From Xylogone sp. PMI_703 (Eukaryota; Ascomycota; Leotiomycetes), in contig JAJTUQ010000005.1 in assembly GCA_021399445.1 (NCBI GenBank), positions 3,782,001 to 3,846,000 on the forward strand: a stretch of 64,000 nt of DNA, in the 5' to 3' direction. A model generated the notes under the pieces. It made no database searches and was not told where the DNA came from. It saw nothing but the letters and a program-made list of their open reading frames with translations. The position numbers and the translations under genes are program-made. Shown here one piece after another: positions 1-64,000 of this stretch (position 1 is its first letter; the number at the start of each line of letters is the position of its first letter).

Positions 1-429
1 CAGGTATGAGAATCTTCTGCTTTCGAGGCAGCGAGTACTTACTACTCCGGATCAAGCTTGGGTAAAGGTGTTTTCGTCAATTTCAACGCCACATTCATAG
101 ACACTTGTTTAATTACAATTGGCGCCCGGACTCTCGTAGGACCCAACTGCTCCTTCTATTCTGGCACACATCCTCTGGATCCATTTTTGAGAAACGGAAT
201 AAAAGGTCCTGAATCCGGACGCCCAATCACTATCGGAGAAGATTGCTGGATTGGTGGCAACGCCATTATCCTTCCAGGGGTAACTATCGGCCGAGGCGTC
301 ACTGTAGGTGCTGGCAGCGTGGTGACTAAAGACGTCCCTGACTTTCATTGTGTGGCCGGGAACCCCGCTAGGATAATCAGGAAGATTGAAGTTAATTCTC
401 CTGATCCTCGAATAGGCGCTGCTAGCTAA
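1..429 (+). CDS. Hexapeptide-repeat acetyltransferase (maltose/nodulation O-acetyltransferase type), 3' part
   Basis: Partial gene entering from the left edge. A short intron seems to run from the GTATGAG at 4 to the AAG ending at 56, with a CTTACTAC branch region; the last exon is 57-429. Its product is the left-handed beta-helix end of a LacA/NodL/maltose-acetyltransferase enzyme. Visible marks are FVNFN, IDTC, IGARTLVGPNCSFYSGTHPLD (catalytic His in GTHPLD), IGEDCWIGGNAIILPGVTIG and the terminal VAGNPARIIRK. These cytosolic enzymes move acetyl from acetyl-CoA to a sugar hydroxyl; the substrate cannot be read from sequence. The N-terminal Mac domain lies outside the window. An alternative reading without the intron is blocked by a TGA at 7-9. 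Confidence 0.85.
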
Positions 430-525
430 GCAAGAGGTCTGACGGTCATAGAGACTTGTTTTCTTGATCCGCTGGGGATATAGGCCTTGTAACATGCGTA
501 CTGCGGATTCGCATGAAGTACAAAC

Positions 526-1063
526 TCATAGGCCACCCTGAATAGAGAAAGATGATAGAATCAGCACTACGACATTTATCCATGCCCAGGCGAATGGAAT
601 CCATGTTGACATCTTAAAGTATCCCGCATTGTAGACAGCCCCGAGACTAGAAGTATATTAGTTCCGATATCGAAGCTTTGGAAGTATTACCCACATCCAA
701 CCGACAATACTCCCAGCAAGCAATGCCTCTACACCTCCAATGAACGCGTAGAGCAACGGTATTCCCCAAGCGTATTTCCAAGCCGACTTGCCTTTGCCCA
801 GCTGCATAAGAACCGCAAACCCGGCCACGGCGAGGTGGGTGGCGGCAAAAAGTATCAGTGTCCAAAGAAGAGTATAGCGCCAGATATCGTACGGAAAATA
901 TAGATAGTTTGCTACGCCAACTCTCGCCTTGTATGGCCAATATAGTGATGGAAAAGGAGGGGTCGCATAACCCGGAGGCACCAAATTATGCACCCGCGCG
1001 CTGGTGGAATGAGCAAAAATCCGGCCTTTTGTTGAGGGGAACAACTTACTGTGGGATAGACAT
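526..1063 (-). CDS. TMEM170-family small integral membrane protein
   Basis: Three exons close exactly in frame: 1063-1050, 1000-695 and 646-526, giving 146 aa. Introns are 1001-1049 (GTAAGT...CAG) and 647-694 (GTGGGT...AACTAAT...TAG). The product has a PPFPSLYWPYKAR leader, a YFPYDIWRYTLLWTL helix, and two further hydrophobic helices ending ILSSFSIQGGL, which is how I recall fungal members of the Tmemb_170 family. Animal TMEM170 proteins sit in the ER/nuclear envelope and shape ER sheets; a similar site is only inferred here. The start ATG at 1063 is chosen because it gives the only phase-compatible first exon (14 nt). A TTG-initiated frame at 1068 is open through the intron but has no ATG. 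The first exon is the least certain part. Confidence 0.8.
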
Positions 1064-1874
1064 TGCAATTTCGCATAACAGTCTCGAGTGACAAGAGTCT
1101 GTCTGCCCTCCGGCCTCGTAGGTACTCTTCCGCGTTGCTTGTTGAAACTACAATCGCGACTGGAAGTTACGTATAGAGAGACACAGGGTGAGCTTAAGCG
1201 ATTAGGCGCTCAGAGCTCGCCGAAGCTCCGTCTACTTGCCACTAGCACGGACTTACAGGACCTCGGCATATCACCACAGTAAAGTATCGTCAGGTTGATG
1301 GTGTATAAACAGTCTTCCTACAACCCTCATTTTACTATCATAAAGAATTGTCCGTTTCCACCAAAAGATTAGAATATAAGTATTAATAATGCCAAATATG
1401 TAAACCAAAAAAATTCCATCATATCAGAGAGATATTTAAAAAAAGAGAGATCTGAGTGACAAAAGAGTTCGGACTTCCACAGCCGATCCGCTGGGCTGCC
1501 GCCTACATCTCTGCTAATATCAGTATTCACTTCACCCATTAGACTTCGCGAACACGAGCTTGTCCTGGCCGTTACATTATACCATAACGGCGCTGCTCTG
1601 TGTTATACTGTACTTTCTTATTTAGGCCTATATAGAACGGTTTGGGAAAGTGGAAGGTCGCTAGGTCGAGGGCTACTTCCCCTTTTGGAGATACGAGATA
1701 GAACCATAACGACAGGGATGCTGGATTTGCTACTAAAAAAGATATAACCTTGAATACTCAATTAACAGAAAATCCATACTATAAAGCTACATCATACTAT
1801 TATGAAGCTACATAACCAGACCAATACTGCAAGGTATCCATTGGCCACAATCCTCCCTGGCTGAAATATCTGCT
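1064..1874. other. Intergenic, AT-rich, no gene seen
   Basis: This holds the promoter of the TMEM170-like gene and the 3' flank of the repeat-protein gene, which both run on the minus strand. Open frames here are short and lack family features. No repeats or RNA genes were recognised. Confidence 0.6.
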
Positions 1875-2794
1875 CTAGTAGTTGTTATTTCCAGAGCCGT
1901 AGCTGTCATTATTACCGGAACCATAGCTGTCATTTCCAGAGCGGGAGTTGTCGCCATCACCTCTTCGGTTGCCCGAGCCGTAGCTATCATTTCCGGAACC
2001 GAAGCTATCATCATCACCTCCTCTGTTCCCTGAGCCGTAGTTATCGTTGTTGCTTGAACCATAGCTGTCTTTATTGCCTGACCCATAGCTGTCGTTGTTT
2101 CCGGAGCCAAAGCTATCGTCCCCTCTTCGGTTTCCAGAATCACTGCCAGAGTTGCCAGATGATCCATAGCTATCATTATTGCTTGAGCCAAAGCTGTCAT
2201 CTCCCCCTTTGTTGCTTGAGCCGTAACTGTCGCTGCCAGAATTTCCGGAGCCATAGCTATCGTCGTTGTCGGATTTCTTGTCACGGCTGAACATGCTACC
2301 GACCTTGTCCATCAACCCACCGCCGGAAGAGGAGTTGTTGTTATCTCTTCCAGATGAACCGTAGGAGTCATTGTTACCTGACCCGTATGAGTCACCAGAG
2401 TTGCCAGAGCCATAGCTATCATCTTTGTCCTTGCGTGAACCGTAATTATCATTGTCAGAGCTTCCGAAGCCTCCACTGGAGCCGAGGTTATCATTTTGCC
2501 TCGACTTAACGATATTAGCAAGAGTTTTCACATAGAGCTAACCAGAGTAACTCACGCCATAGCTATCGCTATCTCCTCTGCGGTCACGATCTCCAGACTG
2601 TGTCGTTGGTCAGTCAATTGTATTGATATATAACTGTAGTTTCCGAATCATCCATATAACCCTCTTGGGTGACTTACACCATAGCTATCACTGCCACCGT
2701 AGCCAGAGCCCTGATTAATGGTTAGGAGCTGTATAATGGGAGTCTTCTTGGGGGGTATTTAGTTGCTCACCGAATTGTCGTCGTATCCAGACAT
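1875..2794 (-). CDS. DDR48-like Tyr/Gly/Ser/Asn repeat protein
   Basis: Four exons (2794-2771, 2710-2678, 2597-2556, 2504-1875) give 242 aa starting MSGYDDNSGSGYGG. The protein is almost wholly made of degenerate octapeptide units of the type (N/D)(N/D)DSYGS(G/S)N, close in style to yeast Ddr48 (stress- and DNA-damage-induced flocculent-specific protein). A short non-repeat island, LMDKVGSMFSRDKK, lies about one third in. There is no signal peptide or membrane segment, so it is presumably an intrinsically disordered soluble protein. All introns are phase 0 and each small exon is a multiple of three. A longer frame beginning MKTLANIVK would read into intron 3 and is rejected. A good TATA box lies about 140 nt upstream. 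Homology to Ddr48 rests on repeat style, so function is inferred only. Confidence 0.85.
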
Positions 2795-2932
2795 GTTTAT
2801 AAGGTATAGTTTTGAGAGAAAGCAAAGGGTATATAGGTTTTATATGTGTTTGAGGGGGTCAGTTGAACTTGTGACGATGCAGATAATCGAGTGGTGAGAC
2901 AATAGGAGTATGGCGAAGGGAGGGAAGCTTGC

Positions 2933-2941
2933 CTTTATATA
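2933..2941 (-). promoter_or_regulatory. TATA box of the DDR48-like gene
   Basis: Read on the minus strand this is TATATAAAG, about 140 nt upstream of the ATG at 2794. CCCCT/AGGGG pentamers, which match the stress-response element core, occur further upstream near 3156 and 3291. The promoter type suits a strongly inducible gene; this is inference from motifs only. Confidence 0.5.
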
Positions 2942-4736
2942 CTCCAACAAGTACCAAGTTATTTGAGCTTGGTAAAGGCGGGTCATCAAGCTCATACCTA
3001 CCGTTAGCTCGGCCTTCCCATTGCCCTCAACCCCGGATAGGAGGTGTGCTCGTAAGTAGACGAGGTAGGGTAGCTCAGGGTGTTCTCTTTCCCCGCCATT
3101 TATACCATAGCCACACATCCGGTGCTGACTATCAGATAGTGCTAGCTCTCTAATCCCCTCTGATATGTGGGGGATGATCAAAGGCATGCAGTGCTTGCCT
3201 GTCTTACCTTGCCTTTCAGGTCACAATCCCAGCAATTGATGCAGCTTGAGGTGGATGAGGTGAGTAGCTTCTGGTCCCTATGATGCCATGAAGAGGGGCT
3301 CTCCACAGGGATTGCATTTCGTCATGCATGTCTCAGCAAGGAGCAAGTAGCCAAAGAATTCCAGAGACATGAACCCGCATCTGCACCCTGCTGCATCCGA
3401 TAATCTAACAGTACCTCCAGGCCACGCCAAACCACGCGGCTGCGAGATGGTCCAGTATAGCTGGGGTTGCAAGGCCCCACTGATGGTCAGGTCTTTCTCA
3501 TCTCAGATTCTGCGGCGCATGAACCCATTCGATTGCCTTAGTCCATCATCACACTTTCGATAATTGGTGTGGCTTTACACGCCAGTGGCCCTACCATTGG
3601 TCAATTCACTCACCAACGGAGGACGGAGGAAGAGGCATGCGATGATAATGACGCTGCACGGCTCATAGTGGAGATTCAGCTGAGCTTGGATTATCAGTCC
3701 GAGACATGTGAGACATTCTAGACCAAATCGGCAAAGGCCACGAATAGACGCGAAATCGCTGGGCGGCAGCAAAAAAGAAATCTCCATTGCATTTATCACG
3801 CAAGATGTGCGGAAAACATCAGGAATCAGGAATCAATTGATTAATGATGCACGCAGGCGCAAGCAAATGCTGGTTAGCTTGTTAACATCAGTTGATCAAT
3901 TGCAGAACAAAGCCGGAAACTGGGATGGCTTCATGAACCGCGGGAGAATATCTGGTTCTGGTCCACAGCGGTAGTGGCGAGACATCACCCCGCCCTGCCT
4001 GTTGATGTGATGGAATCTGGATGAGCCAGCTTCGAAAGCGACGGCGTGGCCATCTACCCGCTCGCCATTCGACCATCTCGGCCTCGGAGGTTGGTGGCGT
4101 CTCGTAGTACTGTGGATTGGGAAGTTGAAGGCTGCTCTCTCCGCTCCTTGTTGTACAAAATACCGCAACGACGAAATCCTGCTCCCTCTGTTGCTGGCAA
4201 CGCCATTGACCGACATCTCTTAGGTCTGAGGGCCAAGAAATATTGGATAGTCACGCGAATTGTCTCAAAATGCCCTCACTAGTCCAGTGGAGATAATGGT
4301 ACCCATCTCCTCCGTGGACCCCTATTCTGGAGGGCATAATATATCTAGCTCACAGAGGGAGACGGTCTAGTACTGTCGAACCGAGTTGTAGCGCTGTGGA
4401 CACGGCAGCTATTTAGGAAGAAAGGCTTATTTCTGTAGTGCAGATGAGTTAGTCCGGAGCTCAGGATTTTCGCATATCACTCTGCCCGCGTGTGTACAGG
4501 TACAGCTGTATTGGTATCTCGCAGCCATATGATGAATCCGTTCTGCTTCAGGAATGATTAAAATTTCTCTTCATTGATTAAGCCGCTGTATGCTTTTGTC
4601 CCTCAATGGACCCTAAATTTGCCTCGAGAAACAAAATCCATCGGTATCCTTTCAGAATGGACGGATAGGTAAGACAATCGTACAACATAACCTTGGTAGT
4701 CTAGACACACCCTTCAGCGTAGGAAAGCTTCACTAG

Positions 4737-4944
4737 TACGGAGGTACAGCGGTTAAGTATTCAACTAGCACTAGCATGGGGCGGCATATACGTGAGAATA
4801 CGCGAGAAGCCTGCCCATATGAAGTATGAGACCCTACTATTTCGGTAATCCAAATGTGAAATTAATACTTGATATGGGCAAGTTCCTCGCTTAACACTCT
4901 TCCTTGCTAGTGCTGGTTGAATACTTAACCGCTGTACCTCCGTA
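4737..4944. mobile_element. MITE copy A (208 bp, 40-bp terminal inverted repeats)
   Basis: The left end 4737-4776 and right end 4905-4944 are inverted copies of each other with one mismatch. Both outer tips read TACGGAGGTACAGCGG, and TA at each edge is compatible with a TA target-site duplication as in Tc1/mariner-type elements. Inverted similarity continues inward (TGCCCATAT near 4813 and its partner near 4873), so the element could fold into a long hairpin. There is no room for a transposase. A second copy lies at 11409-11628. Confidence 0.85.
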
Positions 4945-5074
4945 GTTCAGAGATGACTTCTGCTCTTCCTTACTATAGGCATTCCGGCACCATCTATTTG
5001 CCAATACGGACATAGAGGAAAACAAACTATTATTACAACCACCACAATACTGGCAGTGCAAATTATCCAACCGC

Positions 5075-6232
5075 TTATCTAACATACTTGCTATATAACA
5101 TGTATGTCAGCTCAGAGCTACATAAGCATGGGTGAAATTTAGTGTGAAACATTTCAACTTACCTCATGAATCGTTTGTGAAAATCCGACCGGAGTAAATC
5201 CTATAAAGGAATTATCATTAGCGCCCATGTCATCCGATAACCAACGATGTATGCACGTTCAGGGATACATACATTGACAAACTCTTTCTTCTTGTTCTTA
5301 TCCTCAGTCCCTCGCGCTTGGTTCTTGAAGACCACATCATCATCCCATCTATCAAGCCATTAGAAGATACCAGTGTATAGATATAGTATACGCACCTTCG
5401 CTTTACGCTGAAGTCGGCTTTATTCAATAGAGGATTTCCCATAGCAATATCCCGTTCTCGTGCTTCTTCCTCCTGTGCAGCCTTTTCTCGTTCCTTTATA
5501 ATTAGAGTCAGCATTTCTAAATGGAACATGCAAACTGGACCCTTGACTAACCTCTTGTTCTCTTCTCTCAGCTCTTTCTCGCTTGATTTTCTCTAACTCC
5601 CGCTGTAACTCTGCTGTCTCGTCTTCATCGTCATCACTGTATCTAACTGTCAGCACCATTGCGTACAGAAGTATGAATCTTCAGTACCTATCATCCTCAC
5701 TACTATCCTCTACTTCACTACCGTCTGAGTCTGCATCTATGTCCCTCGCCTCTTCTAATATGCGCCGCCTCTTTGCATCAGGGTCTTCTTCCTCCTCGTT
5801 CTCTCCTGCCGAGCCATTCTCAAGCTGTCTCTTTGCTGGTATCTGTACATCTTGCGTATCACTCTCCTCTTTTGCCACTCCACCCTTCAATTTCGCAAAA
5901 TGTGCTGCTTCAGCCTGGAGTAATTCTGCCCGGAGGTCACGTACTTGGCGGTCTGCATCCCCGCCTTGCCCTGGTTTCCTGCCAAATAATTAGCCTCTTG
6001 CTTGAGAACTAGCAAAGTTTTCATACCGAACTTTGAGTTGCGTATGCGCAGGTAATAATCGCTGGTGATATGCGGGACCTCTCTGTGCCTCCTTTCCTCG
6101 AGCCTGCCGATTGTTAGCTTCTGCTTATAAGGCTCTATCGGTAAAGAATTACAGGATCAAATGTTGGTCTATGGGCTAGAATATTGTCAGCGCTATTAGT
6201 TCAATGGGTACGGAGTGCATACCGGTTGTCAT
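5075..6232 (-). CDS. cwc15: Pre-mRNA-splicing factor Cwc15/Cwf15
   Basis: Nine exons close in frame to 237 aa: 6232-6223, 6175-6153, 6103-6027, 5978-5688, 5636-5552, 5493-5396, 5348-5273, 5200-5163 and 5090-5075. The protein starts MTTAHRPTFDPARGKEA, contains QRGPAYHQRLLPAHTQLK and an acidic middle (DIDADSDGSE), then a charged helix (ELQRELEKIKRERAERR), and ends FHKRFMSKYVR. These are signature blocks of Cwc15, a component of the Prp19-associated (NTC/Cwf) complex in the activated spliceosome. Eight introns interrupt only 714 coding nt, with a 10-nt first exon and a 16-nt last exon. It is divergently arranged with RRP45 across 212 nt. Confidence 0.96.
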
Positions 6233-6444
6233 TATGTCACTTTTTTTATCTACTCAAATCTGTTTTTGACGCTCGATAAGTTACTGAAATCACCACTGGA
6301 TAAACAAAGCCAATGCTGTCGGTATCAGTTCGTACTAGCCCCGATTAGGCCCACCGCCCGGCAGAATTCAAAAGATATCTCGAATTCTACTAAAAAGTAT
6401 ATTTGATCTCGGCTCCAACTTTTAGTATTTCTCAATCCCTCAAA
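6233..6444. promoter_or_regulatory. Shared divergent promoter region of cwc15 and RRP45
   Basis: The two start codons are 212 nt apart on opposite strands, so both promoters must lie here or inside the genes. The interval is AT-rich with no clear TATA box that I would trust. Confidence 0.5.
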
Positions 6445-7438
6445 ATGCCACGGGAAATCGACCCTTCACTCAATGAGAAGCAATTCTTTGCGCGCGCTCT
6501 CGAAGAAAATATACGCATAGATGGACGGTCACTTGACCAATTCCGACCACTACAGCTAGAATTCGGCGATGAATATGGAGTTGCAGATGTGAGTCTAGGG
6601 AAGACGAGGTAAGGCATTGCATTTCTTACTGCACTTCGAAGTGATGGATATAATCTTACAACTTGAGATTAGCTCAAGAACTAGACAAATTTTCGAAAAG
6701 AGTTGACAATTTTGGAATTGTAGAGTTTTGACTCGTGTCACGGCCGAAGTAGTCGCTCCGTACCCAGACAGACCCTTTGATGGAATTTTCACCATCACCA
6801 CTGAACTATCGCCTATGACGTCTCCTGCATTTGAACCTGGCCGGCCAACGGAGACAGAGCTTCTTGTGTCTCGACTGTTAGAGAAAACTATACGTCGATC
6901 CTCTGCCATAGACACCGAATCGCTATGTCTACTAGCAGGTCAAAAAGTATGGTCTGTCCGAACAGACGTGCATGTTCTCTCCCATGACGGGAATTTGATT
7001 GATGCTTCATGTATAGCTGTTATTTCAGCCTTGCAGCACTTTCGAAAGCCGGATACGTCCATTGAGGGGGAGAATGTTACCATATACACTTTGGCAGAAA
7101 GGGAACCTGTTCCATTAAGCCTGCTTCACTTTCCTCTATGCGTGACATTCAACTTCTACTCGGATGGGGAGGCAGTGTTATTAGATGCCACCCTACTCGA
7201 AGAACAGCTGAGTGTGGGTAGTTGTTCCATCGGCATGAACCGACACGGCGAGGTCTGCAATATATCAAAACTGGGCGGCGTCCCAGTCGATGCTGTAGAA
7301 ATATTGAATTGTACAAATGTGGCTCTTACCAAAGTGAAAGAGATATCTGCATTTATAGCCCAGAAACTGGCTGAAGACGGGAAAAGAAGGGATAAAGGGG
7401 GACTATTGGCCGAATTGAGTGCGGAAAATGCAAGATAA
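6445..7438 (+). CDS. RRP45: Exosome complex subunit RRP45 (EXOSC9 type)
   Basis: Two exons, 6445-6608 and 6724-7438, give 292 aa. The product begins MPREIDPSLNEKQFF and has the RNase PH-like fold typical of Rrp45/PM-Scl75: RIDGRSLDQFRPL near residue 30, FEPGRPTETELLVSRLLEKTIRRS, LCLLAGQKVWSVRTDVHVL, and DGNLIDASCIAVISAL. It would be one of six ring subunits of the RNA exosome core in nucleus and cytoplasm, structural rather than catalytic in eukaryotes. The 115-nt intron is longer than its neighbours. The protein ends soon after the RNase PH domains, so it lacks the long C-terminal tail of human EXOSC9 and is yeast-like. It meets the CLC gene tail to tail. Confidence 0.95.
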
Positions 7439-7652
7439 AATGATTGGTTTTATTGACCGTGAGGCTACCATCTCCTTTAAGAGAGTAACAACTAATAGTG
7501 CCCAGAAATGCTGCGCCTATACAAATGCAATAGCTAATACGATCAAAATGCCAAGCCACCCTAATAGTTCAGTCGCCCTGGAATAGACATGAACCTCGAA
7601 TGCAGAAGAGTCCAAATATGAAAAGTATTAATTTCGTCGCGCGATGAAGTGC

Positions 7653-10600
7653 CTAAGCATGGCCCTCTTTCTCCTCCAGTTGTCTCATATATTTTACAAA
7701 TGTTTTCTTATGAACCTAGGCGAAGTTAGAGAGCGCATTCGGAAGTCAAAAGTAACTCCTAAGAAATGCATACCAAACCAGCATACTGGCCTTCTCTGGT
7801 CACACAGATATATCTTAATCCAAGTTTAACAAAACACTCATAGACAAGATCCATGGGAGAATGAATATCGAGTGCGACAGGAGCCTGTCGCATGTCAGTA
7901 TGGAAAATATGCATGCCCTGGGGTCCACTTACTGGGTCTATATGCTGTGTGAAATCTGTAGGATCTATGGCAGTTTCATTTTCAGAATCATCGATCGAAG
8001 GGATTGCAGCCATCAGACATAAACTAGTTGATTCGCTCTCCAGATTGTCTAGCGCATATTCTAAGTCTGGTGCTGGAATGAGACCAACGAGAATATCGTT
8101 TCTTATTATAGGCAGGCCCCCATCAAGCTCGCCAGCCGCATGTAGGAGCTCCAATTTGCGGCGTAAGCTAGTGGCAGGGACGAGGGGTGAGTTCGAGATA
8201 TCAATGATTCTCTCTCGCCGCACACGGGGTGTAATATCTGCCAGATCGGATGTAAAGATAGGCTTATGCTTATTGTTGAGGAATGGGTACGAGTTCATAT
8301 TGATCAATAGATCCTAGTAACATTGAGTATGTAGTAAAAACGGAGATGTGATGATATGGCACTTACATATATGCTAAGAGGTTCTATGAAGTCAGCTGTC
8401 CATTTAGCCACCAGGATCGCAAGTGAAAATGGTAAGACATAGTCGAGACTGCCAGTCAACTCGAAGAGAATGACAGCCAATGTTACAGATAATCTTGTAA
8501 CTCCGCACATTGTCGAACCTGCTGCAATAAGTGCATACACTCCAGGTGTAATGCATGATGCGCCAGTAACATGCGCTGCACATTCACCAAAGACTGGAGA
8601 AGTAGGAAAGCGTAACACAAGCCATTGCATCATATGTCCAATAATACGCCCAAGAATGCCTCCCATAACCATCGATGGAACATATATTCCGGCAGGTACT
8701 TTCTATATGGTGTTAGTGACTTCGTGCAATTTTGGTCTGAGGAGATACATACAATTCCGAACGTAACAATAGTGAGGAGACTCTTGATAACGAAGGCAAT
8801 AGTTAGCTGTCCAATAACAGGAGAGATCTCATCAAGGTACTGCGGACATAGACTCATGTCATCCCCCCTATTGAAATCACAGGGACTTGCGAGGTTCAGC
8901 AGAAGCTTCGCAACTGGAATTTTTGTATATGAATTCCAGTAACCCATCAGTGCTGTGAGAAAGGCTACTAGAACCACTTCCAGAAGTGGCCATCTCTTAA
9001 TTATGCGAATTTTGCGGAATGATTGAGCCCAAAGACGAGACACCTTGATGAAAATAGCACCAGTAGCTCCCCCAAGCATTCCGACGGCAATGAATCCCAA
9101 AAGTTCGAAGTATGCCCAGTCTTTCACATATCTGACCTCAAACATCACAATCTTACTTGTGCCATACGGATTCAGGAATTTGAGGGTAAGCGCAGCCGTA
9201 ATACAACAGAAAAATGTTCTGAAGAGAGTCTTGGCAGGAAAGAAATATGCAACTTCCTCTAAGGAGAAGAGGACTCCGCCGATCGGAGCACCGAATGCGA
9301 CCACTACTCCCGCTGCCGCTGCTGCTGAAAGTACTTCTCGTCTCTTCCCATCATTCCGATCATATTTGGCAAACAGTCGACAGGCAATGTTGCCAACACA
9401 GGTCGCTATGTGTACGTAAGGACCCTCTTTACCCAAACTTAGACCCGATGCTACACTCAAAACTAAGGCAAGCGTTTTCACCACGAGTGTTTTCACACCC
9501 AAAAACCCATGGAGCACAAATCCACTAAGAATCACTCGCACCTCGGCAACACCACTACCGGCAGCAGAATAGTAAACCATAGGTGGCGGTGTCTCGATCG
9601 TTGCTGGTTCTCTGGAGGTAGGGGCTACATCTTCGTGGTCGCCAGAGGGATGATGCAACTCTGCCCCCAGGTTTTCGTCTAGTGTTGACATATGATATGT
9701 AGAAGGGATCACGGTTTTAGTTGTCAGCGTTAGTAAACAAGACAAGGTAGCAAATGCCAAAACCAAGCAGGTATATATGGCATATTCTGTAAATTGTTCG
9801 GATACATGAGGAATCCGGATAAGATGTGACCACGGCTTCCAGGAATGACAGGGTCCTTCTTTTGGACAACATCTCTAAACATAAGGTCAGAATAAATGTC
9901 GGTAATTCGGTACCTTGCATTATAACGGGGAGAGCAGAGTAGATACCGCATGTTCAGGGAAGAAATGGTGGTAAGGAAACTGGAAATGATGCAAAGTGTA
10001 TGAAATTTTATCACAAAGTGAAGATACCTTGCAACCCGTAAAGAACAAGCCCTATGGCGGACTAAGAAAGGAAGAAGTATTCCTCTTACCTTCTCACTGA
10101 TGAGCCAACCATCCGAGCAGAAGCCATCCTTCCAGTCGAACACAGGGGCTTCAGACACATCCACCACATATGCAATGGTTGCAACAATGAATCCAACCAA
10201 CGCGCTGAGTATCCATCCTTGTGCACCATCGAAAAAAGCCTTGATACGGCCGCGTATATCTTTTCTGCTCCGCAGAGCTTTGATTCGATAAGAGTCGGCG
10301 ATGCTATCATGTACCCAATCTGTGGAGGTAAATTGATCATACCAAACTCTGTCATTGGGGTATAGTGAGCTCTTTGAATCCTCCAGACTCCCATATCGAT
10401 CAGAGCCGATCGCGTTGACCAGCCTTTGACCCAAAGATCCAGCACGACTATGGTTTCGAGTACCTCTCAAGCTTCCTGCCAAATTGCTCTATTAGCAAGA
10501 CTGGCGGAAGAGAAATTGAAGCTGTGAAGTTGCATTCTGGTCCACAAGCTCATCCACGACTCACCATTCGTACTTTGATGCCTCGAGAGTCGAGGCTTGA

Positions 10601-10817
10601 AGGTATCTTGGCCAGGTTGGCGTATTCGAGAACGGCGCCCGAGTTCGCCCAGAAGAGGAGTCCTTTCATCTGAGAGATTGCTTATTGATCTCGACATATT
10701 GGGTATGGACCTTTGTGCATCTGGCGAAGGGGGTTGTGAGGGTTCTGGGGATTCCGAGGGCATTGTAAAAGATATTTCCCCCGGATGGGAGTGGCCTAAC
10801 TTCCGCGACGTCGACAT
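7653..10817 (-). CDS. CLC-type voltage-gated chloride channel/transporter
   Basis: Six exons (10817-10565, 10475-10090, 9874-8753, 8702-8367, 8313-7774, 7715-7653) give 899 aa. The N-terminus is Ser/Pro-rich and cytosolic. The membrane core shows the selectivity signatures GSGVAEVRVILSGF, GKEGPYVH (gating Glu) near residue 366, and KVPAGIYVPSM near 588. Two C-terminal CBS motifs follow (DISNSPLVPATSLRRK..., VALDIHSPMDLVYECFVKLGLRYICVTREG). It resembles the fungal CLC group related to yeast Gef1, which acidifies Golgi/vacuolar compartments and supports copper and iron loading; that role is family inference. The first signature has Val-Ala in place of the usual Ile-Pro. The 215-nt intron 9875-10089 is unusually long for this window. 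Confidence 0.95.
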
Positions 10818-12345
10818 GTTGAGATATTGGACGGCATCAGAGACCCTGTAGCTGTATACCAATGCAAATTCCAGAAGCAGAAGGGGTTTTATATGTAAGG
10901 CATGGTCAAGTGGTTAACGAGGGAGAATGGGGTTCTGCTTCCGGGGGGGATAGCTCCGCAACCAACCTAAAGGGTGCTGGTCTCTTATTAGAAACGACGG
11001 ACTAACAGCCTTGCGCAAAACAAGAAGAAAAAGCAATACAAAAAATATATAAACAAAAACCAGCTACCTCAGCAAACTCGAAGAGAATGAAGAGATAGGC
11101 AAGTTGTTAAAAATTGGGATGTGAGGTAAATAGAGAGTGTGATCTAAGGGCCCGTAATTCCAATGCTTAGTGTCGTCACAAGACAGAAGATAGTGGCAGA
11201 ACTCTAAAGATTCTGCCGGTTTGGTGTCGCAGTCGATAACAGCCTTGGCCATGGCAGGCAGGGGGTGCTATGCTGGAATAAGCCTAGGATCGCTGCTGCA
11301 TACTGTGGTAACACCTCGGGTTGGTGCGCAGGGCGGACCCAAGCCTCGCTAAGTACCTCCTCGCGAGTCGTGCCCATCAGTAGTAGATGGATTACGGCAA
11401 CAGTTATTTACGGAGGTACAGCGGTTAAGTATTTGCACAGCACTAGCAGGGGAGAGCCTCACTTACCTTCATTAGGTAATAACTCTTCAATCATTTCATA
11501 ACATTCATAAATCTTATGTTGACTTAACCGAAATTAGTGGCTCTGACTACCGGATACAGATAAGCTTGCTGTTCAGGGATGAACCCCCTGCTAGTGCTGT
11601 GCAAATACTTAACCGCTGTACCTCCGTACTAAAGCACTGTGTACTGAAAGTACGGAGTATTGACTTACTATTAACTGCTGCACTTTACAAGTACACCAGC
11701 ATCTCTTTGGCTAGATTTGTACTGTATTGGGACCATATGCTGATGGCCTGGCGACTGGTACAGTATTCTTTGGAGATGCTGGAACCTTCTTGACCACTAT
11801 TACAGTATCGTGCATGAGGCCCTATGAGGATCGCTTCCATACCAACACTCGGCGCCTTTTGGGCAAAAGTCAGACACATCCAGGAAGAGGCACGGCAGTT
11901 TTTACACAAAGTATAATGTATATCAGCAATCCTACTACAGTATACACATCATATCCATAGTACATGATTATTATTATTTTTTTGCGCTTACTGTGTTCAT
12001 GGAAATACCACACTACTATGCCAGCACAAAGAGTTTGCTCTGTACCCAACCTGGACACAACTGCAGGTAGTTAGTGCATCGCCTCCACGACATGGAAGCC
12101 ATAACAAATAATAATTACTGACATCCCTCAACGCTCCCTCCATCTGTCGTAATCTATCATCATCCTCCTTCTGCTCCTCCTCCACAACAGTACTACTGTA
12201 CATTCTGATGGGCGCGTGCCTAATCAGCGTGAACAAGGTAAGACTTTCCCCAAAATGACGCAGCCATGCGCTCCAACCACAGCGCCCATCCTGTCTTGCT
12301 GCTGGCCTCGCTGCCAATGGATTGTTAACACCGCCTTGCCCAGGA
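10818..12345. other. Divergent intergenic region with MITE copy B
   Basis: Lies between the 5' ends of the CLC gene and the esterase gene. Besides the 220-bp inverted-repeat element at 11409-11628 and a TACGGAGT octamer at 11651, nothing convincing is seen. Short open frames overlap each other on both strands. Confidence 0.55.
11409..11628. mobile_element. MITE copy B (220 bp, 44-bp terminal inverted repeats)
   Basis: The ends 11409-11452 and 11585-11628 are perfect inverted copies over 44 bp, again starting TACGGAGGTACAGCGG and flanked by TA. The outer 24 bp and an AGCACTAGCA block are shared with copy A, but the segment between differs (TTGCAC here, TCAACT in A). The interior is AT-rich and non-coding. 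Non-autonomous DNA transposon, superfamily uncertain. Confidence 0.88.
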
Positions 12346-13327
12346 ATGATGGAACCCGCAAAGACGTATCCCCAGTGCGTCCTGTTCGGCGACTCCATCG
12401 TGGAGCGCTCCAGCTACCTTCGCGATGGCTTCTCCTTCGGCGCGGCCCTGGCAGAACGTTCGTGCTCCTCCTCCCGTAGCTACTTATTTACGGAAACCCT
12501 CAGAGCGCCTTCTAATTGTGGCTGCCAGATTGCGCTCGACGGCTGGATGTTGTCAACCGGGGACTGAGCGGCTACACTACGGCCAATGCGCTGAAGATCC
12601 TCCAGCACATTCTACCGCCTCCATCCTGTGCTAAGGTCGAGTACCTGGTAAGTAATTTGCGCCCCGATCTTGCCCTTTTCAGCCTTCTCTCTGCTGCGCG
12701 ATATCATATCACGCATATATATTGTATGCCACCATGCAGTACACTGTACATCACCAAAGCTTGTGGAACTGAGATTTTCGACTCTCGCAGCTCATCCTGT
12801 TTGGAGCCAACGATGCTGCTCTCCCAGATACGACGGGCCAACATGTGCCTCTGGAGACTTATGCGGACAACTTGAGGTCTATCATATCCCATCCTTCGGT
12901 CGTCGCTCACAACCCCACCATACTGCTTGTAACTCCACCCCCAGTAGACGAGAGACGTCTTGAAGCCGAGGACCTGAAAAAGGGTCAGCCCAAATTGACG
13001 AGACAGCTACAGATCACGGAACAATATGCAAGAGCAATACGACAGATTGCATCCGAGTTTTCGGAACGGGTCTATTTGGTCGACTTGTGGACTGCTCTGA
13101 TAGACGAGGGTTTCAAATCAGGCCCCTCTCCTAGGGAATCAGGAGTAGCAGCTGGAGACACGAGCAATCCTGGTCTCGGAAATCTGTTGGAAGACGGGCT
13201 ACATCTCAATGGTGCAGGTTACAAAGTCTTCTACGATGTGGTAGCGTCATTCATTGGCAGCGCTTGGACGAACGAACCTCCTGAATCTCCTTCGTGGATC
13301 TTCCCGCACTGGTCAATTGCGCCTTAA
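12346..13327 (+). CDS. IAH1-like SGNH/GDSL esterase (isoamyl acetate-hydrolysing type)
   Basis: Three exons (12346-12457, 12529-12647, 12791-13327) give 255 aa. Block I is VLFGDSIVE with the nucleophile Ser; RRLDVVNRGLSGYTTANAL supplies the oxyanion Gly; LILFGANDAALP carries the Asn block; and EDGLHLNGAGYKVFYD gives the catalytic Asp/His pair. These are the SGNH hydrolase blocks in the order seen in yeast Iah1, which hydrolyses acetate esters. There is no signal peptide. The first intron uses GTTCGT, a minor but accepted 5' site. Two ATGs stand in tandem at 12346 and 12349, so the start may be one codon later. Confidence 0.9.
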
Positions 13328-14230
13328 GATGATTGAATTATCAGATGCGGCATGCTTGCAGTTGGCAAGTCCTTTGCCGAAAATCAGCTGTAGCAAGATC
13401 AAAGCGCTAGGTCCTACAAGAGTAACCAATTTCATTGCGAGAGGGAGCATTAGACTATCTAGATCATGATTTTCTAAATACACAACCGTATCGCCTTCTA
13501 ACCATCTCTGATGAGGCAAACCAGCTTTATCCCCCAGGGCGCTTTTGGAAGGTTATTCACATGTACATGCCTAAGGTACCAACTTACTTGCAGTAGCACG
13601 TACCGCTGGGGTATGTACGGGTACAAGTGCTGTATCCAGCGCGGCTTGGTTTCGCTCGATAACGACAACCCATAAGCCACTCCCGTCAAGTATATACCTT
13701 CAAGCAGGTTCAGACGAAGTTAGTCTGCCTAGCTACGCAACTTTAGATCCCGTTTCCCCTCTCTAAATGACTTCTACTATTTACGAATAACGCCCCAAAT
13801 CCAAAACTTCAATCTAACCCCGAATACCACGAATTCCTATCTCTACTGTTATTCGGGATAACCTCTTAGAGAGCATCGCTCCGACATCACAATAAACCTC
13901 AACATATTACCTGCGACAGCGATACAGCGAGACAGCACTGCTAAATTGTCTCTGCATCTCCCATCGAACGCCTTATTAGTCCCTCCACTTAAAACCAACT
14001 CTCTCCATCTTAACCCGCCCTCTGACTGCTATACAAGTTCCTTGCGACCGACGGTCGCGCCGTCGATGCGGCAGGGGAGGTGGATAACGTGTATATACTG
14101 AACCGTCTAAGAAGTGCTCATTCTGCCGGTCAGAATTTAGAACGCATGAAAGAGGGCTGAGCTTGTTGGAGTCACCTGGGTTGGTGGATATTCCCAGAAT
14201 TATCAAGTCTGGTTGAAGATATACACACAG
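13328..14230. other. Intergenic, probably including unresolved 5' exons of the next gene
   Basis: The 3' flank of the esterase gene is followed by a T/C-rich leader. Between about 14030 and 14220 several frames look protein-like (for example VDNVYILNRLRSAHSAGQN on the plus strand), but I could not join them to the downstream exon without a phase conflict. Confidence 0.4.
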
Positions 14231-16375
14231 TCACCTACGAACGTCCGGCTCGACGCTCGTTAAACAGTTGGGACCTCTCCATTATATTCACGCCACGCCG
14301 TCAGGGAAGATAGATATCACCGCCGTATGTGTGCTTATCAGGATTCACAGTTCGAGAGCTTGGAGAAATAGCTAGCCAGGTACAGACATACTCGGATGTT
14401 GCTTTCCTTCAGTTGAAGTGCCTTGCGAACTTGAACATGGATTCTCATTTTGCGGCCACTCGAGAGGAATTCTACCACGTTCAGATGGACATCAAGCACG
14501 TCCAAGCTGTTCAGAGCAATCATGCTGATAGGCTTTTGCGTCTTGAGAAACGGCAGGCTGACGATGCTGCGTTAAAATCTGTATGGACATCACCTTTTCC
14601 AAGCGTCCTAGGCGGCACTCCACAGCAAGGTTTGTGTCTCTTATATTATATATGAAATATCAACTAAAGCGTGTCTCCATAACCTAGGTCCAATTCAGAA
14701 TCCATCTACGGATGTTTTTGACGATTTTGATGATGAGCATGGGCAGCATATTCTTGAAAGCTTGCAGCTAGAAACTGAAGAAGAGCCTGTTCGGCGGGGT
14801 GCATCACGGGCCAATAGTGTCAGGTTCGACGTCAGTGCAATCCATGGTCCGAATTGGGCTCAGGGCTCTCGATCTTCTGGGGAATTTGCTCCAACGAGAC
14901 CAAGTAGCGGCTTCGGAGGACATCCAATAGAGCGCTCCCTCTCCCATAAATCAGATGGTAGGCATAGCTCCGCTGGCTATTCGGTGCATTCCACGCATTC
15001 GGTTCCTTCAGGCCGAACGAGCAGCCTTGGCCTAGATACAAACTTCGTTATCGGCGGTGGAGATGATGATTCGCCCCTGGATATTCCAGATCCACCTCCC
15101 GGCTTGTTTGTACTTGGCTCTGTGCCTTCTATTATACGATGTTGGCTCTCAACCAACTTCTCGCACAATACATTGCTCTATGCAGTAGTATGTAGCGGAT
15201 CCCAAAGATCTGCGTTAGATTATTCCCTCGTCAAATCACTTGGGTTACAGGATATGGCCCGAGAAAGCTCGACGGGCGGTTATAGCATCAAGCTTCCGGT
15301 TTATCTCCCAGAAGCGATTGTCACCCAGCCAACTTCTAGATCTAATAGTCCAGCCCCCCAGCTCCCTACACTCACAGCTGAATTTGAGCTCTTTAATATC
15401 AGTGAACAGTCTCAAAGTAATTCTGAAAAAACGATTGGCGTCTTTCTCGGAAGTGACACTCTGCGTGCCCATAATGCCGACCTTTTGTTTTCACAGAATG
15501 TTATGACATTGTACGGGGATGACCGGAGTAGGCTCTCTGTTCCATTCGTAAGGCCAGAGGACGAAAAAATGTTCAAAAACTTATATACCAGAAATCTTCC
15601 ATACGAAAAACGGGAATTAGAGTCTACTGATCACTCAGTAATAGCATCTGTACAAGACAGAAAAGCCAACTCTCCGGCCGGCGCCATACAGGATAGCTCA
15701 TTGGAGCAGAGCGAAAATATGACGCTTGAATCGTCTTCCGTGCGTGCCCATGCTGGTCCAGATGAGGCGCCTTTAGCCACCGGCCAGCCAGATGCCATGA
15801 ATGTCATCCATCATGAATCAGAAAACGCGCCAGAACGTAATAATAAGAACAGCGCCGCTGCCTCTGGCGGATACTCGATGCTAAAAGCTGACCCCAGAGC
15901 CCAGAATTCCGTCAGCCAGAACACAGTGGAAGATTCAAGCCGGCGAGATGCTCCCGGTAGCATATGGGGATCATGGCGACAAACTTCGCTGTCAGCAAAT
16001 GGCGAAAATGGACGAGAAAACGATTCTACTAGCGGATATCAACGACCTACACGGTCCGGAAGAACAATGAAGGTGCTAAGGCATTCGAAGTCTGGGTCTA
16101 CAGTAGCATCAACTCGATCTGCCTCTGCTGTGCATACGGGTGCAGCGTATGAACCTGCAGCTCCTCGCCCATCAGTTGAATCAAGACGAAAGTCTCATGG
16201 TAGTGGGGTAGATAACAACCTCCCTCGCTGGGACTCCAAGAAAGATGCTTCTGAGGAGTCGAAGACTGCGCGGCCGCTTACAACACTTCCCAAGGGGTCA
16301 AATCCAATTGGGGGAGCATCTGCGTTTGCATGGATGAATCCAGGGAAGGCAAAAGCTTCTGCTGCTACGGAATAG
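14231..16375 (+). CDS. Fungal protein with degenerate retropepsin-like domain, 5' end unresolved
   Basis: Resolved exons are 14231-14324, 14380-14629 and 14688-16375, about 676 aa of coding. The N-terminal part (LGPLHYIHATPSGKIDIT, AFLQLKCLANLNM) is followed by a coiled-coil-like helix (HVQAVQSNHADRLLRLEKRQ). An acidic linker and a Ser-rich region come next. A block near the middle reads LLYAVVCSGSQRSALDYSLVKSLGL, and later VFLGSDTLRAHNADLLF; these resemble the two ends of a retropepsin-like fold (DxGA...LVxxLGL and LGxDxLxxHNA), but the catalytic Asp is replaced by Cys. The C-terminal third is Ser/Arg/Asn-rich and low-complexity. I do not recognise a named family. The true start codon lies further 5' and was not identified with confidence. 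Confidence 0.7.
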
Positions 16376-16543
16376 GACTTACGCAATGAAAACAGGCACA
16401 TTATCTCTGTTAATATTCTGCTTAAAACAGGCTTTATACAATAAATCTAATAAATGACAGAAGCTGAGACCATCCCGAAATGTATAGCGTGTATCTGCAC
16501 CACTAAGTCAATGACGAGAGACATGTAGGGAGCTTTCTTATAT

Positions 16544-17374
16544 CTATATCTTGCTCAAGAGAGCACTCAGTGTGCTCTTCGTAGTCTCAGTAGTCTCCTT
16601 TACCAACCCTGCAATTGCCTTGAACCTAGAGGGCATTAGTACAATATCAACCAATGCCGCAATGGCTCACTTACTCAGGTATACTAGCATCCCCCATGCA
16701 CTCATACAAAAAGCTTTCTGAAGTAGTCACAACCGCTCCCGCCGCCCTCAATCTCGCCAGCGCAATTGGTATTTCCTGCGGATTGCAACTGGAAACCCCA
16801 TCAGCAAGCACGTATACTTTATGACCATTTGCCAGCAAGTCCAGTGTCGTTTGCGTAACGCAGATGTGGGACTCAATCCCAACTATCACCACCTCCGATG
16901 GTGCCGCAGAACTGAAATGCTCAGCAATAGACGGTATCCACATGCTGAACGCTGTCTTGTCCGCGTGGACCACGGCATTGGGTATGGACAATTCCGCGCA
17001 GGTTTCCCCCAGGCGAGCCCGGTTCTGGGTCGTGGCATATATGGGAATGTTTAGGATGTTGCTGGCCTTGATCATCTTTTGAGTCGTGCTGATGCTAAAA
17101 TCCCATTGTAATTGAATCAGTATTGCGCAAGGGGGTTCTCCAAACCTAGTGAGACTTACACTTTGTCATATTCCCAGATTGCTTTACGGAACCTTTCTTG
17201 GATGTCACATATGCTACGAAAATGTTAGCATCCTTGCTTCAACGGTTTCCAGCAAGTTTATGTGTTGCACGAACAATAATGCTGGCTTCTCTGTCTCGGA
17301 GGTCAGATCTATACAGATGTGGATTTGTCTTGACGCTGGGACTTACTTAGCCGCCTTGCTACTGTTCCTGACAT
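16544..17374 (-). CDS. Isochorismatase-fold cysteine hydrolase (ISOC/YcaC type)
   Basis: Five exons (17374-17347, 17290-17275, 17213-17160, 17094-16675, 16625-16544) give 199 aa. The product begins MSGTVARRLKKPALFICDIQERFR, with the first catalytic Asp in CDIQ. The general-base Lys sits in HADKTAFSMW, and the nucleophile Cys with cis-peptide in VIVGIESHICVTQTTLDLL. It ends in a helix, FKAIAGLVKE. Length and motifs fit the eukaryotic ISOC1/2 and YcaC group of the isochorismatase superfamily, whose physiological substrates are mostly unknown. Exon 2 is only 16 nt. The last intron begins in a GAG codon whose continuation in the genome reads as a stop, so an unspliced transcript would end at 16671. 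Confidence 0.92.
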
Positions 17375-17642
17375 GGCTCCGGTGCAGTTTCTAACACGTG
17401 GTCGCGGACTAATTTGCAATGGTTCGTATTATTGTCGACGACTTCCCTGCCCCTAGGTAGTTGGAGTATTTGAGAGTGGTCCCATGTATGCTCTTGAAAA
17501 CCGCAGGCTCCGCGGGGTAGCTAGAGGGTGGGGTTGCCGAGGTACGGGCCGAGGGGCTCAAAACTCCACCTCTAAATATCTCCGAATGAGTTCTGCATCA
17601 CCCGAATAAGCAAGAAATCTTGGGATTGGATATGTCTTTTTC

Positions 17643-19311
17643 TTATATAGCTACTGCTGAAACTCGAGCTCTATCTAACCACTCCAACTTCCCATTCTTA
17701 GTATTATTCTGAATGTTGTATAGCTCATCGATCAGTGCGGGCACAAAGCTCCCGGGACCCTTAACATCTGCGCGTGTAGCAGCGATCTCTCCAGCAATCT
17801 CAAAATGAAGTAACCCAGCAATGGCAGCAAGCAATTTGTCTTCATTGCATACGACCATCATTGCGGATAAAGTAGTTCCCAATACGCAACCACTACCAGT
17901 GATCCTTCCGAGGAGCTCATGACCATTCGATATAGAGAATGTGCGGTCACCATCACTCACAAAATCCGTTGCTCCCGTCATGAGCGCTACACATCGTTCT
18001 CTTGCTGCCAGGTCTCGAACCAACTTTGCTTTCTCTAGATCACTGAGCATGCTAGATCCGCTGTCCACTCCACGTTGCTGGATCTCAGTTTGCCCGAAAA
18101 CAGTCTTGATTTCACTCTCATTTCCTTTAATGAGATCAAAATACCCGCTGGCCATCAGCGTTCTGACGGCAGAACGCCTTACCGCAGTTGCACCTGCGCC
18201 AACAGGGTCCAGCACGATTGGCCCACCTTGCAAGTTGTATGCCCGAACTGCCTGGATATAGTTCTTCAAGCCATCGGGTGTGACAGTGCCCATGTTTACA
18301 ACAAGCGCTCCACCAAATTTACTAAGGTCAGCAGCTTCTTCGCCATAGTTTGCCATAATAGGAGACGCCCCAATGGCTAATGCTACATTCGCGGCAAAAT
18401 TCTGGACTACCAAGTTTGTCATATTATGCGTGAGAGGATTCTTCTCCACAAGTGCTTTGATAACAGAAGGAACTTTCTCAATCAAAGACTTTGGTTCCTT
18501 CATTTTATCCTCGTTACTCAAAGCTGCAACAGCAAAAGGTGGTGGTGTCTGGACCAGTGTTTTCAGTTCTTCTGCCGCTTGTTTCGGATCTTCCGCTCCG
18601 ATGATTGCGCTGACAACCGCTACGCCATCCAGATGCCGGCTTGGGCTCCAGGTCTGGAAAAGTACCCTTTGTACTGTAGCAGCATTGATACCCCCGATGG
18701 AAACAGTTCGTACCTGATGCCACTCGGCTATGGCCTGGAGAATAGCCTTTGTGCCTGCTGTACCAATAATGTCTTTCGTGTTTGTCTTCCTAAAGCGAGT
18801 TTAGTAAACAGTAATATGATATATAGAGAGGATCCTCATTACGTCGGAGTAGCAAACATGGTTCCAATACCTAGATAATCAGCACCACCCTTACATGCTG
18901 CTTGGGCTTCATCAATATTGGACACGGTCACCCCGATTACTGCATCACTACCAAGAAGCTTCCTAGCGGTTAATAAGTCTAAGCAGAGTCAGAGAAATGA
19001 ATACGTAGGTAGTGAGAGATCATACCAAGATCATCTTGGCCAATATGGACGCCCTCACACCCAACGGCAAGAGCGACATCCACTCGATCATTTATGAGAA
19101 GCGGTACACCATACTTTTGGGTTACTGCATGCAATCTTCGAGCAGTTGAAACCAGTTTTGCTGTTTCACTAGTCTTATCTCGATATTGAACTATGGTGAC
19201 GCCTCCCCTTATTGCAGCTTCAACCACATCAACAAGGTCTCGGGGCCCGAGTATAGATGGAGTAGAATCTGTAACTAAGTAGAGAGAATAGTTTGAATAT
19301 TTTCCCGTCAT
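17643..19311 (-). CDS. THI6: Bifunctional thiamine-phosphate synthase / hydroxyethylthiazole kinase
   Basis: Three exons (19311-19026, 18978-18843, 18789-17643) give 522 aa. Residues 1 to about 215 form a ThiE-like TIM barrel: YLVTDS, VTIVQYRDK, VPLLINDRVDVALAVGCEGVHIGQDDL, GADYLGIGTMFATPTKT and SIGGI. Residues from about 230 form a ThiM-like kinase: PLTHNMTNLVVQNFAANVALAIGASPIMA, VLDPVGAGAT, IKGNESEI and ITGSGCVLG. This is the fused fungal Thi6, which makes thiazole phosphate and joins it to pyrimidine diphosphate to give thiamine monophosphate in the cytosol. An internal ATG at 18521 would give a kinase-only frame but lies inside the continuous exon. I looked for a TPP aptamer upstream and saw none. 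Confidence 0.96.
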
Positions 19312-20681
19312 TATGATAAGAATATCTCCTAGAGCAAAGTTAGTGAGATAACCCCGTCTTATTCTAGCCCCTTAATGCTTATAGGCTAGTGAATCATGTG
19401 GCAAATGAAAACTTCCTTGAAATATCAAGTGAATAAGCTCATCATTCACACATAATGAGAGAAACTTAGAATAATGACAATGATTGGCTAGTGAGCAGTA
19501 TTGCAGGGGTATATATTTATTTAATCATCTAAGCACCATCTGCAATATGCATGCATTCTGCATAAGATATTTATGAACAATGAGTACATACAGCATCACC
19601 CAGGGCAAAGATCCTTCAGTGTCCCGTTAGAGCCTCTTAAATTTGAAGCGATAGATCGCAACACGCCGCTGGTCTGGACCTGGTGCCTTCTATCAATGAA
19701 TTAATGGTTCCGAGAGCAGGAATATCTGAAGACCACGGTAGAAGTGAAGTGGAGAAACTTTCAAGGCGTGAAAACTAATCGCCCACCACGAACCCTCGCT
19801 TGATAAGTTTTAGTTCTACGGAGTATCTCGCCATATTAGCACGGTAGAAAATGGTAGAAAGTATCGAAGCATATCACATCATGGTTTTACGTTGCAAAAC
19901 ATCCCAAATATATTAGAATAACTCTATTTAGGGAGTATGAATGCTGACAGAATCTTATGTGGAATTTGGCGCCTGTTGACGAGAATGGTAGCGAAGCAAG
20001 TGAGTGCACGCTGCAACGGGATTCGCTAGAGTCGCGCCTGATTGCGCTACACGCCACCCTCCCCGCTCTAGTGGCCGTGGTGGCCTTCCATTTCTTCACT
20101 TCCGGCGACAAAACCTTTCAAAAACCTTTCACATCTTTTCTTTCACCAGAAGTCTTATTCAACAGACATCTTCACTCCCATCACAGAGACTTTCAACCCA
20201 TATCAGATTTGATTCTGTACCCTCAGAATCAACAGAAGAACCCACAGCCTTGCTGACACCTGGTTTCGTCTGACTCTTTCCACAAGTGACAGTTCTCAAG
20301 TAGACGTCCTTAACCCTGCGACGGAAGTGTCTCTTCCAAGATCCCCATCTATAAAGATCTCAACACGTCAACTGATACACTGTGTTTTATGTATCTCACA
20401 CCCAAAGCCAACGACCTCAGACACCAGCCGCCTCTCGTGCTGCAACCATTTCGCATACCGCGGAAACTTTGTAGCCCTTACTTCAGTTCTAACGGTTAAT
20501 ATCCATTCTATCTACCGAATGATTTTTTGAAAACAAGAGACCAATAGTGGTTTCAGTATCTTCGGTTTTCCTTGGTCCCACAACCCCTCACCAGCTTATG
20601 CCTCTTCATCCGGTCTCTAAGTAGTCCTAGTCGCCCCTCGAACTATTCTCTTTCAAACACCACAGCAAGTTATTCTCAATC
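19312..20681. other. Divergent intergenic region between THI6 and the eIF5 gene
   Basis: Holds both promoters. The 600 nt before the eIF5 start are pyrimidine-rich (repeated CTTTC/TTCAC tracts), as expected for the leader of a highly expressed fungal gene. A TACGGAGT octamer occurs at 19817. No gene or RNA was recognised. Confidence 0.55.
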
Positions 20682-22012
20682 ATGGCTACCATCAACATTC
20701 GTCGCGATGTCAGCGACCCATTTTACAGATACAAGATGGAAAAGATCCAATCTAAAATCGAAGGCAAAGGAAATGGCATCAAAACCGTCATCGTCAATTT
20801 GAGCAGTGTTGCACAATCACTTGCTCGGCCAGGAGCTTTCGTGATCAAATATTTCGGCTTTGAACTAGGAGCACAAACCAACACCAACCCTAGCGATGAT
20901 CGTTGGATCATAAATGGTGCTCATGAAGCCTCCAAACTTCAAGATTACCTCGACGGCTTTATTACCAAATTTGTCCTTTGCAAGAAGTGCAAGAATCCAG
21001 AAACAGAAGTGGTTATCAAAGACGGCCGTATTTTGCTCGACTGTAAAGCATGTGGCCAACGTTCAGAGGTTGATCTCCGTCTTAAATTGAGCGGATTTAT
21101 TCTCAAGAACCAGCCTAAGAAGGGCAAGAAGGACAAGGCTGAGAAGAAGGCTGCTAGAAAAGCAAAAGAGAATGGTAATGCCGATGCAAAGGAAAATGGA
21201 CAAGCCAGTGGTGGTGAGAGTAACTCTGAAAACGGCTCTAACGAGAATGGCGACATTGCCCTTGAAGCTGGTAGTGATGATGAACTCACCCGACGCATCA
21301 AAGATGGGGCCAAAGAACTTGATGAGCCTGTTGAAGCTAAGGACGATGAATGGACTGTCGATATGTCCGCTGAAGCTGTCAAAGCCCGTCAGCAATCACT
21401 TCCGGATGATCTGAAACAGAAACTTGTTCTTGGTGGCGAAGATGAGGATGAAGATGGTGAAGGCGGTGGAAATTCTAATTACGACCAACTTGGAAGCTGG
21501 ATACTTGCCCAAGCAGAGGAAAAGGGCAGTGTAGACAAGGTCGATGATTTGGATATCTACTTGAAGGCCAAGGAACTCGGTATCGAGGCCAAGCACCGAA
21601 CCTTGCTTGTGCTAGTCCAAACCATGTTCGATGACGATATCGTCAAACAGATCCCGGCCCGTGCGGGAATGCTTAAGAAGGTTAGTAGTTGATCCTCTAT
21701 TAAGTAACATAATACTAATTGGCAACTCAGATGGTTACCTCTGAAAGGCATGAGAAAGCCCTCCTAGGTGGTGTCGAACGTTTTATCGGTTTACGTGGCA
21801 AGGAAAATCCCGAGATCTTCGGCCTTACTTCCAAGATTCTCATGCTACTTTATAATGAGGACCTTCTAAGTGAAGAAGTTATTTCGAAATGGGGCACGAA
21901 GGCTAGCAAGAAGTATATTGACATATCAACAAGCAGGAAGGTCCGAAAGTCCGCAGAAATGTTCCTTACTTGGCTTGCTGAGGCAGAAAGCGATGAGGAA
22001 GACTCTGAGTAA
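20682..22012 (+). CDS. TIF5: Translation initiation factor eIF5
   Basis: Two exons, 20682-21680 and 21731-22012, give 426 aa. The N-terminal domain starts MATINIRRDVSDPFYRYKM, with the GTPase-activating Arg expected near position 15 region of this motif. A C-x2-C...C-x2-C zinc ribbon (FVLCKKCKNPETEV, LDCKACGQ) follows near residue 100. A Lys-rich then acidic linker leads to the C-terminal W2/HEAT domain ending FLTWLAEAESDEEDSE with the acidic tail that binds eIF1 and eIF2beta. It stimulates GTP hydrolysis by eIF2 in the 43S complex when the start codon is found. The single 50-nt intron falls just before the W2 core. Confidence 0.97.
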
Positions 22013-22283
22013 ATTTTGCCTGTCACTTTTTCTGTTTTGCATGTCATGTGTCTTGCAAGTTACATCTTACATTGGTTCTGACGCTCTCTACAATTCATGC
22101 CGGTCAAACAGCAGTCCTTCTAAATAAGTTCATGAAGGATTTGGTGCTATACTCTGCTGTTTGAGACTCTTTTCAAGGTCTTTGCACAAGCAATGTTTTT
22201 AGTAGGAAAAAAATTGAAGCATCCCATCTCTCAAGATTGCTAGCTACAAATATCCAAGTCATTTACTTCCTATAATTGTGACT

Positions 22284-25200
22284 CTATCCGCACAAACCGG
22301 ATTCTTGAAGCCGTAAGAATTGGTATTTCTCCAGGGCCGGAGTATCCGGTGTTGGAATATTCCCTTGTAAGTATTGCAGTAGCCAAACAGCATCAGCGTT
22401 CGTCTGAGACAAAGCATTTTGGACATCAGTGTTCGCTGTTAAGAGGGACCCTAGAAGTTCCAGTATCTCATCAAAGATATCGTCCGATATTCGTACATGT
22501 TGGGCTATCGATGTCATCAACTCCACAACACTCGCCCACATTTGGCTGTTTTGTGAGTAATTTCCCCGAGCTCCTGCACCCTTCTTCTCCATCAGTACGT
22601 TTGATTTAAGACGAACCGCCACTTTTATTAGTTTTGGCCATTCTACTTGTATCCTCGTAGTTAGAAAATCGCCGGCATATGTGCATAGCTTTGCTACCGC
22701 CTCTGCTCCAGCAATCACCACAAATGGTTCTTCGTCATATATGCGATCAATAACAACTGGCCAAATATCATTTAATAGTGGTAAAAATCGGTCCTCATCT
22801 ATCTTCATGGCATCACAGGACGTACTGATGAGGTGTAATAGTTTAGTTCTCAGGAAGGGAGACTCATTGGTTAGATAGTGTTGTGAAAGCCGTGCTATGC
22901 TTTCTATCATAGAGTATACCTTTGAAGGTGGAGGTTTCTGTAATTCCCCTGTGACTTCATTCGATACTTGATCTTCTGCTCCTTCGTCATCGTGTTCGTC
23001 ATCCTCACCGTTTCCCATCTTTACATCCTTCCAGGGCATCCTCGGAGCACTTTCAGACTTTAGAGAGTCCTTAGCAGTGCTCTGAGACAATCTCTTATTA
23101 ACAATATCAACAATATCTCCGACGCTTGGTACGCTAGCGGACGATTGGCGACTTTCAATGACTCTTGTAGCCGCTGGAGCAATAAGGTTTGATTTTGAGC
23201 CAATCATGACCACCTCCCCTAGCACAGCAAAAAGGCCGTCGACAAGTCGAGGATACCCGTGGAAATTATCCAGAGCTGCGAATATCGATCCTATCACATC
23301 ATCTAGATATAGGAGTAGAGACGGACCAGTAAGACGAATCAACATAGTTAATACTTGAGGTGCTTGCGGCGAGATGTCGAACGTGTTGAGTTTCAGTGAG
23401 ATGGAGTTCACCATGTAGTCTGAATTATCAATGATTAACTCACTGGTACTGCTATATCCACAATGGAAGGAAATCGTATTTAAACACCTGATAGCATGAT
23501 CTCTTAGATTAGAATATGGAGAGCCAAGTAGTTGGGCTACAGGGTAGAGAACATCCACAAGCTCTGATCGAAATGCCACTTTTGATCGTTGGGCAGTCTC
23601 TGATATTACTCCAAGTGCAATGGCTTGGAGATGCCAGTCATATTCTGCTACTTCCGGTTCAGATATAACTGAAACTGAATATGAGAAGAGGTCTTGGCTT
23701 AAATCGGTCTGGATATCAGTTGATAATACAGACAAGTCAATAAAATCGTCGAAATCCCCTGACGCTCTTGTAACTGATCTCATCAATTCGGAACAAAGCC
23801 AAAAAGCAGATACCAGACTCGGCCCAGAAGATTCATGCATACCGCTGAGCATCTGACTCGCTGTGGAGAGCTGTACCCCCCTGGGAAGTTTGGACAGTAA
23901 AGTGAGGACATCCTTTCTAGTTTGTTTTTGGCTCCCACTTGTCAATAGGATTGCATCAGATTGAAGTGGCGCGGATATATCGTCTTGTAATTTCATAATC
24001 ACTTGGTCATTATCCACAAGAGCCGTTTCTTGTAGAACTTTTTGCGCGGGTACTATCTTCATAGTAACCGCAATACCTTCTCTTAATGAGTCGGAAAGAG
24101 CTTCCTCGAGGATAGAAAAATCGAGATTTAGGGTTGTCAACAGCTCAAAAGAGCCGGATATATGATGTAGCAGATTCTGCTTTGCGACTTCATCACTCCC
24201 CTGCATTATCCTAGGAAGACTAGTAATCCAATTATATATGATCACCTGCACAAGTTGACCAATATCTGGATAAGCTACAGCAAGGTGGCTTAGATTCGAG
24301 TCTACACCATCGTGATCCTTGTCAAGTTCAGTTCCTGTCATTACCATTGCTGTTTCTACTAGCATCGAAGCCGATTCTGATAGGCTATCATGACATTCAC
24401 CTATGAGTACAAGACAGAATCTGTTCAAGGCAGTGCGGACGTCGCTTGCTTCATGTGTACGGAGTCTCATGACATTCGACAGCGCCAGCTTAGTTTGAGC
24501 CGCCGTAGCCTTGAGCCAGGATTCAGTCAAGAGCTGTTTCGTCTTGTTCCCTGTGGGGAGTTTATCAGATTCCCTTTCTTTATTAACATATGCTTTGGTC
24601 TGGACATCGCCTAACATGGACACTAAGACATTCTCCAGTGCCCTCAACCCAAGGACTATGGTCTTTCGCAATCTCCGTGCCCCAGAAGTTGGCGTAAGAC
24701 TCTTTGTGAGTGCCGATATTGTACCCGGAAGAAAACTAGCCAGAGCTACTGGGTCTTTCACACAGTCCCACCCAGCAATTAGGGCCTCCAACGCTCGCTG
24801 TTGAACATCTGCCGACTGCCCGCTCATAATCCCGTCTAGGATTACTGTCATACAGTGGGCCAGCGATGGTAGTGTGTCTGGTTCAACCAAAGATGCCTGG
24901 CCTGACGGTGTGCTTTTGAGATCTCTGAACAATGCTGTTAGGGCTCGGTATGATTCCGCTATTAGTTCCTCTGCCACGTTTGGTGTCTGATCAGACCCGG
25001 GCACACCACCAACAACGATGGTTAACAACAGCAGGAGCTGCTTCCCCAATTCCGGTGGAATCCTTGATCTCCATCCATACTCCAAGAGTACGGTAATGCA
25101 TTGAATGGCCAACTCTGTCTGTCGATCATTAAAGGACTGTTTCTGGCGGAGGAGCTGAGCAAGTGGGAAGAATATATAGTCTGCAAGCTTCTCGTCAAAT

Positions 25201-25435
25201 ACCCCATCAATACGCTGGCATTTTCTTCGTAGGAGTTCTAGAAGACTATCTAAGGATTCAAGCAGTTCTTCGGTGTTGTTTGACTTTGTGGTCTCTTGAA
25301 GCACCAGCTGGCTGATTTTGATACAAATCGGCCTCAACTGCATTTACTATTAGTCTCACTAGACACTTCGGTGGCATGAAATGGAGCTACCTCGGCGAAG
25401 AGTCCATTCCTGGAGGCCCTAATGTCGGCATCCAT
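22284..25435 (-). CDS. TTI1: TELO2-interacting protein 1 (TTI1) homologue, HEAT-repeat protein
   Basis: Two exons, 25435-25391 and 25337-22284, give 1032 aa beginning MDADIRASRNGLFAELRPICIKISQL. The protein is a continuous alpha-helical repeat array with no membrane segment; the N-terminal block (LKP/LRP-x-CIKISQL, then LLELLRRK) and overall length match Tti1. With Tel2 and Tti2 it forms the TTT complex that matures PIKK kinases (TOR, ATM/ATR types) with Hsp90. An acidic low-complexity loop (GEDDEHDDEGAEDQ) sits at about two thirds. A model starting at the ATG at 25343 would place the start inside the intron acceptor, so the 45-nt first exon is preferred. It converges with TIF5 across 271 nt. 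Confidence 0.85.
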
Positions 25436-25871
25436 GACCTCTTGACGAGCAGATTCAGCATTCCAGCAACGCTATTGCAAGTCCGGAAGGGTATCATGAA
25501 TGAATCGCCAAGAGGCAAGGCTGAAAGTGAGGAAAAGCCAGCCGGATCCCAAGGCTGCGCTAACTTAGCGACCAGTGAGTACTAGGCTGCATCTTGCACA
25601 AGAATCATTTCTTTATAAACTCAAATACGCTTGAACTTTTTTAATCCAATGCACGGAAATTAAATGCTTGATGAAGTTTCAACGGCCTGGAGCTATTAAT
25701 GAATCAAGGAGTGCCAGTACTCCGTAGATAATATTATTTCGAATACAATCTTCTCAACAGGAGTATCCAGTGCATTCATCTCACAACATTATCATGTAAA
25801 CCTAACACCAGCCTCTCATAAGTAGAACCCTATTTCATCCACATGAAATTATCGGAAACGCAAGATCTATA
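25436..25871. other. Intergenic, TTI1 promoter and AKR1 3' flank
   Basis: No gene seen. It contains one TACGGAGT-type octamer (ACTCCGTA, 25719-25726). Confidence 0.5.
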
Positions 25872-28325
25872 TCATACAAGTTCATCTGTCTCTACAGCTT
25901 CATACTCGCCGGAACCATCGTGATGGATGACTCTGCTGGCATTTGGTCGCAGTGGCGGATCATACATCTTTGTATAGTTCACAATTTCACCGCCCAGCAT
26001 GGCTGCACCATTATCATCTCTCTTCCCAAAAATGGGGGCTGGATCGCACCAGAAATCCTTACAATTTCCAATGAACCCTCGAGAAAAGGGATTCCTGTTT
26101 CTCCTTGACCGATCATTGCCTGAGCTATGGAGAGCAGTTTCCACGAAGGTATCAACACCTAAGAGTCTTTTCCACTGCGCAAAACAGCCACCACCGTGCC
26201 GATGGTGATGATGGTGCCCATGACCTGCAGTCGTAGAGTCCGGTCCAACTTGAGCCGCAGATCGGGATAAAGTACCAGTGGCTAGCGCCGAGGTTATAGC
26301 CTCAGATGCTTTGCTGGCATGAATATGGTCCGTTCCTTTCATATTTTCCCATGTGGTAATTGCCCTAGATATCTGCACAAGTTGAACAAAGAGAAGCATG
26401 GTGACCCAGGTAAGCTGCAAAGTGCTCCACACCACTAGGATAATCGTATACGCATCCACGTTAACAACACTACATAACGCCGGTGAAAGAAGGTTGCACT
26501 CTTTGCTGCCTTTGCCATCCAGCTCCTCGTAATCTTTATATGCGTCAGCTTAACTCCTTGAATACAGCAGCTAGACCTACATCCGAATGTTACCCTCACA
26601 AGGAAAAATATTCCAATCGTCAAACATATCAAATATAAAAAGAAATGGCGATGATTATTCACACCTATGCAGTTGTTTACCCAGGGGCAGTGACTGTAGA
26701 AGTTTCAGCTACTTCTCTCGCCAGTTTATAGGTATGCTACTTACTGATCATGCTTGGCCACACATCGGTTGCATCTTTTGCAATGCTTACTTCTCAGTGG
26801 TCTACGTACCATGCAGAGAACGCAAAAGTTCTGCTCATCGAATCTCCATAAACTCAGAAGTTCATGAATGACAGACTTTTGCTGCGTCAATCCTGCGAGT
26901 TTCGGGACGTACCCTGGCTCGTAGAACATCGTGCTGAAGTAGAAGTACCCACATAAACTATAGAAAATGAAGAAGGCTATGTTGCTAAGAGGATAGCTCG
27001 AATACGACACTATCGAAATTAGTCAGAGACATGAACCTGGAGTTAGGAATGTACACACCTGGGAGAATATGGGTTAACCACCGAACTCCAACCCAGAATA
27101 GCGTGCCAGCAAATATACCCGCAAGCCATGGCTGATATGAGTTAGTCGAGGAGAGATTAAAGGAGGGGAGGCACAAGAAACTTACAGTCTTATGCATATG
27201 CCTCATATCTGATGGGGCATATTCCATCACTTGTTGAGCGATCCACTGCAAACCGTAGCCTGCTACTAGTGCAATTGGGATGCCTGCGTAGACCACCATA
27301 TGACTGCTTATCATGATCATGACCCATACGATGAGAAATGGCCAAAAGAAGAAGAATTTATTCATGAACCCTCGTTTGTCCTTGAGGAACCATGAAGACA
27401 TGGGGAATTCAGGAAGGGAAGCTGTTCCATCCTCATTGTATCCACATTCCTTCAAAGCTCGATGCCATATCCTTTCAGTTTTCATCTCGTCGGCAGTAAT
27501 AGCAGGAGTTTTCCCAGTTGATGTCTCCGCAAACCGATCAGAACCATACTCAATTAATTTCTGTATGCACCCTTGGGATCCTTTCACCAAGGCCCAGTGC
27601 AGGGCAGTAAATCCTGTCTCATCTGTCGCATGGACATCTGCTCCCCATCTCAGAAACAGGTCCACACAGGCAGGAAAGCCTTTATAGGCGGCCCACATAA
27701 GACAAGTGTGACCATGACTATCCGGTATGTCCACTGGTATGGATTGGTGTAGAAGCAAAACGAGGAGATATATGTTGCCTTCAAATGTAGCTAGATGGAG
27801 AATGTTATAGCCCTGGACATCTGTAGCAAGGGGGTCTGCCCCATGCTGCAGAAGTAGATGGACCGTGTAATAGTGACATCTTTGCGCTGCCCACATGGCG
27901 GGTGTAGCTACGGATTCTCCACCTTTTTTGTTCACATCGGCGCCGGCATTGAGTAGAAACTGGCACATGGCATATTGGTTATTTATCGCAGCCCACTGCA
28001 AAATAAAAGTGAGTAAAGATTCAATAGATGATTAGAAGGGTGACCGTACATGCAATGGTGTTATGCCCTCTGCATCGCAGTATGAAGCGTCGAACTTGCC
28101 GCTGTCATAGAGTCGTTGTATCCCAGGTATATCACCTATCCGAGCAAGTTGCATAATATCCTCATCGGGACTCGGGTCCATGCTTGGTGATTCTATATCT
28201 CCCAATTCTACCTGGCCATCGTCGCTCAGCTTTGGAGTTGCAATATTTGCTTTACCATTAGGCATTTTCAGAAGGTTGTGCTGCGTGGGATCTACTGCCC
28301 TGCGAGATGAATCGACAGTAGACAT
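25872..28325 (-). CDS. AKR1: Ankyrin-repeat DHHC palmitoyltransferase Akr1
   Basis: Six exons (28325-28050, 27995-27186, 27131-27059, 27009-26745, 26693-26581, 26533-25872) give 732 aa. Residues about 60-270 hold ankyrin repeats ([65 protein letters not shown]). Four or more transmembrane helices follow, then the zinc-binding Cys-rich domain [35 protein letters not shown], given here as its DHHC core at about residues 474-477, which is intact. After two more helices the tail is His-rich. Akr1-type enzymes S-palmitoylate proteins at the Golgi (yeast Yck2, for example). The DHHC motif itself is split by intron 4, between the codons for Asp and His. Confidence 0.96.
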
Positions 28326-28912
28326 ATCAAGGCCCAGTTATGTCAAGATTCTGGAACCCTACACAGTGACTCCGGGGAATAAAAGTCCAATAGCACTACC
28401 GGTGATCACAAATACATAGTGGGACGCAAATATTAATGCTCCTCGAGAAGCACAGTAGTATCCCTGGATTACCGGGCTATGCGAGGCTGAGCAATAGATT
28501 GCGTTGACAAGGGGAGTTACAAGGGTGCACTAAGCGAACTGGAGTGGTGCAGATAGCATTGGGAAACAGCCTTGCTAGCGTCAACTATTTAACTTCTGGC
28601 CTTAAAGAAGACCACCGTTCCCCAGCTTTCTTACGCAGCTCATGCCCGCCAAATTAACGCGGGCAGGTTATCTCTCAATGACCATATATTCATTGGAAGA
28701 AATATAATCGAATAAAAATAATCTCAATCAGGCAGCAATCTGATATTCGTCTTGTTTTTCGACAAAAAGTACACAATTTTGGCAAATCGAGGTGGTGAAT
28801 ACATAGCCAACAATTTCTCAGGCGCGAACGCAAGTACTTGTTACGAAGAGACCTTATCACGACATTTGCCAGTTGCTGCCAGAAGTGGCAAGCAGATAAT
28901 CTGGCTACCATC
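28326..28912. other. Divergent intergenic region of AKR1 and SRP102
   Basis: Holds both promoters; no gene or repeat recognised. The last 100 nt are the probable SRP102 leader. Confidence 0.5.
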
Positions 28913-29804
28913 ATGTCGGACATTATTCATTGGGCTACTGCAGCCATGAGTCCTCCGCCGCTCGCGCTGGTAATTGCTGTGCTTGTTGCACTTTTGCTGC
29001 CAATCTTGCTGCATACTTTTGTCTTCCATGCCAGTGGTCTCACCACCTTACCCTCGATTCTTGTCGTCGGCCCAAGTGGATCTGGCAAGACCTCACTGCT
29101 CACAATGGTAAGTTTGAGCAGCTATTTACTCCGTAACTATACTAACTGGCCAGTTCGAACGAGGGACAGTCGCCAGTACCCACACATCTCAGACCCCTAT
29201 TGCGGTTGAATGCTCATTACCTGTTGACATGAAGGCTGAGTCCGACAAGTTTCGCTCAACCAATGATCCTTCCAGCCAAGCTCACAAAAAATTCCTCCTA
29301 ATTGATACGCCAGGCCATGGGAAGCTTCGATACCATGCTCTTGATCAGATCACCAAACCACAGAATTTGAGAGGAATCATATTCCTTGTGGATGCAGCAG
29401 TGTTATCTGCTGGAGATGACGGCTTGCGTCAGACTGCAGACTATCTGCACGACATTTTGCTACTCTTGCAGAAGCGCGGTGATGGTGGAAAGGCACCCAA
29501 ACCTATTCCTGTTCTTGTTGCTGCAAATAAGATGGATCTCTTCATGGCACTCCCAGCAACGCTCGTCAAGAGTAATCTAGAGGCTGAGATCACAAAAGTC
29601 CGGAGCTCTAGATCAAAGGGATTGTTAGATTCAGGTATTAGCATGGGAGACAGCGAGGAAGACGACTGGCTAGGAGAAATGGGCTCCAAGGAATTTCGAT
29701 TTGCACAGATGGAGGAGTTCAGTATCTCAGTTGATATTAGTTCCGGCTCTGTACTTGGGGACGACGCAACAGAGTGGTTCAAATGGGTTGCCGGACATTT
29801 GTAG
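28913..29804 (+). CDS. SRP102: Signal recognition particle receptor subunit beta
   Basis: Two exons, 28913-29107 and 29154-29804, give 281 aa. One N-terminal transmembrane helix (LALVIAVLVALLLPILLHTF) anchors it in the ER membrane. A small GTPase domain follows: P-loop VVGPSGSGKTSLLT near residue 55, DTPGHGKLR as the G3 motif, and AANKMDLF for the guanine-binding NKxD. This matches SRbeta, which recruits SRalpha to the ER for co-translational targeting. A Ser/acidic insert (SGISMGDSEEDDWLGEMGS) lies before the last strand, as in other fungal members. The intron carries a TACGGAGT-type octamer at 29128. Confidence 0.95.
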
Positions 29805-29851
29805 GCTGTTCGAATCCATGGTTCGGGTATTTTCAAGCCGTAAGGAGACAA

Positions 29852-30157
29852 ATGGCAACAATAGTCATAATGGCTTCACGGTCTCCTACCCCTAACAATT
29901 CACGCGCACTGATGCTATACAACCATCCTCTCCCAGCGAACGAACAAGCCCTAGTCTTATATCAGCCAGCTCCAGCAGAACTTCCAGTTGTCGCAGCTGC
30001 CCCCAAGCAGCAGCAGCAGTCTTTTGACAACTTTACAGAGCAAGAAAATTACCACGTACCCTCAGCAGAGTGGCCCCTTCGAGCAGACTTACGATTCGGA
30101 AGAGGATCAGATATAGCTGCAAGACCTGTGATAGAAGAAGAGTCTGGCGTTAAATAG
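29852..30157 (+). CDS. Possible small protein, 101 aa, unknown
   Basis: An ATG at 29852, 47 nt after the SRP102 stop, opens a 101-codon frame: MATIVIMASRSPTPNNSRALMLYNHPLP, a Pro/Ala/Gln-rich middle with PKQQQQ, and a charged tail. It has no recognised domain, signal or membrane segment. The composition is protein-like rather than random, but the short gap leaves no room for a normal promoter, so it could equally be SRP102 3'UTR. Comparison with related species would decide. Confidence 0.35.
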   Translation: MATIVIMASRSPTPNNSRALMLYNHPLPANEQALVLYQPAPAELPVVAAAPKQQQQSFDNFTEQENYHVPSAEWPLRADLRFGRGSDIAARPVIEEESGVK

Positions 30158-30837
30158 AAGAGGGAAAGGAACAGGACCAAGCTGTTGGTAGGACCCAGTT
30201 AAACAGAAAGGTGCATTGACGTATTCGGAGCCACTGCCCTAGTTTTATTTGAAGATACAATAGGGCCTTGCATCTCCGGATCAAACCTCATACCAATAAT
30301 TTCACAGAAGAAGAAATTGCAGGAGGATGCGATATGTGGCCAGGTGGATGGATATTGAGATTCTGGTTGTAGAGGAAGGAGAATGCTCTGGATAAGTTCT
30401 GCAGTAAGGAGGGAAGGTGCATTAATTCATTAACTCATCAAAAAACCCGGAGTGTCTTCAATTCCTTCGTATGCAGATTCAATAGAGTCTTGCCCCCAAC
30501 CCCCAATCAAACCTGATACCAATAACTTCCAGAAGATTAATCTAATATACTCCCTCGCTCCCTGTATATTAAGTATTGATGGCGAAAGAAACTATGATTG
30601 CTGCTACTACATTATATGCCGGTTTGGCTAGGGCGTACTAACATGTGTTGATCATTGTAGATTGTCAAAGAAATGGATTTAATATACAGTTAACTATTCA
30701 ATACCCTGGATTTTTTACAATAATTACGCCTCCAAGTCAATTCCCAACCTAAAATCATTCCCACCCTAGAACGCCTTTGGAATCGATTAGTAGTACTTTC
30801 TCCCAAAAGAATCACTGTGGTCCTGAGTATTCAAACC
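30158..30837. other. Intergenic with a diverged local duplication
   Basis: 3' flank of ECM14 and of the SRP102 side. Two related stretches (30207-30312 and 30412-30538) are described separately. No gene seen. Confidence 0.5.
30207..30538 (+). repeat. Imperfect direct duplication (about 110 nt, twice)
   Basis: Unit 1 (30207-30312) and unit 2 (30412-30538) share, in the same order, AAGGTGCATT, then AGAT-CAATAG, then CTTGC, then ATCAAACCT-ATACCAATAA and CAGAAGA, with substitutions and small indels between blocks. They look like an old local direct duplication in non-coding DNA. Confidence 0.6.
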
Positions 30838-32665
30838 TCATCGCCTCATTTTCCTCCTTAGTTCCCAGTTAAAATCGTCTACGAGATCTTGCTCAAACTC
30901 TTTCTCAATTACCTGATCCTCATAAGAGATATCCTCTTTATCTTCGGTCTCGGGGACATCGACTACATCTATGGCCTCGGGCAGCAAGCTCTCGATTCCT
31001 CTGTTACCTAATAGGAAATCTCCGAAATACTTCAGAGCGTTGAACAGTTCCTCTCCCGTAGGCACAATGTTCTCCTTGGGGAGTAAGAAGCCGTAACTTC
31101 CCGTGTCTCTGAGTTTGATCTGGAAGCTATATCGCACGTTTAATTCGTGGTAGAACCAATCAATGGCCGAGCCGCCTGCTGTTTCCATTCGAGTTGTAGG
31201 TTCTCCTGCTTGTCGGTCCTTGAAGGGAACCGCACCTTCACATGCTGATGCAACTGTGTATTGCTCTCCGCTAGATATCCGAATCGCCTTTGCTAGACCC
31301 ATGGCTAACTCTTCAAGATTTTCTAAACTTGGCGGCGTTGCCATACATGAATAGGAGTAAGGGTAGAGAATCTGTTGTGAGTAGGAATGTATATCCAGGA
31401 ACCCAACGAAATGTACATTGTTGGTCTCGACCTCATTCTTGGCCCATTCCGCTAATCTGTGAGACTCTACCGCCTGGAAAGGCTCATCACCAGGGAAGCT
31501 TTCCGAGCAGGGATTGCTCTGATAAGAGGTCCCATCCCACTCATATCCGAAACCACGGTCTAAATCAAGACCTCGACAGAAGCGGAGGGTCGTCTGTTGG
31601 CGGTTCTTGCGCCATAGTCGATCGTTCTCCCAAGTATACACATAACCATCAACATTAGGAGTAGGAATGAACACCCAATCAAATTCTTGAATAAGTTTGG
31701 TGATCCCGGGAGTTTTACCGTAGGAGGTAATGAGAGACCAGGCTAGATAAGTTACTGTACTCACAGATATCCATTCTCGAGCATGGAGGCCACCAGACAC
31801 AACAATGGTCTTGCGAGGTTCTGGAGATTCCTGAGCAAGGTTTGGATGAACCCCGACCCTTAGAGCAAGTATATCTCTTCCTTCGTAAGAAGTTCCAATG
31901 TTGATCAGACGGACATGGGTGGTAAACATGGAGGCCAAGAGGCGCATCCAAGGAACGATAACTGAGAGTGGCTGATAGTCACTGAAAAAAATATTGTCAA
32001 CTCCACCATCACGAATGGTCGGAGTGAATACTTCAGCACGGTTTGGTGCAGGTGGAGCTTCCGCAAAGGTTATGGAAGGGTACGATTGGTAGATAGTTTT
32101 GGCTAGATCCGGCATCAGATGAGAGTAGGCCGTATGTAAGGATTCTGGTAGCAATCCTAGTAGCGACGGTACCTGCAATTCACAATTAGTGATAGCTCCA
32201 GAATCCAATTATGATGTTGATTATAGTTAAACATACATCGTCTTCCCGAAGACGAATGTCGGCCCAGTTGTCAGTAGACTCCCAGACGTCCAAAAAGAGA
32301 GTGTCAGCAGCCTCGGCCAGGGCTTGCTCCTCATAGGGCGTGCTTATATTAAAGCGTAGGACCACATCACCGCCATATTTAGCCAGCAATTTGGCTGGAA
32401 GATGAGATATGGAGGGTGGTGCCAGCGGACTGGGCTTATCGCTTGCCGGTTTGATGTTCTTTGGAGGGACGCCGAAGACTTTCTCAATGGCCGTGTCTCT
32501 CAGCCATGTCAATTGGGGGAAAACAGTGCGAAATCGGCTACGGCGCTGATCTGTGGGAAAATGCTTGTCCCCGTGGTGAGAGGCCCACGGAACAGCGAAA
32601 GCATGGACACAGGTAAGGATGAACAATAGGGAAAGAAAAGATCGTAGATTGGTTGGGATGATCAT
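30838..32665 (-). CDS. ECM14: Inactive metallocarboxypeptidase-like protein Ecm14
   Basis: Two exons, 32665-32237 and 32172-30838, give 587 aa. A signal peptide (about residues 1-22, hydrophobic [11 protein letters not shown]) is followed by a propeptide-like region and an M14 carboxypeptidase fold. Zinc ligands are kept: HAREW near residue 270 and the His in FLDIHSYSQ near 400. The Arg/Asn substrate-binding set appears in RLWRKNR. At the catalytic position where M14 enzymes have FELRD, this protein reads FQIKLRD, so the general-base Glu is Lys near residue 497. That replacement defines fungal Ecm14, a secreted pseudo-enzyme connected with cell wall biogenesis in yeast. An acidic tail follows the domain. 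Confidence 0.96.
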
Positions 32666-33496
32666 GTTCTTGACGGCCTATCGGCGCGCGCCTGAGCACG
32701 CATAGAAATCGGGTAGTTGGAAGTGTAGGCCAGATAAACAATGGAGGAAGGGAAGGATAAACAGGACACGAAAAGTTGTAGTGGTAAAGAGTGGGTTGTG
32801 GATAAAGTGACGATGGTGCTGTGCTTGTCTGAAGTACCAGAGGTACCGGGCATGGCATCCCGGGACTGTTTCAATGCAGTGGCGGGGCCAAAAAGGGCTG
32901 CGTCCAGAGCCCCGATACATGGGGATACAATTCCCGAAGCAGCCTAGACTGGTCTGCGGACCTTAGGCAACCATATTTTCTTGCAAGAGTTGCGGCGCTT
33001 ACCAGACGCGACGCGGTAAGGCACTAGGCCTGGAAGGACAGTCGCAAGCTGAAGGTCTAGTGACACTGCTACACAGTACTATCGCTGCAACTGCAACTCA
33101 TCGCAAAAGTCCAAAAAATCTCCGACCATAAAAGACTACCACGTCTTTTCTCTGGCCTCGTTGGATGATGTCTTAAGCAGCCCTGGCACCAAGACGCTTC
33201 GCCTTAAGTCCGTGACCGTTCCTCTGGCTTTCCCTTGGCGTCCTGAGCGTTCCTGTCGCCTCGTCCAGGTCCCCCGTCCCAGCCACTAAACTCAGCCCCC
33301 TCAACGCTCAACCCTGAACGGACGAGCGACACTTCCGACTCTCGACCCTCGATCTTTTCAAAAACCACCTTCTGCGATTCCTGGCCGCTCTGCGAAAACC
33401 CAGAATCTCTCCCAGATGCGGTGGCATTGATCAGTCAATGCCCCTCTAGTCAATGATTCAACCAATCCTTGTCTGACCCGTCGCTGCCCACCAACC
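32666..33496. other. Divergent intergenic region of ECM14 and the Sec7 gene
   Basis: Holds both promoters. The 300 nt before 33497 are pyrimidine-rich and likely leader of the Sec7 gene. Overlapping short frames were judged to be noise. Confidence 0.5.
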
Positions 33497-36400
33497 ATGC
33501 CGGGCTTCTTGCGTCGCCTTGGGCCGACCAACGATGTAGACGTGCGGAGACACAGCTTCTATGCCGCCGATATAGCGAGCAGTCCAGCCATTCCTGAGAA
33601 CGATATTATCACTAGCAGGACCAGCGAGCAGCTTCCCAGACGACCATCAGCAGCCGAATTCCTGTCGCCAGATTCAGCCGCGCAATTGCATCACTACGAT
33701 CAAACCAGCCCTGGAGACAGCGCCGGCCTCCCGGCACTTCGCCCCATATCTTCCCCTGTCCACGAAGCAGAAATTAAGCATCGACGTTTCTCACTCTTAA
33801 AGTTTCGCCATGCCTCAGATTCGCAGCTTTCTGCACGAGCCCGGATGCAGGCCGAGGAGGTTCCACCCCTACCAAGACGTGAGTTGCAATGAGCAGATCC
33901 CCCGCCTGGGAATGATCTCACCCTGCTTACATGGACAAATATAGCTCCAGAAATCATCACTACTGCACCTACTTTTGACATCAACACACCGAGCATAACT
34001 AGAAAGAAATCAAAGATGCGCCTTCCCAGTCGCTCCAAGAGCAACATTGATGGCGGCTCCACTGTCGACGATTCTACGAAACCCGAGAAAAAGGAGCATG
34101 CGACGGACTCTGGTTCATCAAGTGGCAGAAACCGGGTGACCTTTGATGAGCCAAGGAGATCCACTGCATCTTCAAGTGCTCATCCCCCTCCAGCGTATGG
34201 CGACGAAGCGACTTCGACTTTGGCTCTTCCGGTGACACGGCTCTCTGAATCTTCGAGATCTGATGGAAGTTCTGGTGATCATGGCATCTATGCTACTACA
34301 ACGACTACACACACAATTCAAACCACTACAACTTTTTTTCGTTTGCCTCGGCGAAAAAAGCAAGCAGCTCCTATGTTTGATCTGTCTCATCTACCCAAAG
34401 CCGCTCCTCAGGACCAATTCCTCACTGCACCGAGGGCATCAACCAATGGCTCAAGACGCTCCCTGGGGATGGACTCTCCCCCTGGCCGAGCAATGAGCAC
34501 GGCGTCAATAGAGGATGTGGTTAATGATCAACGTCCATCTCCATTGGCTTCTCCGGCGCACAGTATCCAGGGGACTTCCTCCCAGGTTGGCGGGACTGGA
34601 TCTCAGCTTTCTAGAGCTACGTCCAATGCTTCTGTGCAGTCCTCTCCTAGCCACAGAAGAATTGGACTACGCAATAGGTCATCCACGTTGAGCTCCCTGA
34701 GGAATGAGCAGAATGATGACGCTTTGCCTACCCCAACTCTTCCATCTGCGCGCACTTCTACCTCTACTGGACGTAAGAGTTTTGGTGATATTTTCGGCCT
34801 CTCCCACCGATTGCGGCAGAATTCTGAGCCTTCAAACGCCAAGGGATCTGGACCAGCCACGCCAGGCTCAACTACTTCCAAAAATAATTCAATGCAGTTA
34901 GTCAGAGATACAATCGTATTACCAGAAAGACACGAAGATGATACACCCGCCAAGTATCTTGTTCGCTTGGAGGAAGTAGTCAGTAGGGGCGTTGTAGCTA
35001 GCGTCCTATCCAAAGGAACTGACCCCTTTTCGCAAGCTGTCCTCCGGAGTTATATGCGTGGCTTTGGTTTCTTTGGTGATCCTATGGATATGGCTATTCG
35101 GAAGCTCCTCATGGAGGCCGAACTGCCTAAAGAGACACAGCAAATTGATAGATGTTTGCAAGGGTTTGCAAACCGGTATCATGAATGCAATCCAGGCATT
35201 TATGCAACTCCAGACCAAGCCTACTTTGTCGCCTTCTCACTTCTAATTCTGCATACAGATGTCTTCAACAAGAATAATAAACATAAGATGCAGAAGGCAG
35301 ATTACATTAAGAACACGCGTGGAGAAGGTATTTTTGACGAGATACTCGAATGTTTCTATGATAATATCTCATACACTCCCTTCATTCACGTCGAAGATGA
35401 TCTAGATATCAATGGCGAACGGATAGTCCAGCATCAAGTGAAAAAGAAGTCTCTTTTCCCTCGTGGAGCAGTAGACCCAACCAGACGGCCATTGAAGGAA
35501 CCCATCGATCCTTACACACTCATTATTGATGGCAGGCTCGATACACTCCGGCCAAACTTGAAAGATGTCATGCACCTGGAAGATCATTATAGCTACCTTG
35601 GTACTGCAACTTCCCTCAATATGAGCGAATTACAGAAAACTTTCTTCAGAACTGGCGTTTTGCAGATTGTTTCCGCACGCTCACGACCTGATGCATTCAT
35701 GTCTGAGAAAACGGTTAGCAATCCGGAGGAAGCACATCCCGGTATTGTTGACATCAAAATCACCAAGGTTGGTCTTTTGTGGCGTAAGGATCCCAAAAAG
35801 AAGAAGACTCGATCCCCCTGGCAGGAATGGGGTGCTATCCTTACAGGCTCTCAGCTTTATTTCTTCCGCAATACTGCCTGGATCAAAAGTCTGATGCATC
35901 AACTCGAGACTCATATAAAGCAAGGCCATGACGGAATTCCAGTTATATTCAAACCTCCATTAGAACAGTTCAAACCGGATGCATTGATGTCAACCGACGA
36001 TGCGGTGGCTTTACGGGATTCAACCTACAAGAAACACAAGAATGCATTCATTTTTGTCCGACATGGTGGATTTGAGGAGACTTTCTTAGCCGACAACGAA
36101 GAAGAAATGAACGATTGGCTGGCTAAGCTCAACTATGCTGCTGCATTCCGTACATCAGGTGTTAGAATGCGAGGTGTGGTGGGCGGCAACTACGAGGGCC
36201 AAAGAGCGCGGGGCATTAGGCGTCTCGGGAGCCGTAATGACTCTAGCCGATCCGTGCAGACTCCTACTGGCGAGGTTACAATAATGAGTGGGAAAATCGA
36301 TACAAAGATGCAACAAGATATCCTTGCAGCACGCCGAGAGATCATGGTGCAGAAAATCGCTGAGGCTGAGGAGAAGCTCGAGGTCGCGCAGAAACATCTG

Positions 36401-37822
36401 GATTTGCAATTGAGAAATGCAAGGCACTTGCAAATCCTGGCGCCAATTCAGCAGAAGACTCGAGAGCAAGTCATCCTGGCGGCTGCTAGAATGGCAGCAC
36501 AGTTGAAATGGGGGAGAATGGAAATCTGGCGGTTAAAGTGTCATCGAGACATATTGAAGTTGGACTTGGAAGATGAGAAAAATAGTTCAGATAACGAAAG
36601 TATCAGATACGAGTCTGCTGGGGCAACTCCAGAAAGAGCTAGCCTTTCTCGTCTACAATCAAAGACGGGTTCAATTCCACCAAACCAACAGAGCCCACGA
36701 TCACCTCAGGATAGTTTGGTCGGGCGGCAACCTTCCTCGTCACATGGGAAATCACAACAGGAGAAAGATCAAGCGGTGGATGATGGATTCCAGGCTCTAC
36801 CTGCCCTGTCCAATTCATCGAGCTTTCAGAAATCCCCACCCGCATGGGAACTTCCACCATTTAGCTTCAACATTTCTGGCAAGCGGAAAACTTCTCTTTC
36901 TAGTACCGCACCTACAACCTCGGAGGCTGGCCCTTCATCTGCTGTCACTGACAAGCAGAATATCAACACTGAATCAGGTCATCGCCCTAAGACACCGGAT
37001 GTCGATGCAGCTGAACAGGAGGTGTTGGAGCAAGCGGGTCTTATGGAAAACAATGGTACACCGGAGGGCAAGAGACCTGGAACAGGTCCCGAAAATGAAG
37101 AAAACAAAGACCATTCTGGCGACAAAGAGAAAGGCGATAAGAATAAAATCAGACGCAGTTTACAACGTACGCTACGAGATGCCCATGTTCCTACTCACAC
37201 CCGCTCTAGAAGAACTAAAGACTCATTTTCTGGAACAGTGGGCCCTGAAGAGGCTCCTACTGAGGATGTCTTATCTAGGGGCACTGGAAGCTTTGTGGTG
37301 CATGGTAAAAAGGCATCTGTCATCACGTTCGGCGAAGAACTTAAGCATATGTCACGAAAACAAGCGCCCAAGGATGAACACAGCATCCGCTCTCCATCTG
37401 TAGCCGATGATGATGTCCGCTCAGGGCCATCCGGCTACCGCGAACGGCATAATTCCGGAGCTACAGGTAGCACAGCAACAGGGAAAAGTATAGGAGACCT
37501 GCACAAAGTATCAACCAGCTACAGTTCCGAGTGTATATCGACTCTCGCCCATGAGCATGACAGCGAAGTTGCTGTAAGTTTTTCTGAAGGGAGACGGACA
37601 CCTCTCCCACCAGTTGATGACGGGGTCGAGGATAGCGCTGGCAGCGAACCAATCGAGGGACAGGCATTGTTCTATACACCGGAAGGTTCAAACTCGCCCA
37701 CAGCACCGAAATTCATGGATGTTGAAGATCCACATGAAGGTGACGGTGGTGAAGATTCTGCAAACCATACTTCTACAGACCACCTTCCCAATTCCTTACC
37801 TCAAACGGTAGTCAGCACCTAG
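33497..37822 (+). CDS. Sec7-PH domain Arf guanine-nucleotide exchange factor (Syt1-like)
   Basis: Two exons, 33497-33878 and 33945-37822, give 1419 aa. The first 440 residues are Ser/Pro/Thr-rich and probably disordered. A Sec7 domain spans about 448-605: DPFSQAVLRSYMRGFGF, then LPKETQQIDRCLQGFANRY with the glutamic finger near 521, then YFVAFSLLILHTDVFN. A PH domain follows at about 720-860 (TKVGLLWRKDPKKKKTRS, WQEWGAILTGSQLYFFRN), then a coiled coil near 920-960 (ILAARREIMVQKIAEAEEK). This order matches fungal Syt1/EFA6-like GEFs that load GTP on Arf at Golgi or plasma membrane. The C-terminal 400 residues are low-complexity. It converges with SRP72. Confidence 0.93.
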
Positions 37823-38376
37823 GAGTGTGACAGGTTTCATTCTCATCCTCTCTCTCTCCGAGATAATGATATAGCCGCTCTCTTGATGTTTTCTTTTGTT
37901 TTATTCCAGCACCAGTCATAAGAAATTCTGGTTGCCCACTATTTAGCCGGTTAAAGTACCAGGCGTATCTTTATAATGGGGATTTACCTTCGTCCCGCCA
38001 AGACAACACAAAAGTGCGATTATTGTTCTCGTTTGTTTGCTGTAAATTAGTATTCGTTTTGCTCGAGTAGCTCTCAGTTTCGGGGTAGATAAAGGCGTTT
38101 TACTTCAGCCGGGTTTGGAGGATACTTAGACACGTGTTGGGTTTGAGGTCTTAGGTTTTTTACTAGGTTATTATGACAACTTATTAAAATCGTCTCAAAA
38201 TAGATGAGACGTGGCACGGGCGGGTATGAAAACTTTTTGAAGCTTCTTTTTTTCATTTTTACATACGTCTTTTGATAATTCTTGTTCCTACATATGTGAT
38301 GCCCGATCCCCATGACCCCTGATCCGTATATAAGATGTACAGATATTCTGCCGAACCCCTGTCCTATCTATCTACC
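37823..38376. other. Tail-to-tail intergenic region
   Basis: Contains the 3' ends of the Sec7-PH and SRP72 genes, with a CT-rich stretch just after 37822 and T-rich tracts. No gene seen. Confidence 0.5.
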
Positions 38377-40395
38377 TCATTTCTTGCCCTTCTTCTTCTT
38401 GTTTTTGGATCCTCCACCTGGAGGAGCCTTCTCTACCTTGATTGCAGAACCACCAACTAGCTCTAGGCTCTCTTCCTCTTTCACAACCCCGCCTTGCGTT
38501 GCATCTGCAGCCTTCTTCTTCCCCTTCTTCCCCTTCGGTCGATAGCTGCTCCTGTCCCGTAATGGAAGCCATCTCTCCGGGTCCATCTTCTTGCCTTCCT
38601 CGTAGTCCTTCGGAAGTTTGCTCTTCCTCGTATGTCGCTTCTTGGCGGGCTTTTCCTTCTCCGCATCAGCAGCAGCGCTGCGTTTCTTGCTCGTTGTAGC
38701 CGATGGTTGCGTCACTATAGATGCGACGCCCGCCTCCTCAAGAGCCTCGACGTCAATGCCTGCAATGAGACGGTCTACCTGGGGAAGTTTATCCAGGTCT
38801 GAAGAGATCTTGGAAAAGTCGGTCGTGGCATATGATGCAACCATGCCAGCTACCGCAATGCGGTCATTGGCATCCTGTTCTCGTAGACTGGCAAATATCT
38901 CGCCGGCGGTTTTGAGGTCTTCTGGGTTTGAGGAGGGGAGAAGGGAGAACCCAGCTGCGCGAAGAAGAGATGGCGCAGGCTTGGATTTCCGCCTCCAGTA
39001 GGAAGCTGCTTTTTCTAGTTCGGCCTTGACTGATTCTTTGCGACCTGAGAGCTTGTATAATGAGACCATTACGGCGATGAGGCCGGGAGCAAATCGTACA
39101 TCTTGATCGGCTGGAGATGAAGACTCTTCCAGCCTCTTGAAGAAAGATTCGAGAAGGTCGATTGCAGGTCCTGGGTTGTTGGTGAGGACGTATAATTGGA
39201 TTATAGTTAACATCAACCCAACATCATTTGGTCTTTTTTCTAAGAGAAGCAAAACTTGCTTCAGCCCGGCCTTTCCAGTTGCACCATGCGTATGAGCCGC
39301 AGCATTGAGGACTGAAATGCTGTTCACAAATGATGACAGGGTAGGTGATGGAGACTTCGATATGATGGACGAAGTAGAATGTGCCACCCCGGAAAACTTT
39401 TGAGCTTGGAGGTCAACCACATAGCGATTCCGTCGCAATATGCTTGCTTGATACTCAAAATGTTTTTCAGAATGCTTGAGCTTGGGCATAGACTCAAATA
39501 CACGCTCGGTAAGATAAGGGTTGCTATTCTCTATCGAGGCAGCCAGCTCATTATTCTGAGCAATGGCTCTCGATGGTAATTCGGGAACCCTGTTAATGTT
39601 AGTTAAGGGACATGGTTGATTCAGGGGCTGCACATACTCTGCCACGTTTATCATCTTTTGTATCGCCTCAGCATCCTCAGCCTTGCCCATCTTTGTGAGT
39701 ACAAAGGCCTGTTGGACCATGATTGGTAGAATCTCGGCCTTTTTATCCTCATCACTTAACTCGTCAGATGCCTCGCATAAATCTCTTGCCCTCTTCAGCA
39801 GCATGGCAGCAACGGATAGTTCCCCTCGTGCAATACAGGCGCATGCAGAATTATAAGCCGTCTCAAAAGCTTCCAGATCTTCTCTGGTAGCCTTCTTTCT
39901 GCTGGGCTCAACTTTGTCTCCATTCTCCTGCCACTCCAGCTGCGCATCAACCGCGGCACTATTAATTCTCAGATCATTTTCCTCTCCTTCAATCGGTGCC
40001 TTCTGACTGTTCAGCTCTTTATATATCCGCGCTGCATCCTCAAACTTCTCTGCTCGATAGGCGACCTGGGCAGCCACGTGCTTCAACCCTCTTTCACTAC
40101 TGCTCACTCCACGAGCTAGTTCTTCGGCCTCCACAAGTTTGCCCGTCTTGTACAAGGCATATGCCTGCTCGAGAACACATTCCTGGGAGAGCTTATCGCC
40201 TCCCTCGTCGAGAGCGCGCAAGGCGTCTTCAAAGCGATCAAGATTAAGAAGCGCAATCACCCGGGTGTGCAGGGCTTTCGGGTCGTTTTTGGAGGTTTTC
40301 AGAACAGCGTTGGCCGCCTTGAGGATCTCTTCATGGTCATCAATGGTAGCGGAGCGTAGCAGGCTGCTCAGCGTAGCTGCTGGGTTGGAGGCCAT
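38377..40395 (-). CDS. SRP72: Signal recognition particle subunit SRP72
   Basis: The frame is open over 672 codons, but an ideal intron (GTATGT...CTTAACTAAC...CAG, 39590-39637, 48 nt) lies within it. Exons 40395-39638 and 39589-38377 give 656 aa and remove a segment (YVQPLNQPCPLTNINR) absent from the expected family alignment. The N-terminal two thirds are TPR-like helices (ALHTRVIALLNLDRFEDALRAL, ECVLEQAYALYKTGKLVEAEEL). The C-terminus has the conserved RNA-binding block RKSKLPKDYEEGKKMDPERWLPLRDRSSY, named here only in part, and a Lys-rich end KNKKKKGKK. SRP72 pairs with SRP68 on 7S RNA for ER targeting. Confidence 0.95.
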   Translation of the reverse strand: MASNPAATLSSLLRSATIDDHEEILKAANAVLKTSKNDPKALHTRVIALLNLDRFEDALRALDEGGDKLSQECVLEQAYALYKTGKLVEAEELARGVSSSERGLKHVAAQVAYRAEKFEDAARIYKELNSQKAPIEGEENDLRINSAAVDAQLEWQENGDKVEPSRKKATREDLEAFETAYNSACACIARGELSVAAMLLKRARDLCEASDELSDEDKKAEILPIMVQQAFVLTKMGKAEDAEAIQKMINVAEYVQPLNQPCPLTNINRVPELPSRAIAQNNELAASIENSNPYLTERVFESMPKLKHSEKHFEYQASILRRNRYVVDLQAQKFSGVAHSTSSIISKSPSPTLSSFVNSISVLNAAAHTHGATGKAGLKQVLLLLEKRPNDVGLMLTIIQLYVLTNNPGPAIDLLESFFKRLEESSSPADQDVRFAPGLIAVMVSLYKLSGRKESVKAELEKAASYWRRKSKPAPSLLRAAGFSLLPSSNPEDLKTAGEIFASLREQDANDRIAVAGMVASYATTDFSKISSDLDKLPQVDRLIAGIDVEALEEAGVASIVTQPSATTSKKRSAAADAEKEKPAKKRHTRKSKLPKDYEEGKKMDPERWLPLRDRSSYRPKGKKGKKKAADATQGGVVKEEESLELVGGSAIKVEKAPPGGGSKNKKKKGKK

Positions 40396-41179
40396 AGCGA
40401 ATATGATGCTGGCGGGGCCTCAAAAGAAGGGTTCTCAGGTAATGATGGGCAGTCGCGCAACCCAGGCCATCAGATGCCTTCTCCGTCGGCAATCGAAGAA
40501 TCTTTAGACCAAGGACATGCTAGAGCAGTGGAGGTCTGTCGTTTTGGTCTATTCTATGTCCCCTCTCAGCGGGGTAGTCGCAATAATTATGGCCTGCAAC
40601 TGAATTATCAGGTTGGGAATTTCCACAGTGCGAGATGTGGGGCAGCTGGATGCGGCCGCCTTAGGGGAATTAGACGAGTTCGAAGCTGCTTTTCCTTCTA
40701 GACCAGCGTGATCAGCTCATAGATCTCAAAACAAGAGAGAATGGCTCAAGAAGTGATTGCAAAGGATCGCCTAATAACTAATTTTAGAGGTGAAGAACAG
40801 TAGCCGATTCTTTTTCTACCATTGTTACCATCTAAAGCAGCGAAATCTAAATGCATTACATCCCCGCCGGTCTTGTGGATTTATGACGAGGGTAAACGTT
40901 AACCATCACTTTCACATATTTGGGGGAAGCCTTGGTATAGATCTGCGCAGACAATGCTGCTGTATTCGGTTTATTTATTGTTGAATGGGGAAATTTCCCT
41001 ATACCCGCTAATTATAAATGCTTTATCTTTTGACCCTTCCAAGGGTTCTTCTAAATATGAAGATCTCTGCCCGAACTCTCACATGTGGTATAATCTAAGT
41101 CCCATACATTTGAGCAAAACATGCGCTCAACAGATATACAAATCTAACGCCTGAACCATGCACCTGGTATCCGTTTTAT
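40396..41179. other. Intergenic, SRP72 promoter and 3' flank of the PAP2 gene
   Basis: No convincing gene, repeat or RNA. Open frames are below 80 codons and featureless. Confidence 0.5.
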
Positions 41180-42592
41180 TTATCCATACACTCTTCGTCC
41201 GATCCGGCGGTTTCGCTCTCCAGTAGAAGGCATTGGTTTCTCCAGCCTCAAGCACCATAGTAACAAGTCCTCTAATGGCAATAGCACCAAGAAAATGCGG
41301 TTACAGAAAAAGGCAGTAATTGCCACGAGGGTAGCCACACATGCATCCATGAAGTAGTGGTTGGCAGTCGCAACGATCGTAGTCAGGATCCAGGTTGGGT
41401 ATCCAATACCAAGCAAGAGGTAGAACAGTATCCAAAACTTGGACTTGCGTGTTTCTCCTGGCTCCAGCTTCCTCCGGAAGATTCCCGATTGGTAGACAAG
41501 GGTGCTGCCAATACAGAAGGAATAGCCAAAATGCATCGAGGGCATAGCTGCGAGTGAGTTGACGTATTTTCCAGACATCCACACACTCTGAGCATCATCG
41601 TGACGGACACTATCGAGGAATCCATACTCCGGTGGTAGCAATCGAGGCGGCATACATGGGTAGAAAACGAAAATGCAGAACGCGAGAAGGTTGGTGAGGG
41701 TCATGGTTCTCCGGACGATTGCGAAAGTATTGTGTGAAGGGGCGATGTAGTAGTACCAGGCAATAAATCTAAGATAGGAGTTAGCCAAATGATGGGGACA
41801 ATCAGTCAACACTGGTTATATATATATATAAAAAAACGGACTCACCCCACGGTACCTGGAATATGGATCAGGGCATAGGAACGATTGAGAACAGTCAGGA
41901 AGGTCTGATGGCCGTGCATGAACCACTGCTGCACGTCGCGCTCCCTGACCGGCCACAAGAAGCTCAGCCAGGAGAACTCCTCGAATTCGAGGATCGCCAA
42001 GGCATGATCCTGGGCGACATCCCAAATGCTGGTTTTAGAGAAGACGGCCTGCGAGAGGATGCTGGTCGAACGGTAGAAGGCGTAGGTGATGATCCAGTAA
42101 AACATCTCCATCAGAAAGGGGAACTTCTGCATGATCCTGCTGTGGAAGTGGTTTGCAAACTGCGAGGTGTTAGGCGTATAGAGATCCAGACCACAGCATC
42201 TTCTCCTCTTAGGAGGATGCTTCTCGCCCGTGAAGATGGGATCCTCGGCAATATCATCCATCAGGTCATCGTAGAGATGCTCGCGGGAGAGCAGGTCGTC
42301 TGAGGATCGTGCCGAGTTTGAGTCTGGGTCGTCGTTGAGTATGCCGCTGTGTGGCTTCTTGGTACGGAATATCTGGAAGCCGCGCCGTCTGGTGAAGAAC
42401 ATGGCGCCCACCAGAATGCTGGCGACAAGCTGGAAGAAAAGGAACCGTTAGCCATGCAGACTCTTTGCACTGGGTAAGACACCCAACAGGACCACTTACT
42501 ATGGGCTCAAACCATCCCGGCAGTTTCCACGCAGCCTCGCTGTTCCACTCAGGTTCCCCTATTGGAACCGTGATGTTCGCCTCGAGCCCCAT
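41180..42592 (-). CDS. PAP2-superfamily integral membrane protein
   Basis: Three exons (42592-42500, 42429-41846, 41768-41180) give 421 aa. One hydrophobic N-terminal segment precedes a cytosolic loop with an acidic stretch. Several helices follow, with the PAP2-type motifs: YPCMPPRLLP, then SLAAMPSMHFGYSF (phosphatase motif 2, His in SMH) and TIVATANHYFMDACVA (motif 3, His and Asp). The arrangement is that of the PAP2_3 group, which includes the catalytic subunit of fungal inositol phosphorylceramide synthase and related lipid phosphatases. The exact substrate is not readable; it is not obviously Aur1 itself. Intron 2 contains a (TA)n tract. Confidence 0.88.
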
Positions 42593-43162
42593 GGTTGACC
42601 AGCAGCGTCACACATCTACCGATGGAAAAGAGAAGGGGATTCGTGTTTGAGGAGTAGATGATATTAAAAGGAGTAATAATATATAGGAGTAGCAAGAAAT
42701 CGGAGACAGCTGCAGGCACAGAGGAGAGGAGAGGAAGTAGAAGCGTGACGTCGAAAGGAGCAGAGGGTGGAATGCTGTCCAGCTGCGGCAGATTCGGTAA
42801 CAGGGGAGGAGGCCAATTAACTTGATCTATTAAAATGCACAAGCTGAACAAATAGAATAGAAAAAAGAATGGGGATGCAAAAGTGCACGGTGGCACTAGA
42901 TCAAGGAGAGAGTGTGCGATGTGTACAGTGTATAATAAAGAGAGTGAGAGAGACAGAGCGCGAGCAAAAGGAATGAAACAAGCAAAGACAAGGGCAATTA
43001 GGTAAAGAGATGGACGGAGGGTTGATGATAGGATTGACTGCTTGGAACGGGTCGGGAGCTAGGCAAGGGAGAGAGGCTCGAGGGGCTTTGACGGAGGAGG
43101 CTCCAGTGAGGCGACAGGGCTTCGGTACCGGTAGGCTAAAGGCCTTGGCTGCGTGACTGCGG

Positions 43163-43206
43163 CACCATCACCATCACCATCACCATTACCATTACCATTA
43201 CCATCA
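43163..43206 (+). repeat. (CACCAT/TACCAT)n microsatellite
   Basis: Seven consecutive six-base units of the CACCAT type change to TACCAT midway. No open frame with features covers it. Confidence 0.85.
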
Positions 43207-43389
43207 ACAGGCATGGTACGTACACAGGATCACCAACAATCATTTGTATGATAATCATTATCACCATCATCATTATCACGAATAACATTCCTTATTCTCA
43301 TCATTACTACATTGTGCAAACATACACTGTTCTGTCAATACTGAGAAAACACCAACCCTGAAACTCCTACTGCAGCTTGGGCAGCCGAG

Positions 43390-43406
43390 CGTACGTACGT
43401 ACGTAC
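43390..43406 (+). repeat. (CGTA)n tetranucleotide repeat
   Basis: Four CGTA units in a row plus one extra base. It is fully self-complementary. Confidence 0.85.
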
Positions 43407-44953
43407 AAACATGTCATTAATTATGGTTTTAAACTCCATTGGTTTCCCCGATAATTGGCTGCCAACTTGGCTGCCAGTTGGTCAACTTGTCAACTTAGTA
43501 AATACGAAGTACGAGCTCGTCTGACTGGATTGGATGTTTCCCACCATCACAGCCGCCGGAGGAATAGGGAAAGACTCGAAGTTCGGCCCCGAGATCCTGC
43601 TGGGCGCCAGCAAAATGCCCACTAGATACAGCTAGCGCCCAGGGGCTTACGACGACTACGAGCGAGGCCATGCATAACAGGGGCTGTGTGCTCAGGCAAG
43701 ATTATTGGATTGTCCCGGCTCACGGCAAAGCAGCAGCCCTCTCTTTCTGCTTCGCTGAGCGAATGCATTTCACTCTCAGTTCTTTGCAGATACGGTAGGT
43801 ATTCTCCGCAGAATGACCCCGTATTCTATGTCGTACATGCCGTATCATTGCAGGATACAGTACTATGCTAACTTACGGCCGCGTTAGAGCTGTACAATTA
43901 CACCTACAATCACTCAACCGCACAATTATTGCACAACGTCGATACTAGAAGTCACGACTTGGTCAATCCCCTGAGCAAGCAGTGTCGCGTGTTGCGCCAA
44001 GCAATGGAGCTGGGGTTGTGCGCCCGTTCCGCCAGGGAAATATCCCATCTCCATCTCGATGTCCATCTCCTCCACACTGGATATTAATTAATTACGCCAT
44101 TGCGACCGAACGAAAATTGCCCAAGATAGCTACAAGTACACCAACAGGAACAGGGACAATAATGACTGCCTGCGCTGACCTATTCTAAATCCATATATTA
44201 CGATAGCTTCCAGCAGAAATTGACGATCCAGGTACAGGACGGGCAACTAAACCCGCATTCCTTCGCGCAAAACAACCACAACAACAAGACAAGCCGGAGA
44301 AATAGAAACGGAGGCGTAGTCAGACGGAAAGGGCTGTGACCGCTGATCTCCATGATGTCGGTGGACTTTTGCCCCTGCGCCCCTTCCTCTCCTTTTTCTT
44401 CCTTGCAAAGTAAGGTTAAAAAGGTAACCTCAGATCCACCCCGCTGCGAGCGTTGCAGCACACGAAGCACAAGCGTCTTGGCTCTTTTGATCCTTTCGCA
44501 GTAAGCGCGCCGATGTATCAACAGACGCACCACGTGAGTATCAGTTTCAGTAATTAATCAAAATTGCCAGATTTATGGCCTAACATGCTAGAATCTGATT
44601 CTTGAACATGACTTTGTAATGCTAGAATACAAGTACAAGTACACGATACATCAAACCAGAAAACAGGTACTGTACTACTTCCGATCCTGATTCGTCTCAC
44701 GCAACCACGCATATGCCAGGAACAAACCTCAAACGCGGATAAATATAGTTTCTTACATAACAGCACTCTAAGCTAATCACACCCATGCACGATGTTTAAC
44801 GTTAAGTTCAATCCTTCTATGGTACTCCCGGTGGACAGAGTAGTTGGCGTAGTGGTACATAAATCGCCACCAAAATTTGGCGAGCTCTGAAGCAGCAGCA
44901 GCATCACCATGCGAACCACGCTGTGCTTCCGGAGTGAGGGAAAGCAATTTTTC

Positions 44954-44970
44954 AAAAAAAAACAAAAAAA
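44954..44970 (-). terminator. Pol III poly-T terminator of the tRNA gene
   Basis: On the minus strand, nine bases after the tRNA end there are seven T, one G and then nine T. Such runs stop RNA polymerase III and support real Pol III transcription of the locus now or in the recent past. Confidence 0.75.
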
Positions 44971-44979
44971 GATATATTA

Positions 44980-45111
44980 CGACACCTGTGCGATTCGCTG
45001 TGAAATGTTAGAAATTTCTAAAATATTTTCAAAGAGAATAATACTTACAACGCACGCGCCCGAAGGCAACTGCTTAGCAGGCAGTCGAGTTAACCACTCC
45101 CCCAAGGTGCC
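44980..45111 (-). tRNA. tRNA-Ser(GCT) gene split in the T-loop by an intron-like 51-mer
   Basis: On the minus strand, exon A is 45111-45049 and exon B is 44997-44980. Joined, they make an 81-nt class II tRNA. Acceptor GGCACCT pairs with AGGTGTC (one G-T) with discriminator G. The D-stem GGG/CTC and the loop GAGTGGTTAA are present. The anticodon arm ACTGC/GCAGT carries the loop CTGCTAA with GCT at 45078-45076, reading AGC/AGU serine codons. The variable arm is TGCC-TTCG-GGCG. The T-stem GTGCG/CGCAC encloses TTCGAAT only when 44998-45048 is removed. The A box TGGGGGAGTGG is near consensus; the B box is split by the insert. No intron stands at the usual 37/38 site. A poly-T terminator follows. 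It could be a spliced gene or one disrupted by an intron-like insertion. Confidence 0.88.
44998..45048 (-). other. Spliceosomal-type intron inside the tRNA T-loop
   Basis: Read on the minus strand it begins GTAAGT, has TTTCTAACA with a branch-point A a few bases before the end, and finishes TTTCACAG. The length of 51 nt is typical of protein-gene introns in this window. It interrupts the T-loop between tRNA positions 55 and 56 (TT|CGAAT). Excision exactly at GT and AG restores the T-arm and B box. Confidence 0.8.
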
Positions 45112-45792
45112 TGTTGTTAAGCGATGAGCGCGCTTAATTCAATATATTTGCTCGCGGTGGTCACAATAAATTAGTTGGCACAGTATTATATAATCGAACA
45201 CTGACCGTGCCATATATTTTGTCCACCGCGAGGTACGGTACTGTACATGAAATGCACTGCTAGCCCTGGAAGCTTGGTAGCAGAGCAGATCCAGAAAACA
45301 TAAGGCAACCGTGATGTGATAAAAATGGCATCAGGGTGCTTACATAAGCTTTCATGCAGGTAGGAAGAAGTTGACCAGAAATCTGAAGTCACGTGTTTAA
45401 TGGTTCCATTTCGTTGCTCACCCATAATCCTCATCTTGTAACTCATCAAATGATCGATAGATTAATGTATCGCGACTCTCAAAAAGAAATGTCACTCACA
45501 AACGCCTCATGCTGCTAGATGTGCCATCTCCCGGGCTCTTGTGTGCGCCCTAAATAAATATACAAACCCTATTCCATCTCATATATCTCGAGATAATGCA
45601 ATGCACGCCAGTAAAACTCCCCATCATCGTTCGTAATGATACAAGAAATGCCCTCATGTATGTCTCCACAAACTCCAACCAGACAATGCAGGCAGTTGAT
45701 GGCCATGAAAGTCCCGCAGTAAGGGCCATCTCACACTCGCTCGCTCTCCTTCTCTTACCTTCCTTCTACCCTTGAATCGCCGGATACTTTGA
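45112..45792. other. Intergenic between the tRNA gene and SET9
   Basis: AT-rich flank of the tRNA gene and 3' region of SET9. An 87-codon minus frame at 45186-45449 has no recognisable feature and is not called. Confidence 0.5.
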
Positions 45793-48001
45793 TCAAACCG
45801 TAAGTCGCTTCTTCTTCATCTGTTTTCGATGGCGACTACTTCTTCGCTCTGCCTTGATCGCCTCATCCCCCTCATCCTCGGAGTCATTCCTATCCTTTCC
45901 ACGGTCCATTACCTCACCAGCTTCGTCCTGCGTCATGCCCCGGCTCATAGTGGAATTCCTGTTCTTCTTCCTAGCACTTCGTTCTTCTGATGGGCGAATG
46001 AATCGATGGACTGTCCGGTGGTCGAGGACGCGCTCCTCACTATCATCTCGACCCTCTTTCTCCGTCTTGGGCCACATATATCCATACAATTTGCTATGCC
46101 GTTCGCACCTTGGACAGGAAGATCGCGTAAAGTAAGCGTCCTTCTGGACAAAAGATGACTCGCATATTGTACAATTGATCCACGCCGATGCGGGTTCCGC
46201 GAGCAGCGCAGGGGTCAAGACATAATCACCCGGAACACGAATCTCAGGTGCATGGTCCATATCTGTGTTGGCAACCGGCGCTGAAGCTCTCTTCTTCTTG
46301 TTCCCTCTCTTGTTTGTCTTGGGCTCAGCTGTCATTGTCGTTTCGTCGAATTCTAAATTCGAGTCTAGTTCCGATAAAACCGAGGACGTATCATCATCTT
46401 GGATAGCCGGGTGATCCACGCTTGTAGAATTGCCCACAATTAGAGATTCGCCTGAAATGATCTGTTCCATCGGTCCCTTCCCTTCGACATCGGCAATAGT
46501 TTGATATGCACTGCTATGTTGTGTCTTTGGAGATACGACAATTGTGCTCTCTTCTTCAACAATAATCGTCTCGTCGTCAACAGAGGTTGCATCAGTGCTC
46601 GTAGGATCTTCACCAGATTCTGGGGACAGGCTCTGTGGCCGAGATAAGGACTCTAAGCTGGATGGCGATTCCCCGCTATCGTTAGTTGCGGGCTGGTCTA
46701 CTGCTTTGCCTTCCTCATATGCGCTGCTGGGTTTCTCCTCCGGAAGACAAGGCGGCTCAACTGACGGATCCTCTTCCCTTCTTCTCTTCGAAGGAGCTGT
46801 ATCGGGGTCGAGTATAGGTGTATAATTCATTGGTATGGCTGTTTCATCAGAATTCTCAACCTTGATCTCAGGATCGCATTGGGCTTTCTCGGGGGGAGTA
46901 GAGACATCAACTGAATCAGTACCTCTTTTGCGTTTCAAATTCCCTGAACGAGGTTCCACAGCAGGTGTTTGTGAGTTGCCAAATGGCGATGGCTGCTCCT
47001 TGAATCGAGCCATGGAACTCGAGGTTTTCTTCGGGACAAAGGGCCGTATATTGATCTCTGGTGTCATAGAACTCATTCGAGAAGAGCTAGAAGAACCGAG
47101 TCGTCTGCGGTGTCGCAGGGAATATCCGTCCAGGGAAGATTCATGTTCGATCGAAGGTTGCGGTAGAGACGCACTTCCATCACCTTCATTTGAAGCCTGC
47201 CAGCCATTACGACAATTGTCCTCGCAGGTCTTGCAAAGGCACTCGCAGTTATCTTCCCCGAAATAATCCTCACCATACGTGACCGTAATCTCTTCCCCAA
47301 TATCAATGTCCCTTACTGCAATTATATCCATTCCGGCTGTACCGCTAGTCATTAATCTAGCATTTGCTCCACAGTCATGATTTGCAAACCGTGCAGGTCC
47401 AAGAAAGAGCGAGGCGGTCTTATTGCGGCTTGATATCACAATACTAAAATCGCGACGACTGAGTCCGATATGCTCCTCTTCTTCCGGTGTCATAATGACC
47501 TGTATGCCAGACAGATATTTGACAACCTCCCCTTTCTTGATCGGTCTTCTCGCCGTGATAGCCGCTTCATGAGTGACAACAGTGTATCTATTCGTGCTGG
47601 AAACTTCGAACGGGCAATCCGGTAGGTAAATGTTAATATATTTTCTTAGATGTTGGCGGAAATCATTCTTCTCCTTGTCTGTTTTGAGGTTCAAGAGGAA
47701 CTTCTTGAGACCAGGCAACTCGAGTAATTGAGACTCGGCTTTAGCAGGATTCTTTTCAACTATGACCGAGTTTTGTATGATTGAAGTAACTTCCTCCTCT
47801 CTCACTCCACGGCATGAATGATATGCACTACGGTTTTTCCGGATAGTTGTCCAGTAATACACCTATGAGATGTAAGCCGACAGACCTGGGGCACCTTTCC
47901 AGGCAAGAACCTACATGATCAACCAACGCATCTGTAAGTATATCATCATATGCGGCCAATTGTGCGAGAGTTAAGCGCTCCTTCTTAGGTTTGGACACCA
48001 T
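45793..48001 (-). CDS. SET9: Histone H4-K20 methyltransferase SET9 (Suv4-20 type)
   Basis: Two exons, 48001-47915 and 47862-45793, give 718 aa starting MVSKPKKERLTLAQLAAYDD. The SET domain lies at about residues 120-260: EVSSTNRYTVVTHEAAI, RRPIKKGEVVKYLSGI, FLGPARFANHDCGANARL (SAM-binding NHDC) and ITVTYGEDYFG. It is followed at once by the zinc-binding CECLCKTCE. This arrangement is the Suv4-20/Set9 family, which in fission yeast methylates H4K20 and supports the DNA-damage checkpoint via Crb2. The long C-terminal half is acidic, Ser-rich and disordered, with a CTIC...CPRC pair near the end that may form another zinc site. An initiator within exon 2 would lose the N-terminal helix conserved in the family. 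Confidence 0.96.
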
Positions 48002-48639
48002 GATGCTCGCGTGTGCCTAAGTTGATCTCGTGGTGATAAGAGCAACCGTGGGATCCGCCAGGAAATGAAGTGGAGGCTGGGTATGAGTGATATAAGGTAG
48101 CGCTAGGGGGAGGGGGGGGACTTTAAAAGGAGTGACTATCCTGGGAGATACAATAGTTAAAGTATAATAGTAGAGGCCAAATACCCCTCGTTTACAGCCC
48201 TCAGGGACCGTGACCTATTGAGGTCCTTGCTATTATGTCCTCGTGGTGCCTCCGCAATATCACCAAACATAGAGATATACGAAAGGTGAGCCACTGGGCA
48301 GGCTCGCTCCATGAAATTTTCACCCGCGATGAGGTCGCAAAATCGCGCTGAACTATTCGCAGCGTGGCATCATTCGGTTCCCTATATATTGGGAGATTAA
48401 CAAAAGAGTTTATAATACAGTCGCTGACCTCCAAGAAAGGAGATGGCGCAGTAGCTGTGAGGGACGCCCTCGTCATGCCTTATTGGGAAGGCACTAAATT
48501 TAAACCTGGGGCCCATGGGCCTAGGCCCACGCTATACCCCATATGGTATGCGTGATCACGAAATTTGGTTTGGCAATCAGAAGGACGAGCAGTTCAATCT
48601 ACCAACAGGATTGAATTCTTGTCGTGTCGTGTCTGCAAA
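48002..48639. promoter_or_regulatory. Divergent promoter region of SET9 and MRPL38
   Basis: 638 nt between two divergent starts. It holds overlapping GC palindromes at 48510-48529 and an oligo-G tract near 48110. No gene was recognised. Confidence 0.5.
48510..48529. promoter_or_regulatory. Overlapping perfect palindromes
   Basis: GGCCCATGGGCC (48510-48521) and TGGGCCTAGGCCCA (48516-48529) overlap by six bases, about 110 nt upstream of the MRPL38 start. Such a dyad could bind a dimeric transcription factor; no known factor is assigned. Confidence 0.4.
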
Positions 48640-49207
48640 ATGATTCAGTTAAAGGTGAAACAATCCAATATTCCCTGTCTATTAAATGTTATCTCATCCG
48701 TATCCAACAGACGATGCTTAATTGCATCGACAATTCCGGTGCGGCGGTAGTGGAATGCGCCAAAGTCCTCAAGATGAAGAGACATGCCAAGATTGGTTAG
48801 TTCGTTATACCTATGTCAATTGAGTATCAATGTTGACAATGTGCTAGGAGATAGAATCGTGGTTGTGGTACAGAAGCAGCGCAACTTTGGCCCCGAGTCT
48901 GGACCCGGAGGAAGTGTATCGACATCTGCTGCGAACAAGGTCCGGCGAGGAGATATTCGACACGCCGTCGTCGTAAGAACCGCAAAGAAGTTACAGCGAC
49001 CTGACGGGAGCGTTGTCAAGTTTGATGACAATGCCTGTGTTCTCATCAATAAGGCGGGGGAGCCAATAGGGACGAGGTTAAATGGTAGGATCTCTTCTCC
49101 AGTCTCACAATTTAATTCCTCCTAACATGAGAATAGGCGTTGTTGGAGCTGAACTGAGAAAAATGAAATGGTCTAAGATCCTCTCTCTGGCGCCGATGCA
49201 CTTGTAG
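48640..49207 (+). CDS. MRPL38: Mitochondrial large-subunit ribosomal protein uL14m
   Basis: Four exons (48640-48654, 48711-48795, 48848-49084, 49137-49207) give 135 aa. The start [21 protein letters not shown] and the blocks [31 protein letters not shown] and [19 protein letters not shown] are those of bacterial L14, with [10 protein letters not shown]... near the end. Length and bacterial flavour mark the mitochondrial protein (yeast Mrpl38) rather than cytosolic uL14. A separate targeting peptide is not visible, as in yeast. The first exon is 15 nt. Confidence 0.95.
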
Positions 49208-49440
49208 GAAACTTGTATAATATTGAAACATCAGCACTGTAGAATAAAACAGCAGGCGTTTACGAGATCAATGAATTGAATCTATATCAAAAACTCTATC
49301 GATTATTCCCCTCCAGAAACGAGATATCTCTCAATGCAATGCAACGCATCCAGTATACACTATTGAAATAACACATTTAACGCCAAGTGTCCTACCCGCT
49401 TTCCCAAAACGCCGTTTAAACGTGATTGATATTCACGATA

Positions 49441-50146
49441 TCACTGGAAAATATGACCACAGCCGCAACAGACATAAAACAATTTCTGGTAACCACGTTA
49501 GCGAATTCAACCTAAAATAATTAATGAGTGCTTACCATTCCAGTTTCAGCGGATCGTTGCTGAGACTGAAAGAACACCGCGTCCTCAGTCCTGCACTTCG
49601 GACAAGCTTTATTCGAACGAGGAAGCTAAACAAAGCAGGATGCATTAGCAGAAGTCTAGAGAACCCCGTATGTCGTAACTCAAGCGTGCTGCAACTTTGC
49701 AGGGCCAGCTTCAAGGTGACAGTATCTCAACTAAAAGAGCTTGTATCATGGAACCAGCGGAAATGGTGACACTTGGTCATCCACCCATGGAGCAGTGGAT
49801 AATATTGCCACGCTCTAGACAGAAAGGTAAACTCACAGTTGGATCGGAGCCAACATCTTGTGTGACACCAGCGGTCTCACCAACTGCGTTATTGAGGATG
49901 TCTCGGAAAACGCAAGACGATGCTGCTTCTTCGGAGTAGTGGCATGTACGGCATGCAAATTGGAGACGGTGAGTATCGGGATCTTCTTTAGGGTAGAGCA
50001 TATTGGAACTGTAGGTAAATCAGTATTGTGAACCTGGCGATTCGGGAATCAGCACTCTATACATACCATTCACTGCAGAATCGGAATGTGATCTGCTCCA
50101 TGTGCTTTCTGGAGTCGTCTCCTGTACTAGAAGCTGGGGATGCCAT
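49441..50146 (-). CDS. RPB9: RNA polymerase II subunit RPB9
   Basis: Four exons (50146-50067, 50008-49837, 49625-49536, 49485-49441) give 128 aa. The first zinc ribbon is CSEC...[19 protein letters not shown]. The central DPT block leads to the second, TFIIS-like ribbon [24 protein letters not shown], joined to [14 protein letters not shown] at the C-terminus. This is the whole Rpb9 layout; the subunit aids start-site choice, proofreading and transcript cleavage. The second intron (49626-49836) is 211 nt, far longer than its neighbours. Stop TGA immediately follows the final CAG. Confidence 0.95.
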
Positions 50147-50634
50147 GGTATAGTGATACGAGAAACGAGATAACTGAAGAATATTCGACTCAAGTGGTGG
50201 ATTAATCGTAGCGGCGCAGCAAGATTGTACTTTCCCGATGCAGGATTTAAAAAGCGATAAAAGGCGCGTATGCTGTGGAAATGTTGCGAAGCTGAAGCTC
50301 TAGATATTTTGTGTCGTAACTTAAGATTGACTTTCCCGAACTGCGAAGAAGTGCCGCCGCCTCTAGCGTGGCCTTTAGCGTAGCACTAGTTACGCATGAT
50401 TACTTAGCAATTGGGGAACCCCGCAACCATACCCAGCACCAAGTACCGTAGACCTTCTCTGCAGCACCAAAACCCCAGCAACCATCCTTCTCTGTTCATA
50501 TTGCGGCTACCAGTGCGTTAAATTTTTCAGACCAAATTTATTGACATATATCGAATAAAATCAGCAGCAAGTTTTCTATACATCAATTTTACGAAGTTTA
50601 ACAAAGTCCCCGATAGCCCTCCACATACCATACC
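50147..50634. other. Divergent promoter region of RPB9 and the Pin1-type gene
   Basis: Ordinary non-coding sequence with no distinctive motif noted. Confidence 0.5.
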
Positions 50635-51386
50635 ATGGTAATGTCTCAGCCTTGTTTTCCCTGTTTACTTGGACTGCACATCCCCATTCTCCCAACGTCA
50701 CTGTCTCTAACTCTTCAAAGGCTGATGCAGGCTTACCTCCGGGCTGGGAAGTCCGCCATTCCAACTCAAAAAACCTCCCTTACTATTTCAACGAATCCCA
50801 GAAAATTTCGAGATGGGAGCCACCGGAAGACACCGATACAGAAAAGCTCAAAGTGTACATGGCAAAGCATCACAGTGCCCCTGGATTCAGACCTGAAGTT
50901 GGTGTAAATGGCAGGAATGGAAATGAGGGTAAGATTCGGGCCGCTCATTTGCTCATCAAGCATAGAGACAGCCGGCGGCCCAGTAGCTGGCGTGAGGTAT
51001 GTTTCGCCCCGTTAATGATGATGCAACAGCGCGCCTCATCTGACAAATTCGCGACAGGCTGAAATTAAGCGCTCGAAAGAGGAGGCTATGGAGATTTTGC
51101 TGGCACATGAAGCTGTCATTCGAAGCGGCCAGAAATCACTTGGGGATATCGCAATTAGTGAGTCGGACTGCAGCAGCGCAAGGAAGATGGGAGACCTTGG
51201 TTTCTTCGGAAGAGGAGATATGCAGAAGGAATTTGAAGACGCAGCCTTCCAGCTGAAGCCTGGGGAAGTGAGTAATGTTGTGGAGACTGCATCGGGTTTG
51301 CATCTAATTGAGAGGTACGTTCCCACATTACCCTAACGATTCTGTAAATTGTCCCATACTGAACTAAATATCCAAGACTTGAATAA
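50635..51386 (+). CDS. ESS1: Pin1/Ess1-type peptidyl-prolyl cis-trans isomerase
   Basis: Four exons (50635-50637, 50721-50996, 51058-51314, 51377-51386) give 181 aa: MADAGLPPGWEVRHS... A WW domain spans residues about 5-38 (GWEVRHSNSKNLPYYFN, SRWEPP), then a parvulin domain: IRAAHLLIKHRDSRRPSSWRE with the phosphate-binding Arg pair, and GDLGFFGRGDMQKEFEDAAFQLKPGEVS followed by TASGLHLIERLE. It isomerises phospho-Ser/Thr-Pro bonds, notably in the RNA polymerase II CTD. The first exon consists of the ATG alone, the intron 50638-50720 having GTAATG, CTAAC and AAG. An alternative start inside the intron was not found in frame. Confidence 0.93.
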
Positions 51387-51751
51387 ATAAATGCTATGTA
51401 TATCGATATTAGTCATTCATGAGTTATGGAGTTCATTTAAGACATGGAAGAATTGACCAGCATGTTAGATCACGTATTGTTTCATTTCATGATTCTACAG
51501 CTCTTCTGCTTAATGATCAAGGCTGTAAATGAAGGACATGGTGAAATCTATTGCTCAAGGGACTTTATAAATCTACTAATGAGCCAACCGCTTTGACTAT
51601 TGGTGGTACAGAGGATAGAGCAAGTGTTATGATGCCAAATAGGGACATCGAGAGACTTGAAAGTGCTGCAGCTCTTGGATCCGTAACCAGGAGCAGTGCC
51701 GTTGCAATCGCTGAAGAATTGCCTCCCAGAGTTACTCCTCTTGTAACATAG
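51387..51751. other. Tail-to-tail intergenic region
   Basis: 3' ends of the isomerase and LrgA-LrgB genes. A 66-codon plus frame here is antisense to nothing recognisable and not called. Confidence 0.5.
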
Positions 51752-53458
51752 TCATCTGGGAAAGGTCAGTATTGTATCAAAAGGGGGAAGGACCGAATGT
51801 TTTGAGGAAGATAAACCTTCAGGAATCCTCAGCCAGTAAAGAAGTTTAGGTCCCATCAAGACACCAAGAATGCCACTTATGATCGCGAGTGGCGCAACAG
51901 TATTAATATCACCGCCGAGATTACTGACTGCTGGGGTGGCTAGTGCAAGAGTCAAACTACGACCAGCAAAGGCAATGCTACGCTTCGCAGATATGCCAAT
52001 AGCATAGCAAAATGCAGGATATCCAAACAACGACCCAATGGACACGACAACATTGGGCAATACGATAGCAACGAAATGATTTTTAAGCTCCATCCGGTAT
52101 TGGAACATTGGGAGGGCAAGAGCTACAATTGCTGCATCCAGAACCGTTGAAAGGATATCTGCAGCTCCTGGATTTGGGCCTTTTACACCTCGCCATAATT
52201 GTATGTATCTTGTCCCAGTCTTATACGCGGTTAAACTATCGTCGAGGCCTGCACCTCTGATCAAGCCGAGTACCCAAACCCCAATGATAGTGATTCCTGC
52301 AGAAACTAGAACAGGATGAAGGAACTGTCTCCAACGAGGAGGAAGATCCAGAGCTGCCAAGTATGCCAAAACAGTCAAGGTGAGATGCGCCGGCATCGCG
52401 TATCCAGTGGCATAGTATATTGGAAGACAAACAAACAGAAAAAGAACAGAATAGACGATTCGGTCGAAATTGCTATTCAAGAATGCGGCCCATCTCTGAG
52501 GACGGGTAAGTGGTAACGGGGCCTGTAGCATCGTACGCATTACAGCTCGAGAGGTAACAGTGCCCTGTTCAGGAGGACCACCAGTACCTCTTATCCGAGA
52601 AGGGTCCTGAGTCCTCTCAGGTTCAACAAGTTCAGTTGGTGTATCAGAGCCAAAGGGACTGAAAATTGGAGGGTTGGAGCCAGCGTGACTCCTAGGCTCT
52701 GAAAGGGGGATCTCGTCGTCCTCCTTGCCAACCTCCTCCGCTCTCTCTGTCAGAGCACGTTTAGATGATCCAGTAAGGAGCTGGAGGCCACGCACCATCC
52801 ATGCCATTACTGCTACCATAACCACAAATCCGCTTACTGGGTTTAGTTAGAAAAATTGAGAGCCAGTTTGGATAAACCCAGACTTACGCATCACTGCTAT
52901 TATCTTGCCAATCTCGGCACCAGTAATGGGCCCACCCCCACCTAGAGGGAGGACTACAAATGAGGGTACAAAGAAGCAATTGATCCAACGAAGAGACCAT
53001 CCTGCCTTTATCGTACAAGGAAACCCCGTTAGAGAAGTGTGATGATCTGCGGAGGGAGAAGAGGGGATTAACATACAGGAACGTCAATGACGTTGGCTAG
53101 GGCCCTCGTCTTTCTATCCCCAATGACCATGTCACAAGCAATGAGCGCCAGAAACAGCACGACAAGGCATGCTACTGACGCTGGAAAGGTCACGGAGCTT
53201 AGGCTGATAAGTGAATCGACGCCGAAGCAGACGAGGAGGATACAAATGACTCCAGCAGGTACAACAAGCCATTGAGTGAGAATCCGATGCCATGAGAGTT
53301 GAACAACCTTGCAATCACATGTCAACTCTGTCTGTGATAATAGATAATAGTAGGAAGGGGGTACTAGCTAGAGAGGCACCGGGGAATCATACCAGTTGTA
53401 ATGCCGAGCATGCGTCTGCAATGGCTTCTATACAGTGGCTGTATACATGATGAGCCAT
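51752..53458 (-). CDS. Fused LrgA-LrgB (CidA-CidB) type membrane protein
   Basis: Four exons: 53458-53393, 53307-53077 (or starting at 53331, eight residues more), 53005-52888 and 52836-51752, giving about 499 aa. The N-terminal part has helices LVVPAGVICILLVC..., SVACLVVLFLALIA and CFFVPSFVVLPLGGGG, the LrgA-like half. A cytosolic Ser/acidic linker (about residues 160-260) follows. The C-terminal half carries YSVLFLFVCLPIYYATG, LSTVLDAAIVALALPMFQYR and LALATPAVSNLGGDINTVAPLAIISGILG, the LrgB domain. Plant PLGG1, a plastid glycolate/glycerate transporter, has the same fused layout. Transport role in the fungus is inferred; location is a membrane, organelle unknown. Confidence 0.9.
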
Positions 53459-56400
53459 TGTGACAGCTCCTGTTTCAGTATTCTCATAACGCAGGACCAG
53501 ACTATTCATGAGATACAAACTCAGCCCAAAGCCTGCTTTATCTCTTTTCCTGAGAGAAGTGCTACTGTATCCACCATCTCCCTCTCCGACTTTCGGCCGT
53601 GTTTTACCGAGACATCACATTGATAAGACTAGAATGTCAGGAGAGAAATTTGTGGGTTTTACGTTTATTTTGGGAAGAGTCTACGCGTGATGACTTCTAT
53701 CTCTTCCGGCGAAGGGAACATAAAGTGGGAACTCTGGGCCCGAAAAACGGTAACGGGGCGAGAACATTTGACGTTTCCCTAGTCAGGTACTCAGGTACGA
53801 GTGCGTGCGAATCTTTCGTACGAAAAGAATGGCGACAGTGACGTCATTTTGGAGCCGGAGCAGTGTAGTTTGGGAGAGCGAATTTGAGTGCAAGGTCTTA
53901 TTCTACTGCGTATATATATATTCCTCTAAACTGTGCAGGCAGATTGCTTTCTTGTGTACTGGCAGCCAGTTGCTCTAGTCTGTAAAATCCAAGAGTGCTT
54001 CCGTATGCGATAGCTCGGACTGTGAATGGACTAGATCACGGAAAACATATGCTTGACTCTGACACAACGGTACCAAGAAATGTAAATCACCACCTCAGTT
54101 CTTATCGGGCAAGGAAATAACCAATGCAGGCTGCAGCCCGTTGCAGCCCGTTGCAATGCATACGTCTTCTAGCAGATATAATCCGCTAATCGTACCCAAT
54201 AAAATGCCTCTTTTCATTTCTATCCGTTTCAATATATACGGATCTAATTCTAATTTTGTACATGTTCTAAGTATACACAGGCGCACACGCACACACATCG
54301 TATCTCATGAAAAATATGCCTTTCTTTCTTCAATTCAACGACAGTTGTAGATAATGCCGTAGATAAGCAAGAAGCATTGGTCACTATATATAGCTAATGC
54401 GCTCGCACCAGATTGTTGCCAGAATCCTTTCTGTCCAATGACTGTTGATTGTGTTTAGTCGCCTAGAATAAACATGCGTGGAAAAAAAAAATGAAATGAA
54501 AATAGCATCATAGGATTAATTCGGAAAGGGTAATCATAGTTTTGCCTTGAAACTGTCAAGATGCAATGGTGCTTCTATACTCCGTAATTCACACAATACC
54601 CACGAAACTATCAATTGACAAGAGTCGATGAATAGAAGGTTACTCTAGCTTGTACTCCGTAACTTCCAGTAATTCTTACCATCAAACTGGAGAATGAATT
54701 GATTGGATTGGAAAATCATCCAGGCTTCCAGCAAACCAATTGACAGAAGGTCATATGAACCACAGAATCCTCAAGGTCTCCGTACATGAAAAGTTAAAAA
54801 CGTTCACATTAATGATGCAATGCCCACCTCTGGCTGACATTAGTCCTGGAGCCTCGGGCTTACTAAGTTCGTAACCTCGAACACCAGTACGCACCGTGCC
54901 TGTCGACCCTAGCAAACGCGTGCCTGGCCCTTGCTTACTGTGGCATTTCCAAACTATAAATTGCCACTAGGAAAATAGACATAGACATCTCAATCAGCAA
55001 AATGCGGCTGAAAACTAAGAAGCCAGGGGGAATGGGGATTAATTGGAAGCCTGGACTCCCTGGCTCCTGGGATGTCGGAAGGAGAACGAAAAGCGCTAAA
55101 AACTGACGCAAAACAAGCCACACTCGCTCATTCCGAGAAGACTGAGCCACCTAAGCCACGATTGATACCTGTAAATGTGGAGTGAGCGAGACCAGGGGTA
55201 GAGGGACGCTTTGCGGCTTTGAGGGAAGAAGTCATGTGATGAGGGGCTGTGAAGGGACCCGAGAAGCGCAGGGCGCCTTGGCAGGGCTGATTTTGAGGTT
55301 CTAGCGATGGTAACAGTACCACCAGGCGGCCTCTCTCAGATGCTGACGGGCACCAGGGGTATTACCAAAGGGCTTATGCTTAATTATGAGTTTTCGTTAG
55401 TTTTCTACTGTAGAACATCATACAGCAGAAGGCTGTGACGCGGAGACGCTTGTTGTTACGGTGGCCCCGAGTCTAGGATTTGCTCTGCTCCCCCGGAAAA
55501 AACGAAGTGGCCACAGATCTTGGTCTTGGTCTTGGTCAGATGTGGAGGACGACGAGAAGACTCATCCGGAGGAGAGAAGGCAGCGAGGCAGACTTGCGCC
55601 TGGACTTACCAGAGTACAGTAGTTGATCGGCTCGTGTCCATGGAGTATGAGACGATGCGATGAACGCGTGGACAGTCATCCTAGAACGCGGTCAGACACG
55701 GTCGCAGAGATGAGAGCGTACGGGGGAGAAAGTTGGAGCGCGCGATGGTGGGAACTGAAAATACCATCTTGACAGATGGCAAAATATCCATCACGCGACG
55801 GAGACGGGTGTGTGTGGATGGGTGAGGGAGGGAGTGAAAGGCGAGCTGGAGGGGACGGCAGCCTGGAGAGAGAGAGAGGTAGAATCCTGCCACAGGTGCA
55901 GTAAAATGTATCAGTTATAGTTACTCTGGTGGATGCAGTTAACGTTTGCAAAGTACTGTATTTGCTGTGGAGTATGGAATATGGAGTCTGGAGAGGGTGT
56001 CTTCGTTTTCTACTACTGCATGTATCAGATCCAAACAAGCAGAACAAGCAAAGCAAACAGGTATTTTCCATCTAAGCCGGTCCTCATGTTTCTTGTACTG
56101 TAGAAAAAAGTCTCCCAACCGGAGGACGATGAAAAGTTGGAGCGTACCTGCGTGAGGTCAGCCGGTCGGCGAGCAAAGGTGCGCGAAGATTGGGAGCAGC
56201 TTTGGAGGGGGGCCAGGAGGGGCATGGGCAGCAGGGGGGGATCAGGGATTCCGGAGCCAGGGATTTGCGCGGGCACAACCGCTAGCGAACGGGGAAATAA
56301 TTTAGATTGAATTATTGCGCTGGGGGATGAAAGTGCCCAAGAAGCTCGGAAGCAAGCACTTACGGCGTACATACCACCACATGTACAGTGCGGTGCAGCG

Positions 56401-59400
56401 CAGTAATTATCCGATAGTGTTCTGTAGTCGTAACGAGTGCAGTACCGGTACAGTAGACGACTGCATCAGTTAGAAGCAGCCCTACCGTGGCGAGACAGTA
56501 GTCCTCTGCGCTGGGAAACCGCCTGGTTCGTCGATGCTGGAATTTGTCGCAGCTCGAGCAGAAATCGAGGACCGACTGGCTCGCGCGTTGGGGGGGGAGC
56601 TGCAGTCGTCCCGTATGCAACCGTAGCATACATGATCGCGGCAGTAGTAAGTAGCAGCAGCAGCAGCCGTGGATGAGCTTGAACCCGGGCGCTTACTGTA
56701 AATCAAATCTGCACCAGAGCACATGCATGGAGCGGTACAGTACTGCGTATGGGCAGCAGCATTGCAGCAGAGCATTGCAGCAAGCCAGAAGGCACGCAAG
56801 CACGACGATTCCACCCGCAACATTTTCATTGTGGCCCACCACCGCTGGCTCAGAGTGCATCCGTTTCCACGCTCCATTGTTTCCGGGCCGTCATCGCTGC
56901 TACCAGGGAAAAAAAATTATATTATGGTACCGTGTGCAATAATGCAGAGCAGAACGGAACAGGACAAGACAAAGACAGGACACACAAGTGCGGAGAAAGA
57001 CAGAAAGCGAGAACGAGATAGTAGCAACGACAATGATATTGGGCAGCATTTCAGAGACATTCTCAGAAACATCTTGATGCTATTCGTACGCCGTGACTGT
57101 TCCCGTGTACTTGGACACCCTCCCCTGGCAGCCGATCCCCCAAAGTTCTCCGCCCACAATGATAATCTCTAGCAACCGGCCGCGCAACTCGTGGTCGCAA
57201 CAAACCGGCAACTCACTCACTTCAATTGAAACATCCTTTTTTTCCCTTTCCTCTGGGGGCCAGGCCAGAAGTTGGTGTGTGTCCAGGAAAAAAAGGCAGC
57301 TAACCCTACCCTCCGTTTCCCGGGTCTATTTTCGAGTCTGACATGCTCTCCCAGCCGGACAGGGAATCAATCACTTGAGCAACGAAAAGGACGGACAGGA
57401 ATGTTGAGCAAAGAGGGTGTCGTGAGAGCAGCGGACAGTCCGCATTGGCTGGGGCTGGGTTGCCAAAACCCACCGCGGCCACCACCCCTCCTCCCTGAGA
57501 CGTGCCGACACACACATTTGCTGCCGGCCCTCACATGCTCCCCCTTCTTCTGCGACTGCATCTTCCCATTACCCTAAGGCCTGAGAGAGAGGGAGAGAGG
57601 GAGAAAAAGGTGTCCATGGACTTCCTGGACCTTCTGCTGAGGAGGAGCGAGAAAAAAGATGTGGATGAACTAGACTGCTTGTCCGTTTCACCTCCCGTTG
57701 CATGCTGGATGCTGGGACCGCGTGTGGTACCGCAGCGCGATTTCCCCCTACGTCCTGTACTGTACGATCTGGTGGTACGGTGGTGCGTACTACTGTAATG
57801 CACCGTTCGGTATATTGGATTGTATGGAGGATATTGTACAGTACTGTACGGTATTTTGCGCCGACGCAAGCAGCAGCAGCCCAGATCGGATTCGCCATGT
57901 GCCTGCAGTGGGCCCCTTTTCTCTGCTCACCCTACTGCTGCGGTGTAATATTTTTTTCCTTCCTGCTCTTGCGCACGCGGAGCTTGGCCCAGAGCGAGGA
58001 GGCCCCCAAGATGTCATTCTGCAGACTATGGGAGATGAGCAGCATTGCAGCCGCTGCTGGTGCTGGCGGCCATCGGAGAGCGAGTGAGCAGAGAGCGCGC
58101 GAGAAGGAGAGAGGACGAAAGACGAGGAGAGGGACACTGTGGCTCAGGCGCGGTAGGCTGGTAGCTCAGCCTTGGGAGGCTTGGACCAGTGGAGAGGAGG
58201 GGAGCTTGCTTGGGGGGAGGTGCTTTCCACGCTTTCATTGTGTGGGAAGACGCTTTGGGAGTCATCCGGACAAATGACGGCCAACCCCTTGTCCAGGAAT
58301 TGTTTTGGGGTCAGCCACACCCCCGACTGAGACCCAGACCCAGCACTGATGGTCTTGTACCGGTTCTGGTGCACCATCCTGCGTAGGGGGGGCCCATCAT
58401 TCGATCACAGCGACGTGCCTTCTGCTGCACCTGCTTCCGCCTGGGACTGTCGGCCACCGGGCTCTCTGGCCCCAGGATGTCCTAGTGGACTGTTCACGAA
58501 GGGGGGAGGGGTGTCGGCGTGTGAGTGAGAGCCGGGCCGCAGAGGCATTAATGCACCTTTAGCTCAACACCCCCCCTACAGCTAGGTGCTAGACTCTCAC
58601 TAGATTAGGCAGACAGCCACGCCAATAAGCCGCTAGCACCACAATCGTGACGGTCGCAGTCATTCGCTCAACTCACTCTGTGCGTTCTACTGACACTCCC
58701 AGCCTGGGGCCGCCACACCCCTTCTCACCCAAGCCCCCTGCTTCCACTCTCCCCAAGCACAGCCAGTGTGTGGTACTCTCGTACTAGGGGGAAAGAAGGC
58801 ATCTGGCGCAGGAAACCACTCACCCCTCCAATGTCTCTCTCTCTTCCTCTAGGCTCCGACTTCTTAAAAATAAAAAGCGACATATATATATAAAGCTGCA
58901 CCGCGCTCCCCTCGACCACTTACACGTCTTCCTCTCCACTGCTTCCCACCAGTCAGTCGTCCTTCCGAGACTCAGTCCATATCCGCGTGCGCGCTCCCAT
59001 CTCACCTGCAGCAGCCTATCACTCACTCTTCCGCGGGCTGGGTCACCTTCGCCTAGCACACTTACTTACATACCTACACACACACACACTTCCTCTCTCT
59101 CACGCACACGGATTCTACACAACCCTCACGCATTCGCATATAAACCTGCCGCGCACCCGCTCCTGTCGCATCAGCTCCTGCATCCGCAAGCAGCACACGC
59201 GACGACGACTCTGCCGTCCATTGTTCACCTGCCGATTGATTGTTAAAGGGAAACCTAGCCGTCGGTCTTTGTTCGCCCTTTCAAGACCTCACCCGTCGTC
59301 CTCACTCTGCGCCCAACATATATGAGTTCTCCATGTCTCGCCGGCACCGCATAGATTCTCACGTTCGATCAATCTTTGTTCCGGAATTCGGGGACTGACA

Positions 59401-59638
59401 CAATCTCGCGAGACTCACGCTGCGCAGGAAGACCTCCAAGCAACCGATTATAAAACACTTGACGATATCCACCACCACCGCTCGCAAAGTACGAGAACCA
59501 GCTTTCTTCTGGTCCCGCAGAGGCACTCAGCTGCTGCGACCAACACCACCAGCCGATTTCGAAGATCGAAACATCCACTCCGCCGAAGCAATTCCATCAG
59601 GAAGACCAGGAAGATCAGCAAGAACACCACCAGTCACC
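53459..59638. other. 6.2-kb region without supported protein genes
   Basis: Rich in short tandem tracts (GGTCTT, GAGA, CA), TACTGTA/GTACAG motifs and self-complementary GTAC blocks, especially at 55400-57900. GC content and purine/pyrimidine asymmetry change several times. Overlapping frames at 55.6-58.4 kb reach 191 codons but are low in conserved features and lie on both strands at once. From about 59000 the sequence becomes pyrimidine-rich, as in a long leader for the gene at 59639. Two TACGGAGT octamers lie at 54579 and 54654. A long promoter or a non-coding transcript is possible. Confidence 0.5.
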
Positions 59639-60820
59639 ATGTGTGTCACCAACATCTACGTCGACCGCTACCCTAACGGGCGCGAAGTCGAGTTCAGGCA
59701 GACGACGCTCTGCCAATATGGCGTGCCTGGCAGGCCTTGCCAGTCCCTGACCACGCTGGAGAACCCAGTGCGCAAGATCCAGTACGGCGAGCTGAGCACC
59801 GAATACATCCTCACCCAGCCTGCCTTCACCCAGACGCCGCCGCGCTCGCCCGGCGGATCGAACCACCGCTACTCGGGCGGTGATACAGGTTCAGAAGATG
59901 GTCAGCGGCGTCGGCGCAGTCGGCGCATGAGCTTTGCGGTGGACGTGGGCCTGGGGAAGAAGCTGCCCACGAAGCAGCATCGCAAGGAGCGCATTGTCAT
60001 TGTGGATTCGCCTCCGACTCCTCAGACTCCACCGCAGAACTTCCGCCAGACTTTCACGGCACCATCATCGCCCAATCCATCACCCTTTATTATCGATAGC
60101 AGCCCGCGCGGGCCCATCATTGTCGACGAGCGACCTCTCCGGAACCGCAACAGAAGCAGTAGCAGCAACAACGTCAACAGTAACAATGCTACCACCACGG
60201 GCACTTCTGCTGCCACCAATGGCACCAGCGCACCACGCCCCTCTTCGGTAGAGGCTGTGATTGGTGAGCGCTTCCCACTGCGCCGATCGCGATCTCGACC
60301 CGATTTTGAATCGCCTTCCAGCTCGCACACCAGCTTTGACTCGCGCGCTCGTCGTGAGGCGGAAGAGGAGGAACAACGTCGCGAGCGGCAGCGTCAGGAG
60401 CGTCAGGAGGAAGAAGAGGAAGCAGCCCGGCGACGAGCCGAGCGCATTGCGGCGCAAGACGAGGAGATTCGTCGTCGCCCAGCCATCCCTATCCCTCCCA
60501 AGCCGCTCCGTCAGCGCGAGTTCCTCCGGCCGGTCGTCAGCCAGTCCACAGTGCTCAGCAACAATGTTGTGGATGATCGGCGCTTGCAGGAGCGGCTAGA
60601 AGCGGCCGCGGCCGAGAGACGACGGCTCGAGGAGAAGGAGAAGGAGAAGGAGAAGGAGGAGCGCGAGCGGCTTATCCGCCTAGGCAGGGAAGCCGAGCAG
60701 GAAGAAGCCCAGAGACGGCGCCTGCGAGAGCGACAGCTGCCAGGAAGGCGATTCTCGGTTGGTCCCGGCCACCGACGACACCGGATCTTATACGACGATG
60801 GGGTTTATCGCTGGGAATAA
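59639..60820 (+). CDS. Charged, disordered fungal protein of unknown function
   Basis: One exon, 393 aa, starting MCVTNIYVDRYPNGREVEFRQTTLC at the only ATG of a frame open from 59459. The N-terminal 60 residues are Cys-containing and ordered-looking; then comes the block RKERIVIVDSPPTPQTPPQNF, followed by TAPSSPNPSPFIID and PIIVDERPLR. The C-terminal half is a long Glu/Arg coiled coil (REAEEEEQRRERQRQERQ, EEKEKEKEKEERERLIR). I recall conserved proteins of filamentous fungi with the same MC-x-TNIY start and SPPTPxTPP motif, but know no function. Codon use is strongly GC-ending, and its neighbourhood is a long non-coding domain, which suggests complex regulation. Confidence 0.85.
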   Translation: MCVTNIYVDRYPNGREVEFRQTTLCQYGVPGRPCQSLTTLENPVRKIQYGELSTEYILTQPAFTQTPPRSPGGSNHRYSGGDTGSEDGQRRRRSRRMSFAVDVGLGKKLPTKQHRKERIVIVDSPPTPQTPPQNFRQTFTAPSSPNPSPFIIDSSPRGPIIVDERPLRNRNRSSSSNNVNSNNATTTGTSAATNGTSAPRPSSVEAVIGERFPLRRSRSRPDFESPSSSHTSFDSRARREAEEEEQRRERQRQERQEEEEEAARRRAERIAAQDEEIRRRPAIPIPPKPLRQREFLRPVVSQSTVLSNNVVDDRRLQERLEAAAAERRRLEEKEKEKEKEERERLIRLGREAEQEEAQRRRLRERQLPGRRFSVGPGHRRHRILYDDGVYRWE

Positions 60821-62239
60821 ATGATGTATTTGATGGGTCTTATGTAGTTTAGCTTTTTCTTATTCGGGTTTTGTTTTCTTATTTTTGGTCAACGGCTGTT
60901 TTTTTTCCCGGATTAGCTTATCATTTTGGTTTTCTTTCTCTTTTTGGGAGGATACCATCAATACGTTGTAGATTAGAATAAACCATCACGATCTTTTTCA
61001 CCCCAGCTCTAATACTCTTTGCCTCTTCAATGCAGAACGTGACTATACTGTGACTTGCCACCTCTATTAACATACTTCTATAACAGAGTTGCGATCATGA
61101 GAATTAAGTTGTGCAAATAATTAATCAATCAACTGGAAGATGTAAATAAACAAGTGATGCATGCAATTAGTCCAACCCCGCGCAGTTCGTTTATCGCGTG
61201 GCATTGTCGTTGTCGCCTCGTCGCACTCGTCGCGCGATCGGCTATCTTAGCGGCGGACGCTCCCCGCAAATCGCTGATACATTCCCGCAATGCGTCTTAG
61301 GCGGGGGAAATCTACCGGTTCGTGTACCCGGAATAATGCACTATACGTTCACAGGTACGAATAATATCAGTGTGAAAAAGGTACTGGTGCTCGGTACCGA
61401 GATACTTCTTCTCTCATATGTATGCACCGCCGGTAACGATGTCGGAATTTCCACAGCACCACTGTGCTTGAGGTCGGACGCGGGGCGGGAAAGGCTAGCG
61501 GAACTATTCCGTACGAGTCATCAACCCATCAACCGTCGTTTGCCCATTCTTCCTAGCAGGCAGCAGAATCATAGATGTTGGAGGAGGAGAAGGTAGAGTG
61601 TAGAAGGTGGGGCACCTTGCCAAAATGCCCCGAAGTACCAGTACGAGCACGGGTATCTATCCTCCTCTCCCTCAAAAGCCCCTCCAGAAGCGAAATGTAG
61701 CTACATCTTCTTAAACTCTTTCCCTTTACCCTGCATCCGCATCCAGTGGGATTAAACCGAGCAAACAAGCACACAGTAGTTTCAGAGACCCCGGAATTTC
61801 TTAATCCCGGCCAATCTGCGTTCAGCGGGCTACTCCCTTCTCTTGCTGATTAACAGTACTGACAGAAACCGTGCGGAAAAGGGGAGATGGCGGGGTCCCC
61901 TTGGAGTCACTGTCCCACCTGCCGAATAACGGAGCCGTCACTTGAGGAGATCTCCACGTCCCTCTTTGCTTGGGGTTCTTAATTTACCCCTCCATTCATT
62001 GATTCAAAACATGGGGGAGGGCACCTCTTGTGAAAACATCCTACATCTATATCATTGCATCCATTTTTGCAATACTATTGCGGGATCCTGAGGAGAGGGA
62101 TTGCAGCTTCTTTTTAAGTATTGGGAAGCCCATTGCTCGCTCTTTTTCTGAACTGCTCTCTGTTGTTGCTCTCCCGTTCTTTAGTTCCAGGGCTTTCATA
62201 AATTAGAATTCCCCAGAACATCATATCGAAATCGCAAAC
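60821..62239. other. Intergenic between the charged protein and the ThDP enzyme
   Basis: Downstream T-rich 3' flank, then mixed sequence with a likely leader for the gene at 62240. The 132-codon plus frame at 61198 has no recognised feature. Confidence 0.5.
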
Positions 62240-64000
62240 ATGTACACGGCGTCGTTTGCTTTCTTCGAGGCCCTATGGGTAAGCTGCTCCTGTAGTACTA
62301 GTGGTTGGCATAGGAGAATATTTTTGCTGAAGCTCATTGCTAAAATAATCACAGGAGGCCGGCGTCACCCATTGCTTCGTCAATCTGGGCTCAGACCATC
62401 CCAGCATCATCGAGGCCATGGTGCAGGGCCAGCAGGAGAGAAAGGATCGATTTCCCCGCATCATCACATGTCCTACTGAGGTATCTTGCACCTGAAAACC
62501 ATAATCCTTCCTGCCATTTGGCAGTCACTTACTAACGTACCTACAGATGGTTGCACTCTCAATGGCTGATGGCTATGCTCGCCTCACCCGGAAGCCCCAG
62601 TGTGTCATTGTCCATGTTGATGTAGGCACTCAAGCTCTCGGTGCCGGTATGCATAACGCCCATGTTGGACGAGCACCAGTCTTGATATTTGCTGGATTAT
62701 CGCCGTACACCCTCGAAGGAGAGATGCGTGGATCCCGAACGGAATACATCCACTGGTTACAGGATGCACCGGACCAGAAACTGATAGTCGCCCAGTATTG
62801 TAGGTACACGGGCGAGTTCAAGACTGGCAAGAATGTTAAGCAGATGGTCAACAGAGCCCTGCAGTTTGCTCGGAGTGACCCAGCTGGTCCGGTGTACCTG
62901 TGCGGTGCCAGAGAGGTGATGGAGGAGGAGATAGAGCCCTACCAGCTTTCACAGGAGCAATGGGCCCCAATAGAGCCGTCTGCACTGTCAGAAACTGCTG
63001 TGAAGACAATTTCGGAAGCTCTCGTAGGGGCAAAAGAACCGCTAGTCGTCACTGGCTACAGCGGACGGAACCATGCGACAGTGCCGGAGTTGGTCAAGCT
63101 CGCTGATACCATAAAGGGTCTTCGAGTCCTAGATACCGGAGGAAGTGATATGTCATTCCCTGCCAACCATCGCAGTTGGCTTGGTCTCCGATACGGTGTT
63201 CATAAAGCTATTGAAACGGCTGATGTGATACTCGTTATTGATTGTGGTGAGTAGGATGTCACAACGGCAATCTTTCTTTCTCACCTCCCTTTAAAAAACC
63301 TCAACCTGATCATTCTAACAATCCCAAGATGTCCCTTGGATTCCTACACAATGCCGCCCTTCCAAGACCGCCAAGATATTCCACATTGATATCGACCCCC
63401 TGAAGTCCATGCCCGTCTTCTACATCGAAGCACAGGCTCGCTATCGAGCAGAGAGTTTCACAGCACTCAACCAGCTCAACAAGTACATCTCTACGTCCGG
63501 ACTTACAAAGCAACTTACCACAGGAGATTTTGATCAACGATGGAACATCCTAGCAGAGCAACATAAATCTCGCATTGCCGAAATCGCTGAAGCTGCAAAA
63601 CCCAAGGACGACGGGTCGTTTGGCACGGGGTATCTGTGTCAGTTACTACGTAAACTAGCACCCGAGGATACAATCTTTGCCATCGAGGCAGTCACAAACT
63701 CTTTCGGAGTGCACGATAATATCCAAGCCACCCTCCCTGGCTCCTGGATCAACTGTGGCGGTGGTGGACTTGGCTGGTCAGGAGGCGGAGCTCTCGGTAT
63801 CAAGTTGGCTTCGGACTTCGAGAACGGGGGGTCAAACAAGGGCAAGATGGTAGTCCAAATCGTGGGCGATGGGACGTACCTCTTCTCCTTCCCAAGCAGC
63901 GTGTACTGGATTTCCCAACGATACAAGATTCCAGTTCTGACCATAGTATTAAATAACAAAGGTAAATCTTTTTATCTCATGATCCCGTGGAAATGAGTAC
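62240..64000 (+). CDS. ThDP-dependent enzyme (acetolactate synthase/benzoylformate decarboxylase family), 5' part
   Basis: Visible exons are 62240-62278, 62355-62480, 62547-63246 and 63329-63961; the gene runs off the right edge, after GTAAATC begins an intron at 63962. The N-terminal pyrimidine domain has EAGVTHCFVNLGSDHPSIIEA and CPTEMVALSMADGYARL with the activating Glu. The middle domain has DTGGSDMSFPANHRSW and IDCDVPWIP, and the pyrophosphate-binding GDGTYLFSFPSSVYW...VLNNKG opens the third domain. The family covers acetolactate synthase-like, oxalyl-CoA and benzoylformate decarboxylases; no sign of catalytic FAD binding decides among them, so the substrate is open. It lacks a visible mitochondrial presequence. 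Confidence 0.9.

Follow-up and report, generated by a model that had tools for sequence, protein, structure and literature searches.

U6 is a Pol III product, and rRNA, 18S rRNA included, is made by Pol I. According to PMC5832005 (2017), only two small structured RNAs, U3 and U6, were known by then to carry an intron frequently, and a reference given there has the fission yeast U6 intron removed by the spliceosome. The mRNA-type introns of fungal U6 genes (via PMC5832005) resemble the insert described here in their GT-AG ends, their length of about 50 nt, their branch motif and their location in the gene of a small Pol III RNA, but U6 is itself a component of the spliceosome, whereas tRNAs are not and have a splicing endonuclease of their own. 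Fungal U3 snoRNA genes, whose small structured product is not a tRNA, likewise carry short spliceosomal introns (PMC5832005), and the nuclear 18S rRNA genes of fungi carry, to judge from a title among the references of PMC11782384, spliceosomal-type introns in a non-coding RNA gene, again not that of a tRNA. Conversely, the introns described for nuclear tRNA genes lie mostly at position 37/38, with minor cases elsewhere, and are cut by the tRNA endonuclease; in yeast, the tRNA splicing machinery is cytoplasmic (PMC4090602). Nuclear-type tRNA genes split at unusual sites are described for the red alga Cyanidioschyzon, with its ectopic introns and permuted tRNA genes, and for the Guillardia nucleomorph, and the passages devoted to them in PMC3978253 and PMC4090602 tie these splits to bulge-helix-bulge processing or find no clear motif, and do not describe them as spliceosomal. 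Searches of the open-licence literature brought up no earlier description of a nuclear tRNA gene with spliceosomal introns.

The DNA considered here is a stretch of 64 kb (the window, C21:3782001-3846000) of the 50.1-Mb, 25-contig genome of Xylogone sp. PMI_703, a leotiomycete. On its minus strand, at 45111-44980, lies a tRNA-Ser(GCT) gene of 132 nt that yields a complete class II cloverleaf with the serine anticodon GCT only once 51 nt (44998-45048) are excised, and its parts and flanks are as follows:

45049..45111, minus strand: tRNA-Ser(GCT) exon 1, tRNA positions 1-55 (cloverleaf parse; ARAGORN tRNA-Ser(gct) after excision)
44998..45048, minus strand: predicted 51-nt T-loop intron between tRNA positions 55 and 56 (unique optimum of structure-only excision)
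45043..45048, minus strand: putative 5' splice site GTAAGT (sequence)
45007..45011, minus strand: branch-point-like CTAAC, branch A at 45008 (4th base), ten nt from the intron end (sequence)
44998..45000, minus strand: putative 3' splice site CAG (sequence)
44980..44997, minus strand: tRNA-Ser(GCT) exon 2, position 56 to discriminator G73 (44980) (cloverleaf parse)
45094..45104, minus strand: A-box-like TGGGGGAGTGG, uninterrupted (sequence, read against the general A-box consensus)
44954..44970, minus strand: Pol III terminator-like T7 at 44964-44970, next T9 at 44954-44962 (sequence)
45141..45149, minus strand: TATA-like AAATATATT, 30-38 nt upstream of the gene (sequence), of putative function

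The insert has the GT-AG ends, the extended 5' site and the branch motif near the 3' site of a U2-type intron; to our knowledge, canonical 37/38 tRNA introns have no GT-AG or branch signals. In the spliced form, the acceptor stem has 7/7 pairs, one of them G.U, the D-stem 3/4 (G-C, G.U, G-C), the anticodon stem 5/5 with the anticodon loop CTGCTAA, the variable arm 13 nt, and the T-stem 5/5 with the T-loop TTCGAAT. The insert opens with GTAAGT, closes with CACAG and separates T54 T55 from C56, which bears out the T-loop site 55/56 given in a preliminary description of this DNA. The same description had the arms pairing after the exact removal of this stretch with its GTAAGT, CTAAC and CACAG, and on this the cloverleaf parse agrees with a structure-only scorer that removes any single stretch of 30-105 nt, scores the cloverleaf and the conserved tRNA bases and is blind to GT/AG. 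Since exactly the GT...AG excision, and no other, was optimal for this scorer (score 45.8, without slip), the insert is not a product of chance. ARAGORN reported no tRNA in the unspliced gene and tRNA-Ser(gct) in the spliced one, and the whole 64-kb window gave zero tRNA by Rfam at its thresholds or by ARAGORN, the tRNA model reaching 19.7 bits at the unspliced locus against a gathering score of 29.

A pattern search for tRNA-Ser(GCT) across the genome gave 22 matches, two of which were judged to be tRNAs, namely the window gene and a copy on C1, and BLAST of the joined window exons against the genome returned just these two and no intronless one, although a strongly diverged copy could escape it. 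The intact tRNA-Ser(GCT) gene elsewhere that the preliminary description had held up against its own reading was therefore sought in two ways and did not turn up; the one other gene counted has the same T-loop intron, at the same site, 48 nt long and diverged, together with an extra 53-nt insert in the variable arm (GTAGGT...CTAAC...TTAG). The two mature sequences agree at 78/81 exon positions and the two T-loop introns at 43/53 aligned positions. Exon constraint is visible in one compensatory change, at the anticodon-stem pair 29:41 (T-A in the window gene, G-C in the C1 copy), and one pair-keeping change, one-sided from G.U to A-U, at the acceptor pair 2:71. All stems pair in the window gene, as had been stated, and in the C1 copy as well, and neither has the stem decay of a tRNA pseudogene; the covarying D-stem (GGG/CTC) formerly put forward has to be given up, the D-stem being identical in both copies found and the compensatory change lying at 29:41 instead. 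AGC and AGT codons are read by tRNA-Ser(GCT) alone and number 45 in SRP72 and SET9 taken together, so that, with these codons in use and no intact copy found, the intron must be removed unless an intact copy was missed.

Further related elements are present. An isolated 3' part of tRNA-Ser(GCT), T-loop intron included, is a fragment at C19:774163-774248 (L012). A short MITE-like inverted-repeat element (45151-45232, minus strand; ends CTCGCGGTGG / CCACCGCGAG) lies immediately upstream of the window tRNA gene, and parts of it match C1:3092269, C12:4814981, C4:215143 and C1:7121208 as well as the flank of the C1 tRNA-Ser copy. Another inverted-repeat-like element, at about 44825-44940, lies downstream of the window gene and likewise downstream of the C1 copy, and the duplicated unit thus takes in both flanks.

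The insert of the window gene is one of many. A survey, partial and biased in that it misses other T-stem pairs and has T runs built into its patterns, gave 34 inserts with GT-AG ends, each 48-64 nt long; they interrupt 30 tRNA genes, which represent 15 isoacceptors, and fall into nine kinds of position. The survey started from at least 53 matches to RF00005, with 63 of 1824 candidates scored, and two of the 53 matches listed are tRNA-Arg(TCT) genes interrupted in the same manner at 25/26; their joined exons, used as a BLAST query, returned the same two genes and two intronless copies, decayed by eye, while seven typed fungal tRNAs joined as a query returned only two tRNA-Pro(AGG) genes, with D-loop inserts. 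Searches for a B box followed by a T run gave 82 and 41 rows, against 6 and 11 for reversed-pattern controls, and, once some chance-looking rows and those that the RF00005 list already contained were left aside, 53 further short loci, six of which were later extended; since these searches also gave intact tRNA genes outside the RF00005 list, the absence of an isoacceptor from that list proves little. The split genes are those of Ser(GCT) (2), Arg(TCT) (2), Arg(ACG) (1), Pro(AGG) (3), Pro(TGG) (1), Phe(GAA) (3), Leu(TAA) (2), Leu(AAG) (4), Leu(CAA) (3), Ile(AAT) (2), Trp(CCA) (2), Thr(AGT) (2), Thr(CGT) (1), Thr(TGT) (1) and Met(CAT) (1). By the analyst's reading of the position numbers, the 34 inserts lie in the D-loop (14), the variable arm (5), at 26/27 (4), 30/31 (3), 25/26 (2), 53/54 (2), 55/56 (2), 31/32 (1) and 32/33 (1); none is at 37/38, where by the parses 17 of the 30 genes additionally hold an intron. 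Tallied by reading, 66 tRNA genes are without such an insert (51 of the 53 listed RF00005 matches and 15 of the 53 B-box loci), which, with the 30 split genes and two Arg(ACG) genes whose insert lacks AG, makes 98 tRNA genes seen. Two exact-pattern scans looked for related split tRNAs in viral contigs and gave 0 matches each.

The stems of the split genes are sound with few exceptions. Among the 29 spliced genes that were parsed (all but L171), 27 have a fully paired acceptor stem (7/7) and two fall one pair short (6/7); both Trp genes and the Met gene have 4/5 pairs in the anticodon stem, and weak D-stems occur in L129 and L172, the latter with a weak T-stem as well; both were counted although partly decayed-looking (D-stem 2/4). 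Left out of the 34 were the Arg(ACG) inserts without AG (L119, L120) and the decayed, fragmentary or unclear L012, L101, L102, L116, L141, L151 and L161. In L119 and L120 the 31/32 insert ends in CCTG or CCCG instead of AG while the stems are sound, and the Arg(ACG) fragment L141 has CACG before the anticodon loop where AG is needed; these three copies may be dead or may be spliced otherwise. The decayed-looking intronless tRNA-Arg(TCT) copies (L101, C21:5038121; L102, C12:89379) may be old genes that predate the intron or copies of spliced RNA.

Whether the boundaries emerge without splice signals was less uniform across loci than in the window gene. At the 24 loci whose best insertion score reached 40 or more and exceeded that of the uninterrupted reading by 2 or more, GT-AG was the commonest end pair among equally good excisions (15/24 loci; mean over 256 pairs 1.4), with the runner-up dinucleotide pairs reaching 10 of the 24; GT-AG was thus not co-optimal everywhere, another parse being favoured at some loci, and the structure-only scorer discriminates poorly in the D-loop, in which many excisions score equally. 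ARAGORN gave the correct anticodon for 3/30 genes unspliced and for 24/30 spliced, with some tRNA called in 29/30 spliced genes. When the excision was shifted in 26 of the 30 genes (the four with two inserts omitted), its count fell from 20 at zero shift to 19 at 2 nt, 15-16 at 5 nt, 5-7 at 10 nt and 0 at 20 nt; as a 2-nt shift is tolerated, the program locates the insert and not its exact ends.

Comparing copies of one tRNA with and without the insert supplies a further line of evidence. Two tRNA-Thr(AGT) genes equal, once the D-loop insert is removed, two intronless tRNA-Thr(AGT) genes at 72/72 positions, and the alignment of filled against empty genes alone places the insert at GT...AG or one base over. 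Similarly, the tRNA-Phe gene L135 is without the D-loop insert found in L117, L144 and L155, and the Ile(AAT) gene L085 is without the D-loop insert of L159, the mature parts being the same. In copy pairs of Arg, Pro and Thr, the exons are 72/72 identical and the introns 65, 68 and 90% identical, respectively, against a 49% identity baseline for shuffled introns. Fast-changing introns amid frozen exons are the mark of genuine introns, and with filled and empty copies in one genome, the gain of introns by a non-coding gene can be studied directly.

The 34 inserts also carry signals that were not imposed on them. They were cut by flank patterns requiring GT...AG, so that GT and AG are not independent evidence, while the G at position 5, the branch motif and the length are. 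The median length is 55 nt (range 48-64), position 5 is G in 34/34 and position 6 is T in 26/34, exon base -1 is G at 20/34, the 3' ends are TAG (17), CAG (15) and AAG (2), and YTRAY, its A lying 7-18 nt from the 3' end of the intron, is present in 32/34, against a mean of 5.6 and a maximum of 12 in shuffles. By these features the tRNA inserts look like mRNA introns of the same genome, the comparison being with two of them, both in the window, that of SRP72 (48 nt, GTATGT...CTAAC...CAG) and that of SET9 (52 nt, GTAGGT...CTTAC...TAG). Two U6 genes hold one and three mRNA-type introns, 51-54 nt long, among which one has the unusual 5' site GTTCGC, and only one of the two genes reaches the U6 gathering score unspliced; in the gene with three introns (L106, C21:3523655-3523760), the 5' junction of intron 2 is spanned by a B-box-like GGTTCGCAATCC. 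SRP RNA gave one match spanning the whole model and therefore has no evident intron. BLAST among the 34 tRNA and four U6 introns joined, at E<=0.01, only same-position copies of the same or sister tRNAs; introners, which are mobile spliceosomal introns, were rejected, no similar intron sequence being present at unrelated sites, and group I or II introns were rejected on the length of 48-64 nt, as a matter of general knowledge.

The promoter of the Ser(GCT) genes poses a problem of its own. The A box is intact, but in the DNA the T-loop insert splits the B box, a point that the preliminary description did not raise, and the search for a replacement B box near the Ser(GCT) genes gave nothing above 8/11 matches, which makes Pol III recruitment a puzzle for the reading preferred below. 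The TATA-like stretches 30-38 nt upstream of the window gene and 28-36 nt upstream of the C1 copy (TAATAAATT) may compensate for the split B box, a role that upstream TATA boxes have in fission yeast. Two tRNA-Trp(CCA) copies on C19 (L136, L137), in which a 53/54 intron splits the B box, have a B-box-like stretch of 10/11 (GGTTCAAATCC, GGTTCAATTCC) across the gene 3' end and flank, possibly a replacement promoter element.

The window gene is very probably a working nuclear tRNA-Ser(GCT) gene whose T-loop holds a U2-type spliceosomal intron, with many more such introns in the tRNA genes of Xylogone sp. PMI_703, on the strength of how it is built, of like inserts in 30 genes, of empty sites that match exactly and of the exon constraint, all of which can be read in the DNA. 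A functional tRNA gene with an mRNA-type intron is what had been proposed, and the 34 inserts, spread over 30 tRNA genes, make for a broader pattern than was then thought. It is very unlikely that a junk insert killed the gene and that other genes supply the tRNA: the genome does contain tRNA fragments and decayed copies (L012, L101, L102), and two Arg(ACG) inserts are without AG, but neither the pattern search nor BLAST revealed an intact tRNA-Ser(GCT), the C1 copy combines the same intron with a compensatory change, AGC and AGT are used 45 times in two verified genes, and the same kind of insert recurs in 30 genes with stems sound in nearly all. The pseudogene was rejected on stem integrity, the shared intron and this recurrence. 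Ectopic bulge-helix-bulge introns cut by the tRNA splicing endonuclease, as in Cyanidioschyzon, are known at sites outside 37/38 (PMC3978253, PMC4090602), which speaks for this reading, yet a simple, slip-free test for a 4-bp central helix at the mapped junctions was positive at 1/34, against 1.5 expected from shuffles. Moreover, the G at position 5 (34/34) and the branch motif (32/34) were not selected for, and ordinary 37/38 introns coexist in 17 genes; with the window insert at 55/56 and without the bulge-helix-bulge, an intron of the endonuclease type was rejected as extremely improbable.

The inserts could also be spliceosomal in tRNAs made within Pol II transcripts instead of by Pol III. 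The spliceosome normally acts on Pol II transcripts, and the insert breaks up the B box of the Ser(GCT) genes, both of which speak for this reading, but T runs directly follow the gene in both Ser(GCT) copies, the A box is intact, and U6, a Pol III product in other eukaryotes, has like introns here. In addition, 0/34 inserts contain five consecutive T, the longest run being four; shuffled inserts include on average 2.9 with a run of at least five, but zero such in 3.75% of trials, so this avoidance is weak evidence for Pol III. Taken together, transcription by Pol II appears unlikely.

Under the preferred reading of a spliceosomal intron in a Pol III gene, Pol III would read through the intron, with its longest T run of four, up to the T7 terminator, and the spliceosome would recognise GTAAGT, CTAAC and CAG, the joining of the exons restoring the T-arm. 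In tRNAs with both kinds of intron, the spliceosomal one would be removed first, in the nucleus, and the tRNA endonuclease would cut at 37/38 afterwards, an order that we infer from the cytoplasmic location of the yeast tRNA splicing machinery (PMC4090602). Such an intron would work like that of U6, in a host RNA for which it is apparently unrecorded, and would form a new class among tRNA introns if splicing is shown.

In this lineage, the spliceosome is likely a general tRNA-maturation machine, with introns in about one third of the tRNA genes seen (30/98 in the partial and biased survey) and at many positions; for some codons, AGC and AGT first, its action would be obligatory, and many pre-tRNAs would pass through two unrelated splicing systems, the introns being a new class of tRNA intron. 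In a genome of this sort, standard tRNA finders would overlook or mislabel many genes, as ARAGORN did in all but 3 of 30. The splicing of tRNA is taught as a system distinct from that of mRNA; if the present reading is true, large numbers of transcripts that are probably Pol III products must get to the spliceosome, and if tRNAs need the spliceosome, translation would depend on mRNA splicing in a new way.
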